Shown: piece by piece, positions 1 through 64,000 of the stretch | Layout of the letters: every line of letters begins with the position of its first letter | How positions within the stretch are numbered: the stretch's first letter is position 1 | Assembly: GCA_905233245.1 (NCBI GenBank) | Contig: CAJODK010000012.1 | Coordinates: forward strand, 16,359-80,358 | DNA length: 64,000 nucleotides | Origin: an uncultured Prevotella sp. | GTDB taxonomy: Bacteria; Bacteroidota; Bacteroidia; Bacteroidales; Bacteroidaceae | Direction of reading: 5' to 3' | Made by a program: the position numbers and the translations under genes | Notes under the pieces: generated by a model | Databases searched by the model: none | Told to the model about the DNA's origin: nothing | What the model saw: only the letters and a program-made list of their open reading frames with translations

Positions 1-476
1 AGACCATAGCACTCTACATACAGAAATACACACAGTATCGCAAGCGTAAGGTATTCTTCGGTGAGACAGGCAAGATAGATGACCTCATCCCTATGATGGT
101 AAAGCACAAGAACGAGAAATACCTCGTACCTATGAGCAGCGTGGCCAATGACAGCATCACCCGCCTCCTCGACTCCAAGGGACTCAACCACAAAGAGTGC
201 GTGCTCTATCGCACCGTGAGCAATGACTTCAGCGAAGAGGAGAAGAAGAATTTCGACTACGACATGGCACTGTTCTTCTCACCTACAGGCATCAAGACCC
301 TCGTGGATAATTTCCCCAACGTACATGAAAGTCAACTCCACATCGGAACCTTTGGCCCCACTACCGCCAAGACAGCACGCGATGCAGGACTTGACATCAG
401 CCTTGAGGCACCCACAGAGCGCTACCCTTCCATGACGGGAGCCCTGCGCCATTTCCTGCAGGAACAAGAAGACTAA
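1..476 (+). CDS. hemD: Uroporphyrinogen-III synthase (HemD), C-terminal part, truncated by window start
   Basis: Frame is open from position 3 through the listed ORF at 93; FFSPTGIKTLVDNFP...IGTFGPTTAKTARDAGLDISLEAPTERYPSMTGAL is HemD C-terminal-like; followed by rnpA/yidD as in other Bacteroidales. Confidence 0.8.
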   Translation, partial: TIALYIQKYTQYRKRKVFFGETGKIDDLIPMMVKHKNEKYLVPMSSVANDSITRLLDSKGLNHKECVLYRTVSNDFSEEEKKNFDYDMALFFSPTGIKTLVDNFPNVHESQLHIGTFGPTTAKTARDAGLDISLEAPTERYPSMTGALRHFLQEQED

Positions 477-478
477 CT

Positions 479-886
479 TTGAACTTTGAACTTTTGAACT
501 TTGAACTGAGAAAGTCGGAGCGTCTCCACAGCCATACCCTAATCGATAGGCTGTTTGAGCCTGGCAGAGGGAGCAAGAGCCTGACGGCATTTCCCCTGCG
601 AGTGGTCTTTCGCATCATAGAACAGGCTGAACAGACTGAGACAAATGCCAGCATCCTCATCTCAGTACCCAAGCGACAATTCAAGCACGCCGTAGACCGC
701 AACCGCGTCAAGCGTCAGGTACGCGAAGCCTATCGCACCAATAAGGAACTCATCCGACTGCCCGAGGGTAAGGCACTCACCATCGCCTTCATCTGGCTCG
801 ACAGTCAGCACCATCCCACGAGCATCGTGACCGCCAAGGTCAAGAACCTTATGCAAAGAATCACAGAGCAATGCGCAACATACTAA
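479..886 (+). CDS. rnpA: Ribonuclease P protein component
   Basis: [20 protein letters not shown]...[25 protein letters not shown] signature. Confidence 0.92.
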
Positions 887-1092
887 CCGCCATACTGCTC
901 CTGCCAATAGCGTTCTACCAGACGTGCATCAGCCCCTTCACCCCTGCCTCATGTCGCTTCACCCCGACCTGCTCGCAGTACGCTAAGGAAGCCATCATCA
1001 AGCACGGTCCCTTCCGAGGACTCTGGCTCGCAATAAAACGAATATTAAAATGTCATCCCTGGGGAGGTTCAGGCTACGACCCCGTCCCCTAA
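871..1092 (+). CDS. yidD: Membrane protein insertion efficiency factor YidD
   Basis: [58 protein letters not shown]; overlaps rnpA. Confidence 0.95.
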
Positions 1093-1118
1093 ACGACTAA
1101 ACGACCAAACGACCAAAT

Positions 1119-2420
1119 ATGAAAAATTTCATCGAAGAACTCAAATGGCGCGGCATGCTCGCACAGGTGATGCCAGGCGCAGAAGAACTGTTACAGCGTG
1201 AAATGGTGACAGCATATCTCGGCACCGATCCTACTGCCGACTCACTCCACATAGGCCACCTCTGTGGCATCATGATGCTACGTCACCTGCAGCAGTGTGG
1301 TCACAAACCCATCATCCTCGTCGGTGGTGCTACAGGCATGATTGGCGACCCATCAGGCAAGTCACAGGAACGCAATCTCCTTGACTCCGAGACCCTCTAC
1401 CACAATCAGGAGTGCATCAAGAAGCAGGTTGCCAAGTTCCTCGATTTCGATTCAAAGGACGCCAATGCTGCCGAGATGGTCAACAACTACGACTGGATGA
1501 AGGACTTCACCTTCCTTGACTTCGCCCGCACCGTTGGCAAGCACATCACCGTCAACTATATGATGGCTAAGGACTCCGTACAGCAGCGCCTCAACGGCAC
1601 CGCACGCGACGGACTCTCCTTCACCGAGTTCACCTACCAACTCCTGCAAGGCTATGACTTCCTCCACCTATACCAGACCAAGAACTGCAAAATGCAGCTC
1701 GGCGGCAACGACCAGTGGGGCAACATGACCACAGGCACCGAACTCATCCGTCGCACCCTGGGCAACGACCAGGAGGCATATGCTCTCACCTGCCCACTCA
1801 TCACCAAGGCAGACGGCAAGAAATTTGGTAAGACAGAGAGCGGCAATATCTGGCTCGACCGCAATAGAACATCCCCATACAAGTTCTACCAGTTCTGGCT
1901 CAACGTATCTGACGATGATGCCGAAAAGTACATCAAGATTTTCACTTCTCTCACCAAGGAAACTATTGACGCTCTCGTTGAGGAACACAAGGCAGACCCA
2001 GGTCGTCGCATCCTCCAGAAGCGTCTCGCTGAGGAAGTCACCGTCATGGTTCACTCACAAGCCGACCTTGATGCTGCCATCGAAGCATCAGGCATTCTCT
2101 TCGGCAAGAGTACTAAGGAGAACCTGGAGAAACTCGACGAACAAACCTTCCTTGATGTCTTCGAGGGTGTGGAGACCTTCACTATCAGCAAGGAGCTGCT
2201 CGGTCAACCAGCCATCGAGATACTCACCCGTGATGACTGCCGCGTATTCCCTTCCAAGGGCGAGATGCGCAAAATGGTACAAGGCGGTGGCGTCTCTATC
2301 AACAAGGAGAAACTCACCGACCAGCAGCGTCCCCTCACCTCCGATGACCTCATCGCAGGCAAGTACATACTCGCACAACGAGGTAAGAAGAACTATTTCT
2401 TAATTAAAATTAATTCTTAA
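1119..2420 (+). CDS. tyrS: Tyrosyl-tRNA synthetase
   Basis: [47 protein letters not shown] motifs. Confidence 0.97.
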
Positions 2421-2444
2421 TTCTTAATTCTTAATTCTTAATTT
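2410..2444. repeat. 7-bp tandem repeat (TTAATTC)x4 plus partial unit, overlapping the tyrS stop
   Basis: Direct reading of ttaattcttaattcttaattcttaattcttaattttt. Confidence 0.9.
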
Positions 2445-2491
2445 TTCTTCGTACCTTTGCAACCGCAAATCGCAAGATTTGTCACTTGGAC

Positions 2492-2562
2492 TGTCGTATG
2501 GTGTAATGGTAGCACAACAGGTTTTGGTTCTGTTTGTCGTGGTTCGAATCCGCGTACGACAA
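2492..2562 (+). tRNA. tRNA-Gln (TTG)
   Basis: 7-bp acceptor tgtcgta/tacgaca, TTG anticodon in ttttggttc, T-arm GGTTCGAATCC. Confidence 0.92.
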
Positions 2563-2569
2563 CCTAAGG

Positions 2570-2612
2570 AAATCGCAAGCCACTTATATTCAAGCACTTG
2601 CGATTTTCTTTG
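2570..2612 (+). terminator. Hairpin terminator after tRNA-Gln
   Basis: aaatcgcaag...cttgcgattt inverted repeat followed by T-rich tract. Confidence 0.7.
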
Positions 2613-2742
2613 TTTTATTCATGATGAGGTAGAAGGAATAAGCTCAGATGCGCTTACCCACTGGACCGAAGTCGGGGGGGTAAAGCAAGAGGGCGAACTG
2701 TCTTCCAGGCCTCTTAATTATTGTTAACTAAAGTTGTTGTGG

Positions 2743-5673
2743 CTATTTCTGCAGGGTGACACCCATTATTCCGATGACGACATCGTTGGAGAGAGTGCGT
2801 AGGGTAAGACTCTTAAGTTTGCGACTGGGGTCGAGCTTCACATCAAGCAACTGAGCAGCACCGCCATTGATTTCACGACCATAGACACCCTTTATGCCAA
2901 GGGCTTCACCGAGGCGGCGGCTGACACGGTCGCTCATCAGATGAACACGATACGGACGCTTGCCCTCCACATGAAAAGCGTAGTCGTCGATGTAGTAGTC
3001 CTGCTCAATGGGACACCAATTGTAGGGGTTGGTGAGCAGAACGGTCTTCGACGTTCCGTCCTGATACTCTATGCGCACCAGTCCGTTGGCGATACGGCTC
3101 TGCATCTGGTTGGTGGTGCCAGCAAGCATGAGGTAGGCATGTGAGGCACGTCCCTTGAGGGCTATGGTGAGACTGTCGGGGTAGTTGTCCCACAGCGAGG
3201 TGTACGCCACATTCCTCCCCTTAGCATCGGTGCGGAAAGGTATGGCGGGAGCATCGTCAAGATGAGCGGTATATATATGGTCCTTGACGAGGGTACGGAA
3301 GACAGAGTCATTGGTCTCAGCACGGAGAAGTGGGTGGCACCATTCACCAAAGCCGTTCTTGGGGATGCGCAGCGAGGTATATGGCGATGCTGGAGAGAGG
3401 TATTCGTTCTTGAAGATGTCGGTGACACGACTATTGAAGGCACTATCCATATTCACTGGTTTGCACTGAGACGTGACGATTTCATCGAAGTCTGTGGCCA
3501 GGTAAGCCTCTCCCCCTGCCTTCCTCCGTAGGGAGGGAACAGAATGAGTCTTAGAACACTTCTGCAACTCGATATGCTGTGTGAGGTCATTGCTGCAAAC
3601 TGTCTCACGATAGCGACCACCGCCGATGTTCTGACGGATAACAATCTGCAACTGCTGTGGCAAGCGCTGATGGATATCGTAAATCTCCTTGTCGCCCTCA
3701 CGACGGAAGGAGAAGTCAATATAGGGAGTATGGACGCTGGCAGAGTCCCATGCCTCGGGGAAGCCTGGACGGATATACAGTTTGCCATTGAGGGCATCGG
3801 GAGTGATACCATATAGTCCCTGTATGGCGGTCTTGGCGGTAATGCCTACATTGTCAGAGAAATCGCGATACACCTCACCACGTGCAGCATCGTAGTAGCT
3901 GACCTGACCGATGTTGGCTGGCGACTGACCAAGGTACATCTCGTCGAGCAATACACCCTTCATCAGGTGGAATGCCTCATCAGCGCGCCCAGCATGGAAA
4001 TAAGCCAGCGCTGTATGCATCACCTCAGCATGCGCCACATTATTGGTGCTCCACACATAGGGCAGCCAGTTGGTGGTGGAGAGTATATAATAGTTATTAA
4101 CGGGAACGTTAATAGGAATATGTGGTATTACCTCATCAACATAGCGCGTGGCGAGGTAGGCTTGTTCGGGAGTACAGGCATAACTGTCGATAGGGGTATA
4201 TACAGTCCATAGAGCTGCACTGGGGTGCTGACGCTGCAAACCCATCAGGTCTTTATACTCCGCCCAGCAACCTTCCTCGGGCATCCAGAGTTCACGATTC
4301 ATGGCAGCAAGTATCTTCTCCGCCTCTGCTCGGTAAGGCGTGGGATCTTCACCTATGATTTCGGCTATTCGGGCAGCCACCGTATTACAACGATAGTTGT
4401 AGGCGGTAGAGTGCGTCACGCCACCACTATTATAATACAGTCCGTCGCTCGCCCATATACAACAGTAGGCATCGTAGAGGCCGTCATCGTTGGGGTCCCA
4501 GTTGAGTTTCTCCCAAGCAATATGACTTGTCAGCACCGGCCACATCTTTCTTAGGTAGGCAGAGTCTGCATCAAACTGGAAGTGCCACAGCAGTTCGTCG
4601 ATGTAGTTGAGATTCATATCGTAGTGGTGGAACTTGTCGTTGCGGTGTGGCGAACGACAGATATAGCCATTGGAATACATCGGAGTACCCCACTTATACT
4701 CTGCACGACAGAGATTCTCCTGAGCCGACTGCGTAGGGTGCGGGATAGTGCAAGGCACGTCAGTGACCATACTCTCAGCATAGGCATCGAAATGATGACG
4801 GGCTCTGTCATGCCAACCGAGGAAGTCACCCATATATGCTGCGCGCCAACCGGGAATCTGCATGCGCCACGCTACAGCGCCATGAAGGAAGGTGTCACCA
4901 TCCCACGCTCCATCGCCAGCAGTGACCAAAACACCACCCAGAGTATTGACATACGGGTCAGGAGTGCTGAAAGTCACCATACTAGCCAACTCGCTGCGAT
5001 ACCGTTCACAACGGTCATACTCCTCTGCACTGCCATCATCACCCAAGGTAATCAGTTGCTGGGAGATAGTCATATAGGTAATGTTGTTGGTAGCGTCCCA
5101 GTCGAGGGACTGCAACTGTTTCTTGTCGGGCGATGCCTCAAGAGAACCTGCTTCCTCAGCATTCATGTCACCCGAGCGTTTGAGTTTCTGGTTGGCGATT
5201 TCGCAACACTCAGCATGCGCCGTAACGACACCCTTGAAACCACTGGTCACTATCTTCCAGATACCACCCTGACGGTCAGGAAAAGCGAGGACTGACATCT
5301 CCACCTTGCCACTACCCCACCCCTTGTCGGTGAGCACATAACTGCGACGACCCGCCGTATAGCGGGCCTCACAATGGTCTGTCTCATCAAGCCGCGTGGT
5401 CTTGCCATTAACCGTGAGCGAAAAACTGATATTGCGACTATCCTTCTTCTTATAAGCCACGAAGATGGGGCGGTCGCTGGTCTCAAGGCGGTCCTCATCA
5501 TGACTGCCATAGAGAGCCCGCGTGTAACGGTTCTCGCCATTAACGCACACGAAGTCCTGACCGTCGGGGCGATACTGCCACGTGCGCGCCGACATGCTGA
5601 GGGATAGCATGCAGAGTATGGCGATGAAGGAGAGCATATCTATTTCTACTTTATCTAGGTTCCATCTCTGCAA
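2743..5673 (-). CDS. Secreted DUF4450-like / six-hairpin-glycosidase-type protein; likely start at internal MLSFIAILCMLSLSMSA
   Basis: Signal peptide; RTWQYRPDGQDFVCVNGENRYTRALYG N-terminus; (alpha/alpha)-barrel-like central region (DPNDDGLYDAYCCIWASDGLYYNSGGVTHSTAYNYR); glycogen-debranching-like C-terminal region. Confidence 0.65.
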   Translation of the reverse strand: MQRWNLDKVEIDMLSFIAILCMLSLSMSARTWQYRPDGQDFVCVNGENRYTRALYGSHDEDRLETSDRPIFVAYKKKDSRNISFSLTVNGKTTRLDETDHCEARYTAGRRSYVLTDKGWGSGKVEMSVLAFPDRQGGIWKIVTSGFKGVVTAHAECCEIANQKLKRSGDMNAEEAGSLEASPDKKQLQSLDWDATNNITYMTISQQLITLGDDGSAEEYDRCERYRSELASMVTFSTPDPYVNTLGGVLVTAGDGAWDGDTFLHGAVAWRMQIPGWRAAYMGDFLGWHDRARHHFDAYAESMVTDVPCTIPHPTQSAQENLCRAEYKWGTPMYSNGYICRSPHRNDKFHHYDMNLNYIDELLWHFQFDADSAYLRKMWPVLTSHIAWEKLNWDPNDDGLYDAYCCIWASDGLYYNSGGVTHSTAYNYRCNTVAARIAEIIGEDPTPYRAEAEKILAAMNRELWMPEEGCWAEYKDLMGLQRQHPSAALWTVYTPIDSYACTPEQAYLATRYVDEVIPHIPINVPVNNYYILSTTNWLPYVWSTNNVAHAEVMHTALAYFHAGRADEAFHLMKGVLLDEMYLGQSPANIGQVSYYDAARGEVYRDFSDNVGITAKTAIQGLYGITPDALNGKLYIRPGFPEAWDSASVHTPYIDFSFRREGDKEIYDIHQRLPQQLQIVIRQNIGGGRYRETVCSNDLTQHIELQKCSKTHSVPSLRRKAGGEAYLATDFDEIVTSQCKPVNMDSAFNSRVTDIFKNEYLSPASPYTSLRIPKNGFGEWCHPLLRAETNDSVFRTLVKDHIYTAHLDDAPAIPFRTDAKGRNVAYTSLWDNYPDSLTIALKGRASHAYLMLAGTTNQMQSRIANGLVRIEYQDGTSKTVLLTNPYNWCPIEQDYYIDDYAFHVEGKRPYRVHLMSDRVSRRLGEALGIKGVYGREINGGAAQLLDVKLDPSRKLKSLTLRTLSNDVVIGIMGVTLQK

Positions 5674-5702
5674 AGTTACAAACTATTTCGTTATCCTCCA
5701 AA
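5671..5702 (-). promoter_or_regulatory. Bacteroidetes-type promoter (-7 TAACTTTG, -33 TTTG, 20-bp spacer) for the 2743-5673 gene
   Basis: Forward CAAAGTTA 5671-5678 and CAAA 5699-5702. Confidence 0.6.
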
Positions 5703-5770
5703 TTTTTCGTTAAAAATGGGGGTGAAAAGCACCAATTGATATATGTCAAGTGGCGCGGAGCTGTACTGCT
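5698..5770. repeat. Repeat A copy 1 (73 bp), begins at the -33 box
   Basis: About 71/73 identical to 6974-7046. Confidence 0.95.
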
Positions 5771-5970
5771 TTTTATTGTTTTTGCTTTCGAGGTCTTTTT
5801 ATAACGATAGTTATGTGATAAGTGATATGACCTGGGCGTGAGAGCTTGCTCTCAAAGGCAAGGGCATAGCGATTAGCACGTCAGTTACATCGTAACTATA
5901 GACCGAAGAAAGGGTTATTTCTGTTTTTTTTGGAAAATATATTCGGAAGATTCGTGAGATTCGTGGTCTA

Positions 5971-6064
5971 GAATAAAAATAGATGTCCCGACCACCGCTG
6001 TGGCCAGGACATCCGATACATAAATTTGCTTTGTTATTTATAAGCAATTATACAATCCTCATTG
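5971..6064. repeat. Repeat B copy 1 (94 bp), contains terminator hairpin
   Basis: About 93/94 identical to 7119-7212; hairpin gatgtcc...ggacatc. Confidence 0.95.
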
Positions 6065-6082
6065 GAGGAGGATGTATAATTT

Positions 6083-6949
6083 TTAGAATGCATCCTCGAA
6101 GTCGACGTGAAAGCTAACATCAGTAGTAAGTACTCTCGTACCTCCTGATCTTAATTCGGGAGTATTAATACGAATATCACAGTCAACAACGCAGATAGGA
6201 CCATCTACAGAGCGAATAACATTCTCATCGTGCATGTCGCTTAGGTATATGTCAGGAGTAGCGTATGTCCAGTTCCTTGGATTCTTCAATTCAAATCCCA
6301 TATGCTCCATGTACTCCTCGATTTCATCGTCTGATAGATGTGAACCTCTTATATACGGTTGTTCTACAAGGATCTTGAATTCTCCATCCTTATTACGTCC
6401 AAATCCCAGTACAGAAAGTCCCGTTTCAGGGAAATATGTATTATGCAGTGCTATTCTGTCGAGTGCCAGAATAGGAGTAATGAAATAATCAAGTCCGATG
6501 CTTTTCACCAGTGTTGCGCCATGGTCAAATACCACAGCCTCTCCCCCCTCAGCTATTCCTTCTCCTAGAGTTTGTTGCAGGACATCATCTATAGAGTCCG
6601 TCCAGCATCCTATGCTCTTAGCCCACAGTTCTATGCAGTTTTCTTGCTTCTTGCCCTGTTGGCACTCTCTTTCGAAATCGCTGACATTCTTCGGAGAGTC
6701 TGTATCTGCTCTATCTTCTGCTCCCGCGAGTATGGATGCAATGACATTCGTCTCACCGCCCGTTGCGCAGCCATGCTGTTCTCTCGGTGAAAATCGTTTA
6801 TATACAAGCCTTCCGCTGATAAATTGCTCTGCATAATAATTAAGTCTTTTAAGTCCTTCGGGTGTGAAGCCATCTTCTATTATTTTCCGTATGGATACCC
6901 AAAAGTCCGAGTTTGTCATTATATTGATATTGTTTGATTCCACCTGCAA
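6083..6949 (-). CDS. Kinase-like protein (resembles the kinase domain of polyvalent proteins), ends in SFHVDFEDAF
   Basis: EGGEAVVFDHGATLVKSI...LSDMHDENVIRSVDGPICVVDCDIRIN resembles kinase catalytic/metal motifs; likely start at MTNSDFW. Confidence 0.5.
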   Translation of the reverse strand: MQVESNNINIMTNSDFWVSIRKIIEDGFTPEGLKRLNYYAEQFISGRLVYKRFSPREQHGCATGGETNVIASILAGAEDRADTDSPKNVSDFERECQQGKKQENCIELWAKSIGCWTDSIDDVLQQTLGEGIAEGGEAVVFDHGATLVKSIGLDYFITPILALDRIALHNTYFPETGLSVLGFGRNKDGEFKILVEQPYIRGSHLSDDEIEEYMEHMGFELKNPRNWTYATPDIYLSDMHDENVIRSVDGPICVVDCDIRINTPELRSGGTRVLTTDVSFHVDFEDAF

Positions 6950-6978
6950 AGTTACGATTAAGTTTTGAAACTACCAAA
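6947..6978 (-). promoter_or_regulatory. Bacteroidetes-type promoter for the kinase-like gene (same 20-bp spacing as 5671-5702)
   Basis: Forward CAAAGTTA 6947-6954 and CAAA 6975-6978. Confidence 0.6.
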
Positions 6979-7046
6979 TTTTTCGTTAAAAATGGGGGCG
7001 AAAACCACCAATTGATATATGTCAAGTGGCGCGGAGCTGTACTGCT
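6974..7046. repeat. Repeat A copy 2 (73 bp)
   Basis: Matches 5698-5770. Confidence 0.95.
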
Positions 7047-7118
7047 GTGGGGATGACTAAAGTCTAAGGTCTAAGGTCAAAGTTGGGAAAGAACAAAGAC
7101 TGTTTTGCGATGTTAAGT

Positions 7119-7212
7119 GAATAAAAATAGATGTCCCGACCACCGCTGTGGTCAGGACATCCGATACATAAATTTGCTTTGTTATTTATAAGCAATTATA
7201 CAATCCTCATTG
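7119..7212. repeat. Repeat B copy 2 (94 bp) with terminator hairpin
   Basis: Matches 5971-6064. Confidence 0.95.
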
Positions 7213-7226
7213 AAGCATTTTGTATA

Positions 7227-7265
7227 ATATTTAGAAGTCATCTTCGAACTCGGCATCTTGATCTA
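7227..7265 (-). pseudogene. Relic of an acidic C-terminal tail, (RQI)DQDAEFEDDF*, out of frame with the upstream ORF
   Basis: Minus strand gatcaagatgccgagttcgaagatgacttctaa; no start codon, preceded by an in-frame stop. Confidence 0.55.
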
Positions 7266-7886
7266 TTTGTCTCTAATTTTATCTCTAGCCTTAATTGCAT
7301 TATTCTCACTGCCATTATTAGCGCAGTTGTTCAGGCTTTCTTGTGATTTTATAGCATTCACAATTGAATCCAACTTGGTTCCAATCTCCTGTAGAGGAGT
7401 TTTTAGGTCTTGGGGCGATTGAGATACTCTGTTACTCATAAAGCACGACAGTAATAATACTAAAAACAAGATAATTGGATAAAACATCACAATAGATTTC
7501 GATTTTAAGCAATGTTTCTTTATGGAACAACTGTTATTTCCTTTTGGTATTGATATATCGAATCTGTAGATCAGATCTTTCCACGTATTATCACCATTAT
7601 GATACCTTGTAATAAACTCTTTCTCATGCTTGCGAAACTTGTTCTCGAGTAACAGATAATAGAAGTCTAATGCCCAAAACATGCAGATAGGGATAACAGC
7701 AATCAAAAGATATTCATTTAACTCAACTGAAGCAGCACACAGTGCAATTAGAGCCGTAACAATAGTTAATGTCCAATTTTTACAATTTGAACTGTTGGAT
7801 GCCATTCTGTTTATGGTATCCTGAAGCATCTGCAGATACTGACGAACATCCGTCACTTCATATATTTCTTTTTGTTGCTCACTCAT
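7263..7886 (-). CDS. Membrane protein with TM hairpin plus a third TM; partner of the TIR gene
   Basis: Hydrophobic segments LTIVTALIALCAASVELNEYLLIAVIPICMFWALDFYYLLL and SIVMFYPIILFLVLLLSCFM; starts 4 bp after the TIR gene stop. Confidence 0.7.
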   Translation of the reverse strand: MSEQQKEIYEVTDVRQYLQMLQDTINRMASNSSNCKNWTLTIVTALIALCAASVELNEYLLIAVIPICMFWALDFYYLLLENKFRKHEKEFITRYHNGDNTWKDLIYRFDISIPKGNNSCSIKKHCLKSKSIVMFYPIILFLVLLLSCFMSNRVSQSPQDLKTPLQEIGTKLDSIVNAIKSQESLNNCANNGSENNAIKARDKIRDK

Positions 7887-7890
7887 AAAT

Positions 7891-9039
7891 TTATACTATT
7901 GGTAAGTTATTATCCACTTGACAATATTCACAATCCTTTAGGTATTCTGGTACTTCTAATGTTATAACACCTGGCTTGTAAACTACAACTTTTTTATTAT
8001 GCTCTTTGAAATAATTTACTTCACGCTCAGTATATTGTGAAAGAATAGCATTATCAGTCATCACATAAAGTAATACGTCCGATTGGTCCATACGTAGTTC
8101 CAGTGCAGGCCAAGTATCTTCGTTTTGATTTTTTCGATTCAACATTACACCGTCATTAACCCAATCAATATAAACCACCTTGCCAAGACTATTCAAGTGT
8201 CTTTTAATATTAAGGAGTTCCTTCGCATCAAGAGAACTGTGGGAAAGGAACACATCAAATCTCTGATAGAGCAACTCTTGATTATCATACAGCAGATGAA
8301 GAAGTTCCGTAGGATTTTTCTTAATATCAATTGGCTTTAGCGCAGATTTCTTTCTTTTGCCCTTCCTTTCTCTTGCCAACCAAGGGCGTTCGCCCATGCG
8401 CAATAAAGATTTATAGGCTACCACGCGAAGGTCATAATTCTTGTCACAAGCATTAACTTTTTCCAAGAATGCAACGGTTTCCCTACATTTAAATTGTGCC
8501 GCCTCTATCAAAATAAGGTAACGAGCATTAATGTTGAGCGTATCACGTTTGCGCACATCAAAATAGGTTTTTACCAAAGCATTTATATATGGAGGACAGA
8601 CATCCTGTACATGAACAAGATTTTCTGCATTTTTTTTGCTACGTTCATTCATCTTCCTTGTAGCGTTATTCTTGAGTTCATGCTTGAACGTATTTATTTC
8701 TTCATCTGACAGTGTACGTTTATTCACGCGTTTAATTTTTGCATTTCGCTCCAGGAATTTTTCTGGAGTTGAAAAGGACACTGTTCTAAGATTTTTCTTC
8801 TTTCTTCGTATATAATCGTTCTTACGACTATTGCAATAATAACAGATATCCTCCCATGTGTAAGGGAAATATTCTTTAAATGCTTCAAGGTAATCCTGAA
8901 AGCTAAATCCAACAGGAAGAATATTCACAAGTTTTTTGGATAAGATTGCGAGATGAAACCCTTTTAGTACAATTTTCTCTCTATAATATTGCCTTCGATA
9001 GTAAATTGACATTATATTATTGTTTAAGGAGTTACTCAA
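7891..9039 (-). CDS. TIR-domain protein with N-terminal alpha-helical extension
   Basis: C-terminal RFDVFLSHSSLDAKELLNIKRHLNSLGKVVYIDWVND...DVLLYVMTDNAILSQYTEREVNYFKEHNKKVVVYKPG is TIR-like. Confidence 0.8.
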   Translation of the reverse strand: MSNSLNNNIMSIYYRRQYYREKIVLKGFHLAILSKKLVNILPVGFSFQDYLEAFKEYFPYTWEDICYYCNSRKNDYIRRKKKNLRTVSFSTPEKFLERNAKIKRVNKRTLSDEEINTFKHELKNNATRKMNERSKKNAENLVHVQDVCPPYINALVKTYFDVRKRDTLNINARYLILIEAAQFKCRETVAFLEKVNACDKNYDLRVVAYKSLLRMGERPWLARERKGKRKKSALKPIDIKKNPTELLHLLYDNQELLYQRFDVFLSHSSLDAKELLNIKRHLNSLGKVVYIDWVNDGVMLNRKNQNEDTWPALELRMDQSDVLLYVMTDNAILSQYTEREVNYFKEHNKKVVVYKPGVITLEVPEYLKDCEYCQVDNNLPIV

Positions 9040-9130
9040 CTTGTTTTATAATAGTCTTAGGTTTTAATCATTCAGCCCCACCCCTGTAGTGAGGGTGGGG
9101 CTGAAATATACATTTATTGATGATTGTTGA

Positions 9131-9301
9131 TTACTCGAAGTCCCCTTCGAAGTCGTCCTCAAACTCTGCATCCATGGAGAGAGTTCCACCTGGTGTTGGT
9201 GTAGTTGATGGTGTCTCATTCATGCCCATTGATGTACACACCATGTTTGTAAGCTTAATTTCTACAGCCTTAACAGAAGGCTCGATATATTCTTTTTTCA
9301 T
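9131..9301 (-). CDS. Small 56-aa acidic-tail peptide: MKKEYIEPSVKAVEIKLTNMVCTSMGMNETPSTTPTPGGTLSMDAEFEDDFEGDFE (absent from ORF track)
   Basis: Own translation; 42 bp downstream and co-oriented with the 9344-11140 secreted gene; shares MKxxY..P and AEFEDDFE with 53234-53383. Confidence 0.75.
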   Translation of the reverse strand: MKKEYIEPSVKAVEIKLTNMVCTSMGMNETPSTTPTPGGTLSMDAEFEDDFEGDFE

Positions 9302-9343
9302 TTCGTCTCTGAATTTTTAAAGATTAATACTAAGTCTTCTTTT

Positions 9344-11140
9344 TTATTTTACCTGCTGACCAACAACGTTGAAGTTGCCAATGAAGAGCTGACCGTTCTT
9401 GATTACCTTAACTGGAGCCACTGCCTCAGCCTTAGTCTCAGCCACAGCCTCTACTGCTGTAGCATCAGCAAACTCTGCTGGGAGAGCGTCAGTGCCACCT
9501 GCTGCAACCTGAACGTACGCCTTGTGAGCAGGGATACATTTGTAAGTATTATTTGTTACCTTAGTAAAGCCAACGTTATCACCATCCTTAAAGAGTACGT
9601 AGTAGCTATCTGTCTCTTTTTCTATCACATTGCTATCGCTATCTGTGCCAGATATAGAAGAAGTGGCAGTACCAGCCTCGGTAGTCTCAGAGAAGGTATA
9701 TGAACCAGCTGTACCCTGAAGAACAACACCCGTGTTAGCAGGGATGATGCCATCAGTAATCTCCGTCATTGTAACTGCTGTGCCAGCAGCATTCAGTGCT
9801 CCTGTATAAGCCGTCACACCACTAGGTATCTCAACTGCATAAGGCAGAGCAAGTGTTGCATAGCCTGCGCTTCCGATAGACATGGTGTAAGAGTTTTCGT
9901 TGCCATAAACAACCTTGAAGCCATAGATACCCATATCGCTATCACCTGTATTTGAGATATTTACCTTGGTAAGACCTGTTCCTGTAATAGCATAATATAC
10001 AGCATCCAGATAACCGCCCATATTGTAGCCAATCTTCTCAATATCAACATTCTTATTGTAATCAACGCCAGTAGAAACGCCAAAACCACGGAGAGAGTTG
10101 TTACTGTTACTCGTCACATACACGACAATGTTACATGGAGCGTTTACAATAAAGGAGAAATAACGGGTATCATTTCTTGAACCACCTCCAAACTGAAGAC
10201 GTTTGGTGAAAGATATACCATCTACGCTAGCACTTGATTCAGGAAAATTAACTGAACCTACATACACACCATCTTTGGTACTACTTGCTGCCCAGCCGTT
10301 CTCACTGAAATTAAATGTAGAGGTTGTTGCGATGCAGTACTTTGCACTGAATGAAGTTACGTCAGAGTCAGTCATGCCACTCTTTACAGCATAAGCCTTA
10401 ACGGTGCAGTCTGCTGTTATTACAGGTTTGTTGGTAGCGTCATATACGTTACTTGTTGTGCTTGGAGCAGTGCCATCAGTGGTGTAATAGATAGTAGCAC
10501 CATCTGCAGCAGTCATAGTGATAGTGTTCTCACTCTGAGAAATCTCTGGAGCATCCAGAACAGAAGCATCTGCGCGAGTAACGACAATGGTCAGGATGTT
10601 AGTACGAGTAGCACTCTCCAACCCCATCTGACGTCCAAAGAATAAAGAGTCTGCGTCTGCAGTCAGAGTGTACTCTGTTGCTTCTGGGGTGCCTGCAGTT
10701 CTTTTGCCATCAGTAGCAGTCCAATCGGCGAGTTTATTTGGGGATGCAGGGGTTTCTGTATTGAAAGTGTACAGACTAATAACTCCCACCTTAGTTTCAT
10801 CACTGTTATTGATATAACTACTAATAGAAATCTTGTCACCAGTCTTGAAGCCACCTTCAATCTCAAGTTTGAGACAGTTGTTAATGTACTGATTTGGCTC
10901 ATCACCTGCAACAGCCAAACTGTTTGGACACGTGATTGTACCATTAGGTGTGGTACCACCGTTGTTGTACTTCTGACCTTTGTAGTTTTTTTGCACGGTT
11001 CCACGGATTGTAGCAACAACACCCTTAGCTGTGTTGATATTCTCTGTTCCGTCAACATAGGAATAGAGGACAACATCTGTTGCCTTTGCTCCGATGACTA
11101 TCGTCATCAAGAGCGCGAAAATAGATAAAATCTTTTTCAT
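9344..11140 (-). CDS. Secreted protein with chitobiase/beta-hexosaminidase C-terminal-like domain and Prevotella-type C-terminal tail
   Basis: Signal peptide; APEISQSENTITMTAADGATIYYTTDGTAPSTTSNVYDATNKPV; tail AEFADATAVEAVAETKAEA...VIKNGQLFIGNFNVVGQQVK. Confidence 0.75.
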   Translation of the reverse strand: MKKILSIFALLMTIVIGAKATDVVLYSYVDGTENINTAKGVVATIRGTVQKNYKGQKYNNGGTTPNGTITCPNSLAVAGDEPNQYINNCLKLEIEGGFKTGDKISISSYINNSDETKVGVISLYTFNTETPASPNKLADWTATDGKRTAGTPEATEYTLTADADSLFFGRQMGLESATRTNILTIVVTRADASVLDAPEISQSENTITMTAADGATIYYTTDGTAPSTTSNVYDATNKPVITADCTVKAYAVKSGMTDSDVTSFSAKYCIATTSTFNFSENGWAASSTKDGVYVGSVNFPESSASVDGISFTKRLQFGGGSRNDTRYFSFIVNAPCNIVVYVTSNSNNSLRGFGVSTGVDYNKNVDIEKIGYNMGGYLDAVYYAITGTGLTKVNISNTGDSDMGIYGFKVVYGNENSYTMSIGSAGYATLALPYAVEIPSGVTAYTGALNAAGTAVTMTEITDGIIPANTGVVLQGTAGSYTFSETTEAGTATSSISGTDSDSNVIEKETDSYYVLFKDGDNVGFTKVTNNTYKCIPAHKAYVQVAAGGTDALPAEFADATAVEAVAETKAEAVAPVKVIKNGQLFIGNFNVVGQQVK

Positions 11141-11299
11141 TTGTTTAATAATTTAGTTTGTTAAATAAAATGAGTAAATTTGTTTTGTTTAATCTGTTTC
11201 TTTCTGTTTTTTTGTTAATCTGTTTTGTTACATTATTATATAAAGATTATATTTCGCTATTTAGCATCTTTTTTATCTACTCCGTTAATGATTCTATAT

Positions 11300-12055
11300 T
11301 TAATTAGAAAATTTGAAAGAATCGTTTTTGTATATAGGTTGTTCTGTCCGTTCTCCTTTGTGACAAAGACTGTAACACCTATATTCAACACTTAAGATAT
11401 TTTTTTCATCTTTAGTCTTTTTGGCTATTTCGTCAAGCTTCTTTTCTTTTATATTCTGAACAGTTCCTTCATCTGAGGATTCTACTATTTGCAAGAAATA
11501 GCGTTGCGCATTTTCGCCACTTTCTTTTATATTTGTGAGCTTCACAAAGTCTTTTTCATAATCTACTATATCTGGATTCCCTGCCTTAAACTCAATCAAC
11601 GCTACGATTTCCTGATTATCATAGATTACTAAATCTATATTGCCAGACTCGCCATATTTCGTAATGCATGGAACACTAGCATCCAATCCCCATTCATTAC
11701 TGGTGTTTCCTTTGGAGAAAAGGTACTTGTCTTTTGTTGGCGTTTCAACAGAATAGCAAAAACTAGAATCGTTGCATAATTCATTGAATGCCTCCACAAA
11801 GGCAAAGCGAAATTCTTGCTCACTTAAACGTAACTTACCCTTTGCTACAACATTACCTTTTGCATCCTCAATATCTCTGTATCTTGGAACTGTAATCGAT
11901 GTTCGCTCTCCATTATCGAAAGAAAGATTCCCCTTTGCTCTAAAATAAGCACACTGAACCTTCTGAAAAGCTTTTTGGATAAGCCTTTCCATAAGTGCAC
12001 TTATGTCGTTACAACATTCTATCATTTCTTTGCTATGCTTGCGCGCGTATATCAT
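11300..12055 (-). CDS. PD-(D/E)XK nuclease-like hypothetical protein
   Basis: NIDLVIYDNQEIVALIEFKAGNP fits D-(X)n-E-X-K core. Confidence 0.5.
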   Translation of the reverse strand: MIYARKHSKEMIECCNDISALMERLIQKAFQKVQCAYFRAKGNLSFDNGERTSITVPRYRDIEDAKGNVVAKGKLRLSEQEFRFAFVEAFNELCNDSSFCYSVETPTKDKYLFSKGNTSNEWGLDASVPCITKYGESGNIDLVIYDNQEIVALIEFKAGNPDIVDYEKDFVKLTNIKESGENAQRYFLQIVESSDEGTVQNIKEKKLDEIAKKTKDEKNILSVEYRCYSLCHKGERTEQPIYKNDSFKFSN

Positions 12056-12230
12056 ATGTATCTTGTCGCCTCACATTGCTGCTTGGCTGGTTGAACTTCT
12101 CTAAAAGCTCTCCCGACTCTCACGAGCAAGGAGAGTAATCAACTTTATTAACTAATTAATTTATTAACATGCCCCCCATGAAAGGGGAGGCTTATGAAAA
12201 AATTATCTCACCCTCGCGGGCTTTAGGACT

Positions 12231-12265
12231 CACCCCCGGCCCCTCTCTATGAACGAGGGGAGAGG
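12231..12265. repeat. GC-rich palindromic element, intergenic copy
   Basis: cacccccggcccctctctatgaacgaggggagagg; compare copies in gltB. Confidence 0.6.
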
Positions 12266-12853
12266 ATAGTTTCTTTCTTCCAGTATGTCAAAATGGTGAT
12301 TACGTAAGTGCACAAAAAAAGCGCAGGTTCTCACCATACGCATCTCAGGTCTAGCACAACCTACTATCTCTATGGTTTACACCTACGCTAGAAGCGCGGT
12401 GCTCTCATCGAGATAGTTATAGGCAAGTCGTCAGAAGACAACTGTCCTACGATTTGCCCGTTATTTTCGCTCTTTCGAGGTGCTAGTTCGAGATGCGATT
12501 TGAGCAATCTAATATGTATGCAAATTGGCTCTTTCGTGCCCGCGCATGGGCATATTACGCCAATATACAGTGGCAAAGTTACAACATTTCTTCGAAATGT
12601 GCAAGAAAAATAAGGAAAAATTGCCACAATTTTTCCACGATACGTGAGCAGAGCTCACTACGATACGCACCAGAGGCACCGCTCCAGCTCTGTGAGCCTA
12701 CGATAACGGAAAGCACGCGCACGCGTACACGCGCGAGAATTTTGAAGAAAAAACCTACACTCCTCCACTCATATGCGGGAAGGCGCATGAATACTGGGCT
12801 GAGCGGGTGGTGGAGGATAGTGGAGAGTGGAAGTTTTTCTCCATTTACGGTTG

Positions 12854-12922
12854 CTTAGCGCCCATCTGCGGGTACTTAGCGCCCACGTGTGGGTGCTATG
12901 CTTCCACAGATAGGGGCATAGC
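12854..12922. repeat. Degenerate tandem 21-bp hairpin units (cttagcgcccatctgcgggta / cttagcgcccacgtgtgggtg / ctatgcttccacagatagggg)
   Basis: Direct reading. Confidence 0.6.
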
Positions 12923-12971
12923 GGCTACAATACGGAACAGGGGAGAATAGCTAAGCAAGGGCAGTAGGGCT

Positions 12972-13724
12972 TTAAGAAGCCCCTTCTTCGTAATTCTCCA
13001 TATATAGGTGTTCACCGTCAAAGACAGCGTAGGTGAACTGCGTAATCCAGTCTCCCAGAATCATCAGGCGTGACTGGTGGGAGAGCATCAGGTCCAATTC
13101 TATATGACGATGACCGAAGAGGAAGTAGTCGATGTCGGGGTGCTCCTTCAGGTATTCCTTGGCGAATAGCACGAGGTACTCTTTGTCCTCGCCCATATAT
13201 GGCGGCTCCTTACCGTCCTTGCGCTTGAGGCGTGAGTGCTTGGCCCACGTCAGACCAAACTTAATACCAAGGTCGGGGTGCACGAGGTCAAACATACGCT
13301 GACAGAAGCGATTGCGGAAGATGGAACGGATGAAGCGGAACTTATGGTCGGGGTCACCGAGTCCGTCACCATGGGCTAGGTAGAATGTCTTGCCCTGCAG
13401 TTCGAGTGTGACGGGTTTCTTATGGAGAATGACGCCACACTCCTCCTCCAGGTAGTGGTATGCCCAGATATCGTGATTGCCGATGAAATAATGCACCTCA
13501 ACGCCCATGTCGGTGAGTTCACTGATTTTGCCCAGGAAACGGGTGTATCCCTTGGGCACTACCTGGCGGTATTCGTACCAGAAGTCGAACATATCGCCGA
13601 GCAGGAACACGGCTTCTGCCTTGTCCTTAATCTCGTCGAGGAAATGTACCAGTCGGCGTTCCTGCATCCTCCTGTGAGGTATGGCTAAGGAACCGAGGTG
13701 AGCGTCGCTTAAAAAATAAACCAT
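12972..13724 (-). CDS. lpxH: UDP-2,3-diacylglucosamine diphosphatase
   Basis: MVYFLSDAHLGS, LLGDMFDFWYEYR, FIGNHD, LAHGDGLG, FGHRHIE metallophosphatase motifs. Confidence 0.85.
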   Translation of the reverse strand: MVYFLSDAHLGSLAIPHRRMQERRLVHFLDEIKDKAEAVFLLGDMFDFWYEYRQVVPKGYTRFLGKISELTDMGVEVHYFIGNHDIWAYHYLEEECGVILHKKPVTLELQGKTFYLAHGDGLGDPDHKFRFIRSIFRNRFCQRMFDLVHPDLGIKFGLTWAKHSRLKRKDGKEPPYMGEDKEYLVLFAKEYLKEHPDIDYFLFGHRHIELDLMLSHQSRLMILGDWITQFTYAVFDGEHLYMENYEEGAS

Positions 13725-13736
13725 AGGGTCACTCCT

Positions 13737-14057
13737 TTATTCAAATCCTAACTCTATACGTGCTTCTTCTGTCATCATACTCTTGTCCCATTCCGGTTCG
13801 AAGACCATGTTGACAGTGGCAGAGGTGACGCCCTTGACGGCTGACACCTTGGAGCGCACATCCTCAATGATATAGTCGGCAGCGGGACATGACGGTGCCG
13901 TGAAGGTCATATCGATGTCGAGAGCTCCGTCATCGGCGAGGTCTATCTTGTAGATAAGGCCAAGGTCATAGATATTGACTGGTATCTCGGGGTCGAAGAC
14001 TGTCTTGAGGACTTCTATGATACGCTGTTCTGTTTCGTTTTTTTCTTGTATATTCAT
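13737..14057 (-). CDS. MIP18/DUF59-family Fe-S cluster assembly protein
   Basis: VLKTVFDPEIPVNIYDLGLIYKI...MTFTAPSCPAADYI. Confidence 0.88.
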   Translation of the reverse strand: MNIQEKNETEQRIIEVLKTVFDPEIPVNIYDLGLIYKIDLADDGALDIDMTFTAPSCPAADYIIEDVRSKVSAVKGVTSATVNMVFEPEWDKSMMTEEARIELGFE

Positions 14058-14734
14058 ATCTTATTATTGTCTCTGAACGAGTAATACTGGCCATCGGTGA
14101 TGATGACATGGTCGAGGAAATGGATGCGCATGGTGCGACATGCCTCGCTGATTTTCTTTGTCAGCATCTCGTCGTCACGGCTGGGGCTGAGGTTTCCGCT
14201 GGGGTGATTGTGGGCGAGAGCGATGACGGTGGCATTGTTGAGCAGGGCTTCCTTCATGACGAGGCGCACATCAACGGCGGTCTCGGTGATGCCTCCGTGA
14301 GAGAGGCGCAGGGTCTTTATCTCCTTGTAACCCTGATTCATCAGTATGAGGTAGGACTCTTCCACGTCCAGGTCCCTCATGCGGGGCCATAGGTGGGTGT
14401 ATATGTCTCGTGAATTGACAAACTTGCGACGCTCCGGCATCTCCGTTCCCTCGCGACGCTTACCCAGTTCACAGGCTGCGAGTATGGTGATGGCCTTTGC
14501 CTCTCCTATGCCATTGTAGCCCATGAGTTGAGGGAGGGACATCTTGCTGAGCTGAGCGAGATTGTTGTCGCAGTCGCTGAGTACATGTTTCATCAGATCC
14601 ACAGCGCTCTCCTCCTGATTGCCCGAGCCGATGAGTATGGCGAGGAGTTCGGCATTAGACAGTGCCTCTGCTCCGAGCCTCATGAGTTTTTCACGTGGTC
14701 GGTCTGCTTCATCCCATTTCTTTATCCCCTCCAT
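14054..14734 (-). CDS. radC: DNA repair protein RadC (JAB/MPN domain)
   Basis: REKLMRLGAEALSNAELLAILIGSG; ALAHNHPSGNLSPSRDD. Confidence 0.93.
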   Translation of the reverse strand: MEGIKKWDEADRPREKLMRLGAEALSNAELLAILIGSGNQEESAVDLMKHVLSDCDNNLAQLSKMSLPQLMGYNGIGEAKAITILAACELGKRREGTEMPERRKFVNSRDIYTHLWPRMRDLDVEESYLILMNQGYKEIKTLRLSHGGITETAVDVRLVMKEALLNNATVIALAHNHPSGNLSPSRDDEMLTKKISEACRTMRIHFLDHVIITDGQYYSFRDNNKI

Positions 14735-14737
14735 TCC

Positions 14738-15772
14738 TTACTTATAAAAAGTTTTCTCAAACGCCTGGAATTCATCCTGCCCCCTTACGCAGCGCTTCCA
14801 CCATGCCTCAAGGAATCCCAGACCGTACCCCATGAGTTGGGTGAAGGCAGCGGGGATGCTCAGCAGTCCTATCTTCAGCGAGCGGTTCTGTATCGTGGAA
14901 TCGACGCAGATGATGAGCGAATAGAGCAGGATAGGCAACCAAGGAAGGGCGCAGAGCCAGTACCAGCGGTGCACGTCGTCATAGTACATCAGGGCACGAC
15001 CTACTGCTGAGGTCACTACGAGGGCTATCACACCTACGGTGAATACCATCGGCAGCATGTGAACCAGTTTCATGGTGCCTGGATGACGCTTCTCGAGGTT
15101 GATGCGCGCTATACCGCTGTTATATACCTGACGGAAGAATTTCTTCAGGTCCGTACGACGCTTGTGCCACACCCACGCCTCCGGGAAGAGGCGACACTCG
15201 TATCCTGCCTCCACAATGCGGTATGAGAAATCGATATCCTCACCGAAGCGCATCCTGGAGAATCCGCCCAGTTGCTCATATACCTCACGACGGATGCCCA
15301 TATTGTAGGAGCGTGGATAGAACTTATCGAGTTTCTTCTTTCCGCCGCGTATGCCTCCCGTAGTAAAGAAACTTGTCATGGAGTAGCTGATAGCCCTCTG
15401 CACGGGGGTAAAGGACGGATGTGAGGCATCGGCACCACCGAAGGCGTCACAGGGAGCGAGGGTCAGTTCCTCATCGACGGCGGCGAGGTAACCGTCAGGG
15501 AGCACCACGTCGCTGTCGAGGATGATGAGGTAGTCACCCTTGGCACGCTCCGCACCGTAGTTGCGGCTCTGCCCTGGCCCGCTATTCTCCTTGCAGTAAT
15601 AGCTCAGGCTGAGGCGGTCTGCGTACTTGTCGCACACCTCCTTGCAAGGCACACTGGAACCATCCTCCACGATGATGACCTCAAAGTCAGTAAAAGCCTG
15701 ACGGGTGAGACTGCCGAGCAGTTCATCTACCTCATCAGGCCTATTGTATACTGGTACTATTATGCTAAACAT
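14738..15772 (-). CDS. Family 2 glycosyltransferase, membrane-associated
   Basis: FSIIVPVYNRPDEVDELLGSLTRQ, ILDSDVVLPDGY, C-terminal TM segments. Confidence 0.88.
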   Translation of the reverse strand: MFSIIVPVYNRPDEVDELLGSLTRQAFTDFEVIIVEDGSSVPCKEVCDKYADRLSLSYYCKENSGPGQSRNYGAERAKGDYLIILDSDVVLPDGYLAAVDEELTLAPCDAFGGADASHPSFTPVQRAISYSMTSFFTTGGIRGGKKKLDKFYPRSYNMGIRREVYEQLGGFSRMRFGEDIDFSYRIVEAGYECRLFPEAWVWHKRRTDLKKFFRQVYNSGIARINLEKRHPGTMKLVHMLPMVFTVGVIALVVTSAVGRALMYYDDVHRWYWLCALPWLPILLYSLIICVDSTIQNRSLKIGLLSIPAAFTQLMGYGLGFLEAWWKRCVRGQDEFQAFEKTFYK

Positions 15773-15784
15773 GGGGAGAGGGGC

Positions 15785-16351
15785 TTACTCCTTCACACGC
15801 TGCAGATAAGAGCCGTCACGGGTATCCACCTGTACGAGCTCACCCTCCTCAATGAAGAGAGGCACGCGAATCTCCACACCTGTCTCCAGTGTAGCAGGCT
15901 TGAGAGTATTGGTAGCGGTGTCGCCCTTGATGCCTGGCTCTGAGTGGGTCACACGGAGCACGGTCTTCAGAGGCATCTCTGCATAGAGCACTGTATCGGT
16001 ATCAGCATCGCTGACTACCTCTACTATGTCTGACTCCTTCATGTACTCCACACCAGTAACGAGCTCTGCTGGGATAGGAGTCTGGTCGTAGGTCTCCTGA
16101 TTCATGAAGATATAGTCCTCACCCTCCTTGTAGAGGTACTGGTAAGGACGACGGGTGATCTGAACCTCCTCGAGCTTCTCACCGATGTTGAAACGACGCT
16201 CCAGAACACGACCGTCGGTCACGTTCTTCAGCTTGATAATCATGATGGTGTTACCCTTACCTGGCTTGCGGTGCTGGAAATCGATGCAAACCCAAATGCC
16301 ACCGTCCATACGTACGGCAACGCCTTTCTTAATGTCTTGTGAATTAATCAT
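15785..16351 (-). CDS. efp: Elongation factor P
   Basis: KPGKGNTIMIIKLKNVTDGRVLERRF; LRVTHSEPGIKGDTATNTLKPATLETG. Confidence 0.96.
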   Translation of the reverse strand: MINSQDIKKGVAVRMDGGIWVCIDFQHRKPGKGNTIMIIKLKNVTDGRVLERRFNIGEKLEEVQITRRPYQYLYKEGEDYIFMNQETYDQTPIPAELVTGVEYMKESDIVEVVSDADTDTVLYAEMPLKTVLRVTHSEPGIKGDTATNTLKPATLETGVEIRVPLFIEEGELVQVDTRDGSYLQRVKE

Positions 16352-16581
16352 TTTTATTTACTATTTGACAATTTACGATTTACAATTATCTATTCAAAGG
16401 TGCAAAGTTACGAAAAAAAGTTGAAAGATGACAAGGTGACGCTCGAAAGTCCCCCGTACTATAGTTAATAAATACTAAAAAAACTTCATCTTTCAACTTT
16501 CAACCTTCAACTTTCAACTAAAATTAGTACCTTTGCACCTCGAATTGCGCAAAATAACAAAATAAGATATCTTAGAAGACA

Positions 16582-16737
16582 ATGAAAAGAACATTCCAGC
16601 CACACAATCGTCGCCGCGTTAATAAGCATGGTTTCCGTGCACGTATGGCAACAAAGAACGGTCGTCGCGTGCTCGCCAGCCGCCGTGCACACGGTCGCAA
16701 GAAGCTCACAGTAAGCAGCGAGAACCACGGAAAGTAA
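16582..16737 (+). CDS. rpmH: 50S ribosomal protein L34 (51 aa; absent from ORF track)
   Basis: [51 protein letters not shown]. Confidence 0.98.
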
Positions 16738-16758
16738 TACCGCGACCGCAACAAAAGG

Positions 16759-16795
16759 CAATCTGTCATTTCTTAACTCAAGGAATGGCAGATTG
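16759..16795 (+). terminator. Hairpin terminator after rpmH
   Basis: caatctgtcatt...aatggcagattg then T-rich. Confidence 0.65.
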
Positions 16796-16876
16796 TTCTT
16801 TTACTGGCGCACCTATTTATAATTATTCTTAATTCTTGTAACATATTTGAACTTTTATTAGTACCTTTGCACTATC

Positions 16877-17314
16877 ATGATACAGGTAAAAGTAATAAAT
16901 AAAGGTAAGCAACCGCTGCCTAAGTATGCTACGCCACAGAGTGCGGGCATGGATCTCAGAGCTAATACTGAGGAGGCTTTCACACTACAGCCACTGGAGA
17001 GGCGACTGGTTCCCACAGGACTCTTTATCGCACTTCCAGAAGGCTATGAGGCACAGGTGCGCCCACGCAGCGGACTGGCTCTCAAGCACGGACTGACAGT
17101 ACTCAATACCCCTGGCACCATAGACGCCGACTACCGTGGTGAGATAGGCGTGGTGCTGGTAAATCTCTCCAATGAACCCTTCACCGTAGAGCCTGGCGAG
17201 CGCATAGCACAGATGGTCATTGCCAAGCATGAGCAGGCCGACTTCATCCTCGTAGAAGAACTCGACGAGACTGAGCGTGGTGCAGGGGGATATGGACACA
17301 CGGGAACGCACTGA
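16877..17314 (+). CDS. dut: dUTP diphosphatase
   Basis: [50 protein letters not shown]. Confidence 0.97.
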
Positions 17315-17338
17315 TGGGAGATTATATACCATCTATTT

Positions 17339-18976
17339 ATGAAGGATAATCTACGTCATATATTACTCCGAACGCTTCTTGTAATGACCCCCCTCCTTTG
17401 GGAGGGGTTGGGGGTAGGGTCGCTTGGTGCTACTGTCAATCGCTACCAATACTTCTACTACGAGGCGGTGAGACAGCAGAATATGGGCAACTATGCAGCT
17501 GCCTTCGAACTCTTCCGTCACTGCTACGAACTCAATCCCGACGCTTCGGAGACCAACTACGCACTGGGCACGTTCTATATGGCTATGCAACAGGACTCGG
17601 TGGGAGTGGCATACCTGAAGCGCGCCACCATGCTGGAGCCGGAGAATAGCGAGTTTGGCGAGAAACTGGCACAGACGTACCTCTACCAGAATAAGATAAC
17701 GGAGGCTGCAAAGGTCTATGAGCAACTCGTCAAGCAGCAACCCGACCACACGGAGTATCTGGAGATTCTCCTGCGCATATACCAGCAGGAGCACGACTAC
17801 CCCAATATGCTCGCTACCCTCAACCGTATGGAGGTGCAGGAGGGCGCATCCGAGGAAATCACCCTGGAGAAGATGCGCGTGCACTCCATGATGGACGACA
17901 ACGAAGGGGCGTACCGCGAACTGAAGAGCCTCATCGACGCACACCCCTTTGACCACAACCTGAAACTGATGCTGGGCAACTGGTACCTCAACGTAGGCAG
18001 GAAAGCAGAGGCTCTGCGCACCTTTAATGAGATACTCGCTGAGGAGCCCGATAATGCACAGGCACAGATGTCACTGATGGACTACTACCGCAGCGAGTCG
18101 CTCAGCGGAGAGGCCGACAGCGTGCTCTACACCATGCTGGTAAATCCGCGCACCGACCCCAGCACCCGAGTGGAACTCATCCGTTCGTGGGTGAAGGACA
18201 GCGAGGAGAAGGGCGGCGACTCACTGCGCGTCATGCAGGTCTTTGACAAGGTGCTCGCACTGCCTCAGAAGACCTCCGAGGTGGCGGAGATGCGCGCTGC
18301 CTATATGGAACTCAAAGGCGCCGCAAACGCTGACATCATACCAGCCTGGCGGCGAGTGCTGGAGATAACACCCGACAACACCCCTGCCCGACTGCACCTC
18401 ATACAGCAGATGTGGCGCGACAGCATCGACGAGCGCGTCATCGAGGAGTGTCGCATCGCTACGGAGTATATACCCGACGAACCCATGCTGTACTACTACT
18501 ACGGTCTGGCGCAGTTTATCAACGAGCACAACCGCGACGCCATCACCACCCTCAAGCGCGGTGCAGGGTGTATCACGCGAGAGACCAACAAGGACATCGC
18601 CGGCGACATCTACGCCCTGCTGGGCGATATATACCAGAAGGAAGGCAAGATAAAGGACGCATACCAGGCCTATGACAGTTGCCTGGTGTATAAGCCCGAC
18701 CACGTCTCCTGCCTCAACAACTACGCATACTTCCTCTCCGAAGAGGGCAAAGACCTGAAGAAAGCGGAGAAAATGAGCTACCGTGCCATCTCCGCCGAGG
18801 CCAACAATCCCACCTACCTCGACACCTACGCATGGATACTCTACAAGCAGAAGCGCTACGACGACGCCAAGGCATACATCGACATGGCGATGGAATACCT
18901 CAAGGAGGGCGATGACCCCGACGGCGAGATACAGAAACACGCAGAAAAAATAAACAAGAAACTCAAGAAGAAATGA
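17339..18976 (+). CDS. TPR-repeat protein
   Basis: Multiple TPR helices (NYAAAFELFRHCYELNPDASETNYALGTFYMA...). Confidence 0.85.
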   Translation: MKDNLRHILLRTLLVMTPLLWEGLGVGSLGATVNRYQYFYYEAVRQQNMGNYAAAFELFRHCYELNPDASETNYALGTFYMAMQQDSVGVAYLKRATMLEPENSEFGEKLAQTYLYQNKITEAAKVYEQLVKQQPDHTEYLEILLRIYQQEHDYPNMLATLNRMEVQEGASEEITLEKMRVHSMMDDNEGAYRELKSLIDAHPFDHNLKLMLGNWYLNVGRKAEALRTFNEILAEEPDNAQAQMSLMDYYRSESLSGEADSVLYTMLVNPRTDPSTRVELIRSWVKDSEEKGGDSLRVMQVFDKVLALPQKTSEVAEMRAAYMELKGAANADIIPAWRRVLEITPDNTPARLHLIQQMWRDSIDERVIEECRIATEYIPDEPMLYYYYGLAQFINEHNRDAITTLKRGAGCITRETNKDIAGDIYALLGDIYQKEGKIKDAYQAYDSCLVYKPDHVSCLNNYAYFLSEEGKDLKKAEKMSYRAISAEANNPTYLDTYAWILYKQKRYDDAKAYIDMAMEYLKEGDDPDGEIQKHAEKINKKLKKK

Positions 18977-19893
18977 AAAAGATACTCCTTGCCACGGCCC
19001 TGCTCTCCGTGAGCATAGCTTCACAGGCACAACTCAATGACATCATCAATTCCCTCTCCGGCAAGATAGACGGTCTTAAGGCTGCCATCGCACAGTCGCT
19101 GGTCTCCGTGGATACTATCGCTGTGGACACCGTATCAGTGGATACCGTAGCAACAGACACCGTAGTTGTAGTACTTCCCTACCTCCGCAAAGTCTATGAC
19201 AATGCCGTATATGCCAAGAACGTAAACTCCAAGATAAGCCTCGGCATCAAGGGTGTAGGCAAGGACCTCACGCTCGATGGCAAACTGCAGATGCGCAAGG
19301 GACAGGTGATACGCATCACCATCGTGCCCTTCGGACTGATGGAGGTAGCTCGCCTGGAGTTTACCCCCACCTACGTGCTCCTCATAGACCGCATGCACAA
19401 GGAGTATGTCAAGGCATCATACGATGACGTGGCATTCCTCCGAACAGAGGGACTCACCTTCTATACCTTGCAGTCACTCTTCTGGAACGAACTCTTCCAG
19501 CCTGGCAAGGCAAAACTCTCCGACAGCGACCTGCGTCGGTACAGCCTGCAGGGAGGTACCGTCTCCTTCAAGCAGGACAAGATGCTGTTCACATGGCAGA
19601 CCAATCAGAATGCCCTCATCACCTCCACCAACATCTCCTACGGCGCAGGTACCAAGGACGCCTCCAGTGTCAGCGTCAGTTACGGAGACTTCACCCCGAT
19701 GGGCGTCAAGCAGTTTCCTAAGAGCGAGCATATCACATTCAATACCAAGGCATTCTCCTCCGGTTCCATGTCACTCAACATCGACATGCGCAGCATCTCT
19801 ACCGACGCTGACTGGGAGCCCACTACCAACGTCTCCGGCAGTTACAAGCAGGTCACCGCAGAGGAGTTCTTCTCCAGATTAGGAAAACTTTGA
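18973..19893 (+). CDS. DUF4292-family (LolA/LppX-like) protein
   Basis: Signal peptide; KINSKISLGIKGVGKDLTLDGKLQMRKGQVIRITIVPFGLMEVARLEFTP-type sequence; overlaps TPR gene. Confidence 0.75.
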   Translation: MKKILLATALLSVSIASQAQLNDIINSLSGKIDGLKAAIAQSLVSVDTIAVDTVSVDTVATDTVVVVLPYLRKVYDNAVYAKNVNSKISLGIKGVGKDLTLDGKLQMRKGQVIRITIVPFGLMEVARLEFTPTYVLLIDRMHKEYVKASYDDVAFLRTEGLTFYTLQSLFWNELFQPGKAKLSDSDLRRYSLQGGTVSFKQDKMLFTWQTNQNALITSTNISYGAGTKDASSVSVSYGDFTPMGVKQFPKSEHITFNTKAFSSGSMSLNIDMRSISTDADWEPTTNVSGSYKQVTAEEFFSRLGKL

Positions 19894-19949
19894 GTAATGC
19901 ATAATTCATAATGCATAATGCATAATTCTTCAATTTTCAATCTTCACTA

Positions 19950-21542
19950 ATGTACAGACTACTCTTCTTATCCATCATATTCATTCTTTCAATCTTCAAT
20001 TTTCAATCTTCAATCTGCGAAGCTCAAACCCGTAAGAAGGCCGTTGCTACCAAGACGACCAAGAACACCAAGAAGGCGGGCAAGTCCTCTGCCACCAGCA
20101 AGAAGGCTAAGCAACCCTCTACTGCGTCTATCAACGGACTGCGCAGCGAACAGGCTCGCATCAAGCAGAATATCAAGAAGCAGGAGCAGGCTCTGCGTGC
20201 CAACAGGGCGCAGGTGCAGAAAAAACTGAAGGACATCGAGCGCCTCGGTGCCGACATGAACCGTCGTCAGCAGACCATAGACTCCATCAATCAGGACCTG
20301 CATCGCATCAACAGCGACCTCGGCATGCTCTCCACCCAACTGGACAATCTCTCCCAGCAACTCGATGACCGCAAGGCCAGTTACATCAAGTCCATGCGCT
20401 ATATGGCACGACAGCGCGGCATACAGAGCGAACTGATGTTTATCTTCTCCGCCCAGAATCTCCGTCAGCTGTACCGCCGCATCCGTTTCGTCAGACAGTA
20501 TGCCGCCTTCCAGCGCATACAGGGCAAGGCGATACAGCAGAAGCAGACCCTCGTGGACAATAAGCGCCAGCAACTCAATGTGGTGCGCGGTGAGAAGAAC
20601 AATCTCCTATATAAGGGTAACAGGGAGAAACAGGCGCTGATGGCGCAGAAGGACGAGCAGCAGAAGATAGTCTCCTCCCTGCAGAGTCAGCAGAAGACCA
20701 TACAGGCGGTCATCGACGAACAGAAGAAGAAGGATGCTGCCCTCAATGCTGAGATAGACCGCCTCGTGGCAATCGAGGTAGAGAAGGCACGTCAGCGTGC
20801 CATCGCCGAGGCAAAGCGTAAGGCTGAGCAGGCGGCCGCTGCCAAGCGCAAGGCAGAGGAACTCGCCCGCAAGAAGGCGGAGGCAGAGGCACGGGCACGT
20901 GAGAATGAGCGTCGCATCGCCGAGGCGAAGGCTGCTGAGGAGAGAGCGAAGGCAGAGGCACGTGCAGCCGCCAAGGATAAGGCACAGCGCGAGCGTGCCG
21001 AACAACTCGCCCGTGAGGCGGAGGCCAACCGTATAGCAGCGGAGCGCAAGGCAGCAGCCGACAGGGAGCGCTCCGAGAAGGCGGTGGCGGAAGCCAAGCG
21101 AGAGAGCGACAATGCAGTGATGCTCAGCAGTGCCGACCGGCTCATCAGCGGAGGTTTCGAGGCCAACAGGGGACGCATGCCGTCACCAGTGGCAGGAGGA
21201 CGCGTGGTGAGCCACTACGGACAGCACGGTGTGGAAGGACTGCCAGGCGTGGTGCTCGACAATAAGGGCATCAACATCCTCGGGGCGCCAGGCGCAGCCG
21301 TGCGCTCCATCTATGACGGAGAAGTCAGTGCCGTCTTCAATGCAGGCGGTTCCATGGGAGTCCTCGTACGTCACGGAGCATACATCTCGGTATATTGCAA
21401 TCTCAGGAGCGTAAGCGTCTCCCGCGGTCAGAGAGTGACCACCCGTCAGACCCTCGGCACCGTAGGCAGGGACAACATCCTGCAGTTCCAGCTCCGCAAG
21501 GAGCGCGCCAAGCTCAATCCCGAGCAGTGGATTGCCCGTTAA
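19950..21542 (+). CDS. EnvC-like murein hydrolase activator, M23 peptidase domain
   Basis: Coiled coil then LPSPVAGGRVVSHYGQHGVEGLPGVVLDNKGINILGAPGAAVRSIYDGEVSAVF. Confidence 0.88.
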   Translation: MYRLLFLSIIFILSIFNFQSSICEAQTRKKAVATKTTKNTKKAGKSSATSKKAKQPSTASINGLRSEQARIKQNIKKQEQALRANRAQVQKKLKDIERLGADMNRRQQTIDSINQDLHRINSDLGMLSTQLDNLSQQLDDRKASYIKSMRYMARQRGIQSELMFIFSAQNLRQLYRRIRFVRQYAAFQRIQGKAIQQKQTLVDNKRQQLNVVRGEKNNLLYKGNREKQALMAQKDEQQKIVSSLQSQQKTIQAVIDEQKKKDAALNAEIDRLVAIEVEKARQRAIAEAKRKAEQAAAAKRKAEELARKKAEAEARARENERRIAEAKAAEERAKAEARAAAKDKAQRERAEQLAREAEANRIAAERKAAADRERSEKAVAEAKRESDNAVMLSSADRLISGGFEANRGRMPSPVAGGRVVSHYGQHGVEGLPGVVLDNKGINILGAPGAAVRSIYDGEVSAVFNAGGSMGVLVRHGAYISVYCNLRSVSVSRGQRVTTRQTLGTVGRDNILQFQLRKERAKLNPEQWIAR

Positions 21543-21546
21543 ATAA

Positions 21547-21579
21547 GGGGGCTCAATGCTGCAATAGCACCAAGCCCCC
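21547..21579. terminator. Hairpin between convergent envC-like and glnA-III genes
   Basis: gggggct...agccccc. Confidence 0.5.
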
Positions 21580-21597
21580 AGAAAGCTCAAAAAGGAA

Positions 21598-23814
21598 TTA
21601 ACGAATGAATAACAGTTCGCGATACTTAGGCAGTGGCCACATCGCATCATCGACTATCAGTTCGAGTTTGTCTATCTGATAGCGGATGCTGTCGAGCTTA
21701 GGCTCCACAGTGTCATGGTAGGCTATCGCCTTCTCATGCTCACTCTCTATCTTATTGGCCTTCTTGCGTGCCTCCACCAGCTCATCAACGCCCTTCTCGA
21801 TAGCTCTGGTGCGCTCTGCAATCTCCTCAATGAGTTTGATATTGCGTGCGGAGAGCTGCTCGGTCTTTTCAGCAGAGAATACCGCTGCCATACTGCTCAC
21901 ATTCTTGAGCAACTGGCTCTGATAGCGCGTAGCGACAGGGATGATATGGTTCATAGAGAGGTCGCCGAGCACGCGTGCCTCTATCTGTATCTTCTTGGTG
22001 TAGGTCTCCCACTTTACCTCGTTGCGTGCCTCAAGCTCCTTCTTGGTCATCACGCCAAGGCGCTCGAACATCTGTATGCTCTCTGGGTCAAGGTAGCGCT
22101 CGAAGATGACTGGGCATGACTTCTCCACGTCGAGTCCTCGCTTCTCGGCCTCAGCGACCCACTCATCAGAGTAGCCGTTGCCGTCGAAGCGTATTGGCTT
22201 ACAGGTCTTGATATCCTCGCGCAGTACGTCGATGATAGCGTGGTATGTGGCGCTGTGTCCAGTTCCCTCGAAGGATTTCTCGGTCTCTGCCACACGTGCA
22301 TCAACGCGCTTCTTGAAGTCAGCGAGTGCCTCAGCCACAGCACTATTGAGGGCTATCATGGCGCTGGCGCAGTTGGCCTCGCTGCCTACGGCACGGAACT
22401 CGAAACGGTTGCCCGTGAAGGCGAATGGTGATGTACGGTTGCGGTCGGTATTGTCGATGAAGAGTTCGGGTATCTCCGGTATATCCATCTTCATACCCTG
22501 CTTACCGTCCATGGTGAAGATATTCTCCTTGTCAGCCTTCTCGATATGGTCGAGCAGTTCGGTGAGCTGCTTGCCGAGGAAAGAAGAGATGATGGCTGGT
22601 GGTGCCTCGTTAGCTCCCAGACGGTGTGCGTTGGTAGCAGACATGATGGATGCCTTGAGCAGTCCGTTGTGCTTATACACGCCCATCAGCGTCTCCACGA
22701 TGAAGGTGGCGAAGCGCAGGTTCTGCTCCGGTGTCTTGCCTGGTGCATGGAGGAGTACGCCATTGTCGGTGTTGAGAGACCAGTTGTTGTGCTTACCAGA
22801 ACCATTGATGCCAGCGAAAGGCTTCTCATGGAGGAGTACGCGGAATCCGTGCTTGCGTGCCACGCGCTTCATTACTGACATGAGCAGCATATTGTGGTCA
22901 ACGGCAAGGTTGGTCTCCTCATAGATAGGTGCCAACTCAAACTGGTTTGGTGCCACCTCATTATGACGTGTCTTACAAGGGATGCCCAGTTCGAGTGCCT
23001 GTATCTCGAGGTCGCGCATGAATGCTGCCACGCGCTCAGGGATGCTACCGAAGTAGTGGTCGTCCATCTGCTGGTTCTTGGCAGAGTCGTGTCCCATGAG
23101 TGTCCTGCCTGTGAGCAGCAGGTCGGGACGTGCAGCGTAGAGTCCCTCGTCAACGAGGAAGTACTCCTGCTCCCATCCGAGGTTTGAAGTTACCTTCTTC
23201 ACCTTCGGGTCGAAATAGTGGCACACCTCGGTAGCAGCCACATTGACAGCCTTCAGCGCACGGAGCAGAGGTGCCTTGTAGTCGAGTGCCTCACCAGTGT
23301 ATGAGATGAATACGGTAGGGATACAGAGGGTGTCGTCGATGATGAACACGGGGCTTGTGGGGTCCCAAGCGGAATAGCCGCGAGCCTCGAAGGTGGCGCG
23401 GATACCGCCAGAAGGGAAGCTGGAAGCGTCAGGCTCCTGCTGAACGAGCAGTTTGCCGCTGAACTCCTCTATCATGCCGCCCTTACCGTCGTGCTCTATG
23501 AATGAGTCGTGCTTCTCTGCGGTGCCCTCGGTCAGTGGCTGGAACCAGTGGGTGTAGTGTGTCACGCCCTGTTCCTTAGCCCACTGCATCATGCCTGCTG
23601 CAACGTGGTCGGCAACATGACGGTCGAGGCGCGCGCCATTGTCCATCACGTCAATCATCTGCTCATAGACATCCTTTGGCAGATACTTGTACATCTTCTC
23701 GCGGTTGAAGACCTTGCGTCCGAAATACTCGTAAGGTCTCTCACTTGGTTTTACTACTTCCAGGGGCTTCTTCTTGAAAGCCTCACCTACTACTTGTGAT
23801 CTCAATGATTTCAT
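21598..23814 (-). CDS. Type III glutamine synthetase (start set at MKSLRSQVV)
   Basis: MKSLRSQVVGEAFKKKP; TEGTAEKHDSFIEHDGKGGMIEEFSGKLLVQQEPDASSFPSGG; FAGINGSGKHNNWSL. Confidence 0.95.
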   Translation of the reverse strand: MKSLRSQVVGEAFKKKPLEVVKPSERPYEYFGRKVFNREKMYKYLPKDVYEQMIDVMDNGARLDRHVADHVAAGMMQWAKEQGVTHYTHWFQPLTEGTAEKHDSFIEHDGKGGMIEEFSGKLLVQQEPDASSFPSGGIRATFEARGYSAWDPTSPVFIIDDTLCIPTVFISYTGEALDYKAPLLRALKAVNVAATEVCHYFDPKVKKVTSNLGWEQEYFLVDEGLYAARPDLLLTGRTLMGHDSAKNQQMDDHYFGSIPERVAAFMRDLEIQALELGIPCKTRHNEVAPNQFELAPIYEETNLAVDHNMLLMSVMKRVARKHGFRVLLHEKPFAGINGSGKHNNWSLNTDNGVLLHAPGKTPEQNLRFATFIVETLMGVYKHNGLLKASIMSATNAHRLGANEAPPAIISSFLGKQLTELLDHIEKADKENIFTMDGKQGMKMDIPEIPELFIDNTDRNRTSPFAFTGNRFEFRAVGSEANCASAMIALNSAVAEALADFKKRVDARVAETEKSFEGTGHSATYHAIIDVLREDIKTCKPIRFDGNGYSDEWVAEAEKRGLDVEKSCPVIFERYLDPESIQMFERLGVMTKKELEARNEVKWETYTKKIQIEARVLGDLSMNHIIPVATRYQSQLLKNVSSMAAVFSAEKTEQLSARNIKLIEEIAERTRAIEKGVDELVEARKKANKIESEHEKAIAYHDTVEPKLDSIRYQIDKLELIVDDAMWPLPKYRELLFIR

Positions 23815-23840
23815 AATCTTTTTTTTTACTTTTTGGGGGT

Positions 23841-25079
23841 TTAACAATATTTTGTCCACTTTTCTATTCTTCGCAAAGCCTCTTCCGTCCTCTCACGGCT
23901 GCCGAAGGCGGTGAAGCGCACATAGCCCTCGCCGCTGGGGCCGAAGCCGACGCCTGGCGTACATACCACATTAGGACCGTAGAGCATCTGCTCAAAGAAC
24001 TTCCATGATAATGTACCATCGGGCGTCTTCATCCAGATGTATGGGGCATTCTCTCCACCGTAGCATTCATAGCCCAACGAGCGCAGCGTGGAGAGCATCA
24101 TGCGTGCATTGTCCATGTAGTATGCTATCGTAGCCCTGACCTGCTCCTTGCCCTCTGGCGTATAGATAGCCTCAGCAGCACGCTGGGAGATATAGCTCGT
24201 GCCATTGAACTTGGTACACTGGCGACGCAGCCACAGATGATTGAGCTGGATGCGGTTGCCCTCGAAATCGGCTACCGTGACCTCCTTGGGCACTATGGTA
24301 TAGCCGCATCTTACGCCTGTGAATCCTGCCGTCTTGGAGAAGGAACGGAACTCTACGGCGCATTTCCTGGCTCCCCTTATCTCGTATATGCTGTGGGGTA
24401 TTTCGGGGTCCTGTATGTAAGCCTGATATGCTGCATCGTAGAGAATGAGCGCATCGTTCTTAAGGGCGTAGTTGACCCACTTGCGCAGTTCTGCCTTGGA
24501 AATTACAGTACCCGTAGGATTGTTAGGGTAACACAGGTATATGACATCGACATGGCGGTCCTTAGGTATCTCAGGTACAAAGCCGTTCTCCGCCGTAGTG
24601 GGCAGATAGCGCACGTTGGTCCACTTGCCGTCCTCGAATGTGCCGCAGCGTCCTATCATCACGTTAGAGTCGATATAGACGGGATATACGGGGTCGGTCA
24701 CTCCGATGAAGTTGTCCCAGTGGAGCAGTTCCTGGAAGTTGCCCGTGTCAGACTTCGCTCCGTCATTGATAAACACCTCGTCCATATCGAGATGTATGCC
24801 ACGTGGCAGGAAATCATTCTTCAGTATCGCTTCACGCAGGAAGGCATAGCCCTGCTCAGGGCCGTAACCGTGGAAACCCTCAGCGGTAGCCATCTCATCG
24901 GTTGCCTTGTGCATCGCTTCTATTACCGCAGGACAGAGAGGCTGTGTCACGTCGCCTATGCCGAGTGATATCACGTCAGCCTTGGGGTGCATGACCTTGA
25001 AGGCGTTCACCTTCTTTGCTATGTCTGCAAAGAGGTAGTTGTCTTGCAGGTTGAGGAAATGTGTATTTACTAGTGCCAT
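23841..25079 (-). CDS. dapL: LL-diaminopimelate aminotransferase
   Basis: ISLGIGDVTQPLCPAVIEAMHKA; CYPNNPTGTVISKAEL; EFRSFSKTAGFTGVRCGYTIVPK. Confidence 0.95.
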   Translation of the reverse strand: MALVNTHFLNLQDNYLFADIAKKVNAFKVMHPKADVISLGIGDVTQPLCPAVIEAMHKATDEMATAEGFHGYGPEQGYAFLREAILKNDFLPRGIHLDMDEVFINDGAKSDTGNFQELLHWDNFIGVTDPVYPVYIDSNVMIGRCGTFEDGKWTNVRYLPTTAENGFVPEIPKDRHVDVIYLCYPNNPTGTVISKAELRKWVNYALKNDALILYDAAYQAYIQDPEIPHSIYEIRGARKCAVEFRSFSKTAGFTGVRCGYTIVPKEVTVADFEGNRIQLNHLWLRRQCTKFNGTSYISQRAAEAIYTPEGKEQVRATIAYYMDNARMMLSTLRSLGYECYGGENAPYIWMKTPDGTLSWKFFEQMLYGPNVVCTPGVGFGPSGEGYVRFTAFGSRERTEEALRRIEKWTKYC

Positions 25080-25108
25080 TTATTCTAGGGAGTTAAGGAG
25101 TTAAGGAG

Positions 25109-25915
25109 TTAAAGGGATTCTATTTCACCGTCGAAGACGAAGGCGGCTAGACCAGTCATATAGACGTGATTGTCGTCAGCGCTCCACTCGATGCTGAGTG
25201 TGCCGCCATCCATTATTATATTGCTCTGACGCGGAGCGAGACCTCTGAGGCTGGCTGCCACTGCGGTGGCACATGCTCCTGTGCCGCAAGCCTGAGTGAT
25301 GCCGCTACCCCGCTCCCATACACGAGTACGTATGCTGCCATCTGTCTCGATACGTGCAAACTCTATATTGCAACGCTGCGGGAAGGCAGGATGGTGCTCG
25401 AGGACAGGTCCTGTCACGCCCACCTGGTCGATGTCGTCAGCAAAGATGACATAATGAGGATTGCCCATAGAGACAAAGGTGCCCTCGACCAAGCCGTCAG
25501 CGGCGACGAACTGCGAATCATTGTGCAGTACAGGCTCCAGCATATCGACAGTGACGCTCTCCACAATGTCATTGATGACGTTCAGCTTCAGCGTCTTGAT
25601 GCCTGACAGCGTCTGCAGAAGTATCTCCGTCTTATTCGTCAGCCCCCGCTCATAGAGGTACTTCCCGATACACCTCGATGCATTGCCACACATCATCGCC
25701 TCTGAGCCGTCGGCATTGAAGATGCGCATGGAGAAATCCGCTTCCGGAACAGACGCCTTGTCTATCAGCACGAGACCGTCGGAGCCGATGCCCTTGTGGC
25801 GGTCACTCCACTGTATGGCAGCCTTCGCGGGATCCGCAATGGGGTAGCGTGAGACATCGACATAGATATAGTCGTTGCCTGCACCATGCATCTTAGTGAA
25901 AGGGATTTTACTCAT
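25109..25915 (-). CDS. dapF: Diaminopimelate epimerase
   Basis: [52 protein letters not shown]. Confidence 0.97.
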
Positions 25916-25942
25916 TCTGAATTATGAATTATGAATTATGCA

Positions 25943-27304
25943 TTATGCATTAAGAAATTCGTCCACCTTCTTTGCAGTTTCTATTCCGCTTGCCATAGCG
26001 CGAACTACGAGAGAGGCGCCACTCTTGGCATCGCCACAGACGAATACGTTGGCAGGATACTCAGGATGCTCAGGCTTCAGGAATCCCATTGCCAAGAGAC
26101 ACAGCTCGGCCTTGATGATTTCGGGCTTGCCCTTCTCTACCATGATGGGGCGACCACCTTCTGGGTTTGGTTTCCAGTCTATCTCCTGAACTTTTACGCC
26201 AGTCAACTTGCCATTCTCGCCCAGGAACTCGAGAGTATTGATATTCCAACGACGTGTGCAGCCTTCTTCGTGGGAAGAGGTCGTCTTGAGAGTGCGAGGC
26301 CAGTTGGGCCAAGGATTCTGAGGATCCTCCGGACCTTCTACCGGACGAGGCATAATCTCTATCTGTGTGACGCTCTTGCATCCCTGACGGTGGGCAGTTC
26401 CGATACAGTCGGAACCCGTATCGCCACCACCAATGACGAGTACATCCTTGCCCTTGGCGGTGATGCGCTCATCCTTACCGAACTCGATGCCAGCCAGCAC
26501 ACGATTTTGCTGAGAGAGCAGTTCGAGAGCAAAGTGTACGCCCTGCAACTCACGGCCTGGTGCCTTGAGGTCTCGGGCGGTTGGGGTGCCTGTGGAGATG
26601 ACGACGGCATCAAATTGCTCTAGATTTTCTAGACTATCTAGATTTTCTAGATTTACGGCTGTGCCGTACTTAAACTCTATGCCCTCCTGCTCCAACAGCG
26701 AGATGCGGCGGTCGATGACTGCCTTATTCAGTTTGAAGTTGGGGATACCATAGCGTAGCAATCCGCCTGCAGCTTCGTTTTTCTCAAATACTGTCACCTG
26801 ATAGCCCATGAGGTTCAGGGCATTGGCAGCAGCCAGACCAGCAGGGCCTGCACCAATGACTGCCACCTTCTTGCCATTGCGCTCGATGTCAGTTCTGGGC
26901 TGTATATAGCCCTCACGGAAAGCGCCCTCGATGATGGCACACTCATCCTCACGGTTGGTGGTTGGTTCGTGATTGAAACGGTTCAGTACGCATGCCTTCT
27001 CGCAGAGCGCCGGACAGATGCGTCCTGTGAACTCCGGGAAGGGATTCGTGGAGGTCAGCAGTTTGAATGCCAGTTCCCAGTCACCCTTGTACAGGGCATC
27101 ATTCCATTCCGGAGCTTTGTTGCCCAGCGGACAAGCCCAGTGGCAGAAGGGTACGCCACAATCCATGCAGCGGCTGGCCTGCAGTTTGCGTTCGCGAGTA
27201 GAGAGCGTCTGCTCCACCTCGCCAAAGTCGTGGATTCTATCGTGAATCGGACGGTAACCCGCCTCCTGGCGGTGTATCTCTAAAAATGCTTTTGGATTTA
27301 TAAT
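25943..27304 (-). CDS. gltD: Glutamate synthase small subunit; conserved N-terminus extends upstream of the ORF-track GTG (27217) to a non-canonical start
   Basis: ASRCMDCGVPFCHWACPLGNKAPEWND; upstream in-frame NPKAFLEIHRQEAGYRPIHDRIHDFGEV. Confidence 0.9.
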   Translation of the reverse strand: MINPKAFLEIHRQEAGYRPIHDRIHDFGEVEQTLSTRERKLQASRCMDCGVPFCHWACPLGNKAPEWNDALYKGDWELAFKLLTSTNPFPEFTGRICPALCEKACVLNRFNHEPTTNREDECAIIEGAFREGYIQPRTDIERNGKKVAVIGAGPAGLAAANALNLMGYQVTVFEKNEAAGGLLRYGIPNFKLNKAVIDRRISLLEQEGIEFKYGTAVNLENLDSLENLEQFDAVVISTGTPTARDLKAPGRELQGVHFALELLSQQNRVLAGIEFGKDERITAKGKDVLVIGGGDTGSDCIGTAHRQGCKSVTQIEIMPRPVEGPEDPQNPWPNWPRTLKTTSSHEEGCTRRWNINTLEFLGENGKLTGVKVQEIDWKPNPEGGRPIMVEKGKPEIIKAELCLLAMGFLKPEHPEYPANVFVCGDAKSGASLVVRAMASGIETAKKVDEFLNA

Positions 27305-27310
27305 TGATAA

Positions 27311-30300
27311 TTAGTAGTCGCGCTGGATGTCAGCAATCTTCTCGTGAAGGCGTGCCATCTTCTCTTCCTCGAGCACGCGCTTATACTCTATAGGTACTAC
27401 CTGGATGAAGTCCTCGATGTAGCGATGCCAGTCGTCGAGCATACGACCTGCGAGAGCCGAACCCGTGTGCAGGTAGTGCTGACGGATGAGCTCGAGCAAC
27501 TCCTTGCGCGATACGCTGTCCTCGACCAACGAGAGTTCCACCATGTCCATATTGCAGAAGTAGTCGAAGGTATGGTCGGGGTCATAGACGTATGCCACAC
27601 CGCCACTCATACCAGCGGCGAAGTTACGGCCCGTCTTGCCCAGTACCACCACACGACCGCCAGTCATGTACTCGCAGCAGTGGTCGCCAGCACCCTCGAT
27701 AACGGCGATAGCACCTGAGTTGCGCACACCGAAGCGCTCGCCCACCTTACCATTGATGTAGAGTTCGCCGGAGGTGGCACCATACAGTCCGGTGTTGCCA
27801 GCTATGATATTATCCTCAGCCCTGAAGTCATCACTGCGACGGGCAGGAGGCAGAATAGAAATGCGTCCGCCACTGAGGCCCTTACCAAAGTAGTCGTTGG
27901 TCTCACCCTCTAGGCGCAAATCCAGTCCGCGAACGGCGAAGGCACCGAAGCTCTGACCAGCCGAGCCCTTGAACTTAATCTTAATGGTTCCGTCGGGCAG
28001 TCCCTGCTCACCATATTTCTGGGCGATGACGCCACTCAGCATGGTACCCACAGCACGGTCGGTATTCTTGATGATGTAGTCGAGTGTCACCTCCTCCTGA
28101 GAGTCGATGGCCTTCTGCGCAGCACGAATCATCTCCTCGTCCTTCACGCCCGTCACCTTAGTGTAGGCGCCGCGGTCCCAGTACAGATTCTTGTCTGTCT
28201 CCGGCTTATGCAGCAGACGGGCGAAGTCGATGGTCTTCTGCTTGTCGCTAGCATTGGTAGTATCCACCTCGATGAGCTCCGTGCGACCGATGATTTCCTT
28301 CAGTGAGTGAACGCCGATTTCAGCGAGATATTCGCGTACCTGCTCTGCCAGGAAGGTGAAGAAGTTAACCACGTACTCAGCGCGGCCCTCGAAGTGCTTG
28401 CGCAACTCCGGATTCTGTGTAGCCACACCCATAGGACAGGTATTGGTGTTACACTTACGCATCATAACACAACCCAGCACTATCAGCGGCAGCGTGCCAA
28501 ACGAGAACTCATCAGCGCCCAGCATCGCCATGATAATCACATCCTTGGCTGTCTTCAACTGTCCGTCGGTCTGCAGGCGAACCTGATTACGCAGACCATT
28601 GATAACCAGTGTCTGCTGAGTCTCTGCAAGTCCTATTTCCGGCGAGATACCAGCGAAGCGCATGCTTGATGCCGGGCTGGCACCCGTACCACCCTCAGCA
28701 CCTGAGATGACAATGAGGTCGGCCTTAGCCTTAGCCACACCAGCGGCGATGGTTCCTACGCCACTCTCGGCTACCAGTTTTACGCTGACAGCAGCTGTAG
28801 GGTTGATATTCTTCAGGTCGAAGATGAGCTGCGCCAGGTCCTCGATACTATAGATATCGTGATGCGGTGGTGGCGAAATGAGCGAGATGCCAGGAATGGC
28901 GTTACGCGTCTTGGCAATAATCTCGTTGACCTTGAAGCCAGGCAACTGTCCGCCCTCACCAGGCTTAGCACCCTGTGCCACCTTAATCTGTATCTCCTCA
29001 GCATTCACCAGATACTCGGCAGTCACGCCAAAACGTCCTGATGCAATCTGTTTGGTCTTACTGCTCAGCGATACGCCGTCCACCTCTGAGTGGTAGCGGG
29101 CATTGTCCTCACCACCCTCGCCAGTGTTACTGCGTGCACCAAGTTTGTTCATAGCCAGTGCCAGTGCCTCGTGGGCCTCGATGCTCAGCGCACCAAAACT
29201 CATGGCGCCGGTCACGAAGTGCTTCACGATGCTCTCTACAGGCTCCACCTCGTCGATAGGAGTAGGCTTGGCAGCCTTCTTGAATCCTAAGAAGTCACGG
29301 ATAAAGATAGGACTCTCCTTTTCATCGACTATCTTTGCCCAGTCCTTAAACTTATCGTAGTTGCCCTGACGGGTAGCCAACTGCAGCTTAGCGATGGTCT
29401 CAGGGTTCCATGCATGCCTGATGCCATCCTTGCGCCAAGCGAACAGACCATGGTTCTGCAACATAGCCTGCTCCTTGGCAGCCTCGTGCAGACGGATGGC
29501 ATCGCGGGCAATCTCCTTCAGACCTACACCTCCGATGGTGCTCACCTCCGTACCGAAGTAGCGGCGCAACAGGTCTTCGCTAAGTCCGATGCTCTCGAAA
29601 ATCTTGGCACCGCGATAGCTACGGATAGTCGAGATACCCATCTTGCTCATAATCTTCTTAAGACCCTTATCCACAGCCCTGATATAGTTTTTCTCGGCAG
29701 TAGCATACTCCTCCTGAATCTTGTGCCTCTTCACCAAATCATCCAGCACGGCGAACGTCATGTAAGGACACAGGGCACTGGCACCGTAGCCCAGCAACAA
29801 CGCTGCGTGCATCACCTCGCGGATTTCACCACTCTCCACAATCAGAGCAGTCTGCACGCGCTTACCCACACTAATCAGGTAGTGGTGAACGGCTGAAACA
29901 GCAAGCAGTGATGGGATGTAGAAACCTCCCCCCTGCCCCTCCCGAGGAGGGGTGATTTCTACCTTGTCTGTGAGGATGATGTAGTTCACGCCTTCATCCA
30001 CGCTGGCTTCTGCATCTTTGCAAAGTTTATCAAGAGCAATGCGCAACCGCTCCCCTCCCTGGGAGGGGCCGGGGGAGGTTACCATAGCCAGTTTCTTCGT
30101 CTTAAATCCCTTGTAGCGGATGTTACAAAGTATATCAAGTTGAGTGTTGGTCAGCACAGGCTGTGGCAGGCGCACCATCTTACAATTAGATGCATCGGGC
30201 GTCAGGATGTTCTTGCCTACGGCACCGATGTACTCCGTCAGGCTCATCACCAGTTCCTCACGGATAGGGTCGATGGCAGGGTTGGTAACCTGTGCAAACT

Positions 30301-31954
30301 GCTGGCGGAAGTAATTGAACAGCACCTGTGGACGGTCTGAGATGACTGCCAGCGGTGTGTCGTTACCCATAGCAGCCACAGGTTCCTGTCCTGCTGTAGC
30401 CATCGGGACGATGGTCTTGTCGATATCCTCCTGACCAAAGCCGAAGGTCACCAGTTTCTGCTCATAGTCATTCACACTATTATCTACGTGACGTCCGCTC
30501 TTCAGTTTCTCCAGCTGCACGCGATTCTCGTTCAGCCACTCACGATAAGGGTGAGCCTTAGCCAGTTTCTCCTTTATCTCACCATCGTAGTATATCTTGC
30601 CCTCCTCGGTGTCTATGAGCAGTATCTTTCCAGGCTGCAGGCGCCCCTTGCTCACCACATCGGCAGGATCGAAATCCATGACGCCAACCTCACTGGCTAC
30701 TACCATCATACCGCTCTTTGTTATGGTATAGCGGCTGGGGCGCAGACCATTGCGGTCAAGCATTCCGCCTGCATAGCGACCATCGCTGAACAGCAGTGCG
30801 GCAGGACCGTCCCATGGTTCCATCAGGATAGAGTGATACTCATAGAAGGCTTTCAAATCTTCGCTGATAGGATTCTTGTCGTTAAAACTCTCAGGCACCA
30901 GAATAGCCATAGCCTGTGGCAACGAGAGTCCGCTCATCATCAGGAACTCAAACACGTTGTCGAGCGAAGCTGAGTCACTCATGCCCTCCTGTACTATAGG
31001 TCTCAAATCCTTGATATCTCCCAGCGCCTCACTGTTCAGCACGCTCTCGCGAGCCTTCATCCAACCGCGGTTACCGCGTATGGTGTTAATCTCACCATTG
31101 TGGGCCAAGAGACGGAAAGGCTGTGCGAGCTTCCACTTAGGGAATGTATTAGTTGAGAAACGTGAGTGAACCAAGGCCAGTCCGCTCGTGAAGTAATCGT
31201 TAGAGAGATCTGGGAAGTAGCGTCGCAGCTGTCCGCTGGTCAGCATTCCCTTGTAGATAATATTCTTGCTGGAGAGGGAGCACAGATAGAAGTCCTCATC
31301 GCTGATGCGGTTTTCTATGCGCTTGCGTACCTTATACAATATACGCTCAAACACGGGCACATTATCCTCCGATACGCCCGTTACGAAAATCTGCTTAATG
31401 TCTGGTTCCACCTCACGGGCTGCTACACCCAGCACCTCAGGATTGGTAGGCACGGTGCGCAGATGCATCAACTGCAGCCCTTCGCGCTCAATCTCCTCAA
31501 TCATCACGCTCAGTATCTGCTGCTGGGCTTTTTCGTCCTTAGGGAGAAATACGATACCTGTACCATATCTTCCTTTTTCAGGCACTGGTATTCCCTGCAG
31601 CAGGATGAATTCATGCGGAATCTGTACTAATATTCCCGCACCATCACCTGTCTTGTCTCTTGTTTCGGCACCTCTGTGCTCCATATTCTCTAGCACGCGC
31701 AACGCGTTATCTACCAATTCGTGGCTCTTTCCACCATGAATGTTCACCACCATGCCCACACCGCAGGCATCGTGTTCATAACTGCTCTGATATAAGCCTT
31801 GAAGTTTACAATTTGTCATATTATCCTTGCTTTTACTATCTTTCTGCTTTAAAATCGGTGCAAAGTTATAACATTTTGCTAATATAGCCAAAAAATGAAT
31901 GACATTTTTAACCTTAAAACAGACAATATTTGACATTTTGCAGAAAAAAAACAC
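27311..31954 (-). CDS. gltB: Glutamate synthase large subunit (true start likely at internal MTNCKLQGLYQSSYEHDACGVG)
   Basis: EHDACGVGMVVNIHGG Ntn amidotransferase, FMN/Fe-S central region, GXGXG repeats. Confidence 0.96.
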   Translation of the reverse strand: MFFFCKMSNIVCFKVKNVIHFLAILAKCYNFAPILKQKDSKSKDNMTNCKLQGLYQSSYEHDACGVGMVVNIHGGKSHELVDNALRVLENMEHRGAETRDKTGDGAGILVQIPHEFILLQGIPVPEKGRYGTGIVFLPKDEKAQQQILSVMIEEIEREGLQLMHLRTVPTNPEVLGVAAREVEPDIKQIFVTGVSEDNVPVFERILYKVRKRIENRISDEDFYLCSLSSKNIIYKGMLTSGQLRRYFPDLSNDYFTSGLALVHSRFSTNTFPKWKLAQPFRLLAHNGEINTIRGNRGWMKARESVLNSEALGDIKDLRPIVQEGMSDSASLDNVFEFLMMSGLSLPQAMAILVPESFNDKNPISEDLKAFYEYHSILMEPWDGPAALLFSDGRYAGGMLDRNGLRPSRYTITKSGMMVVASEVGVMDFDPADVVSKGRLQPGKILLIDTEEGKIYYDGEIKEKLAKAHPYREWLNENRVQLEKLKSGRHVDNSVNDYEQKLVTFGFGQEDIDKTIVPMATAGQEPVAAMGNDTPLAVISDRPQVLFNYFRQQFAQVTNPAIDPIREELVMSLTEYIGAVGKNILTPDASNCKMVRLPQPVLTNTQLDILCNIRYKGFKTKKLAMVTSPGPSQGGERLRIALDKLCKDAEASVDEGVNYIILTDKVEITPPREGQGGGFYIPSLLAVSAVHHYLISVGKRVQTALIVESGEIREVMHAALLLGYGASALCPYMTFAVLDDLVKRHKIQEEYATAEKNYIRAVDKGLKKIMSKMGISTIRSYRGAKIFESIGLSEDLLRRYFGTEVSTIGGVGLKEIARDAIRLHEAAKEQAMLQNHGLFAWRKDGIRHAWNPETIAKLQLATRQGNYDKFKDWAKIVDEKESPIFIRDFLGFKKAAKPTPIDEVEPVESIVKHFVTGAMSFGALSIEAHEALALAMNKLGARSNTGEGGEDNARYHSEVDGVSLSSKTKQIASGRFGVTAEYLVNAEEIQIKVAQGAKPGEGGQLPGFKVNEIIAKTRNAIPGISLISPPPHHDIYSIEDLAQLIFDLKNINPTAAVSVKLVAESGVGTIAAGVAKAKADLIVISGAEGGTGASPASSMRFAGISPEIGLAETQQTLVINGLRNQVRLQTDGQLKTAKDVIIMAMLGADEFSFGTLPLIVLGCVMMRKCNTNTCPMGVATQNPELRKHFEGRAEYVVNFFTFLAEQVREYLAEIGVHSLKEIIGRTELIEVDTTNASDKQKTIDFARLLHKPETDKNLYWDRGAYTKVTGVKDEEMIRAAQKAIDSQEEVTLDYIIKNTDRAVGTMLSGVIAQKYGEQGLPDGTIKIKFKGSAGQSFGAFAVRGLDLRLEGETNDYFGKGLSGGRISILPPARRSDDFRAEDNIIAGNTGLYGATSGELYINGKVGERFGVRNSGAIAVIEGAGDHCCEYMTGGRVVVLGKTGRNFAAGMSGGVAYVYDPDHTFDYFCNMDMVELSLVEDSVSRKELLELIRQHYLHTGSALAGRMLDDWHRYIEDFIQVVPIEYKRVLEEEKMARLHEKIADIQRDY
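29918..29962. repeat. GC-rich palindromic element inside gltB (45 bp, encodes VEITPPREGQGGGFY)
   Basis: gtagaaacctcccccctgcccctcccgaggaggggtgatttctac; flanked by GTAGAAA/TTTCTAC. Confidence 0.7.
30045..30080. repeat. GC-rich palindromic element inside gltB (36 bp, encodes TSPGPSQGGER)
   Basis: aaccgctcccctccctgggaggggccgggggaggtt. Confidence 0.7.
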
Positions 31955-32284
31955 TTTTTTCGTTCATATTGAAAAATTTCAGACGATTATTCACCACTAA
32001 TTCTTTACACTTTGTCATTTTCGTATTGAAACAAAGATGGACTGTCGCACAATTCTAACATTTTGTAACAAAATGGACGAAAAACGATACGAAGTGTAAA
32101 CAAAACGAAAGGAAAATAGCTATAAAAGTTTACAATACGTCACAATACGAAATTTAATTTTATCAAAGTGATAGAATTATGATGCTATTTGCGACAAAAT
32201 GTTGTAATTTTGCATTGTCAATTGACAGAATGTAGCCCTTTGACATGGGTATATTATTAATTAAGGTAAAAAGAAAGGACTGTT

Positions 32285-32632
32285 ATGAAAAGGATTGAAG
32301 CTATCATCCGCAAGACGAAGTTCGAAGACGTAAAGGAGGCTCTGCTACAGTCGGACATCGACTGGTTTGAGTATCACAACGTGCACGGCATCGGCCAGAG
32401 CCGCGAGGAAAGGATATACCGTGGCGTGCAGTATTCGACTGACGTGATAGAGCGTGTAGCACTGACCATTGTGTGTCGCGACCAGTTTGTGGAGCCCACA
32501 GTGAAAGTGATACTGAAGGTGGCTCACACGGGCAACGTGGGCGACGGACGCATCTTCGTAAGCGACATGATAGACACATGGAGCATACGCACCGGAGAGA
32601 ACGGCGACACAGTGCTCAGAGACAAAAAGTAA
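32285..32632 (+). CDS. glnB: Nitrogen regulatory protein P-II
   Basis: MKRIEAIIRKTKFEDVKEAL; T-loop IYRGVQY; GNVGDGRIFVSDM. Confidence 0.93.
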   Translation: MKRIEAIIRKTKFEDVKEALLQSDIDWFEYHNVHGIGQSREERIYRGVQYSTDVIERVALTIVCRDQFVEPTVKVILKVAHTGNVGDGRIFVSDMIDTWSIRTGENGDTVLRDKK

Positions 32633-32676
32633 AAAAGGAGATTGTATAATGCTTAAAGCTTAAAGGTAAAAAGATT

Positions 32677-33933
32677 ATGAACGAAATTGGATTATCACTC
32701 GATACTGTATGGATGCTACTGGCAGCCATGCTGGTTTTCTGGATGCAGCCGGGTTTCGCCCTGTGCGAGGCAGGCTTTACGCGAAGCAAGAACACGGCTA
32801 ACATCCTGATGAAGAACTTCGTCGATTTCATGTTTGGCTCACTGCTGTTCTTCTTCCTTGGTTTCGGTTTCATGTTCGGTTCGGACGTCCTCGGAGGATT
32901 CATGGGCATGCCAAACTGGGGCGACCTGAGTTTCTACGATGGAGAACTGCCCGTGGAGGGTTTCCTCATATTCGAGACCGTATTCTGTGCCACCAGCGCC
33001 ACTATCGTGAGCGGTGCTATGGCTGAGAGAACCAAGTTTTCTATGTACCTCATCTACAGCGCCGTCATCTCGCTTCTCATATACCCTATCGAGGGCCACT
33101 GGACATGGGGCGGCGGATGGTTGTGTAACGATGCCGTTGACGGTTTCATGATGACAACCTTCGGCGATGTATTCCATGACTTTGCAGGTTCTGCAATAGT
33201 ACACTCAGTGGGTGGTGTGCTGGCTCTGATTGGTGCCTTGGCACTCGGTCCACGTCTGGGCAAGTATGGTAAGGACGGTAAGAGCCGTGCCATTCCTGGC
33301 CACAACCTTATGATGGCTGCGCTGGGCGTGTTCATCCTCTGGCTTGGATGGTTTGGCTTCAACCCTGGTTCACAGTTGGCTGCAACTGGCGAAGTCAACC
33401 GCGTTGCCATCAGCCACGTATTCCTTACCACAAACCTTGCTGCAACAGCTGGTGGCGTGGCTACGATGTTCGTGACATGGTGGAAGTATGGCAAGCCATC
33501 ACTCTCACTGGTACTGAACGGCGTACTGGCAGGTCTGGTAGGCATCACGGCAGGATGTGACCTTGTATCACCTCTCGGAGCCATCATCATCGGACTGGTA
33601 TGTGGCGTAGTGCTGGTGTTCGCCATCGAGTTCATCGACCACAAGTTGCACATCGACGACCCTGTAGGTGCTTCAAGCGTACACGGTGTATGTGGTATTC
33701 TCGGCACACTGATGACGGGCCTGCTCTCAACTTCCAATGGTGCCTTCTACGGCTATGGCTGGGGATTCTTCGGCGCAGAGTGTTTCGGTATTCTCGTAAT
33801 AGACCTCTGGGCTGCTGCCTGCGGATTCCTTCTGTTCTACGGCATCAAGAAACTGCATGGTCTGCGTGTTGACACACGTATAGAGGAGGAAGGCTTAGAC
33901 ATCTATGAACACGGCGAGAGCTGCTATAACTGA
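32677..33933 (+). CDS. amt: Ammonium transporter
   Basis: Amt family motifs (QPGFALCEAGFTRSKNTANILMKNF; DFAGSAIVHSVGG; DPVGASSVHGVCGILGT). Confidence 0.96.
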   Translation: MNEIGLSLDTVWMLLAAMLVFWMQPGFALCEAGFTRSKNTANILMKNFVDFMFGSLLFFFLGFGFMFGSDVLGGFMGMPNWGDLSFYDGELPVEGFLIFETVFCATSATIVSGAMAERTKFSMYLIYSAVISLLIYPIEGHWTWGGGWLCNDAVDGFMMTTFGDVFHDFAGSAIVHSVGGVLALIGALALGPRLGKYGKDGKSRAIPGHNLMMAALGVFILWLGWFGFNPGSQLAATGEVNRVAISHVFLTTNLAATAGGVATMFVTWWKYGKPSLSLVLNGVLAGLVGITAGCDLVSPLGAIIIGLVCGVVLVFAIEFIDHKLHIDDPVGASSVHGVCGILGTLMTGLLSTSNGAFYGYGWGFFGAECFGILVIDLWAAACGFLLFYGIKKLHGLRVDTRIEEEGLDIYEHGESCYN

Positions 33934-33974
33934 GTTTGATGAATGTATTTAATATTAATTAAAAATGTAAAGTT

Positions 33975-34712
33975 ATGACTACTATAAAGAAAAAAGTATC
34001 AAGATTGTTTGTCCTCACGGTGCTGCTCGCTGGAGCAGCCACCGCTGGGGCACAGGAAACAGAAAAAGTAGAGGCAACAATTGCTGCCGACATCGTGAAC
34101 CAATACATCTGGCGTGGCCAGGATCTGGGCAACGTTGCGTTGCAGCCCACACTCGGCGTAGCCTACAAGGGTTTGAGCCTCACAGCCTGGGGCAGTGTGG
34201 GACTAAGCGAACCAGAAGACACAAAGGAGTTTGACCTCACGCTTGCATACCAGACGGGCGGCTTCAACATTGGAGTGACCGACTACTGGTTCAACAAGAT
34301 AGATGACGGCGACCCTGATGGACGCTACTTCATGTATAAGTCGCACAGCACCAACCACATCTTCGAGGCAAACGTAGGCTATGACTTCGGTTTCCTCTCC
34401 CTGCAGTGGTACACCAACTTTGCTGGCAACGACGGAAAGAACAAGAGCCTGAAACGTGCCTACAGCTCATACTTTGAACTGAGCGCACCATTCAAGTTTG
34501 CCACATGTGACTGGACGGCAACTGCCGGTGCCGTGCCATACGCCACTACATCATACGGCACTACTGGCTTCGCCGTCACCAACCTCGCGCTCAAAGCGGT
34601 GAAGGACATAAAGGTAACCGACACCTTCTCAATTCCTATTTTTGCACAGGTCGTTGCCAATCCTTGCTCACAGAAAGCATACCTGGTTCTTGGTCTGACT
34701 CTGCAACCGTAA
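33975..34712 (+). CDS. TorF-like outer-membrane beta-barrel protein
   Basis: Signal peptide; DIVNQYIWRGQDLGNVALQPTLGVAYKGLSLTAWGS; lies between two amt genes. Confidence 0.75.
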   Translation: MTTIKKKVSRLFVLTVLLAGAATAGAQETEKVEATIAADIVNQYIWRGQDLGNVALQPTLGVAYKGLSLTAWGSVGLSEPEDTKEFDLTLAYQTGGFNIGVTDYWFNKIDDGDPDGRYFMYKSHSTNHIFEANVGYDFGFLSLQWYTNFAGNDGKNKSLKRAYSSYFELSAPFKFATCDWTATAGAVPYATTSYGTTGFAVTNLALKAVKDIKVTDTFSIPIFAQVVANPCSQKAYLVLGLTLQP

Positions 34713-34733
34713 TTTTTCTTTTTCCAGGTTAGC

Positions 34734-34775
34734 AGCCCCTCTCCTTTCTCAGACATGAGGAGAGGGGCTTTTTGA
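34734..34775 (+). terminator. Strong hairpin terminator
   Basis: agcccctctcct...aggagaggggct then TTTTT. Confidence 0.85.
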
Positions 34776-34897
34776 CGTTTTGCAACGAAACGAGGATATT
34801 TAGTTGCAACGTGTTAACAATTTGCCACCAAAGAAAGGTGAAAACTTTACACATTGCTCTTTAATTTCATTTTTTATATGCAAAAAGTTTGAAAAAG

Positions 34898-34929
34898 TTT
34901 GGTTTTTATAACAAAATGCATTACCTTTG
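34898..34929 (+). promoter_or_regulatory. Bacteroidetes-type promoter (TTTG-N20-TACCTTTG) upstream of second amt
   Basis: tttggtttttataacaaaatgcattacctttg. Confidence 0.65.
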
Positions 34930-34978
34930 CACTCGATTTTTGGCATTTCGACATAATAACCAACAGCAAACATAAGGT

Positions 34979-36388
34979 ATGAAGATTAAGAAAAGATGGA
35001 TAATACTGATGACGGCAATGACGCTTATAGCCGTCGCAGGCGTGTTTGTAGGAGAACCCACTTTCGAGTGTGACTGGTCTGTCATCTCGGCAGCTGATGT
35101 GGCGTGGCTAATCACAGCTACGATTTTCGTGCTGATGATGACCCCTGGTCTATCGTTTTTCTATGGCGGTATGGTGGGTGCAAAGAACGTCATATCGACC
35201 ATGTTGCAGTCGTTCATTGCTATGGGACTGATTTCCGTTCTATGGGTGGTGATTGGTTTCTCGTTGTGTTTTGGTGATGACATAGGTGGTGTAATAGGCA
35301 ATCCGCTGACTTTCCCTATGTTCCATGGTGTGGGTGCAGAAGTATATACCACGCCAGCAGGAAACGTGCTTGGTGGTGCAACGATACCGTTGGCTCTTTT
35401 CGCATTGTTCCAAATGAAATTTGCCATTATCACGCCCTCGCTGATTACTGGTTCGTTTGCAGAACGTGTAAGGTTCTCTGCCTACATGTTCTTCATGATG
35501 TTCTTCTTCTTTGTAATCTACTGCCCACTGGCTCATATGACATGGCACCCAGAGGGACTGTTTCTGCGCTGGGGCGTAGTGGACTTTGCTGGTGGCATAG
35601 TGGTTCATGCCTCTTCGGGCGTTGCTGCACTGGCAGGTGCCATATATCTGGGCAGGCGCAAAGCTGAAACGCGCAGGAGTGAACCTGCCAACATACCGTT
35701 TGTGTTGCTGGGTGCTGCTATGCTTTGGCTGGGCTGGTTTGGTTTCAATGCAGGCTCTTCGCTTCATGCTGACGGACAGGCTATCAAAGCTTTCCTCAAC
35801 ACTAACACAGCATCGGCTACTGCAATGATGACATGGATATTCTTCGACTGCCTGCGTGGCAGGAAACCCTCGGCAATGGGCGCAGCGGTAGGCTGTGTAG
35901 TTGGTCTGGTAGCCATCACACCGTCAGCAGGCTATGTCACCGTAGGCCAGAGCATCTTCATCGCATTTGTCATCACGCTCATCTGTAACGTTGCCGTCTA
36001 TTGGCGTTCACATACCAGCATTGACGATGCCCTCGATGTATTCCCCACTCATGGCACAGGTGGTATTTTTGGCACGGTGCTGACGGGTATCTTTATTCAG
36101 GAGGGACTTATCGCTGGTACGTGGGATGGCTTTGTTGTTTTCCTCTACCATCTGCTGGCCATCGTCATCGTGTTTGTTTACACCTTCGTTATGAGTTGGT
36201 GGGGATATAAACTCATCGATAGTCTCCTTCCAATGCGTGTGTCGGCATTTAGTGAAAAGGTGGGCCTCGACTTCTCACAGCACGATGAGCATTACGGCCT
36301 GGCACATATCGGAGAACGAGAATTAGCAGAATACGAAGAGCATATCCGCAAGAAAGATAAAAAAAGTAAGCTATCTTCAAAACTATAA
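34979..36388 (+). CDS. amtB: Second ammonium transporter
   Basis: Amt motifs (MTPGLSFFYGGMVGAKNV; GIVVHASSGVAAL; DVFPTHGTGGIFGT). Confidence 0.95.
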   Translation: MKIKKRWIILMTAMTLIAVAGVFVGEPTFECDWSVISAADVAWLITATIFVLMMTPGLSFFYGGMVGAKNVISTMLQSFIAMGLISVLWVVIGFSLCFGDDIGGVIGNPLTFPMFHGVGAEVYTTPAGNVLGGATIPLALFALFQMKFAIITPSLITGSFAERVRFSAYMFFMMFFFFVIYCPLAHMTWHPEGLFLRWGVVDFAGGIVVHASSGVAALAGAIYLGRRKAETRRSEPANIPFVLLGAAMLWLGWFGFNAGSSLHADGQAIKAFLNTNTASATAMMTWIFFDCLRGRKPSAMGAAVGCVVGLVAITPSAGYVTVGQSIFIAFVITLICNVAVYWRSHTSIDDALDVFPTHGTGGIFGTVLTGIFIQEGLIAGTWDGFVVFLYHLLAIVIVFVYTFVMSWWGYKLIDSLLPMRVSAFSEKVGLDFSQHDEHYGLAHIGERELAEYEEHIRKKDKKSKLSSKL

Positions 36389-36391
36389 AGA

Positions 36392-38002
36392 ATGAACACA
36401 AAGTATATTTTCGTTACAGGCGGTGTGGTTTCCTCGTTGGGCAAGGGAATCATCTCTGCTAGTATCGGTAAACTGTTGCAGGCACGTGGATACAAGGTCA
36501 CTATCCAAAAGTTCGATCCTTACATCAACATTGACCCAGGAACACTGAACCCCTATGAGCATGGAGAGTGTTACGTAACGGTGGATGGTATGGAGACCGA
36601 CCTCGACTTGGGTCATTATGAACGATTTACTGGTATTCATACCACGCGTAACAATTCTATTACGACAGGCCGTATATACAAAACCGTGATAGACCGTGAA
36701 CGAAAGGGTGACTATCTGGGCAAGACAATTCAGGTAGTGCCTCATATCACGGACGAAATCAAGCGCAGAATGCTGCGCGAGGGACTTGATGATGACCTTG
36801 ACTTTATCATTACGGAGGTAGGTGGTACGATTGGTGACATCGAGAGTGCACCATTTATGGAGGCCATCCGTCAGTTACGCTGGCAACTAGGGCGCGATGC
36901 AGTATGTGTGCACCTGACGTATGTACCGTATCTTAAAGCCGCCGGTGAATTGAAGACAAAGCCTACGCAACACTCTGTAAAGGAACTGCAGGGGATGGGT
37001 ATTCAGCCCGACATCCTCGTACTCAGAACCGAACGCCACCTCAGCGACGCTATACGCCTGAAGGTAGCGTCGTTTTGTAATGTCGATCTGGAGTGTGTGG
37101 TGCAGAGCGAGGATATGCCTAGTATCTACGAGGTGCCCGTCAGCATGCAGCGACAGGGACTCGACGCTGCCATTATGCGCAAGATAGGTATTCCTGTTGG
37201 TGAGACACCAGCTATGCAGTCGTGGCGTGATTTCCTCGAAAAACAACGCAATGCTAAGCGTGAGGTGCATATAGGCCTTGTGGGCAAATATGACCTGCAA
37301 GATGCCTATAAGAGTATCCGTGAGAGTTTGAATTTGGCGGGTATCTACAGTGACGTGAAGGCTAAGATACATTTCGTGAATAGCGAAGAGATTACGACTG
37401 ATAATGTCGCCTCGAAGCTGGAGGGTATGGCAGGCATCGTAATATGCCCAGGCTTCGGTAGCCGAGGCGTCGAGGGAAAGATTTTTGCTACAGAATACAG
37501 CCGAACGCACGACATGCCCACTTTCGGCATCTGTCTGGGCATGCAGATGATGGTAATAGAATTCGCCCGCAATGTACTAGGGTACAAGGGGGCCAATAGC
37601 GCCGAAACAGACGAAAAAACGCCATATAACGTTATTGATATTATGGAGGAGCAGAAGTCTGTCACGCAGATGGGAGGCACAATGCGTCTGGGAGCGTATG
37701 ACTGCGAACTTGTCAAGGGCAGTCTTACATACAAAGCCTACGGAGAGAAGTCGCTCATCAGCGAAAGGCATAGACATCGTTACGAGTTCAATAATGCCTA
37801 CAAAGAGGAGTATGAATCAAATGGTATGAAGTGCGTGGGCTGCAATCCTGCCACCGAACTGGTGGAGATTGTCGAAATACCAGAGAAACGCTGGTATATC
37901 GGCACGCAGTTCCATCCTGAATATTCCTCAACGGTATTGCGTCCGCACCCACTATTTATGTCATTTATAAAAGCCTGCATCGATGGAAGAACTGAAGCAT
38001 GA
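36392..38002 (+). CDS. pyrG: CTP synthase
   Basis: KYIFVTGGVVSSLGKGIISASIGKLLQ; GFGSRGVEGK; ICLGMQ. Confidence 0.98.
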   Translation: MNTKYIFVTGGVVSSLGKGIISASIGKLLQARGYKVTIQKFDPYINIDPGTLNPYEHGECYVTVDGMETDLDLGHYERFTGIHTTRNNSITTGRIYKTVIDRERKGDYLGKTIQVVPHITDEIKRRMLREGLDDDLDFIITEVGGTIGDIESAPFMEAIRQLRWQLGRDAVCVHLTYVPYLKAAGELKTKPTQHSVKELQGMGIQPDILVLRTERHLSDAIRLKVASFCNVDLECVVQSEDMPSIYEVPVSMQRQGLDAAIMRKIGIPVGETPAMQSWRDFLEKQRNAKREVHIGLVGKYDLQDAYKSIRESLNLAGIYSDVKAKIHFVNSEEITTDNVASKLEGMAGIVICPGFGSRGVEGKIFATEYSRTHDMPTFGICLGMQMMVIEFARNVLGYKGANSAETDEKTPYNVIDIMEEQKSVTQMGGTMRLGAYDCELVKGSLTYKAYGEKSLISERHRHRYEFNNAYKEEYESNGMKCVGCNPATELVEIVEIPEKRWYIGTQFHPEYSSTVLRPHPLFMSFIKACIDGRTEA

Positions 38003-39722
38003 GTGTGGAGTGGCAATGATACGTCTGTTGAAGCCCTTAAGTTACTACGAACAGAAATATGGTTCGTGGCGCTATGGCTTCAACAAACTCTACCTGATGA
38101 TGGAGAAACAGCACAATCGCGGACAGGAAGGAGCAGGTATTGCTTCCGTCAGTTTATCAAAAGAGCCTGGCACTGAGTATATGTTCCGCGAAAGAGCTGA
38201 GGGCAAGGACGCCATCACTGAGATTTTCAGTCGCGTAACAGAAGATATGGCTGGTGAGTTGCTGATGGGACATCTACGATACTCCACCACAGGCAAGAGT
38301 GGACTGACGTATGTACATCCCTTTCTAAGGCGCAACAACTGGCGCGCGAAGAATCTATGTCTCTGTGGCAACTTCAATATGACCAACATCGATGAGGTCT
38401 TCCATTTCCTTACCCAACAGGGGCAGTCACCGCGTATCTATGGCGATTCGTATATCACACTCGAACTAATGGGACATCGTCTGGACCGCGAGGTAGAGCG
38501 TCTGTATGCCATTGCTAAAGAGCAGGGACTGAAGGACACCGCTGTCACAGATTACATCGACAACCACATGGAGATGGCCAATGTGCTGAAAACCACGATG
38601 AGCCATTATGACGGTGGATACGTGATGTGCGGACTTACAGGAAGTGGCGAGATGTTCAGTGTGCGTGACCCATGGGGTATTCGTCCGGCGTTCTACTATC
38701 GCGACGACGAGATGATTGCACTGGCCAGTGAGCGTCCTGTATTGCAGACGACATTTAATTTACAGGCAGAAGACATCTGCGAACTCCAGCCTGGTGAGGC
38801 GCTCATCGTACACAGGAATGGTGAAAGCCAACTGGAACAGATTATGCCTCCCCAGCCACTGAGTGCCTGCTCGTTTGAGAGGATATATTTCAGCCGTGGT
38901 TCTGACCTTGACATCTATCAGGAACGCAAACGACTGGGCGAGCAACTCACGCCCAGCATTCTCAAGGCCATCGACGGTGATGTGGACCATACGGTCTTTT
39001 CATACATCCCCAATACCGCTGAGGTAGCCTTCTATGGTATGACAGATGGCTTCCGCAAACTACACGGTGATGTACGTACGGAGAAAGTGGTCTGGAAAGA
39101 CATCAAACTGCGCACCTTTATCGCTGACAACTCAGAGCGCAACGATTTGGCTGCCCACGTCTATGACATCAGTTACGGTTCGTTGAAACCTTATGAGGAC
39201 AACCTTGTGATTATCGACGATTCTATCGTGCGTGGTACCACCCTGAAAGAGAGTATCTTCAATATCCTAGACCGTCTGCATCCCAAGAAAATCGTGATGG
39301 TATCAAGTTCTCCGCAGATTCGCTATCCAGACTATTACGGCATCGACATGTCACATCTGGAAGAACTTTGCGCCTTCCGTGCTGCTATCTCACTGATTCA
39401 GGACAGAGGCATGCAGGAATTGATTGCCGAAACCTATAAGGCCTGCAAGTATTCATCTGCATCGCTGAATCATGTACGCAATATTTATGCACCATTCACC
39501 GTTGAAGATATAAATACGAAAATAGTAAATATGCTTCGCCCTGAGGGTATGCAGTCGCCTGTAGAACTGGTATTCCAAAGTATCGAAGGTCTGCATCACG
39601 CCTGTCCCAATCATCCTGGTGACTGGTACTTCACTGGGCATTACCCTACCCCTGGCGGCATCCGACTGGTGAATCAGGCGTTTGTGAATTATGTTGAACA
39701 AGTTTTGAAAATGCAGTTATAA
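37983..39722 (+). CDS. purF: Amidophosphoribosyltransferase-like protein (class II GATase + PRTase)
   Basis: HECGVAMIRLL; HNRGQEGAGIAS; VIIDDSIVRGTTLKESI; 20-bp overlap with pyrG. Confidence 0.85.
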   Translation: MEELKHECGVAMIRLLKPLSYYEQKYGSWRYGFNKLYLMMEKQHNRGQEGAGIASVSLSKEPGTEYMFRERAEGKDAITEIFSRVTEDMAGELLMGHLRYSTTGKSGLTYVHPFLRRNNWRAKNLCLCGNFNMTNIDEVFHFLTQQGQSPRIYGDSYITLELMGHRLDREVERLYAIAKEQGLKDTAVTDYIDNHMEMANVLKTTMSHYDGGYVMCGLTGSGEMFSVRDPWGIRPAFYYRDDEMIALASERPVLQTTFNLQAEDICELQPGEALIVHRNGESQLEQIMPPQPLSACSFERIYFSRGSDLDIYQERKRLGEQLTPSILKAIDGDVDHTVFSYIPNTAEVAFYGMTDGFRKLHGDVRTEKVVWKDIKLRTFIADNSERNDLAAHVYDISYGSLKPYEDNLVIIDDSIVRGTTLKESIFNILDRLHPKKIVMVSSSPQIRYPDYYGIDMSHLEELCAFRAAISLIQDRGMQELIAETYKACKYSSASLNHVRNIYAPFTVEDINTKIVNMLRPEGMQSPVELVFQSIEGLHHACPNHPGDWYFTGHYPTPGGIRLVNQAFVNYVEQVLKMQL

Positions 39723-42559
39723 TGAAATTAGCGAAATTAATACTTGAAGATGGCAGTCAATTCGTGGGCTGGTCGTTTGGATATGACACAAATACGGCTG
39801 GCGAGGTAGTGTTCAACACCGCGATGACTGGCTATCCAGAGAGTCTGACAGACCCCAGCTATGCGGGTCAGATTTTGGTGACGACCTATCCGTTGATAGG
39901 CAACTACGGTGTGCCAGATACGGGATTGGGAGAGAATGGTCTGCCACTGTTTATGGAGAGTGACAAAATCCACGCTAAGGCGCTGATAGTGGCAGATTAT
40001 AGCGAAAACTATTCGCATTGGAACGCCCGTGAGAGCTTGGCATCTTGGCTGAAACGCGAGAAGATTCCTGCTATCACAGGCATCGACACCAGACGTTTGA
40101 CGAAGGTGCTGCGCGAGCACGGTGTGATGATGGGAAGAATAGAGGTAAGAACGGAGAGGTCAGAGGTAAGAGATATGACGGAAGCAGAAAATTACGGCTC
40201 TGTCAACTGGGTGGAGAAGGTCAGTTGCAAGGACGTCATCACTTACAACGCTGGAGCTGGCAAACGTGTCGTTCTTGTCGATTGCGGTGTAAAGGCTAAT
40301 ATCATCCGTTGTCTTATTAAACGTGGCATTGAGGTGGTTCGTGTGCCTTGGGACTATGACTTCAACCAATTGGAGTTCGACGGCCTCTTCCTGGCCAATG
40401 GTCCTGGTGACCCAGAGCAATGCAATAAAACAGTAGAGCATATCCGTACCTTCCTAAACAATGAGACTGTACGGCCATGCATGGGTATATGCCTTGGCAA
40501 TCAGTTATTGGCAAGGGCTGCTGGTGCCAAGACCTACAAACTGAAATACGGACATCGCTCGCACAACCAACCTGTACAGCGTGTTGGCACTCCTCAGTGC
40601 TTCATCACCTCGCAGAATCACGGTTATGCCGTGGATGACTCTACACTGCCATCCGATTGGGAACCGCTATTCGTTAATATGAATGATGGCTCTAACGAAG
40701 GTATCCGCCACAAGACTCATCCCTGGATGTCGGCACAGTTCCATCCTGAGGCCTGTTCCGGACCAGTAGATACAGAGTTTTTATTTGATGAATTTGTTAG
40801 TTGTTTAGGAGACTCGTCGTTTAGTCGTTTAGGAGACCATACAACTAAACAACCAAACAACCAAACGACCAAACAACCAAGAAAGGTATTACTTCTGGGT
40901 TCAGGAGCACTGAAGATAGGTCAGGCGGGAGAGTTTGACTATAGCGGTGCACAGGCACTGAAGGCCTTGAAGGAAGAAGGCATCCACTCTGTGCTGATAA
41001 ATCCGAATATCGCCACGGTGCAAACCTCCGAGGGAGTAGCTGATACGGTATATTTTCAACCCGTCAAGGCAGAGTTTGTGGAACGCATCATCGAAAAGGA
41101 GCGTCCTGACGGCATCCTTCTGAGTTTTGGCGGACAAACAGCACTGAACTGTGGTGTGGAACTCTATGAGAAAGGTGTTCTTGAGAAATACGGTGTAGAG
41201 GTATTAGGCACCCCCGTTCAGGCCATCATTGATACGGAAGACCGCGACCTGTTTGTGAAGCGTCTCGACGAAATTGGCGTGAAGACCATAAAGAGTGAGG
41301 CGTGTTCCACTGTCGAAGAAGTACAGAAAGCTGCTCATGAATTAGGATTCCCAGTGATATTAAGGGCTGCATATGCCCTTGGCGGTCTGGGCTCCGGCTT
41401 CTGCGACAACGAAGAAGAGTTGCAGACCCAGGCCGAGGAAGCCTTCTCTTTCTCGCCACAGGTATTGGTAGAGAAATCGCTCAAAGGTTGGAAGGAGATA
41501 GAGTACGAGGTGGTGCGCGACCGCTATGACAACTGCATCACGGTCTGCAATATGGAAAACTTCGACCCGCTCGGCATCCATACTGGTGAGTCGATTGTTG
41601 TAGCACCATCGCAGACGCTTACCAATAGCGAATACCACAAGTTGCGTGCACTGGCCATCAAGATTATACGTCATATCGGCATCGTAGGCGAATGTAATGT
41701 ACAGTACGCTCTCGACCCCAACAGCGAGGATTATCGCGTCATAGAGGTCAATGCACGTCTGAGTCGTTCGTCTGCTCTGGCTTCTAAGGCTACAGGCTAT
41801 CCCCTGGCTTTCGTCGCTGCAAAACTCGGACTTGGCTACGGACTCTTCGACCTTAAGAACTCCGTCACCAAGACCACGAGCGCCTTCTTCGAACCCGCCC
41901 TCGACTATGTGGTCGTTAAAATACCTCGCTGGGATTTGACGAAGTTCCAAGGTGTCAAGCGTCAACTCGGTTCATCCATGAAGAGTGTTGGTGAGGTGAT
42001 GGCTATAGGCCGCACCTTCGAGGAAGCGCTACAAAAAGGTTTGCGTATGATTGGGCAAGGAATGCACGGTTTCGTAGAGAACCACGAGATTAAGATTCCT
42101 GACATCAAAAAATCCCTGCACGAGCCAACTGATATGCGTGTCTTCGTGGTGTCAAAAGCCTTTAAGATTGGCTATTCCATCGAGCAGATACACCAGTTGA
42201 CGATGATTGACCGTTGGTTCTTGCAGAAACTGAAGCATATCGTTGATATTGATCAGCAATTGAAGGAGCATACATATCTGTATGAACTCTCAGAGTGTAT
42301 GGAGCCCAGCGAGTTCAAGGAATACCTGCAATCGCCAGAGGTGGCGCTCTTACTGCGCGCTGCCAAGGTCTATGGCTTCTCCGATTTCCAGATTGCCCGT
42401 GCTTTCGGTTTGGAGAACTATATGAAGATGGAACAGGCTGGTCTCACCGTCCGCAAATGGCGTAAGATGCTGGGACTCATGCCCACCGTCAATCAGATTG
42501 ACACCCTCGCAGCGGAATACCCCGCTCAGACCAATTATCTGTATCTCTCCTATGTTTAA
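39722..42559 (+). CDS. carA-carB(N): Carbamoyl-phosphate synthase fusion: CarA + N-terminal half of CarB only
   Basis: CarA motifs (TAMTGYPESLTDPSY; PCMGICLGNQLLA) to about aa 358, low-complexity linker, then LLGSGALKIGQAGEFDYSGAQ...QIDTLAAEYPAQTNYLYLSYV*. Confidence 0.9.
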   Translation: MKLAKLILEDGSQFVGWSFGYDTNTAGEVVFNTAMTGYPESLTDPSYAGQILVTTYPLIGNYGVPDTGLGENGLPLFMESDKIHAKALIVADYSENYSHWNARESLASWLKREKIPAITGIDTRRLTKVLREHGVMMGRIEVRTERSEVRDMTEAENYGSVNWVEKVSCKDVITYNAGAGKRVVLVDCGVKANIIRCLIKRGIEVVRVPWDYDFNQLEFDGLFLANGPGDPEQCNKTVEHIRTFLNNETVRPCMGICLGNQLLARAAGAKTYKLKYGHRSHNQPVQRVGTPQCFITSQNHGYAVDDSTLPSDWEPLFVNMNDGSNEGIRHKTHPWMSAQFHPEACSGPVDTEFLFDEFVSCLGDSSFSRLGDHTTKQPNNQTTKQPRKVLLLGSGALKIGQAGEFDYSGAQALKALKEEGIHSVLINPNIATVQTSEGVADTVYFQPVKAEFVERIIEKERPDGILLSFGGQTALNCGVELYEKGVLEKYGVEVLGTPVQAIIDTEDRDLFVKRLDEIGVKTIKSEACSTVEEVQKAAHELGFPVILRAAYALGGLGSGFCDNEEELQTQAEEAFSFSPQVLVEKSLKGWKEIEYEVVRDRYDNCITVCNMENFDPLGIHTGESIVVAPSQTLTNSEYHKLRALAIKIIRHIGIVGECNVQYALDPNSEDYRVIEVNARLSRSSALASKATGYPLAFVAAKLGLGYGLFDLKNSVTKTTSAFFEPALDYVVVKIPRWDLTKFQGVKRQLGSSMKSVGEVMAIGRTFEEALQKGLRMIGQGMHGFVENHEIKIPDIKKSLHEPTDMRVFVVSKAFKIGYSIEQIHQLTMIDRWFLQKLKHIVDIDQQLKEHTYLYELSECMEPSEFKEYLQSPEVALLLRAAKVYGFSDFQIARAFGLENYMKMEQAGLTVRKWRKMLGLMPTVNQIDTLAAEYPAQTNYLYLSYV
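40798..40882. repeat. Intergenic-type CAAC/CGAC repeat serving as the CarA-CarB linker
   Basis: ttagttgtttaggagactcgtcgtttagtcgtttaggagaccatacaactaaacaaccaaacaaccaaacgaccaaacaacc; compare 1092-1117 and 52683-52721. Confidence 0.75.
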
Positions 42560-42596
42560 ATCGTAAATTGTAAATCGTCAAATAGTAAATAACATC

Positions 42597-44261
42597 ATGT
42601 GTGGAATAGTTGCAATACTTAATGTAAAAGAGCAAACACAGGCTTTGCGCAACAAGGCTTTGAAGATGAGTCAGAAAATCCGTCATCGCGGACCTGACTG
42701 GAGTGGTATCTATAGCGGTGGCTCAGCCATCCTGGCCCATGAGCGACTTAGCATCGTGGACCCTGAGAGTGGCGGGCAGCCCCTCTTCTCGTCCGATGGC
42801 AAGCAGATACTCGCTGTCAACGGTGAGATATACAACCATCAGGAGATACGTCGTCGCTACGCTGGACAGTATGAATTTCAGACTGGCTCTGACTGTGAGG
42901 TCATTCTGGCATTGTATCGCGAGAAAGGCATACATTTTCTCGAAGACCTCAGTGGCATCTTCGCCTTTGTGCTCTACGACGAGGAGAAGGACGCTTTCTT
43001 GATTGCCCGTGACCCTATCGGCGTTATACCCCTCTATATCGGTTATGACAGCGATGGCACCGTATATGTAGCATCAGAATTGAAAGCTCTTGAAGGACAA
43101 TGCGAACGCTATGAGCCGTTCCTGCCAGGCCACTACTACTGGAGCCAGGAACCAGGCATGAAGCGCTACTATCAGCGCGACTGGATGCAATACGATGCTG
43201 TGAAGGACAACCCTGCCAGCATCGAGGCTATCCACGATGCTCTTGAAGACGCCGTCAAGCGTCAGCTGATGTCCGATGTGCCCTACGGAGTACTCCTTTC
43301 AGGCGGTTTGGACTCCTCCGTCATCTCCGCCATCGCTGAGAAATTCTCTGAGATGCGTATCGAGGACGACTCCAAGACCAAGGCCTACTGGCCACGTCTG
43401 CACTCCTTCGCCGTAGGTCTCAAGGGAGCCCCTGACCTGGCTAAGGCAAAACTCGTGGCTGACCATATCGGCACCGTTCATCACGAAATCAACTACACCA
43501 TCCAAGAAGGTCTTGATGCCATCCGCGATGTCATCTATTTCATCGAGACCTACGATGTCACCACCGTTCGTGCCTCCACGCCTATGTATCTGCTGGCACG
43601 TGTCATCAAGTCTATGGGTATCAAGATGGTGCTCTCTGGCGAGGGTGCTGACGAGATTTTTGGTGGCTACCTCTATTTCCACAAAGCTCCGACAGCAAAG
43701 GACTTCCACGATGAAACCGTTCGCAAACTCGGCAAACTCTATCTCTACGACTGTCTCCGAGCCAACAAGAGCCTAAGTGCATGGGGTGTTGAAGGCCGCG
43801 TACCATTCCTCGACAAGGAGTTCCTTGATGTCGCTATGCGCACCAACCCCGATGCCAAGATGTGTCCTGGCTCCACTATGGAAAAGAAGATAGTCCGCGA
43901 GGCATTCGCCAATATGCTGCCTGAGGAAATCGCTTGGCGACAGAAGGAACAGTTCAGCGATGGTGTGGGCTATTCATGGATTGATACTCTCAAACAGATT
44001 ACTTCTGAGGCTGTCAGCGATGAGCAGATGGCTCACGCAGCAGAGCGCTTCCCTATCAACCCTCCGAAGAACAAAGAGGAGTACTATTATCGCAGCATCT
44101 TCGCCGAACATTTCCCATCAGATTCAGCCGCTCGCAGTGTTCCCAGCGAGGCATCCGTAGCCTGTTCTACAGCCATCGCCCTCGAATGGGATGCCGCCTT
44201 CAAAGGTATGAACGATCCTAGCGGAAGAGCTGTAAAGGGTGTTCACGAACAAGCGTATTAA
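42597..44261 (+). CDS. asnB: Asparagine synthase (glutamine-hydrolysing)
   Basis: MCGIVAILN; RHRGPDWSGIY; VLLSGGLDSSVISAIA; SGEGADEIFGGY. Confidence 0.97.
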   Translation: MCGIVAILNVKEQTQALRNKALKMSQKIRHRGPDWSGIYSGGSAILAHERLSIVDPESGGQPLFSSDGKQILAVNGEIYNHQEIRRRYAGQYEFQTGSDCEVILALYREKGIHFLEDLSGIFAFVLYDEEKDAFLIARDPIGVIPLYIGYDSDGTVYVASELKALEGQCERYEPFLPGHYYWSQEPGMKRYYQRDWMQYDAVKDNPASIEAIHDALEDAVKRQLMSDVPYGVLLSGGLDSSVISAIAEKFSEMRIEDDSKTKAYWPRLHSFAVGLKGAPDLAKAKLVADHIGTVHHEINYTIQEGLDAIRDVIYFIETYDVTTVRASTPMYLLARVIKSMGIKMVLSGEGADEIFGGYLYFHKAPTAKDFHDETVRKLGKLYLYDCLRANKSLSAWGVEGRVPFLDKEFLDVAMRTNPDAKMCPGSTMEKKIVREAFANMLPEEIAWRQKEQFSDGVGYSWIDTLKQITSEAVSDEQMAHAAERFPINPPKNKEEYYYRSIFAEHFPSDSAARSVPSEASVACSTAIALEWDAAFKGMNDPSGRAVKGVHEQAY

Positions 44262-44295
44262 CTCATCACTAGTAACTTATAACTAGTAACTTGAA

Positions 44296-44325
44296 AAGCC
44301 CAGAAGTCGTTTGACTTCTGGGCTT
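44296..44325. terminator. Hairpin terminator between asnB and tRNA-Phe
   Basis: aagcccagaagtc-gttt-gacttctgggctt. Confidence 0.85.
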
Positions 44326-44332
44326 CTTCATG

Positions 44333-44405
44333 TGGTGCCAACGGGATTCGAACCAGTGACACACGGATTTTCAGTCCGATGCTCTACCAACTGAGCTATG
44401 GCACC
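44333..44405 (-). tRNA. tRNA-Phe (GAA)
   Basis: GGTGCCATAGCTCAGTTGGTAGAGCATCGGACTGAAAATCCG...GGTTCGAATCCCGTTGGCACCA on minus strand. Confidence 0.95.
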
Positions 44406-44640
44406 ATTTCTGTTTTGCGGGTGCAAAGGTACTAAGAAAAGTTGAAAGTTGAAAGTTTAAGGTTGAAAGTTTGCGTCTTTTTAGGTTTTATTAACAAAGC
44501 AATTTTTTTTAACAGTGTGCGCGTACAAAAAATATAGTGAAACATTTTGCTGTTTCGCAGAAACTTTGTAATTTTGTCGCAGAATATCTACTAGAGCAGA
44601 ATAATTTTTTTATTATATAACTAACTAAACAATTAAACAA

Positions 44641-47600
44641 ATGAAGAAAACATTTAACGCAATTCTTTCGGTGTTGCTGCTATTCGTGGGAACGCTGAGT
44701 GCTAACGCTGCGGATGTCACTGCTACGTGGAATTTCCGTAGTGGCAGTGATTTCTTTACTAATCAATTTATCTATCAAAGTGGAGCTAAAGCTGAGCTCG
44801 ACTCTGACGTTGACGGAATCGTACTTGGTGTTGATGCCACTTCAGGTAAGTTCTCTACACAGGGGCGCACAGACTGGGCACAGTTCAATGCAGGTGCTGT
44901 ATTGAAAGTTCCAGTTAAGAGTGCCAAGGATATTGTTGTGGCAGTGGCTTACAGTGCAGACAAGGTTTCTATTGGTGCGGATCTTGTAAATGTGGCTCAG
45001 GCAGAATTCTCTCACAGGGCAACTACTGCAGAAGTGACAGCAGGCTATGTGGAGATTACGACTTCATCTAACGATTATATCGGGTTGATAAAGGTAACCC
45101 ATGTAGATCCTCTGCAGGAGAAGCAGATTTACGCTCCAGACTTCGCTGCTTGGGATGTGTTTGATGCAAACTCAGATAACGGAACTCCTAATACTCACGT
45201 TGTAGATTTCAAGACAAAGTATAGCGGTGAGCAGTTGAAGATGACTCTCTGGCAGACCAACGTGTATGCTCCAAGTACAGGTAAGGTCAGCAAGGTTACT
45301 AAGGGGTATCTTTGTGGTATGAAGGCAAATGCTGCGGAGAATTGTGCAACTATTACTACGGAGGCTTTTGCAAGTGTAACAAAGGTAAAGTATTTCCATA
45401 TAGCAACTGGTGGCAATCGTGGCTGGGGTCTGAAGGTAAAGGGTACCAAGGAAGATGGAACTCAGGATGAAGATTGGGTAACAGTCTATAGTACGGTTAC
45501 GGATGGCAACGGTGCAGCGGTAGAAGTTACAGGAATCAACCGTACCAACGTACAACTTCAGTTCTACAACTTGAACCAGAGCAATTATGCTGCCCTCTAC
45601 GATTTGGAAATCTATGGTATGGTTGACCTCTCTCAGCAGCCAATGCTCGGCAGCTTTGAGGCTAACGGTGTGACATACCAGGCTGCTGACATCTTTGATG
45701 AGGACGCTGACGGCAACAATGTTGCTACAATAGAGCTTTCAAAGAAAGTTCCTATGGTTGACGAGACAAATAATCCTCTGACAAACATTGTAGCAGATAA
45801 CGGTGATATTACATCAGTTACATATACTCCTGCTAATGGTGGCTGTAAGGTTACATTTGTGGTGGAGGCAAACTCAAAGACTGCTAAGTATATTGCAACC
45901 TTCGTTCAGAAGCCTGATTACACATTGTCTTATTACAACCTCGACGGTTCGCTCATCGGCTCTCAGATTCGCGAGAAGGATCAGACCATCGGTGAGTTTG
46001 ACTATACAGAGGGTGATGTGACTGGTGTTCCTGAAGGATTCAAGTTCCGTGGTTGGTTTATCCGTCCTGCTGCTCTTACGAAGTACAGTGTTGACGAGGT
46101 GATAACCGGCGATATTAACCTCTATGCACGCGCAACAAAGATAGAAGACGGTAAAGGCGTGTATATCTATAATCTTACAGATAATGCATTTTATGCAGAG
46201 GACCATGATGCCTTCACATCAGAGGGTAATGGTAAATTCCACGACACTACCCACGGATGGGACTTCATTAATAATGACGTTGTAAAGCTCGCAGTGGGTG
46301 GTGATGCCAAGATTCTAGTAACAGGTTGTAAGTACACTGCTGAGGGTGCTGCTATAAATGTCACATCTACTTCTGGCACAGTATCTACTGCATCTATTCC
46401 TGTTGACAGAACTACTGACGGTGTATCTACAACAATAGAATACACTGGTCCTGCAGGCGATGTAGTATTGACCATGACTGGAACTACTTACATCCACGGT
46501 ATTACTATAGTAAACCTCTCTGGTGACGTGGCAAAGGAGACGGAAGGCTATCACGCAGTTAAGGCAGGAGACGTAAACTCTCTGCTTGATGCTATCGCTT
46601 ATGCTTCAGCTACGAACTCAACTCCTGAGGCTACACCTATAAAGATATTCGTGCCAAATGGTACTTATAATCTTGGTGAAACAACTCTGACTAAGATTTC
46701 TGGTTACAACATTTCTATCATCGGTGAGTCACAGGACGGTGTAATCATCGTAAATGCTCCTGACGTTTCTAATGAGGGTATCAACACTACCGCTACATTC
46801 CTCAACACTTCAAGCAACCTGTATATGCAGGACATAACTTTGCAGAATGCTCTTGACTATTATAATTCAGGTTCTGCAGGTCGCGCAGTATGTCTTGATG
46901 ACAGGGGAAATAGGAATATCTACAAGAGAGTGAAGATGTTGTCTTACCAGGATACATACGTAACAGATGGTAACAACGGACAGCTCTATTGGGAGGATTC
47001 AGAGATTCACGGCACTGTTGACTTCATCTGCGGTGGTGGCGACATTCTCTTTGAAAATACCAAGCTTTATGTAGAGCCTCGCAAGGCAGACGGAACAGGT
47101 GAATGTACTATCACTGCTCCTACGACCTCAACAGAGTTTGGTTATGTATTCAACAACTGTACAATCGAGAACCATGCAGCGAGCTACAATCTCGGTCGTT
47201 CTTGGAAGAATACTCCTAAGGCTGTTTATCTGAACACTAAGATGAATCAGGAGCCAATCTCCACTCGTTGGAACCTTTCTGGCATGAATGGTATTGATAT
47301 GACTGTTGCTGCTGAGTATAACTCAAAGGACATGAATGGCAACGACGTTACTCCTGCAGCAGGAACCCAGCAGACATTCAAGAACAAGAATACAACTTTG
47401 ACAATCGTTCTGACTGAGGCAGAAGCTGCTAAGTACACTTCAGCTAATATGTTTGGCGAGTGGGCTCCAGAGACACAGACTGCTCAGGCTGCTGCTCCTA
47501 CGGCAACAATTAAGGATAATGTCATTACAATCACTCCTGCTAATGGTGGCGATGCTGGCGTTTACCTCATTGAGAAGGATGGCGAGTTCCTTGCTCTGAC

Positions 47601-47862
47601 GAGTGAGACTACCTACAACGTAAGCGAGCAGGCAGAAGAGGGCAACAAGGTGACTGCAGAGCCTGTTTACACCGTTCGTGCTTCTAACGCAATGGGTGGC
47701 TTCGGTGAGGCTGCAGAGGTTTCTCAGGAGACGGCTGTAGAGAACATCAACGCTAACGGTAACGCTAACGCTCAGGCTAACGGTGCTTTCGTCATCAATG
47801 GTAATGTTGTTATCATGAAGGACGGCAAGCAGTTCACTGCTGCGGGAGCACAGATTCGCTAG
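44641..47862 (+). CDS. Secreted multidomain pectinesterase (CE8-like) with Prevotella-type C-terminal tail
   Basis: SIIGESQDGVIIVNAP; YQDTYVTDGNNGQLYWEDSEIHGTVDFICGGGDILFENTKL; LGRSWKNTPKAVYLNT. Confidence 0.87.
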   Translation: MKKTFNAILSVLLLFVGTLSANAADVTATWNFRSGSDFFTNQFIYQSGAKAELDSDVDGIVLGVDATSGKFSTQGRTDWAQFNAGAVLKVPVKSAKDIVVAVAYSADKVSIGADLVNVAQAEFSHRATTAEVTAGYVEITTSSNDYIGLIKVTHVDPLQEKQIYAPDFAAWDVFDANSDNGTPNTHVVDFKTKYSGEQLKMTLWQTNVYAPSTGKVSKVTKGYLCGMKANAAENCATITTEAFASVTKVKYFHIATGGNRGWGLKVKGTKEDGTQDEDWVTVYSTVTDGNGAAVEVTGINRTNVQLQFYNLNQSNYAALYDLEIYGMVDLSQQPMLGSFEANGVTYQAADIFDEDADGNNVATIELSKKVPMVDETNNPLTNIVADNGDITSVTYTPANGGCKVTFVVEANSKTAKYIATFVQKPDYTLSYYNLDGSLIGSQIREKDQTIGEFDYTEGDVTGVPEGFKFRGWFIRPAALTKYSVDEVITGDINLYARATKIEDGKGVYIYNLTDNAFYAEDHDAFTSEGNGKFHDTTHGWDFINNDVVKLAVGGDAKILVTGCKYTAEGAAINVTSTSGTVSTASIPVDRTTDGVSTTIEYTGPAGDVVLTMTGTTYIHGITIVNLSGDVAKETEGYHAVKAGDVNSLLDAIAYASATNSTPEATPIKIFVPNGTYNLGETTLTKISGYNISIIGESQDGVIIVNAPDVSNEGINTTATFLNTSSNLYMQDITLQNALDYYNSGSAGRAVCLDDRGNRNIYKRVKMLSYQDTYVTDGNNGQLYWEDSEIHGTVDFICGGGDILFENTKLYVEPRKADGTGECTITAPTTSTEFGYVFNNCTIENHAASYNLGRSWKNTPKAVYLNTKMNQEPISTRWNLSGMNGIDMTVAAEYNSKDMNGNDVTPAAGTQQTFKNKNTTLTIVLTEAEAAKYTSANMFGEWAPETQTAQAAAPTATIKDNVITITPANGGDAGVYLIEKDGEFLALTSETTYNVSEQAEEGNKVTAEPVYTVRASNAMGGFGEAAEVSQETAVENINANGNANAQANGAFVINGNVVIMKDGKQFTAAGAQIR

Positions 47863-47942
47863 GCGAAACGATAACTATACAGGTGGAAACTCCAACGAAA
47901 TGTTTGGGGTTTCCACTTTTTTTTGTACCTTTGTACTCACTT

Positions 47943-49736
47943 ATGAAGAAAGCGTTTCACTACACATCATTTATCATAGGGCTACTGCTGCTGATGGTCA
48001 GCAGTGGGGCTATGGCACAGGACTATAGCGGTGCCCTTGCCAGGCAGCGTCAGATGTTTCCTCAGGAGAAGGTCTATGTGATGACCGACCGTGACCTGTA
48101 CCTCGCTGGCGATACAGCGAGGATGAGGGCGTGGATATACGACTGCAATACGCAGCGTCCTAAGTCGGCGAGTAAGTATGTGTATGTGGAACTGCGCGAT
48201 GCTGCGGATAACCTGAAGCTTCGAGTAAAGCTTTTAAGTAAGGGCTATATGGCTCTGCCAGCTGACCTAACAAGCGGTGACTACACCCTCGTGGGCTATA
48301 CCTACTACATGCTGGGCACTACGGAGGAGATGTTCTTCCGCAAGAGGTTGCACGTGATGAGTCCCAAGGACATACAGCGCGGTCTCCTGCCTGCCAACTT
48401 GCAGGTGGAGCGTCCAGTATTGGGCAAGGATATCAGTCTCTCAGAGGCTGTGCCAGTGGGTTCACAAGTGGCCATCTCCATCACCGACGACCGTCTGTGC
48501 CTTGCTGACTCGACGTCGAGCATAGTATGGTCACTCTCTCATCAGCCCGACCTCTTCACTGAGGCCGACATCGCCAAGACTCAGACGCTGTACAGCCCCT
48601 CGATGCCTTACGAGATAGGCCAGACCATCTCTGGCACGGTGTATGGCAATATCAGCACCAAGAAACCGCAGGCTGGCGTCAGGGTGAGCATGATGATACC
48701 TTCGCAAAAGATTACCGACGTCTGCGTGACGGGAGAGGACGGGCGTTTCCTCTTCAAGGGTTTCGACCTGCCTGACAGTACGCTGGTATTCCTCTCTGCC
48801 AAGAAGGGCAAGCACACCCGCATGGAGAATATCGTTGTGGACGGCGACAGCCTGCCTGAGACAGTATCTCACCTCCCTGCCCTGCCCTACTACTTCAAGC
48901 GCACGGAGAACGTACCTTCGGAGATGAAGATACTCTCTTCCACCATAGACCTCGCCAACACACAGCTCCTCGACGAGATAACGGTCAAGGGACAGAAGCG
49001 CGAGAAGGTGACGGAGACCTATCAGAACTTCGCTTCGAGCACCCTCAATGCTGACGCACTCCTCGACAGAGGAGTCCACGACCTGGAGTCAGCGATACTT
49101 CACATGCCAGGCGTACAGTACAGGGATGGCGTACTGTGCTATCAGGGCAAACCGCTCCGCTTCTTCATCGATGGCATAGAGGAGGGTTACGACCCTGATG
49201 ATGACCCTTCGATGCCCTCTGTGAGCAGCATGGTGGCACTCACCTACCCTCTCGAAATCATCGAGCGCATCGACCTCTTGCGCGCTGCTGATGCAGCCTT
49301 TCTCTCAGGCAGCGCTGGTGCCAACTCTCCTGCTATCTGTATCACCCTCAAGGATGGCGCTGATATCAGCAAGCGTTCGCACTCTACCTCGCTAAAGTTT
49401 GTGTGGCCACTGGGCTATCAGCGTTATAAGCCATTCTATCGCCCATCTCTGACCACCGCGTGGCCTGTAGTATTCTGGAATGCTGGTCTGCTCATTAAGG
49501 ACAAGCGCACCCTCGTCAATATCGTACGCAAGAATATCCATCCTCGTCTCGCTGAGGGCATCTCATCGAGCTACACCATACATATAGATGGTTTCACGCC
49601 CGAGGGTAAGGCAATACATATAGAGAAGAGCTTTGAATATTCAGGATTAAAAGAGGTCACAGTACAAGGCATCACCGGCACTCAGAGACTGAAGGACAGT
49701 CCGTCGCCATTCATGGTGGTGTCACCACAAGAGTAA
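47943..49736 (+). CDS. MG2-like + TonB-receptor plug-domain protein lacking a beta-barrel
   Basis: EKVYVMTDRDLYLAGDTARMRAWIYD; plug-like HDLESAILHMPGVQYRDGVLCYQGKPLRFFIDG. Confidence 0.7.
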   Translation: MKKAFHYTSFIIGLLLLMVSSGAMAQDYSGALARQRQMFPQEKVYVMTDRDLYLAGDTARMRAWIYDCNTQRPKSASKYVYVELRDAADNLKLRVKLLSKGYMALPADLTSGDYTLVGYTYYMLGTTEEMFFRKRLHVMSPKDIQRGLLPANLQVERPVLGKDISLSEAVPVGSQVAISITDDRLCLADSTSSIVWSLSHQPDLFTEADIAKTQTLYSPSMPYEIGQTISGTVYGNISTKKPQAGVRVSMMIPSQKITDVCVTGEDGRFLFKGFDLPDSTLVFLSAKKGKHTRMENIVVDGDSLPETVSHLPALPYYFKRTENVPSEMKILSSTIDLANTQLLDEITVKGQKREKVTETYQNFASSTLNADALLDRGVHDLESAILHMPGVQYRDGVLCYQGKPLRFFIDGIEEGYDPDDDPSMPSVSSMVALTYPLEIIERIDLLRAADAAFLSGSAGANSPAICITLKDGADISKRSHSTSLKFVWPLGYQRYKPFYRPSLTTAWPVVFWNAGLLIKDKRTLVNIVRKNIHPRLAEGISSSYTIHIDGFTPEGKAIHIEKSFEYSGLKEVTVQGITGTQRLKDSPSPFMVVSPQE

Positions 49737-49900
49737 CCGAGTGGTGGTGGTAGAACAAGGCATACGTCAAGAAGGACAGCAATGGGGCGATGAGCATGGA
49801 CAGGAGCCTATGTCTTAAGGTTAATATACCGGTAAATGTTAAACTATAGCGACTCCGAACTTGCTCCTTTGAACTTTTTTTATTATCTTTGCACACAATT

Positions 49901-51025
49901 ATGGCACAAAAGATACTCAACGTGGTGCTCTGCGGCATAGGAACCGTGGGCGGCACACTTCTTGAACAGATAGCTGAGCAGCACGACTTCGTGCTGCAAC
50001 AACGTGGCATAGACATAAAGGTTGTCGGAGTGGTGGATATCTTCAACCTTCTGACCCATGAGGGCGGTATCGACCTCACAGGATTCTCGATTGATGCTTT
50101 CCGTGAGTCATTCAGCAAGTGTCCGAAGTCCAGTATTGAGGCGATACACGACAGCGTACTCGAACTTCGCAAGGAGATAGAGGGCACGATGGTCTTCGTG
50201 GACTGCACTGCGAGCTACGAGATAGCCGCCCTGTATCAGGACTTCCTCGATGCCTCGGTATCCATCGTCTGTGCCAACAAGGTGGCAGCTTCTGGCGACT
50301 ATGAGGCGTACCGCAAGTTGAAGGAGACGGCCGTCAGGAATGGCGTCAGTTACCACTACGAAACCAATGTCGGTGCTGGTCTGCCCATTCTGCACACCAT
50401 CGCCGACCTCGTGGCAAGCGGTGACCGCATCACGGGTATCGAGGCAGTGCTCTCAGGCACGCTCAACTATATCTTCAATACCATCAGCAAGGATGTCACT
50501 TTCTCCGAGGCGGTAAGGAAGGCTAAGGAGGAACGCTTCTCCGAGCCCGACCCGCGCATAGACCTCTCTGGCGTTGACGTGATAAGGAAACTCGTCATCC
50601 TCGCCCGTGAGGCAGGTTACAAGGTGAGTCAGGAGGATGTGGAGCGTCATCTCTTCGTGCCACAGGAGTATTTCGATGGCACACTGGATGATTTCTGGCG
50701 GAATCTGCCCAAACTGGATCCTTACTTCGAAGCCCTGCGCAAGGAGGTGGAGGAGCACGGGCAGTGTCTGCGCTTTGTCGCAAGGATGTCTTGCGACAAC
50801 GATACGGCACTACGTGCCTACGATAACTGCCCTGTTTGCAGCGTCTCGCTTGAGAAAGTGGCACTCGACTCCCCATTCGCTCAGTTGGAGGGTAGCAATA
50901 ATATTGTTATCCTGCATACCGAACGCTACAACCCCCACCCCATGCTCATTCAGGGCTATGGGGCAGGGGCTGGTGTCACTGCTGCAGGTGTCTTCGCCGA
51001 TATTCTTGATATCGTCAACGTCTGA
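49901..51025 (+). CDS. hom: Homoserine dehydrogenase
   Basis: LNVVLCGIGTVGGTLLEQIAE; ANKVAASGDYEAYRKL; EAVLSGTLNYIFNTIS. Confidence 0.85.
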   Translation: MAQKILNVVLCGIGTVGGTLLEQIAEQHDFVLQQRGIDIKVVGVVDIFNLLTHEGGIDLTGFSIDAFRESFSKCPKSSIEAIHDSVLELRKEIEGTMVFVDCTASYEIAALYQDFLDASVSIVCANKVAASGDYEAYRKLKETAVRNGVSYHYETNVGAGLPILHTIADLVASGDRITGIEAVLSGTLNYIFNTISKDVTFSEAVRKAKEERFSEPDPRIDLSGVDVIRKLVILAREAGYKVSQEDVERHLFVPQEYFDGTLDDFWRNLPKLDPYFEALRKEVEEHGQCLRFVARMSCDNDTALRAYDNCPVCSVSLEKVALDSPFAQLEGSNNIVILHTERYNPHPMLIQGYGAGAGVTAAGVFADILDIVNV

Positions 51026-51059
51026 AGACGTTTTCGTAGCAACCTCTGGTTGCGTTTCG

Positions 51060-52679
51060 TTACTTAATAGGATAATATTCCTCGAAGGAAGCGTCAGCAT
51101 CGCTGCGCTCCGCCTTTGTATTAGCCTGCACGAGGTAGTTGGCATACACCTCGATGTCGGTATAGTAACCCTTCTTGTCCAGCGTGTAGGTTGCTGCGTT
51201 GTCCGCATTAGGATTGAGGCCGTGCGCCGTTTCCCACGCATCAGGTATGCCATCACCGTCAGAGTCCTTCTCTGCTGTGCCCTTGAGCACTGGCCATCCG
51301 CCTACGTCACTTGGCGTATCGATGAGTCCACCCATAGAGCCTCGCTTTCCCTCGTATTTGTATGTACCCGTCTTGGCATCGCTTGTCACGCGCTCGTCCA
51401 CCACGTCACGCTTGTATGATGCGCCAGCGTATTGGAGCACCTTCTCGAATGCCTTCTCCGCTGTCTGCGTGCTTACGGTATTGTAGCTGAACTTGCTGTC
51501 CAGAGCGGGGAATGCAGCCTCGCCGTGAGCGAAGAGCTCATACATCTTGGCGATAGGAGGCACACCACTCTTCTTGTCAAAGGCGATGGCAGCCGTAGCG
51601 TAGTTGTTCTTCGCCACTATTGGGAAACCCTCTACCACATTGCCCTTCATATAGAACTGTCCAGGAGTCACATTAGCAGGCTGTGGCTTATTGCAGTTGC
51701 CACAGTAAGCCGTAGGATTCAGCAGACGTGACTTGGTATTCGCCTTCGTAGCTGGGCCAGCCTTGTAGTAGTTGTTGACCATGTTGAATTTCTTAGCCTC
51801 AGCATCGGGGAATGTCTCACCACCGTAGCTCGAGTTAGAGCCCCAGTTATAGACCACATTGTTGATATAGTCCACAGGACCAGCCAATGGACTTACGTAG
51901 CCGTGGTCGAAACGAGGGTTGCGAGAGTCGTGGTCAGCCAGGAGATTGTGGTGGAAGGTAGCCTGCTCGCCGCCCCAGATGCCGCCATATCCGTGCGCAC
52001 CCTTGTCGTGCACCGACATGCGGAGGCTCTCAGACAGTATGCACCACTGCAGGGTAAACTCCTTGTTGCCATAGAATGTGCCGCACTCATCCACGCACCA
52101 CGACAGTGAGCAGTGGTCTATGATGATATTCTGGCACTCCTGTCCCGCCTTGTGGTAAGAGTTCATGGCGTCATCCTCGAAGGCTGGGTTAGCCAGTTTC
52201 TCACCCTTGTTCCAGTAGCGCTTGCCCTCGTCACCCATACGACAACGTATGTAGCGTATGATGACATTGCTTGCATTGATGCCCATTGTGTAGTTCTTCA
52301 GGCAGATGCCATCGCCAGGCGCCGTCTGTCCCAGTACTGTCACATCATTCTCCTTGATGCGCAGAGGGCACTTCAGTTCTATCGTGCCAGCCACGTCGAA
52401 TACCACGATGCGCGGTCCCTTCTGCGCCAGAGCATAGCGCAGCGTACCCACGAACTGACTTGGGTCGTCCTTTGTCTGGTCCACGCTGTAGTCCGTGTTG
52501 TCGATATAGTCATCCAGACGCGTCACGTGAATCACCTTGCCCCCTCTGCCACCAGTGGTGTAGCGGCCGTAGCCCTCAGCACCCGGGAAAGCAGGAGCGG
52601 AAGCAAACTGGGCGTTTATCAAATTGACAATTGAGAATTGAAAATTGAAAATTAAGATTAGCAGCAGTATCTTCTTCAT
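51060..52679 (-). CDS. Pectate lyase-like secreted protein (start at MKKILLLILIFNF)
   Basis: AFPGAEGYGRYTTGGRGGKVIHVTRLDDY...IIIDHCSLSWCVDE; DSDGDGIPDAWE motif. Confidence 0.85.
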   Translation of the reverse strand: MKKILLLILIFNFQFSIVNLINAQFASAPAFPGAEGYGRYTTGGRGGKVIHVTRLDDYIDNTDYSVDQTKDDPSQFVGTLRYALAQKGPRIVVFDVAGTIELKCPLRIKENDVTVLGQTAPGDGICLKNYTMGINASNVIIRYIRCRMGDEGKRYWNKGEKLANPAFEDDAMNSYHKAGQECQNIIIDHCSLSWCVDECGTFYGNKEFTLQWCILSESLRMSVHDKGAHGYGGIWGGEQATFHHNLLADHDSRNPRFDHGYVSPLAGPVDYINNVVYNWGSNSSYGGETFPDAEAKKFNMVNNYYKAGPATKANTKSRLLNPTAYCGNCNKPQPANVTPGQFYMKGNVVEGFPIVAKNNYATAAIAFDKKSGVPPIAKMYELFAHGEAAFPALDSKFSYNTVSTQTAEKAFEKVLQYAGASYKRDVVDERVTSDAKTGTYKYEGKRGSMGGLIDTPSDVGGWPVLKGTAEKDSDGDGIPDAWETAHGLNPNADNAATYTLDKKGYYTDIEVYANYLVQANTKAERSDADASFEEYYPIK

Positions 52680-53070
52680 AATGTTTAGTTGTTTGGTCGT
52701 TCGGTTGTTTAGTTGTTTGGTGCAAAGGTACAAATAAATCCTAAACTCACCAAATATTCCGAGATTTTAACATTTCGATACAGGGGCACAGAGCAAGGGA
52801 TTTCCCTTGCTAAGCAATAGACTTCTATTACTAAGCAACAAGCGCCCCTTGCTTAGAGGGGGTAGAAACCTGTGCCGAGATTTTAACTTTGTGATTTTGT
52901 TGCTTTGTGATTTTGTGTTTTTTTCGTACTCATTCATGAAAAACACTGCGGTGGTTAGCCCGAGCGGCTGGAGGCGCAAAGCCTCCAAAGAGCGTTATAC
53001 TGTCTTTGACTTTATAAAAGAAGAGAGAGGGGATAATATAATAATTTATTATTATATAGGGGTAAATAAT

Positions 53071-53114
53071 AATTATATATTAATTATATATTAATTATAT
53101 ATTAATTATATATT
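53071..53114. repeat. Perfect 11-bp tandem repeat (AATTATATATT)x4
   Basis: Direct reading; followed by alternating tatatacgcgtacgcgcg. Confidence 0.95.
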
Positions 53115-53178
53115 ATATATACGCGTACGCGCGAGGGGGAAATCACAAAATCACATTATCACAAAAATCACAAATGCC

Positions 53179-53197
53179 AGGCAGGGTCGCCCTGCCT
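53179..53197. terminator. Hairpin AGGCAGGG-TCG-CCCTGCCT, possible terminator of the pectate lyase/small peptide operon
   Basis: Perfect inverted repeat; T-rich on the minus strand downstream. Confidence 0.5.
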
Positions 53198-53233
53198 AGC
53201 ACTCATACTTTCTTGTTGCTTAGCTCCTGCAGA

Positions 53234-53383
53234 CTACTGCTTTTCCTTCTCGAAGTCGTCCTCGAACTCTGCATGGAATGAGTCACCAGGAATATTCTCT
53301 CCCTTGGATACAGTATCAAGGAGATGTTGACGTATTACAACAGTCTGAATTTCTGGAACTTGATAATTTTTCATTTCTTTCAT
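53234..53383 (-). CDS. Small 49-aa acidic-tail peptide: MKEMKNYQVPEIQTVVIRQHLLDTVSKGENIPGDSFHAEFEDDFEKEKQ (absent from ORF track)
   Basis: Own translation; starts 5 bp after the 53389 gene stop; shares Y..P and AEFEDDFE with 9131-9301. Confidence 0.75.
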   Translation of the reverse strand: MKEMKNYQVPEIQTVVIRQHLLDTVSKGENIPGDSFHAEFEDDFEKEKQ

Positions 53384-53388
53384 AATTT

Positions 53389-56300
53389 TCAATATTTTAC
53401 TATGTATTTTTTACCTTTCTTGATGAACATACCCGTCTTTGCAGTACCATTGACACGCTGTCCTGCAATATTGTAGATAGCATCACTGGTATGCTGGTCC
53501 TTGCTCTGTTTGACCGCCTCAATAGCTGTTGGATAGTCTATACCCTCATCAATCAAAATTACATTGATAGAATTCTGAGTTTGGGTTATAGTAGAAGAAT
53601 ACTCACTATTATTTGTGATCTGCATATACCACCTGTATGGATTTACGTTGGTAGAGCCTGACGTCATGTGACTTATCTTGCCACCTCCCATATACCAGTA
53701 GTCATTTGTTGCATTTGCCTCCAACGTTGTGTACGTACCAGTGAATGTGTAGGTTTTGGCTGTGGTGGAACATGACATAGAACCATTCGCAGCAGCGTAA
53801 ATCTTGTTATCTACAGCTGACATCGTAATAGCACCAGCAGATTTTACCCTTATCAAATATGGTTTGTTAGGTATAGTGTTACCTGTTGTCTTCTTGAAGA
53901 GCACCAAATAATCTTCATCATCAGCAGTAATCTCACCATCATTGTTGGTATCCATCACTGGACACATAGCGAATATCTCTGCAATGTCACACTGGTCAGC
54001 ATAAGCAGTTACATCTACTGCAAACGGAACATAGAATGAAGTCCACTTATTGACAAGACCTGAGCCATATGTTCTGGTATATGTCACACCATCATCATAT
54101 ATCTTCTCTTCAGTGCCTGTATACTCAGCGCCATCTATCAGTTCGAGGTCATCAGCGTCAACGGTATTCTGAGTCCAAACAGCCTGGAAGTTTGTGGCTG
54201 AGGTAATAGCGTAGGTAGCGACAATGACTACATTAGTACCATTGACTGACCAACCCTCAAAGGTGTAGCCCTCACGCTCTGGGTCAGCAGGTGCAGTAGC
54301 ATATGAGCCACTCTCGATGCTCTGAGTAGAGCCTACCTGAGTACCCTGGCTGTAGAACTTGACATCATACTCGTCAGCCTCAACTGCATTAGGCACGTAC
54401 TTTGTACCGTCAGCATTGTAGGTGGTGTATGAGCTGTTAGCAACTGCATTGTTGAACTCAGTGATGTCCTCTGCAGGGATGGTCGTAGTGTAGCTATCCC
54501 ACAGCACTACCTTGCCTGCTCCTGAATACTGTTCGCAGACGTCAGGAACATTCAGCACTGGGTCAATGTTGTGCACTACATAACTGCTCCAGGTCTGAGT
54601 AGGAACCCATGTGTTAGAGTTAGTACCAGTGCCACCAGCCCATGTATATTCCTCGTCATACTTGGATGGAGCATTGAGGTATGTGAAGTAGGTAGAGTTG
54701 TTGATGACACGCCTACAGTTGTCATAGACGATGCTGTACTCCTTGCTGTCAGTACGTATGTTGGTAGTACCCTCACCACGCAGACGGACCGGAGCCTTTG
54801 AGTCCTTGAAGTAGCATGACTCAATATATCCTATAGCACCTGCACGCAGGTCGTAACCATCCTCAGCATTGACGATGTAGTTGTTCACATAGTGCAGATG
54901 ACCATAACGCTGCAGTGGCAGACGAGAACCTACAATATCCTTAAACTTATTGTGGTGCATCGTGATGGTACGGTCATAGTTGTCACTGTTACCCTTACCA
55001 AAGAGGCAAGCCTTGTAGTGGTCATGGAAGTAGTTGTACGAGAGGGTTACCCACTGTACGTTATTCTTTATATCTACAAGACCATCGTAGCGGTCCACAT
55101 TGGTAGCATTGCCATTGAAGAACTCACAGTGGTCAATCCAGATGTGTGAACCAGAGTCGGTAGAAGCAGAGATGGCATCAGCCTGTATGCCTATACAGTC
55201 TGGGTCGCCCACCTCTGTCTGCACACCGTCACGCATAGCCACAATCTTGTTCTCGCCACTCTTCAGGATTGGCACACTGTTCATGGTGAAACGGCAGTTG
55301 CGTATGATGACGTTGTGAGCACACTGCAGATTGAATGTAATACGTGAAATCAGCGGAGCATTGCCATTGGCATCAGCGATACCGATGAGAGTCTTATTGC
55401 TCTGTACCATGATGCGCTCACCATAAGTGGTAGCAACACCCTCACTGCCATCTTGAGCATCGCAGAGATGACCTGTAGAGAGGGCATCCACGTATGCTGT
55501 CACACCAGTAGTGATGTCGTGGTCTATGAGGATGATGTATGGGGTGTTAGACTGGAGATAGCCCTGAAGCTGTGTGAAGTTGCTTGCATATACCACCTCA
55601 CCGCCCTGACCGCCAGTAGTACCACCAGCATGGTAGTGAGCACCTGATGTGCCTTCGTATTTAGCGAAGCCGTCGATAGTCCAGTTTCTGCCTGAAGTAT
55701 CACTCTGCTTGGTGAAGTTAGCCGTCAGAGAGAGGTTGCCTGTTACCGTAGTGGTGTAGGAGGCATCCGTGCTGACAGGAGTACCGCCGTCAGTCCAGTT
55801 GGTGAAGGCATAACCAGAAGCTGGTGTAGCGGTGAACGTCACTGAAGCCCCAGATACTACGGTACCAGAAGGCGATACAGTAGCAGAACCACCATTGCCT
55901 GCAGAAACTGCTACTGTGTAGGTAGTTACAACAGGCTGAGCTACGGTGTAGTTGATGGTATAGGTCTTCTGAGTGCCATCCTCAGCAGTAACGGTCACGG
56001 TAGTCGTAGCTGCATTGCCGCTGATAGTACCGTAAGATACGGCTGCTGTAGCCTTAGAGTCAGTGCATGTGGCAACTACAACAGGTACCGATGTAGTACC
56101 CTCAGCGAGCTCTATATCGTAAGATGTAGTGTTAGCAGAGAAACCACTTACCGTCGTGCCACCACTCTTCAGGTCAGACAGTGTGCAGACGCTGCTCTTA
56201 GGAGTGGATGAACCGCCTGATGTGCGAGTAACGGTCACCTTCTGCAGGTACATAGACTTTTCCGAATTTCTGTATAGATAGAATGTAGATAAACCACTCA

Positions 56301-58995
56301 GATTAGAGCCTACCGTAATAGTTCCTGAAGTAATACCCTTACCATCAGTGGAACCAACATATACTGTACCGTCAGCATGCGCTATATCTGCTGCAGAGCT
56401 TGCACTGATACCATATGTATTAGCAGCTGGATCACTTGTAGAATTCTGATATAGATAGATAGTTATAATGTCACCAGTCTGGAGAGTATTGCTGCCCGAA
56501 AGGACTGCTGTACCATATTTGCTTGTAGATTCCAACTTATAAGCAATCGGATTGCCTGATGCTCCCTTAGACTCAATCGTTCCCGATACAAGCGTCATTG
56601 TACCACCAGTACAGCTCTTGGCTGTTCCGTCAGCATCACCTAGTGCTACAGTGTAAGAGTATATCTCAGAAGCATCTCCTCCTCCACTGCTCTCAGCAAC
56701 GGTGAAGTTGATGGTGTAAGTCTTGTTTGAACCATCCTCTGCGGTAACCACAACGGTGGTAGAGCCTGGCAGTGCAGAAGCAGCATTGATGACTACACCC
56801 TGCGCCTTTGTGTCATTAGCAGTAGCTGTGACGGTAGGGACAACGGTGGTGCCTGATGCCAACTCAACATTGTATGTAGTGGTAGCAGCTGAGAAGCCTG
56901 TCACAGTAGTGCCACTGACCTTGAGGTCTGACAGTGTAGCGTCATCACTCTTGGTAGCAGCGGTCTGTTCTGGCACTGGTGTCACCTCAAAGTAGTAGAG
57001 GTGCGAATTGCCACTAAAGTCTATCGTAACTGTACTACCCTGAGCTACTTCGAGACCAGAGATTGTCACACGATACACAGTTGACTTATTCTCTATAGTT
57101 CCCTCTACGGTGTAAGCACTCTCATCAAGGGCTACGCCATTGACGCTGACACCTGTAACGGTGCGCTCTGAAGAACCAGATGAACAGGCACCAATAACAA
57201 TCTGTGAAGCAGAGGTGCTCAGCAACCCGAGAGTGATGGATGTAGCGTCAGAAGAACGATATACTGTACCAGAAGTAATGGACAACGGAGACTTGTCAGA
57301 ACCATCGCTGACCTCTGTACTACCTGCGAACTTAATGTTCGTAGTACATGTGCTTCCTGTAAAGGTGCCACCAGCAGATACGCTTGAGCCATTCGCCTCA
57401 AGCAGCGTAGCATCAGCAGCACGCGTCAGTGTGATGGTGTATGACTGCGTAGTAGTGCCATTCTTTGCGGTCACGGTGACTGTTCTACCTACTGTAGCAC
57501 CTGCCTCTGCAGCGAGATTCATAGTGAAACTTGTGCCTGCATCACACGTAGCACTGCTGGACAGCGTCAGTACAACAGGTATAGTAGTACCCGCAGTGTA
57601 AGGTATAGTAGCCTTAATGGTATTGCCACTTATAGTCGCTGTACTACCATTGATAGTAGCTGAGGTGATGTCACAAGCTGTGTTGGACACGAAATTGGCA
57701 CGCAGCGAGGTATCATCCGTAATCGTAGCTACGTATGGGTTAGCGGTACTCACCTGAGAGCCAGAGGTATTAGTCCAGTTGACAAACTCATAGCCTGCGG
57801 AAGGAGTAGCCGTGAAGGTCACACTCGTGCCAGACGTCACACTCGTAGCAGAGGCTGAAGCCACACCGCCAGTGGTAGATGATACTGATACTGTCTTAGT
57901 GTCAGAAGGAGTTGGAGTACTGCCACCACCCGAACCATCACCCTCGGTGATAGTACCACCTGTAGTAACATTCAGTGTAGCACCAGCACCATAGGTTGAA
58001 TTGGTGACATTAGAATATGCTACAGAAGGAGACAGTACTTCGTAAGCGTAAGAGAAGTTTGCTACGCTTGACGCATTTGTGTCAGACAACGAAGCACCCT
58101 TAGCGCTATAGCAGTTGTTATAAATGGCTGCATTAGTACCACCATAACTCTTGAAAATCTTGCTTGCATCGAGAGAGCCGAAGTAGCAGCCATCGAAACG
58201 AACACGAGCATTCTCAGGCCCTACGTAATAGTTTGCTACAGAGGAAGTCCATACGCAGTTGAGCATGTGGAGGTCTGCATTACGTACACGAGGCATACGC
58301 TCCCTACAGCCTTCATCCCACCAGCAGTAAGCCCATGTCATGGTGTAGGCACCATCAGAAGGTTTTGCCGAACTGGAAGAACCGATAAGGTTAGTGAAAC
58401 GGTGGTCATTACTACCACCTGAGCCGCCTGCCTTAGGAGCCTTGAGATAATGGAAACGACACCACGAGATGGTGATATTATCGGTGTTACCCTTATTATC
58501 GAAGTTACCATCGCAACCATCCTGGAAGTCGCAGTGGTCCACCCAGATGTTTGTTGCGCCATCAAAACAAAGGTTATCTCTACCATCACAGTCGTATGCA
58601 CCAGGACCTTCAAAGGTGAGGTTACGCATAATGACATTGTTAGAACCCGACTTAAAATAGAGTATGCCCGATGTAGAAGCTGTCTGCTCATTAGAATACA
58701 GTTTCACGCCAGGAAGAGCAAGGATAGTCTTATTTGTTACCTTGACACTGGTGTAAGGCATCTCTATGTTCTGGGTTATGATAATAACTGCAGAGCCACT
58801 GGCACTCAATGCGTTTGTTAAGGCTGATGCCGTAGAAACAAGCGTGGGTGTAGCATTACCACCGCCTGTAACGGTACCACACTGTCCGAAAGAACTTGCC
58901 TGATAGCCCTGTGCTCCTGCCATAGCAGAGACGGAATACATCGTCAGAGCTACAAGGCAGAAAAGGCTTGCTATATAATTTCTAAGTATAGTCAT
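53389..58995 (-). CDS. Very large secreted protein with two pectate lyase domains, repeat-like beta domains and T9SS-type tail
   Basis: N-terminal ...ILYFKSGSNNVIMRNLTFEGPGAYDCDGRDNLCFDGATNIWVDHCDF; second lyase region GSHIWIDHCEFFNGN...VDIKNNVQWVTLSYNYFHDHYKACLFG; tail AIYNIAGQRVNGTAKTGMFIKKGKKYIVKY. Confidence 0.87.
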   Translation of the reverse strand: MTILRNYIASLFCLVALTMYSVSAMAGAQGYQASSFGQCGTVTGGGNATPTLVSTASALTNALSASGSAVIIITQNIEMPYTSVKVTNKTILALPGVKLYSNEQTASTSGILYFKSGSNNVIMRNLTFEGPGAYDCDGRDNLCFDGATNIWVDHCDFQDGCDGNFDNKGNTDNITISWCRFHYLKAPKAGGSGGSNDHRFTNLIGSSSSAKPSDGAYTMTWAYCWWDEGCRERMPRVRNADLHMLNCVWTSSVANYYVGPENARVRFDGCYFGSLDASKIFKSYGGTNAAIYNNCYSAKGASLSDTNASSVANFSYAYEVLSPSVAYSNVTNSTYGAGATLNVTTGGTITEGDGSGGGSTPTPSDTKTVSVSSTTGGVASASATSVTSGTSVTFTATPSAGYEFVNWTNTSGSQVSTANPYVATITDDTSLRANFVSNTACDITSATINGSTATISGNTIKATIPYTAGTTIPVVLTLSSSATCDAGTSFTMNLAAEAGATVGRTVTVTAKNGTTTQSYTITLTRAADATLLEANGSSVSAGGTFTGSTCTTNIKFAGSTEVSDGSDKSPLSITSGTVYRSSDATSITLGLLSTSASQIVIGACSSGSSERTVTGVSVNGVALDESAYTVEGTIENKSTVYRVTISGLEVAQGSTVTIDFSGNSHLYYFEVTPVPEQTAATKSDDATLSDLKVSGTTVTGFSAATTTYNVELASGTTVVPTVTATANDTKAQGVVINAASALPGSTTVVVTAEDGSNKTYTINFTVAESSGGGDASEIYSYTVALGDADGTAKSCTGGTMTLVSGTIESKGASGNPIAYKLESTSKYGTAVLSGSNTLQTGDIITIYLYQNSTSDPAANTYGISASSAADIAHADGTVYVGSTDGKGITSGTITVGSNLSGLSTFYLYRNSEKSMYLQKVTVTRTSGGSSTPKSSVCTLSDLKSGGTTVSGFSANTTSYDIELAEGTTSVPVVVATCTDSKATAAVSYGTISGNAATTTVTVTAEDGTQKTYTINYTVAQPVVTTYTVAVSAGNGGSATVSPSGTVVSGASVTFTATPASGYAFTNWTDGGTPVSTDASYTTTVTGNLSLTANFTKQSDTSGRNWTIDGFAKYEGTSGAHYHAGGTTGGQGGEVVYASNFTQLQGYLQSNTPYIILIDHDITTGVTAYVDALSTGHLCDAQDGSEGVATTYGERIMVQSNKTLIGIADANGNAPLISRITFNLQCAHNVIIRNCRFTMNSVPILKSGENKIVAMRDGVQTEVGDPDCIGIQADAISASTDSGSHIWIDHCEFFNGNATNVDRYDGLVDIKNNVQWVTLSYNYFHDHYKACLFGKGNSDNYDRTITMHHNKFKDIVGSRLPLQRYGHLHYVNNYIVNAEDGYDLRAGAIGYIESCYFKDSKAPVRLRGEGTTNIRTDSKEYSIVYDNCRRVINNSTYFTYLNAPSKYDEEYTWAGGTGTNSNTWVPTQTWSSYVVHNIDPVLNVPDVCEQYSGAGKVVLWDSYTTTIPAEDITEFNNAVANSSYTTYNADGTKYVPNAVEADEYDVKFYSQGTQVGSTQSIESGSYATAPADPEREGYTFEGWSVNGTNVVIVATYAITSATNFQAVWTQNTVDADDLELIDGAEYTGTEEKIYDDGVTYTRTYGSGLVNKWTSFYVPFAVDVTAYADQCDIAEIFAMCPVMDTNNDGEITADDEDYLVLFKKTTGNTIPNKPYLIRVKSAGAITMSAVDNKIYAAANGSMSCSTTAKTYTFTGTYTTLEANATNDYWYMGGGKISHMTSGSTNVNPYRWYMQITNNSEYSSTITQTQNSINVILIDEGIDYPTAIEAVKQSKDQHTSDAIYNIAGQRVNGTAKTGMFIKKGKKYIVKY

Positions 58996-59009
58996 AGTAG
59001 GTTAGTCTA

Positions 59010-62000
59010 TTATTGGTTGATAATTACTTTTCTGTTCTTGATATAGAGTCCTGACTTGGTAACGCTATTAACACGCTGACCTGCAATATTGTAGATAGCG
59101 TCACTGGTCTGCTGACCCTTGCTCTGCTTTACAGCCTCAATAGCTGTTGGGTAGTCTATATCCTCATCAATCAAAATAACATTGATAGAATTCTGAGTCT
59201 GAGAAACTGTAGAATACTCATCTCTGTTAGTTGACACCATGTACCACCTATATGGGTTTACATGGGTAGAGCCTGACGTCATGTGACTAATCTTACCACC
59301 TCCCATGTACCAGTAACCATTGGTTGCATTTGCCTCCAGAGTTGTGTAAGTACCAATAAAGGTGTAGTTCTTAGCAGATGTAGAACATACCACGCTACCA
59401 TTAGCAGCAGCATATACCTTGTTATCTACAGCTGACATGCTTAAGTCGCCTACATTCTTAGGACGAATCATATAAGGCTTATTAGGTATAGTGTTACCTG
59501 TCGTCTTCTTAAAGAGCACCAGATAATCTTCATCATCAGCAGTAATCTCACCATCATTGTTGGTATCCATCACTGGACACATAGCGAATATCTCTGCAAT
59601 GTCACACTGGTCAGCATAAGCGGTAACATCTACTGCAAACGGAACATAGAATGAAGTCCACTTATTGACAAGACCTGAACTATACGTTCTTGTGTATGTC
59701 ACACCGTCATCATAGATTTTGTCTTCCGCACCTGTGTAATCTGTTCCATCAATTAGTGAAAGAGTAGATGCAGTTGACTCCTCACGAGTGATAGTGAAGT
59801 CAGTGAAGCAAACGGTCTTGGCTACGGAACGGTAGATGTAGAACGTGGTCTCGCCACAGATTCCATCACCCTCTGCAACAGTATAGGTAGGCAGTGATGT
59901 CCATACAGTAGCACCACCTTCTCCAGTAGCAGCAACCGTCATATTAGCTGTAGGAGCACTGCCAGGACGAGATGATGCAGTAGAGAACCACAGTCCCTGC
60001 TCTGCATCCGTTCTGGTGAATACTATACCATGTATCTGGTCACCTGCCTGGAGTGCTTTACTGAGAGTTACCTTGAAGAAGGTGTTGTTATTCGTCATAC
60101 AGAAGGCTACCTTACCATTATGGTCGATTATCAGGTCTTTAGCAGTGCTCTGAGCACTTGAGACATACATACTGCCACCTGTGATAGCAGCGTTGGCAGA
60201 GGTGATTTCCTGATTTGTAGTGCTGGCAGCAACCGTCATCACATTAGTAGCCACTGCAGAGAAGAAGGAAGAGGTCTCTGACTCTGAGGTATTCTCCTCG
60301 AATGTAGCAGTAAGAGCAAGGTCACCACTCACTGTGGTAGTGTATGGATTGACAGTAGAGTTGTTGCTCCACTTAGAGAACTTATAGCCTTCATTGGCAG
60401 TAGCGGTGAATGTTACGGATGTGCCCTCCTCCACTGAACCAGAAGGAGATACTGAAGCTGTACCACCTGCACCTGCTGATGCAGAAACAGTGTAGATAGT
60501 AGGAGCAACAGTGATATTGATGTAGTATTTGCCTGATGTGCCATCCTCAGCAGTAACGTCAATGATAGCCTGACCTGCCGGATGACAGTTCTCGGTATCT
60601 ACATCGTATGATGCATTGGGATGAGTGGTCGTAGCGGTGATGGCAGGAACAGTAGTAGAACCAGCTGTCAGCACAACTGCATAGGTAAGATTAGAAGAAG
60701 TGAACGCAGGGTCAAGAGAGTAACCTGCTACGGTGAGACTGCTCAGAGTAGCGTCGCTTGACAACTCTGGCTCTGGTTCTGGTTCTGACGCTACATCAGC
60801 AAAATCGAGGAAACACATCTTGATAGCACCGCTCTTGGTTAGTGTGTGGGTGCCTGCTGCAACATCCACTGAGGCGGTGTTGCCTGTACCAGCAACGGTA
60901 GTGCCATCTATCTTGAAGCTTGCAGTCTGAGTTCCGTCAGCCACAAAAGTCATTGTAAATGCCTTGGTAGTGGTGAAGGAGATGCTCGTGGAGGACTCCA
61001 TCTTGATGGCGAGCGAGCTGTTTGTCACAGTTTTGTAAGTTGCATTACAAGATGTGGAGGTGTTATAGGTACCAGTGAGATAGCCCTTATAAGCATTAGA
61101 GCCATCACCGATGTTAAGCGTCAATGCTGTTGATATAATAGAACCTTCTGGAGTTGGCTCCACGGGCTCTGCAGCTACAGAGAACTGAACCTGATAAATC
61201 TTCTTCGTAGTGCCATTCTCAGCAGTAACGGTCACTGTAGCCATACCCGTAGTAGATGTAGCCTGAGTGATAACGGCTGTGGCATTAGCATTATTGGTAG
61301 AAGCAGATACCGTAGGAGCTGTCTCTGTACCATAATTCAGAGTCACAGCATAGTAGGTAGTGCTAGATGAGAATGACAGAGAGTAACCTGCTACGGTGAG
61401 GCTCTTCAGTGTGGCATCATCAGAGGTTGTAGGCTCTGAGGGGTCTTCCTCTTCACCACCGTCAACAGCAGAGTCGGTGATAACACCATCCTTGAAATAC
61501 ATGGAGTTGGTGACAGGGGTATAGTAAGAAGTGCTCTTATATCCCTCAACATCGCTCTTGAGAGCTGATATAACGCCATAATTGGTATCGTCAGACTCAG
61601 AGAAGGTGTACTGGTATGTACCGTGCTGCAGACGACCTGCGCCGTAAATGCCCGTAACTTTATCAGGAACAGCAGAAGCATCATCAGCTGTGTAAGAGTA
61701 CATCCCAGAACCCGTATCAAAGTTGTTGTATGTAGAACCGCCCTGATAACCTGTCACTGAGCTTGGCACCGTCTGAGAAGGACTTGAAACCTCGTAAGCA
61801 TCGAAGTCCTGAGTACTATTGATATTACCCAATGACGTGCCTTCTGTACCCTTGAGCAGGTATGAGGAGGCACCATACTTGATGTAAGTATTGTTGCCCG
61901 TCATATAGTTGCCATAAGACTTGATGATACCACTATTCTCACCTGAGAATGTACCATTTGCATCTGGATTACGAGTCTGACTACCAGCATAGACGTCGGA

Positions 62001-63209
62001 ACCCTGCATAGAAGACATCATAGGGTACTTACAGCTACGGAAGTAGTTGCGGTCAACAAAACAACTGGCACCCATCGTGACACCAACACCATACTTTGCT
62101 ACACCATCGTAGTAGTTGTTATACACGTGAACGGACATGGTACGGATACGTGGGTGACGAGAGTCAGAGTGGTCAAACCAGTTGTGGTGGTAGGTGATGT
62201 AGTTAGGACCGCTCTCAGACTTCATACCGCAGAGAGAAGACTTACCTGAATCCCAGAAGTGGTTATAAGAAACGGTGATATACTGTGAGTCACCCTTGAG
62301 GTCAACGGTACCATCACCCTTAGCCTGGTCCTTGTCACCACCTGCATTACCATAAAAAAGGTCAAGGTTGTGAACCCATACATGGGAGTTATTCGTGTCA
62401 AGAGACACACCGTCATCCATACAGTGCATGATGGCAAAATTGCGCATCTCCAGGTCTGATGTATTACGGATAAGGAAACCGAAACCGTGGATAACGGCAT
62501 CGTTGCCTACACCCTCGAAGGTGATAGGACAACTAGCGTATGCTGAAGCACCCTTAATCTGGATACCCTCAGCGCTGGAACTGAATGCATCCATATCGTC
62601 GGCTGACAAAGTACCGAGCACACGAATGTCAAGAGGAGCAGTTGACCATCCCTTAGAATATGCCTTAGTCCAAGCATCGATGATAGTCTGCAGACCTGTA
62701 TAGATAGAGGTCTTGTTGGATGCAGAAGGCACGGTCATCGTGATGGTCTTGGCATTGCTCTTGGTGATATAAAGGATGTTAGTACCCGACTTCAGAGTAC
62801 CATTGTCATTGTAGGCACCAATCTGGTTGGCATGATTGAAATGAGCAAAGCCGCCACGGTCGTGAGCCTTTACAGTCAGAGCGTCTGAAACGGTAGAGGC
62901 TGTCTCAGTACCGTTGGCATTGACTGATGCCACCTTGATGTAATAAGTGCCAGCAGAGAGACCCAGCACGTCAGCACGGCCCTTGGAAGAGCTGTACTTA
63001 CGCACGAGCTGATCGTCAATCTTGGTCCAAGGACCAGAGGACGAGGTGCTGTAATAGACGTTGTAATAAGACGAGCCGTCAGGAGTAAACTCCACATAAG
63101 CCGACTCAAACCAGCCACCCTGAGCAGTAATGCTGACGGCTGCATTCGTAACTGTTGCCACCATGAGAAGGAGCAGTGTCACGAGTCCCACGAGGGAAAT
63201 TCTTTTCAT
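59010..63209 (-). CDS. Secreted pectate lyase with beta-sandwich repeats and T9SS-type tail
   Basis: NTSDLEMRNFAIMHCMDDGVSLDTNNSHVWVHNLDLFYGNAGGDKDQAKGDGTVDLKGDSQYITVSYNHFWDSGK; tail AIYNIAGQRVNSVTKSGLYIKNRKVIINQ. Confidence 0.87.
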   Translation of the reverse strand: MKRISLVGLVTLLLLMVATVTNAAVSITAQGGWFESAYVEFTPDGSSYYNVYYSTSSSGPWTKIDDQLVRKYSSSKGRADVLGLSAGTYYIKVASVNANGTETASTVSDALTVKAHDRGGFAHFNHANQIGAYNDNGTLKSGTNILYITKSNAKTITMTVPSASNKTSIYTGLQTIIDAWTKAYSKGWSTAPLDIRVLGTLSADDMDAFSSSAEGIQIKGASAYASCPITFEGVGNDAVIHGFGFLIRNTSDLEMRNFAIMHCMDDGVSLDTNNSHVWVHNLDLFYGNAGGDKDQAKGDGTVDLKGDSQYITVSYNHFWDSGKSSLCGMKSESGPNYITYHHNWFDHSDSRHPRIRTMSVHVYNNYYDGVAKYGVGVTMGASCFVDRNYFRSCKYPMMSSMQGSDVYAGSQTRNPDANGTFSGENSGIIKSYGNYMTGNNTYIKYGASSYLLKGTEGTSLGNINSTQDFDAYEVSSPSQTVPSSVTGYQGGSTYNNFDTGSGMYSYTADDASAVPDKVTGIYGAGRLQHGTYQYTFSESDDTNYGVISALKSDVEGYKSTSYYTPVTNSMYFKDGVITDSAVDGGEEEDPSEPTTSDDATLKSLTVAGYSLSFSSSTTYYAVTLNYGTETAPTVSASTNNANATAVITQATSTTGMATVTVTAENGTTKKIYQVQFSVAAEPVEPTPEGSIISTALTLNIGDGSNAYKGYLTGTYNTSTSCNATYKTVTNSSLAIKMESSTSISFTTTKAFTMTFVADGTQTASFKIDGTTVAGTGNTASVDVAAGTHTLTKSGAIKMCFLDFADVASEPEPEPELSSDATLSSLTVAGYSLDPAFTSSNLTYAVVLTAGSTTVPAITATTTHPNASYDVDTENCHPAGQAIIDVTAEDGTSGKYYINITVAPTIYTVSASAGAGGTASVSPSGSVEEGTSVTFTATANEGYKFSKWSNNSTVNPYTTTVSGDLALTATFEENTSESETSSFFSAVATNVMTVAASTTNQEITSANAAITGGSMYVSSAQSTAKDLIIDHNGKVAFCMTNNNTFFKVTLSKALQAGDQIHGIVFTRTDAEQGLWFSTASSRPGSAPTANMTVAATGEGGATVWTSLPTYTVAEGDGICGETTFYIYRSVAKTVCFTDFTITREESTASTLSLIDGTDYTGAEDKIYDDGVTYTRTYSSGLVNKWTSFYVPFAVDVTAYADQCDIAEIFAMCPVMDTNNDGEITADDEDYLVLFKKTTGNTIPNKPYMIRPKNVGDLSMSAVDNKVYAAANGSVVCSTSAKNYTFIGTYTTLEANATNGYWYMGGGKISHMTSGSTHVNPYRWYMVSTNRDEYSTVSQTQNSINVILIDEDIDYPTAIEAVKQSKGQQTSDAIYNIAGQRVNSVTKSGLYIKNRKVIINQ

Positions 63210-63297
63210 AATGTATTTTTTGTCGTTGTTAGTTAGATATTTTTATTGTGGGTGCAAAGGTAATAAAAATAATTAAGAATTTAATAACACACACAAA

Positions 63298-63327
63298 AAG
63301 GAGGAAGTTTTTTAAGACTTCCTCCTT
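63298..63327 (-). terminator. Hairpin terminator after the 63355 gene
   Basis: aaggaggaagt...acttcctcctt. Confidence 0.75.
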
Positions 63328-63354
63328 CTTTACGTTATTTTGCTATTTTACAGA

Positions 63355-64000
63355 TTACAATTCCTGACCTGCCATATTGAACATCTTGCCGTCCTTCAGG
63401 ATGACGAGTTTGCCATTTACGAATACCTTCTTGCCTGAGTTAGCCTTCTGAACGTTTTCGTTGGCATTGATGCTCTCTACTGCTGTAGCATCGTCAAACT
63501 CTGCATCGAGGGCGTTGACAGAAGCACCAGGAGTCATTGTGATACTCTTGATAGTCTGACCACCGCTGACGAAGTAGATGTAGTAGGTAGTGCCTGCCTT
63601 GACGTTAGCAGTCATAGTGCCTGCTGAGCAAGAAGCGGTAACGATTGGTGAACCTACTGCTGTACCGATAGCTGAGGTACGGTTGAGGTCTGAGGTGTTG
63701 TTTGAAGCAAACTTCACTGTCAGAGTACCGTTAGAGGTTGGTGTGTACTTGATGTGACGGATGCTTGAAGAAGATGCACCATTGCAACGGAAACCGTTCT
63801 TGTTGACATAGTCCTTAGTGTAGCTTGAAGAGGTGTTGCCCACGAGTGTCAGGCCATTGTAGGAATATGTGTAGTTAGAGCCTGCGAGTGTCACGGTTGA
63901 TGTGAACTCAGAGAAGTTCCATGTTGTTGGGTCTTCTACTGCATAAGCGAAGTCAATAGCGAAGAGGTTGATAGAAGCACTCTTGGTGATAGTGTAAGAA
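63355..64000 (-). CDS. Secreted protein C-terminal part (truncated by window end)
   Basis: Frame is open through position 64000 upstream of the listed ORF; tail ALDAEFDDATAVESINANENVQKANSGKKVFVNGKLVILKDGKMFNMAGQEL. Confidence 0.7.
   Translation of the reverse strand, partial: SYTITKSASINLFAIDFAYAVEDPTTWNFSEFTSTVTLAGSNYTYSYNGLTLVGNTSSSYTKDYVNKNGFRCNGASSSSIRHIKYTPTSNGTLTVKFASNNTSDLNRTSAIGTAVGSPIVTASCSAGTMTANVKAGTTYYIYFVSGGQTIKSITMTPGASVNALDAEFDDATAVESINANENVQKANSGKKVFVNGKLVILKDGKMFNMAGQEL

Follow-up and report, generated by a model that had tools for sequence, protein, structure and literature searches.

A mobile TIR and membrane-protein gene pair in an uncultured Prevotella as a candidate Thoeris-like abortive-infection module

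Two adjoining genes in the genome of an uncultured Prevotella sp., one encoding a TIR-domain protein and the other a small membrane protein, raise the question of whether they work together in anti-phage defence and, if they do, whether they belong to a system that already carries a name. The window analyzed here is the whole 64,000-nucleotide stretch of contig CAJODK010000012.1, and the host assembly, belonging to Bacteroidales, comprises 1.93 Mb in 49 contigs and is 82% complete. According to the list of open reading frames (ORFs), the pair consists of two intact ORFs on the minus strand at 7263-9012 of the window. These and the neighboring features are, in window coordinates:

6083-6949, minus strand: Kinase-PolyVal gene (Pfam PF18762, E = 4e-43)
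7119-7260, minus strand: remaining 3′ end of a gene for a small peptide with an acidic tail (...DQDAEFEDDF and stop), with its 3′ region, immediately behind the membrane-protein gene
7263-7886, minus strand: membrane-protein gene, 207 aa, PDC-M50A / phrog_19896, ORF intact
7887-7890, minus strand: gap of 4 bp between the two genes
7891-9012, minus strand: TIR gene, 373 aa from the ATG; the ORF begins upstream, with a TTG at 9039
11300-12055, minus strand: gene for a 251-aa protein, GC 34%, with a sub-threshold Pfam match to HSDR_N (PD-(D/E)XK; 0.0047)

The locus and its two proteins

The 4-bp gap is consistent with one transcript for both genes, and because close homologues of the TIR protein begin with MSIYYRK or MSIFYRK, its translation very probably starts at the ATG at 9012, the TTG at 9039 remaining unused. 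An initial annotation of this DNA, made from the letters alone, had described the spacing, the 207-aa second protein and the AT-rich composition of the pair; the ORF coordinates match the first two, and the GC content is 35-36% over the pair, which lies in an accessory patch of the genome, vs. 48-55% in much of the window. Its kinase-like neighbor proved to be the Kinase-PolyVal gene by Pfam, whereas its PD-(D/E)XK-like label is supported in part, since the HSDR_N match below threshold is the sole one; the gene for this 251-aa protein is possibly another one concerned with defence or mobility.

On the minus strand, 5971-6130 and 7119-7260 of the window share a direct repeat of 134 bp (92%), which contains the 3′ tail (..DAEFEDDF and stop) and 3′ region from a family of small peptide genes (MKKEYIEPSVKAVEIKL...). 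Three further copies are present in the genome (C10, C14, and C20; 79-82%), each behind an intact peptide gene, and the remnant at 7119-7260 is a probable edge of an acquired segment. Given that the TIR-membrane protein pair and the Kinase-PolyVal gene each directly precede such a tail, the peptide-gene tails suggest an insertion hotspot for cargo genes. The Kinase-PolyVal protein itself ends in ..VDFEDAF and stop, which may reflect fusion with that acidic peptide tail.

The TIR protein is composed of a helical N-terminal domain (about 1-225) and a ThsB-type TIR domain (about 250-370). Its Pfam matches are weak and mutually consistent (TIR_2, E = 4e-6; ThsB_TIR, 0.007), while a PADLOC check, as suggested in the initial annotation, returned the ThsB models PDLC00425 (3e-60) and PDLC00426 (6e-51), which span nearly the full protein, helical N-terminus included. 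The long helical N-terminus read from the letters is a folded helical domain in the AF2 model (pLDDT 88). The nearest solved relative is Bacillus cereus ThsB (BcThsB, 8btn), matched by phmmer at 6e-13 with the single protein and at 7e-33 with the family profile, and 8btn is also among the top structural matches of the AF2 model. The conserved motifs are SHS, DW and Glu331, counted from the ATG at 9012, and in 18 TIR relatives the invariant columns include S257-H258, D283-W284, R293, R307, and Glu331, which occupies the catalytic position. The catalytic Glu had been expected in a TEREV segment, and it is the second Glu of this segment, E331 of 373, that is the invariant family Glu. Some caution is due because a Trp four residues ahead of it, common among the relatives, is Tyr in the window protein and Cys in L037/L042. 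In the host genome, as far as the 82% complete assembly extends, this protein is the sole TIR_2 match.

The membrane protein carries three transmembrane (TM) segments by hydropathy (about 38-56, 58-80, and 130-152), in agreement with the AF2 helices (3-52, 54-96, 130-154, and a long C-terminal helix; pLDDT 86) and with the TM hairpin plus third segment that had been proposed. An N-terminal helix continues into TM1 and is followed by TM2, a hydrophilic loop and TM3. The family is about 140 aa in length, and the window copy of 207 aa has an extra C-terminal helix that is not seen in the aligned relatives. All four PADLOC PDC-M50A models match the protein (best 7.3e-28), PDC-M50A is matched by 67 of 67 aligned family members, and the protein is a member of phrog_19896. 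Across the 67 relatives no significant Pfam family was found, Pfam recognized no known ligand-binding domain in the protein, and the PDB gave no relative by profile and nothing below E = 0.5 by fold. DUF2270 was rejected as a distant relative (weak E in 14 of the 67; hhalign probability of 16% over 39 columns), and the “8xMP” octameric family, for which a literature search found no paper, gave weak matches in 4 of the 67 (best E = 0.007).

Invariant or near-invariant residues cluster at the boundary of the N-terminal helix and TM1 (Q22, R27, M28, A29, N31, S32, K36, and W38) and at the end of TM2 (F70, D74, L78, E81, and, in part, R85). Since the genome-contig scan was seeded with RMAxNS..K, invariance within this pattern is inflated and partly a matter of ascertainment; D74, E81, and Q22 lie outside it. 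Among relatives from a whole-profile search, RM and NS are mostly kept and D74 is replaced by Asn in two. With helix 3-52 and helix 54-96 arranged as a hairpin, the polar residues of TM1 and TM2 should, judging from the helix boundaries, be opposite each other at its cytoplasmic mouth.

Conservation, layouts and mobility of the pair

The surveys of the pairing were queried with the membrane protein alone. In 301 genomes of the bacterial family, 11 matches were obtained, one of them spurious (L028, weak and stop-interrupted), and all ten genuine matches adjoin a TIR or DUF1863 (ThsB_TIR) gene. When 85,462 species genomes plus viral contigs were scanned, 89 loci emerged, which partly overlap the family-level set and contain near-duplicates, so that the counts are not fully independent; their hosts belong to Bacteroidota, Firmicutes, Cyanobacteria, Nitrospinota, Patescibacteria, DPANN, Bathyarchaeota, and ANME, and include the Asgard archaeon MK-D1. 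A TIR-like ORF lies no more than 3 kb from the membrane-protein gene in 74 of these 89 loci, within 200 nt and on the same strand in 68, and at least two TIRs are found within 1.5 kb in 35, the surroundings holding 116 TIR ORFs at <3 kb vs. 2 at 3-6 kb. The two genes occur together far more often than expected by chance, and conservation of the pair across genomes, on which the initial annotation had made its reading depend, is borne out at both scales.

A phylum-wide HMM search without the seed motif found the membrane-protein family in 21 of 398 genomes, patchily distributed, with a TIR detected by HMM near 13 of the 18 strong matches. Four of the other five (L136, L139, L141, and L148) have a nearby downstream TIR of divergent or CAP12 type, the assignment for L139 and L141 resting on their resemblance to L136. 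In L136, L139, and L141 the membrane-protein gene is followed by a gene whose ~440-aa product carries a divergent TIR at its N-terminus (PF13676 in L136, E = 3e-5); the L136 product has no PADLOC match and is a TIR subtype outside the PADLOC library. Over 19 pairs, distances among membrane proteins correlate with those among TIRs (r = 0.74, reached in 0 of 5000 permutations), host relatedness being left uncontrolled. At least five TIR subfamilies partner the one membrane-protein family, namely those with a helical N-terminus (370-400 aa), those of ~165-180 aa, DUF1863 (~222 aa), the MYRGFN type (~270 aa), and the CAP12 type, as would be expected if the sensors were exchangeable and the effector shared. 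No TIR-membrane protein fusion was found among the loci examined.

Within the membrane-protein family there is also a subclade that stands amid housekeeping genes without a recognized adjoining TIR (L078, L091, L102, L105, L106, L111, and L112, the last near a contig end); here either a TIR acts in trans or the protein has a different role. Five of these genes (L078, L102, L105, L106, and L111) tell against the mechanism proposed below. Two other membrane-protein genes are followed by genes without Pfam or PADLOC match (L051, 752-2371, 540 aa; L063, 6512-7432, 307 aa). The 307-aa protein opens with a TIR-like VFISYRS motif, and both are possibly unrecognized sensor types.

The closest relatives of the window TIR, at 53-57% identity (L002/L042, L003/L037, and L036), have the membrane-protein gene at the front and a further TIR-like gene close by (DUF1863 or a short TIR), whereas in the window the TIR gene comes first and no other TIR is present. 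With this order, a membrane protein merely 34-36% identical to those of the same relatives, and its extra helix, the window pair has the look of a module that was reshuffled and reduced. Thus the two-gene operon of the initial annotation stands as a conserved unit, but as one of several layouts, since most relatives place the membrane protein first and often have a second, DUF1863-type TIR. A genome of the same genus (G700, locus L155) carries a three-gene version with DUF1863, membrane protein and a MYRGFN-type TIR, and the module is absent from most genomes of the genus. The module is mobile, its carriers including a Vibrio tectivirus-like prophage, IMG/VR contigs and conjugative plasmids of E. 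coli, Klebsiella, and Campylobacter; among annotated records the pair is found on this prophage and on plasmids of the same three genera, Terribacillus and Parabacteroides, and one Levilactobacillus plasmid has the membrane-protein gene without an annotated TIR. Related pairs reside on both plasmids and chromosomes of E. coli, one version occurring in 23 of 5,426 complete genomes.

A proposed mechanism and its rivals

On balance, we lean towards a Thoeris-like abortive-infection module, in which the TIR protein would make an NAD-derived signal and the membrane protein would be the effector. The helical N-terminal domain would probably detect a phage component or event, and the TIR domain, via its conserved Glu, would turn NAD+ into an ADP-ribose-type signal. 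In response, the three-TM protein, produced from the same transcript, would assemble in the inner membrane and open or rupture it, and the cell would die or stall ahead of phage release. The putative receiving site is the band of conserved polar residues where the TM1-TM2 hairpin opens towards the cytoplasm, with Q22, R27, N31, S32, and K36 opposite D74, E81, and R85. Since one effector family serves many TIR families and the window TIR is of ThsB type, a diffusible NAD-derived signal fits best, and by analogy it may lead to membrane damage as in type II Thoeris, in which binding of His-ADPR causes the TM-macro ThsA to disrupt the membrane (PMC12948488; PMC12847820). To take the membrane protein as the effector, as originally supposed, is the most economical reading. 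More tentatively, this membrane protein of ~140 residues may be receptor and pore in one, gated by the signal through the polar band without a separate ligand-binding domain, and at least five families of TIR sensors would draw on it in hosts ranging from bacteria to DPANN and Asgard archaea.

The chief alternative is direct contact, in which the TIR itself would kill by an NADase activity that exhausts NAD+, with the membrane protein as its anchor, sensor or brake. Such a role would suit a membrane protein in which no ligand-binding domain is recognizable and whose gene adjoins or overlaps that of the TIR, and there is precedent in SpbK and SPARTA, bacterial TIRs that act directly as NADases (PMC12847820). 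We nevertheless think it unlikely, because a conserved interface is hard to reconcile with at least five divergent TIR families for one membrane-protein family, the closest solved TIR is a ThsB, and fusions are lacking among the loci examined. A cellular role outside defence, as a membrane stress or signaling pair, would account for the subclade that sits amid housekeeping genes in several lineages with no recognized TIR adjoining; yet that role is improbable for a family that occurs patchily, in no more than 21 of 398 genomes searched across the phylum, is missing from most genomes of the same genus and is present on prophages and plasmids.

There is, by contrast with these two, close to an even chance that the pair belongs to a Thoeris type that has already been classified (III, V, VI or later), with the membrane protein as its published effector, possibly in Yirmiya et al. 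(2025). PADLOC names the TIRs ThsB and the membrane protein PDC-M50A, and PMC13232231 refers to a preprint by Yirmiya et al. (December 2025), on the systematic discovery of TIR signaling systems, for type VI Thoeris, which signals through 2′cADPR. Against this, accessible papers do not describe the effectors of types III, V, and VI, and our search of the literature on PDC-M50 and on these three types found no description of the TIR-membrane protein pair, nor any paper on anti-phage activity of PDC-M50. Twelve E. coli TIR systems are attributed to Wang et al. (2024) where PMC12847820 cites it, and the preprint may already include or name the module. This classification is compatible with the signal-gated effector that we favor; it affects novelty only, and the two probabilities overlap.

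If the signaling module is real, TIR immunity would have a widespread membrane-killing branch, with an effector lacking a known nucleotide-binding fold, and how the TIR signal is read would become a directly testable question. The related pairs of E. coli would make testing easy in a laboratory strain, and TIR subfamilies that share one effector would help to map which TIRs make which signal.

Relation to known systems

Small membrane proteins with a TM hairpin also occur in conflict operons as the SLATT two-TM effectors. The window protein resembles them in its size, hairpin and setting, but membership was rejected, no Pfam SLATT match being obtained at E ≤ 1; a remote relation may still exist. 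SARM1 and TIR-1 (ARM/HEAT-SAM-TIR) similarly have an alpha-helical domain N-terminal to the TIR; C. elegans TIR-1 matches the window TIR weakly (E = 1e-3, rmsd 23 Å), and homology of the helical domain is not claimed on such a poor structural match.

With Thoeris the general feature of a ThsB-type TIR bearing the Glu is shared (PADLOC 3e-60, 8btn 7e-33, Glu331), and a Vibrio prophage record names the partner TIR ThsB. The TIR is likewise of ThsB type in type I, with its SIR2-SLOG ThsA, and in type IV, with a caspase-like effector, but neither the ORFs nor Pfam place a SIR2, SLOG or caspase gene beside the window pair. Type II (a ThsB TIR with the TM-macro ThsA, responding to His-ADPR) comes nearer in combining a TIR with a membrane effector and no SIR2, yet in the window there is no macro domain on the membrane protein or in its neighborhood. 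Moreover, the ThsA proteins of types I and II have a known ligand-binding domain and the window membrane protein has none. The lack of a SIR2-SLOG, TM-macro or caspase effector alongside the pair rules out Thoeris types I, II, and IV, in keeping with the initial annotation, which had seen no macro or SLOG ThsA-like partner and judged the pair non-canonical. In the same bacterial family, two distant TIR relatives (L008 and L009) do stand beside caspase-like genes, the layout of type IV.

That annotation had also held that its proposal would fall if both genes belonged to a named system, and in this respect the outcome is divided. PADLOC lists PDC-M50, composed of PDC-M50A and PDC-M50B, in which the membrane protein is matched as PDC-M50A and the neighbor is TIR-like, and it calls the window TIR ThsB. 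However, PDC-M50 is only a candidate system, and PDC-M50B is a 162-aa TIR, whereas the window TIR fits ThsB models of proteins of ~350-390 aa and is not matched by the PDC-M50B model at E ≤ 1. Relatives with a PDC-M50B-like TIR do exist (L126, 1e-12). On its model matches, the window pair is best described as a variant of the PADLOC candidate PDC-M50 in which another TIR takes the place of PDC-M50B.

Follow-up and report, generated by a model that had tools for sequence, protein, structure and literature searches.

Acidic peptides encoded behind T9SS cargo genes of Prevotella as proposed precursors of an LPP-like RiPP pathway

Introduction

The 64,000-nucleotide stretch of DNA from an uncultured Prevotella sp. 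analysed here (the window) holds, 5 bp past the stop codon of a pectate lyase gene, a short gene for an acidic peptide. An earlier note on this DNA, made from its letters alone, had paired the gene with a second one in the window that also follows the gene of a secreted protein, and had offered as possible roles an export-coupled peptide, a chaperone or regulator, or a RiPP-like precursor. What these peptides are, and why they stand behind secreted proteins, is the question that this locus raises. Cargo of the type IX secretion system (T9SS) with short C-terminal signals (short CTDs) has been described in Prevotella intermedia (PMC11969387). The linear polyphosphorylated peptides (LPPs), a class of RiPPs described in May 2026 in Nat Commun and, according to that paper, confined to Bacillota, derive from precursors with the leader YxxPxVLxHQxIxFETxxS, in which the signal peptidase LppS (SpI) removes the leader after T-1 and the kinase LppK phosphorylates the core, which starts with AQS, at Ser3 (PMC13381572). 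PqqD-type RREs bind YxxP leaders in both lasso and LPP pathways.

Results

The 49-residue product of the gene next to the lyase (Table 1) reads MKEMKNYQVPEIQTVVIRQHLLDTVSKGENIPGDSFHAEFEDDFEKEKQ in full and carries YxxP at residues 7-10 and Ser26 at the conserved position sixteen residues past the proline of that motif (P+16); the tripeptide TVS falls exactly at P+16 here, as does CTS in the sister peptide. The two peptides share the octapeptide AEFEDDFE, a match that the earlier note had reported and that the translations confirm as exact, and both genes do follow secreted-protein genes in the same orientation, with gaps of 5 bp and 42 bp (the latter behind the 598-aa protein). The sister was the top match to the family profile in its own genome (E 3e-19). 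The C-terminus of the 1868-aa lyase is a short T9SS-type signal, PT/AIEAV...IYNIAGQRV...GMFIKKGKKYIVKY (CTD profile E 1.6e-18; motifs as in PMC11969387). The product of the next gene upstream ends in a near-identical signal; no peptide gene stands behind it, and the next gene begins after 14 bp.

Table 1 Features of the peptide loci in the window. The leader/core boundary of the peptides was placed on the precedent of LPP.
Feature	Positions	Strand	Length (aa)	Remarks
Acidic peptide gene	53234..53383	-	49	Leader MKEMKNYQVPEIQTVVIRQHLLD; predicted core TVSKGENIPGDSFHAEFEDDFEKEKQ
Two-domain pectate lyase, upstream partner	53389..58995	-	1868	PF00544
Pectate lyase/CBM77 protein, next gene upstream of the 1868-aa lyase	59010..63209	-	1399	
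Sister acidic peptide gene	9131..9301	-	56	Leader MKKEYIEPSVKAVEIKLTNMV; predicted core CTSMGMNETPSTTPTPGGTLSMDAEFEDDFEGDFE
Secreted signal-peptide protein, upstream partner of the sister	9344..11140	-	598	Class-ii short C-terminal signal VKVIKNGQLFIGNFNVVGQQVK
Orphan tail fragment	7231..7272	-		RQIDQDAEFEDDF*, leaderless

The orphan tail fragment is, by its sequence, probably the remnant of a third family member. Between it and the sister peptide, at 7263-9039 on the minus strand, lie genes for a ThsB-like TIR protein (PADLOC E 3e-60) and then for a small membrane protein with a match to PDC-M50A of PADLOC (E 7e-28); these form a candidate defence pair, the position of which would fit the replacement of most of a third peptide gene. 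Elsewhere in the window, about 110 bp past the stop of the first peptide gene, an AT-rich tandem repeat occupies 53066-53121 (4.5 copies of the 11-bp unit ATATTAATTAT).

In the 1.93-Mb source genome (G000, an 82%-complete MAG), a degenerate codon pattern for AEFEDDF gave seven matches, against none for the reversed control, and the copies differed mostly at synonymous codon positions. Selection thus acts on the protein and the conservation is not one of DNA; the same synonymous differences led us to reject the idea that 7232/9131 mark an attachment site or a repeat at the level of DNA. The contig profile search with the AEFEDDF alignment yielded no confirmed relatives, and Pfam and NCBIfam searches of the peptides matched no family. 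With the family profile, about 13 loci were retrieved in the source genome, and matches were obtained in 92 of 100 genomes of the genus (0-29 per genome). On the sequences compared, the AEFEDDF tail is mainly an own-genome, lineage-specific trait and not a functional signature, the part conserved across the genus being the N-terminal leader; the octapeptide pointed out earlier is not confined to two copies. That the peptides are spurious ORFs of 3' regions is scarcely credible: they are short and belong to no Pfam or NCBIfam family, as such a reading would have it, but the mostly synonymous codon variation of the tails, the matches in 92 of 100 genomes and the fixed spacing of the motifs contradict it.

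The common leader is MKKxYIxPx(I/V)xVVxL...LL(A/C)xS, followed by a variable, mostly acidic tail. When 79 members were aligned on the proline of YxxP, the conserved positions were K-K-x-Y-(I)-x-P, V at P+4/P+5, L/I/V at P+7, hydrophobic residues at P+12 and P+13, A/C at P+14 and Ser at P+16 or P+17. The triplet [ACG]xS occurred at P+16/17 in 46 of these 79 peptides, compared with 2.2 expected and a maximum of 9 in 2000 shuffles, as counted on sequences gathered by a profile that itself contains the leader. The approximately 29 residues after the leader vary and are acidic, with a mean net charge of about -6.

The genome-wide scan, combined with a check of the upstream genes, revealed that placement is not random, in agreement with the gene order inferred earlier from two loci: 12 of the 13 peptide loci of the source genome lie directly downstream, on the same strand, of a gene with a short T9SS C-terminal signal. 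The chance of such pairing is about 4e-19 when 40 of 1700 genes are taken as signal-bearing (both numbers estimated). The single exception (C13:43971-44102; L106), a family member beginning MKNTRKKYYTQPYVEV..., is encoded directly behind rpsJ, not a secreted gene. Another copy, at C16:20559-20707 (L006, L020), is frameshifted behind an intact cargo gene, by assembly error or as a pseudogene. The last ~45 residues of the upstream products contain a PT/GI-like cleavage site, Y..xGxR, KGxY or GxN, and basic GKKxxxK ends, and fall into two signal classes, YNIAGQRV...GMFIKKGKKYIVK and VKVIKNGQLFIGNYTVAGARVK. They belong with the short CTDs, having a PT/GI-type cleavage site, motifs B, D and E and a length of 40-51 aa, and resemble the P. 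intermedia cargo in the site, in Y..xG.R, KGxY/GxN and GKKxxxK and in length (~40-51 aa); the main text of the P. intermedia paper makes no mention of small ORFs downstream of cargo (PMC11969387). The source genome has a T9SS, with SprA of full length.

Across five genomes with such signals, at least 48 of the 79 peptide matches were preceded, at a distance of 5-250 bp and in the same orientation, by a class-i signal; any other arrangement of a class-i signal relative to a peptide was found for 0 of 79 among the matches listed. The remainder, where read, mostly had class-ii or weaker signals upstream or adjoined fimbrillin-like lipoprotein genes. Among the matches listed, only about 30% of class-i signal genes had a peptide behind them. 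Other families of the order gave few peptide matches, mostly behind such signal genes, some of which had classic long signals. A second peptide subtype adjoins fimbrillin-like lipoprotein genes (L089, L094, L097-L103), also in the T9SS-negative genome G010. At another locus (L064, G322:C10:153447) the family leader is in frame with a lipoprotein-like ORF within a 370-codon open frame, a possible fusion or missing stop.

A PqqD protein (PF05402, over the cut-off) of ~90 aa is encoded in 82 of the 100 genomes of the genus, mostly in single copy and, in the loci read, mostly accompanied by genes for an HprK-like kinase and a signal-peptidase-like protease. The kinase gave sub-threshold matches to TIGR00679/TIGR04352 and the peptidase to TIGR02228; in five genomes, the P-loop KSGTGKST and GSPWSGKTPC are conserved in the former and G[YF]SMxP, HRI and GDGN in the latter. 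The module of the source genome, on contig C9, consists of kinase, peptidase and RRE, with the NTP transferase and the exporter not beside it; the nearest named relatives of its genes are from Prevotellaceae and Prevotella MAGs. A fuller array was found in genome G083 (L172), where genes for T9SS-signal cargo, a YxxP peptide (~4 bp after the cargo), an NTP transferase (NTP_transf_5, PF14907), an HprK-like kinase, SpI, PqqD and an ABC exporter (PF00664/PF00005) are contiguous and co-directional. An exporter lies beside the module in G055 as well. Precursor genes almost never show linkage to the module; in the genomes examined, L172 is the only place where a T9SS-associated peptide is linked to the full module.

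The leader is not confined to the T9SS-linked peptides. Radical-SAM/PqqD/HprK clusters of the genus have adjacent small ORFs with the same leader and Cys-containing cores (MKTEKMTYEKPTVQKVEFDFKTRIAASGC..., MEVKKKFEKPQMEVVKLKPAGMVCGSC...), and hhalign matched the leaders of the radical-SAM clusters to the T9SS-linked peptides over 28 columns (probability 94.9, P 4.4e-8). Such clusters, often with SpI and mostly with Cys-containing precursors, occur at L157, L158, L165-L167, L169, L170 and L174, and at L159-L161; at L165, T9SS-signal genes adjoin the radical-SAM cluster.

In a survey of 50 high-quality genomes of the genus, peptides were present in all 43 with PqqD (1-29 matches each), while the seven lacking it had 0, 0, 0, 0, 0, 0 and 1 matches (Fisher 4.4e-7, with no tree correction). 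The one match came from G032, a 97%-complete genome in which PqqD was not detected and whose relatives have 18-29. On the SprA tree, PqqD appears to have been lost three to four times independently, partly within one clade; three losses are concordant in presence/absence, one (G032) is undecided and none is discordant, too few for significance (sign test p 0.25). Nine low-completeness MAGs had peptides without detected PqqD, which may reflect their incompleteness. At the level of the order, PqqD is found in 64% of genomes, and the 7/7 association there lends weak support, since PqqD is so common as to make it uninformative. SprA, for its part, was found in 49 of the 50 high-quality genomes; the sole one lacking it, the complete genome G010, has no class-i CTD matches and keeps 7-8 peptides, some of them beside fimbrillin-like lipoproteins. 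No peptides were found in six high-quality genomes that have a T9SS and lack the RRE. Dependence of the peptides on the T9SS is thus rejected by G010: the presence of the peptides tracks the kinase/protease/PqqD module, not the T9SS. The pairing of secreted protein and acidic peptide proposed earlier is real and genus-wide and can be sharpened to short-CTD T9SS cargo, but a dependence on the secretion machinery is not supported, given G010 and the six RRE-negative genomes.

Discussion

We consider it likely that the peptides are dispersed, LPP-like RiPP precursors that would be matured in trans and are mostly encoded behind surface-protein genes. The shared leader, the co-occurrence with the RRE, the L172 array and the intact catalytic motifs favour a precursor, which was among the roles offered by the earlier note; a dependence on the secretion machinery found no support. 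We infer maturation in trans, phosphorylation, a cleavage site, export and a cargo-related role along the following lines. The N-terminal ~23 residues would serve as leader, and a free-standing PqqD-type RRE, whose gene lies at another place in the genome, would bind their YxxP. This RRE would hand the precursor to the HprK-like kinase for phosphorylation of the conserved Ser of (A/C/T)xS, and the SpI/S26 signal-peptidase-like protease would cut the leader off just before (A/C/T)xS or, alternatively, after the Ser, in keeping with the small-x-small rule of signal peptidases; the acidic, phosphorylated linear peptide would then be exported. Precursor genes stand mostly last behind T9SS cargo or beside fimbrillin-like lipoprotein genes, an arrangement that makes co-expression of each precursor with its surface protein probable. 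A bolder extension, possible but doubtful, is that one enzyme set serves many scattered precursors and that individual surface proteins exported by the T9SS, along with some pilins, each have a phosphorylated acidic companion that acts on, guards or reports the protein.

An unmodified cytoplasmic partner of T9SS cargo, such as a chaperone, a secretion pilot or a translational regulator dedicated to the secretion system, would agree with the strict order and strand of the genes across five genomes and the 12 of 13 pairings in the source genome, and tails that are acidic and probably disordered would be in keeping with a chaperone-like function. Such a partner is nevertheless unlikely, given the peptides kept by the SprA-negative G010, their absence from six SprA-positive genomes without PqqD, the many class-i CTD genes that have no peptide behind them and a leader held in common with radical-SAM cluster precursors. 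That common leader could be read as a sign of a RiPP precursor modified otherwise than by phosphorylation, through lasso cyclisation or radical-SAM crosslinks in trans, more so as YxxP is also a lasso leader motif and PqqD weakly matches lasso PqqD models. We think this quite improbable: the T9SS-linked cores mostly do without the Cys of radical-SAM precursors, inspection revealed no consistent lasso-core Gly1 plus Asp/Glu8-9, it is the kinase and SpI that are conserved as neighbours, and the loci read contain no lasso B2 or cyclase genes next to the module.

The AEFEDDF peptides of the source genome lie mostly behind class-ii cargo with near-identical ends, suggesting recent copies, and whole cargo-plus-peptide units might have been duplicated with the peptide as a passive passenger, the pairing then having no functional meaning. 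This is very improbable, for the leader is under protein-level constraint across many species and behind unrelated cargo, two signal classes as well as fimbrillin loci are involved, and co-loss with PqqD would be left unexplained.

The precursor reading would suggest substrates for the kinase/peptidase/RRE module, which is conserved, mostly single-copy and present in the majority of genomes of this major gut genus, and, if LPP-like, would extend the pathway from Bacillota to Bacteroidota; if true, it would tie a newly described peptide-modifying pathway to bacterial protein secretion through a gene order repeated across the genus. Our literature search, which covered openly accessible journal papers, found no paper describing small ORFs behind T9SS cargo, substrates of the module, or LPP in Bacteroidota.

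Among described systems, LPP is the only other one in which we found both this gene set and a YxxP...S leader. All five LPP genes (HprK-like kinase, archaeal-type signal peptidase, discrete RRE, NTP transferase and MsbA-like exporter) are present in L172, and every one of five closely read genomes has the first three; elsewhere in Prevotella, the core genes do not always have the exporter and the NTP transferase next to them. The peptides share with LPP precursors a YxxPx(V/I) leader, a conserved Ser ~15-16 residues past the Pro and variable tails, with cores starting AGS, AAS or CTS in place of AQS. They differ in lacking HQxIxFET, with YxxPx[VI] and Ser at P+16/17 retained, and in their host; they are also acidic and numerous, and their genes are dispersed and accompany T9SS cargo or fimbrillin loci. 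LPP clusters contain one to three precursors, whereas in the genomes examined the Prevotella precursors lie outside, save in L172; we therefore do not file them as LPPs, although we propose that they work like them. Phosphorylated lasso peptides of the paeninodin type likewise have an HprK-like kinase, a PqqD-type B1 protein and a [Y/W]xxP leader, but here the motif has Tyr, not Trp, the module has neither a cyclase nor a B2 protease next to it in the loci read, and a linear core is expected. The HPr-rel-A systems (NCBIfam TIGR04352/TIGR04353) also combine an HprK-related kinase with a PqqD-family peptide chaperone; the weak matches to them score below the curated thresholds, far below in the case of the kinase, and the module is thus not the same equivalog.

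In the source genome, the end of a sigma-70 factor gene coincides with the start of the HprK-like kinase gene (L152:10877-11941, contig C9), and a sigma gene also lies near the module in G008, G010 and G016.
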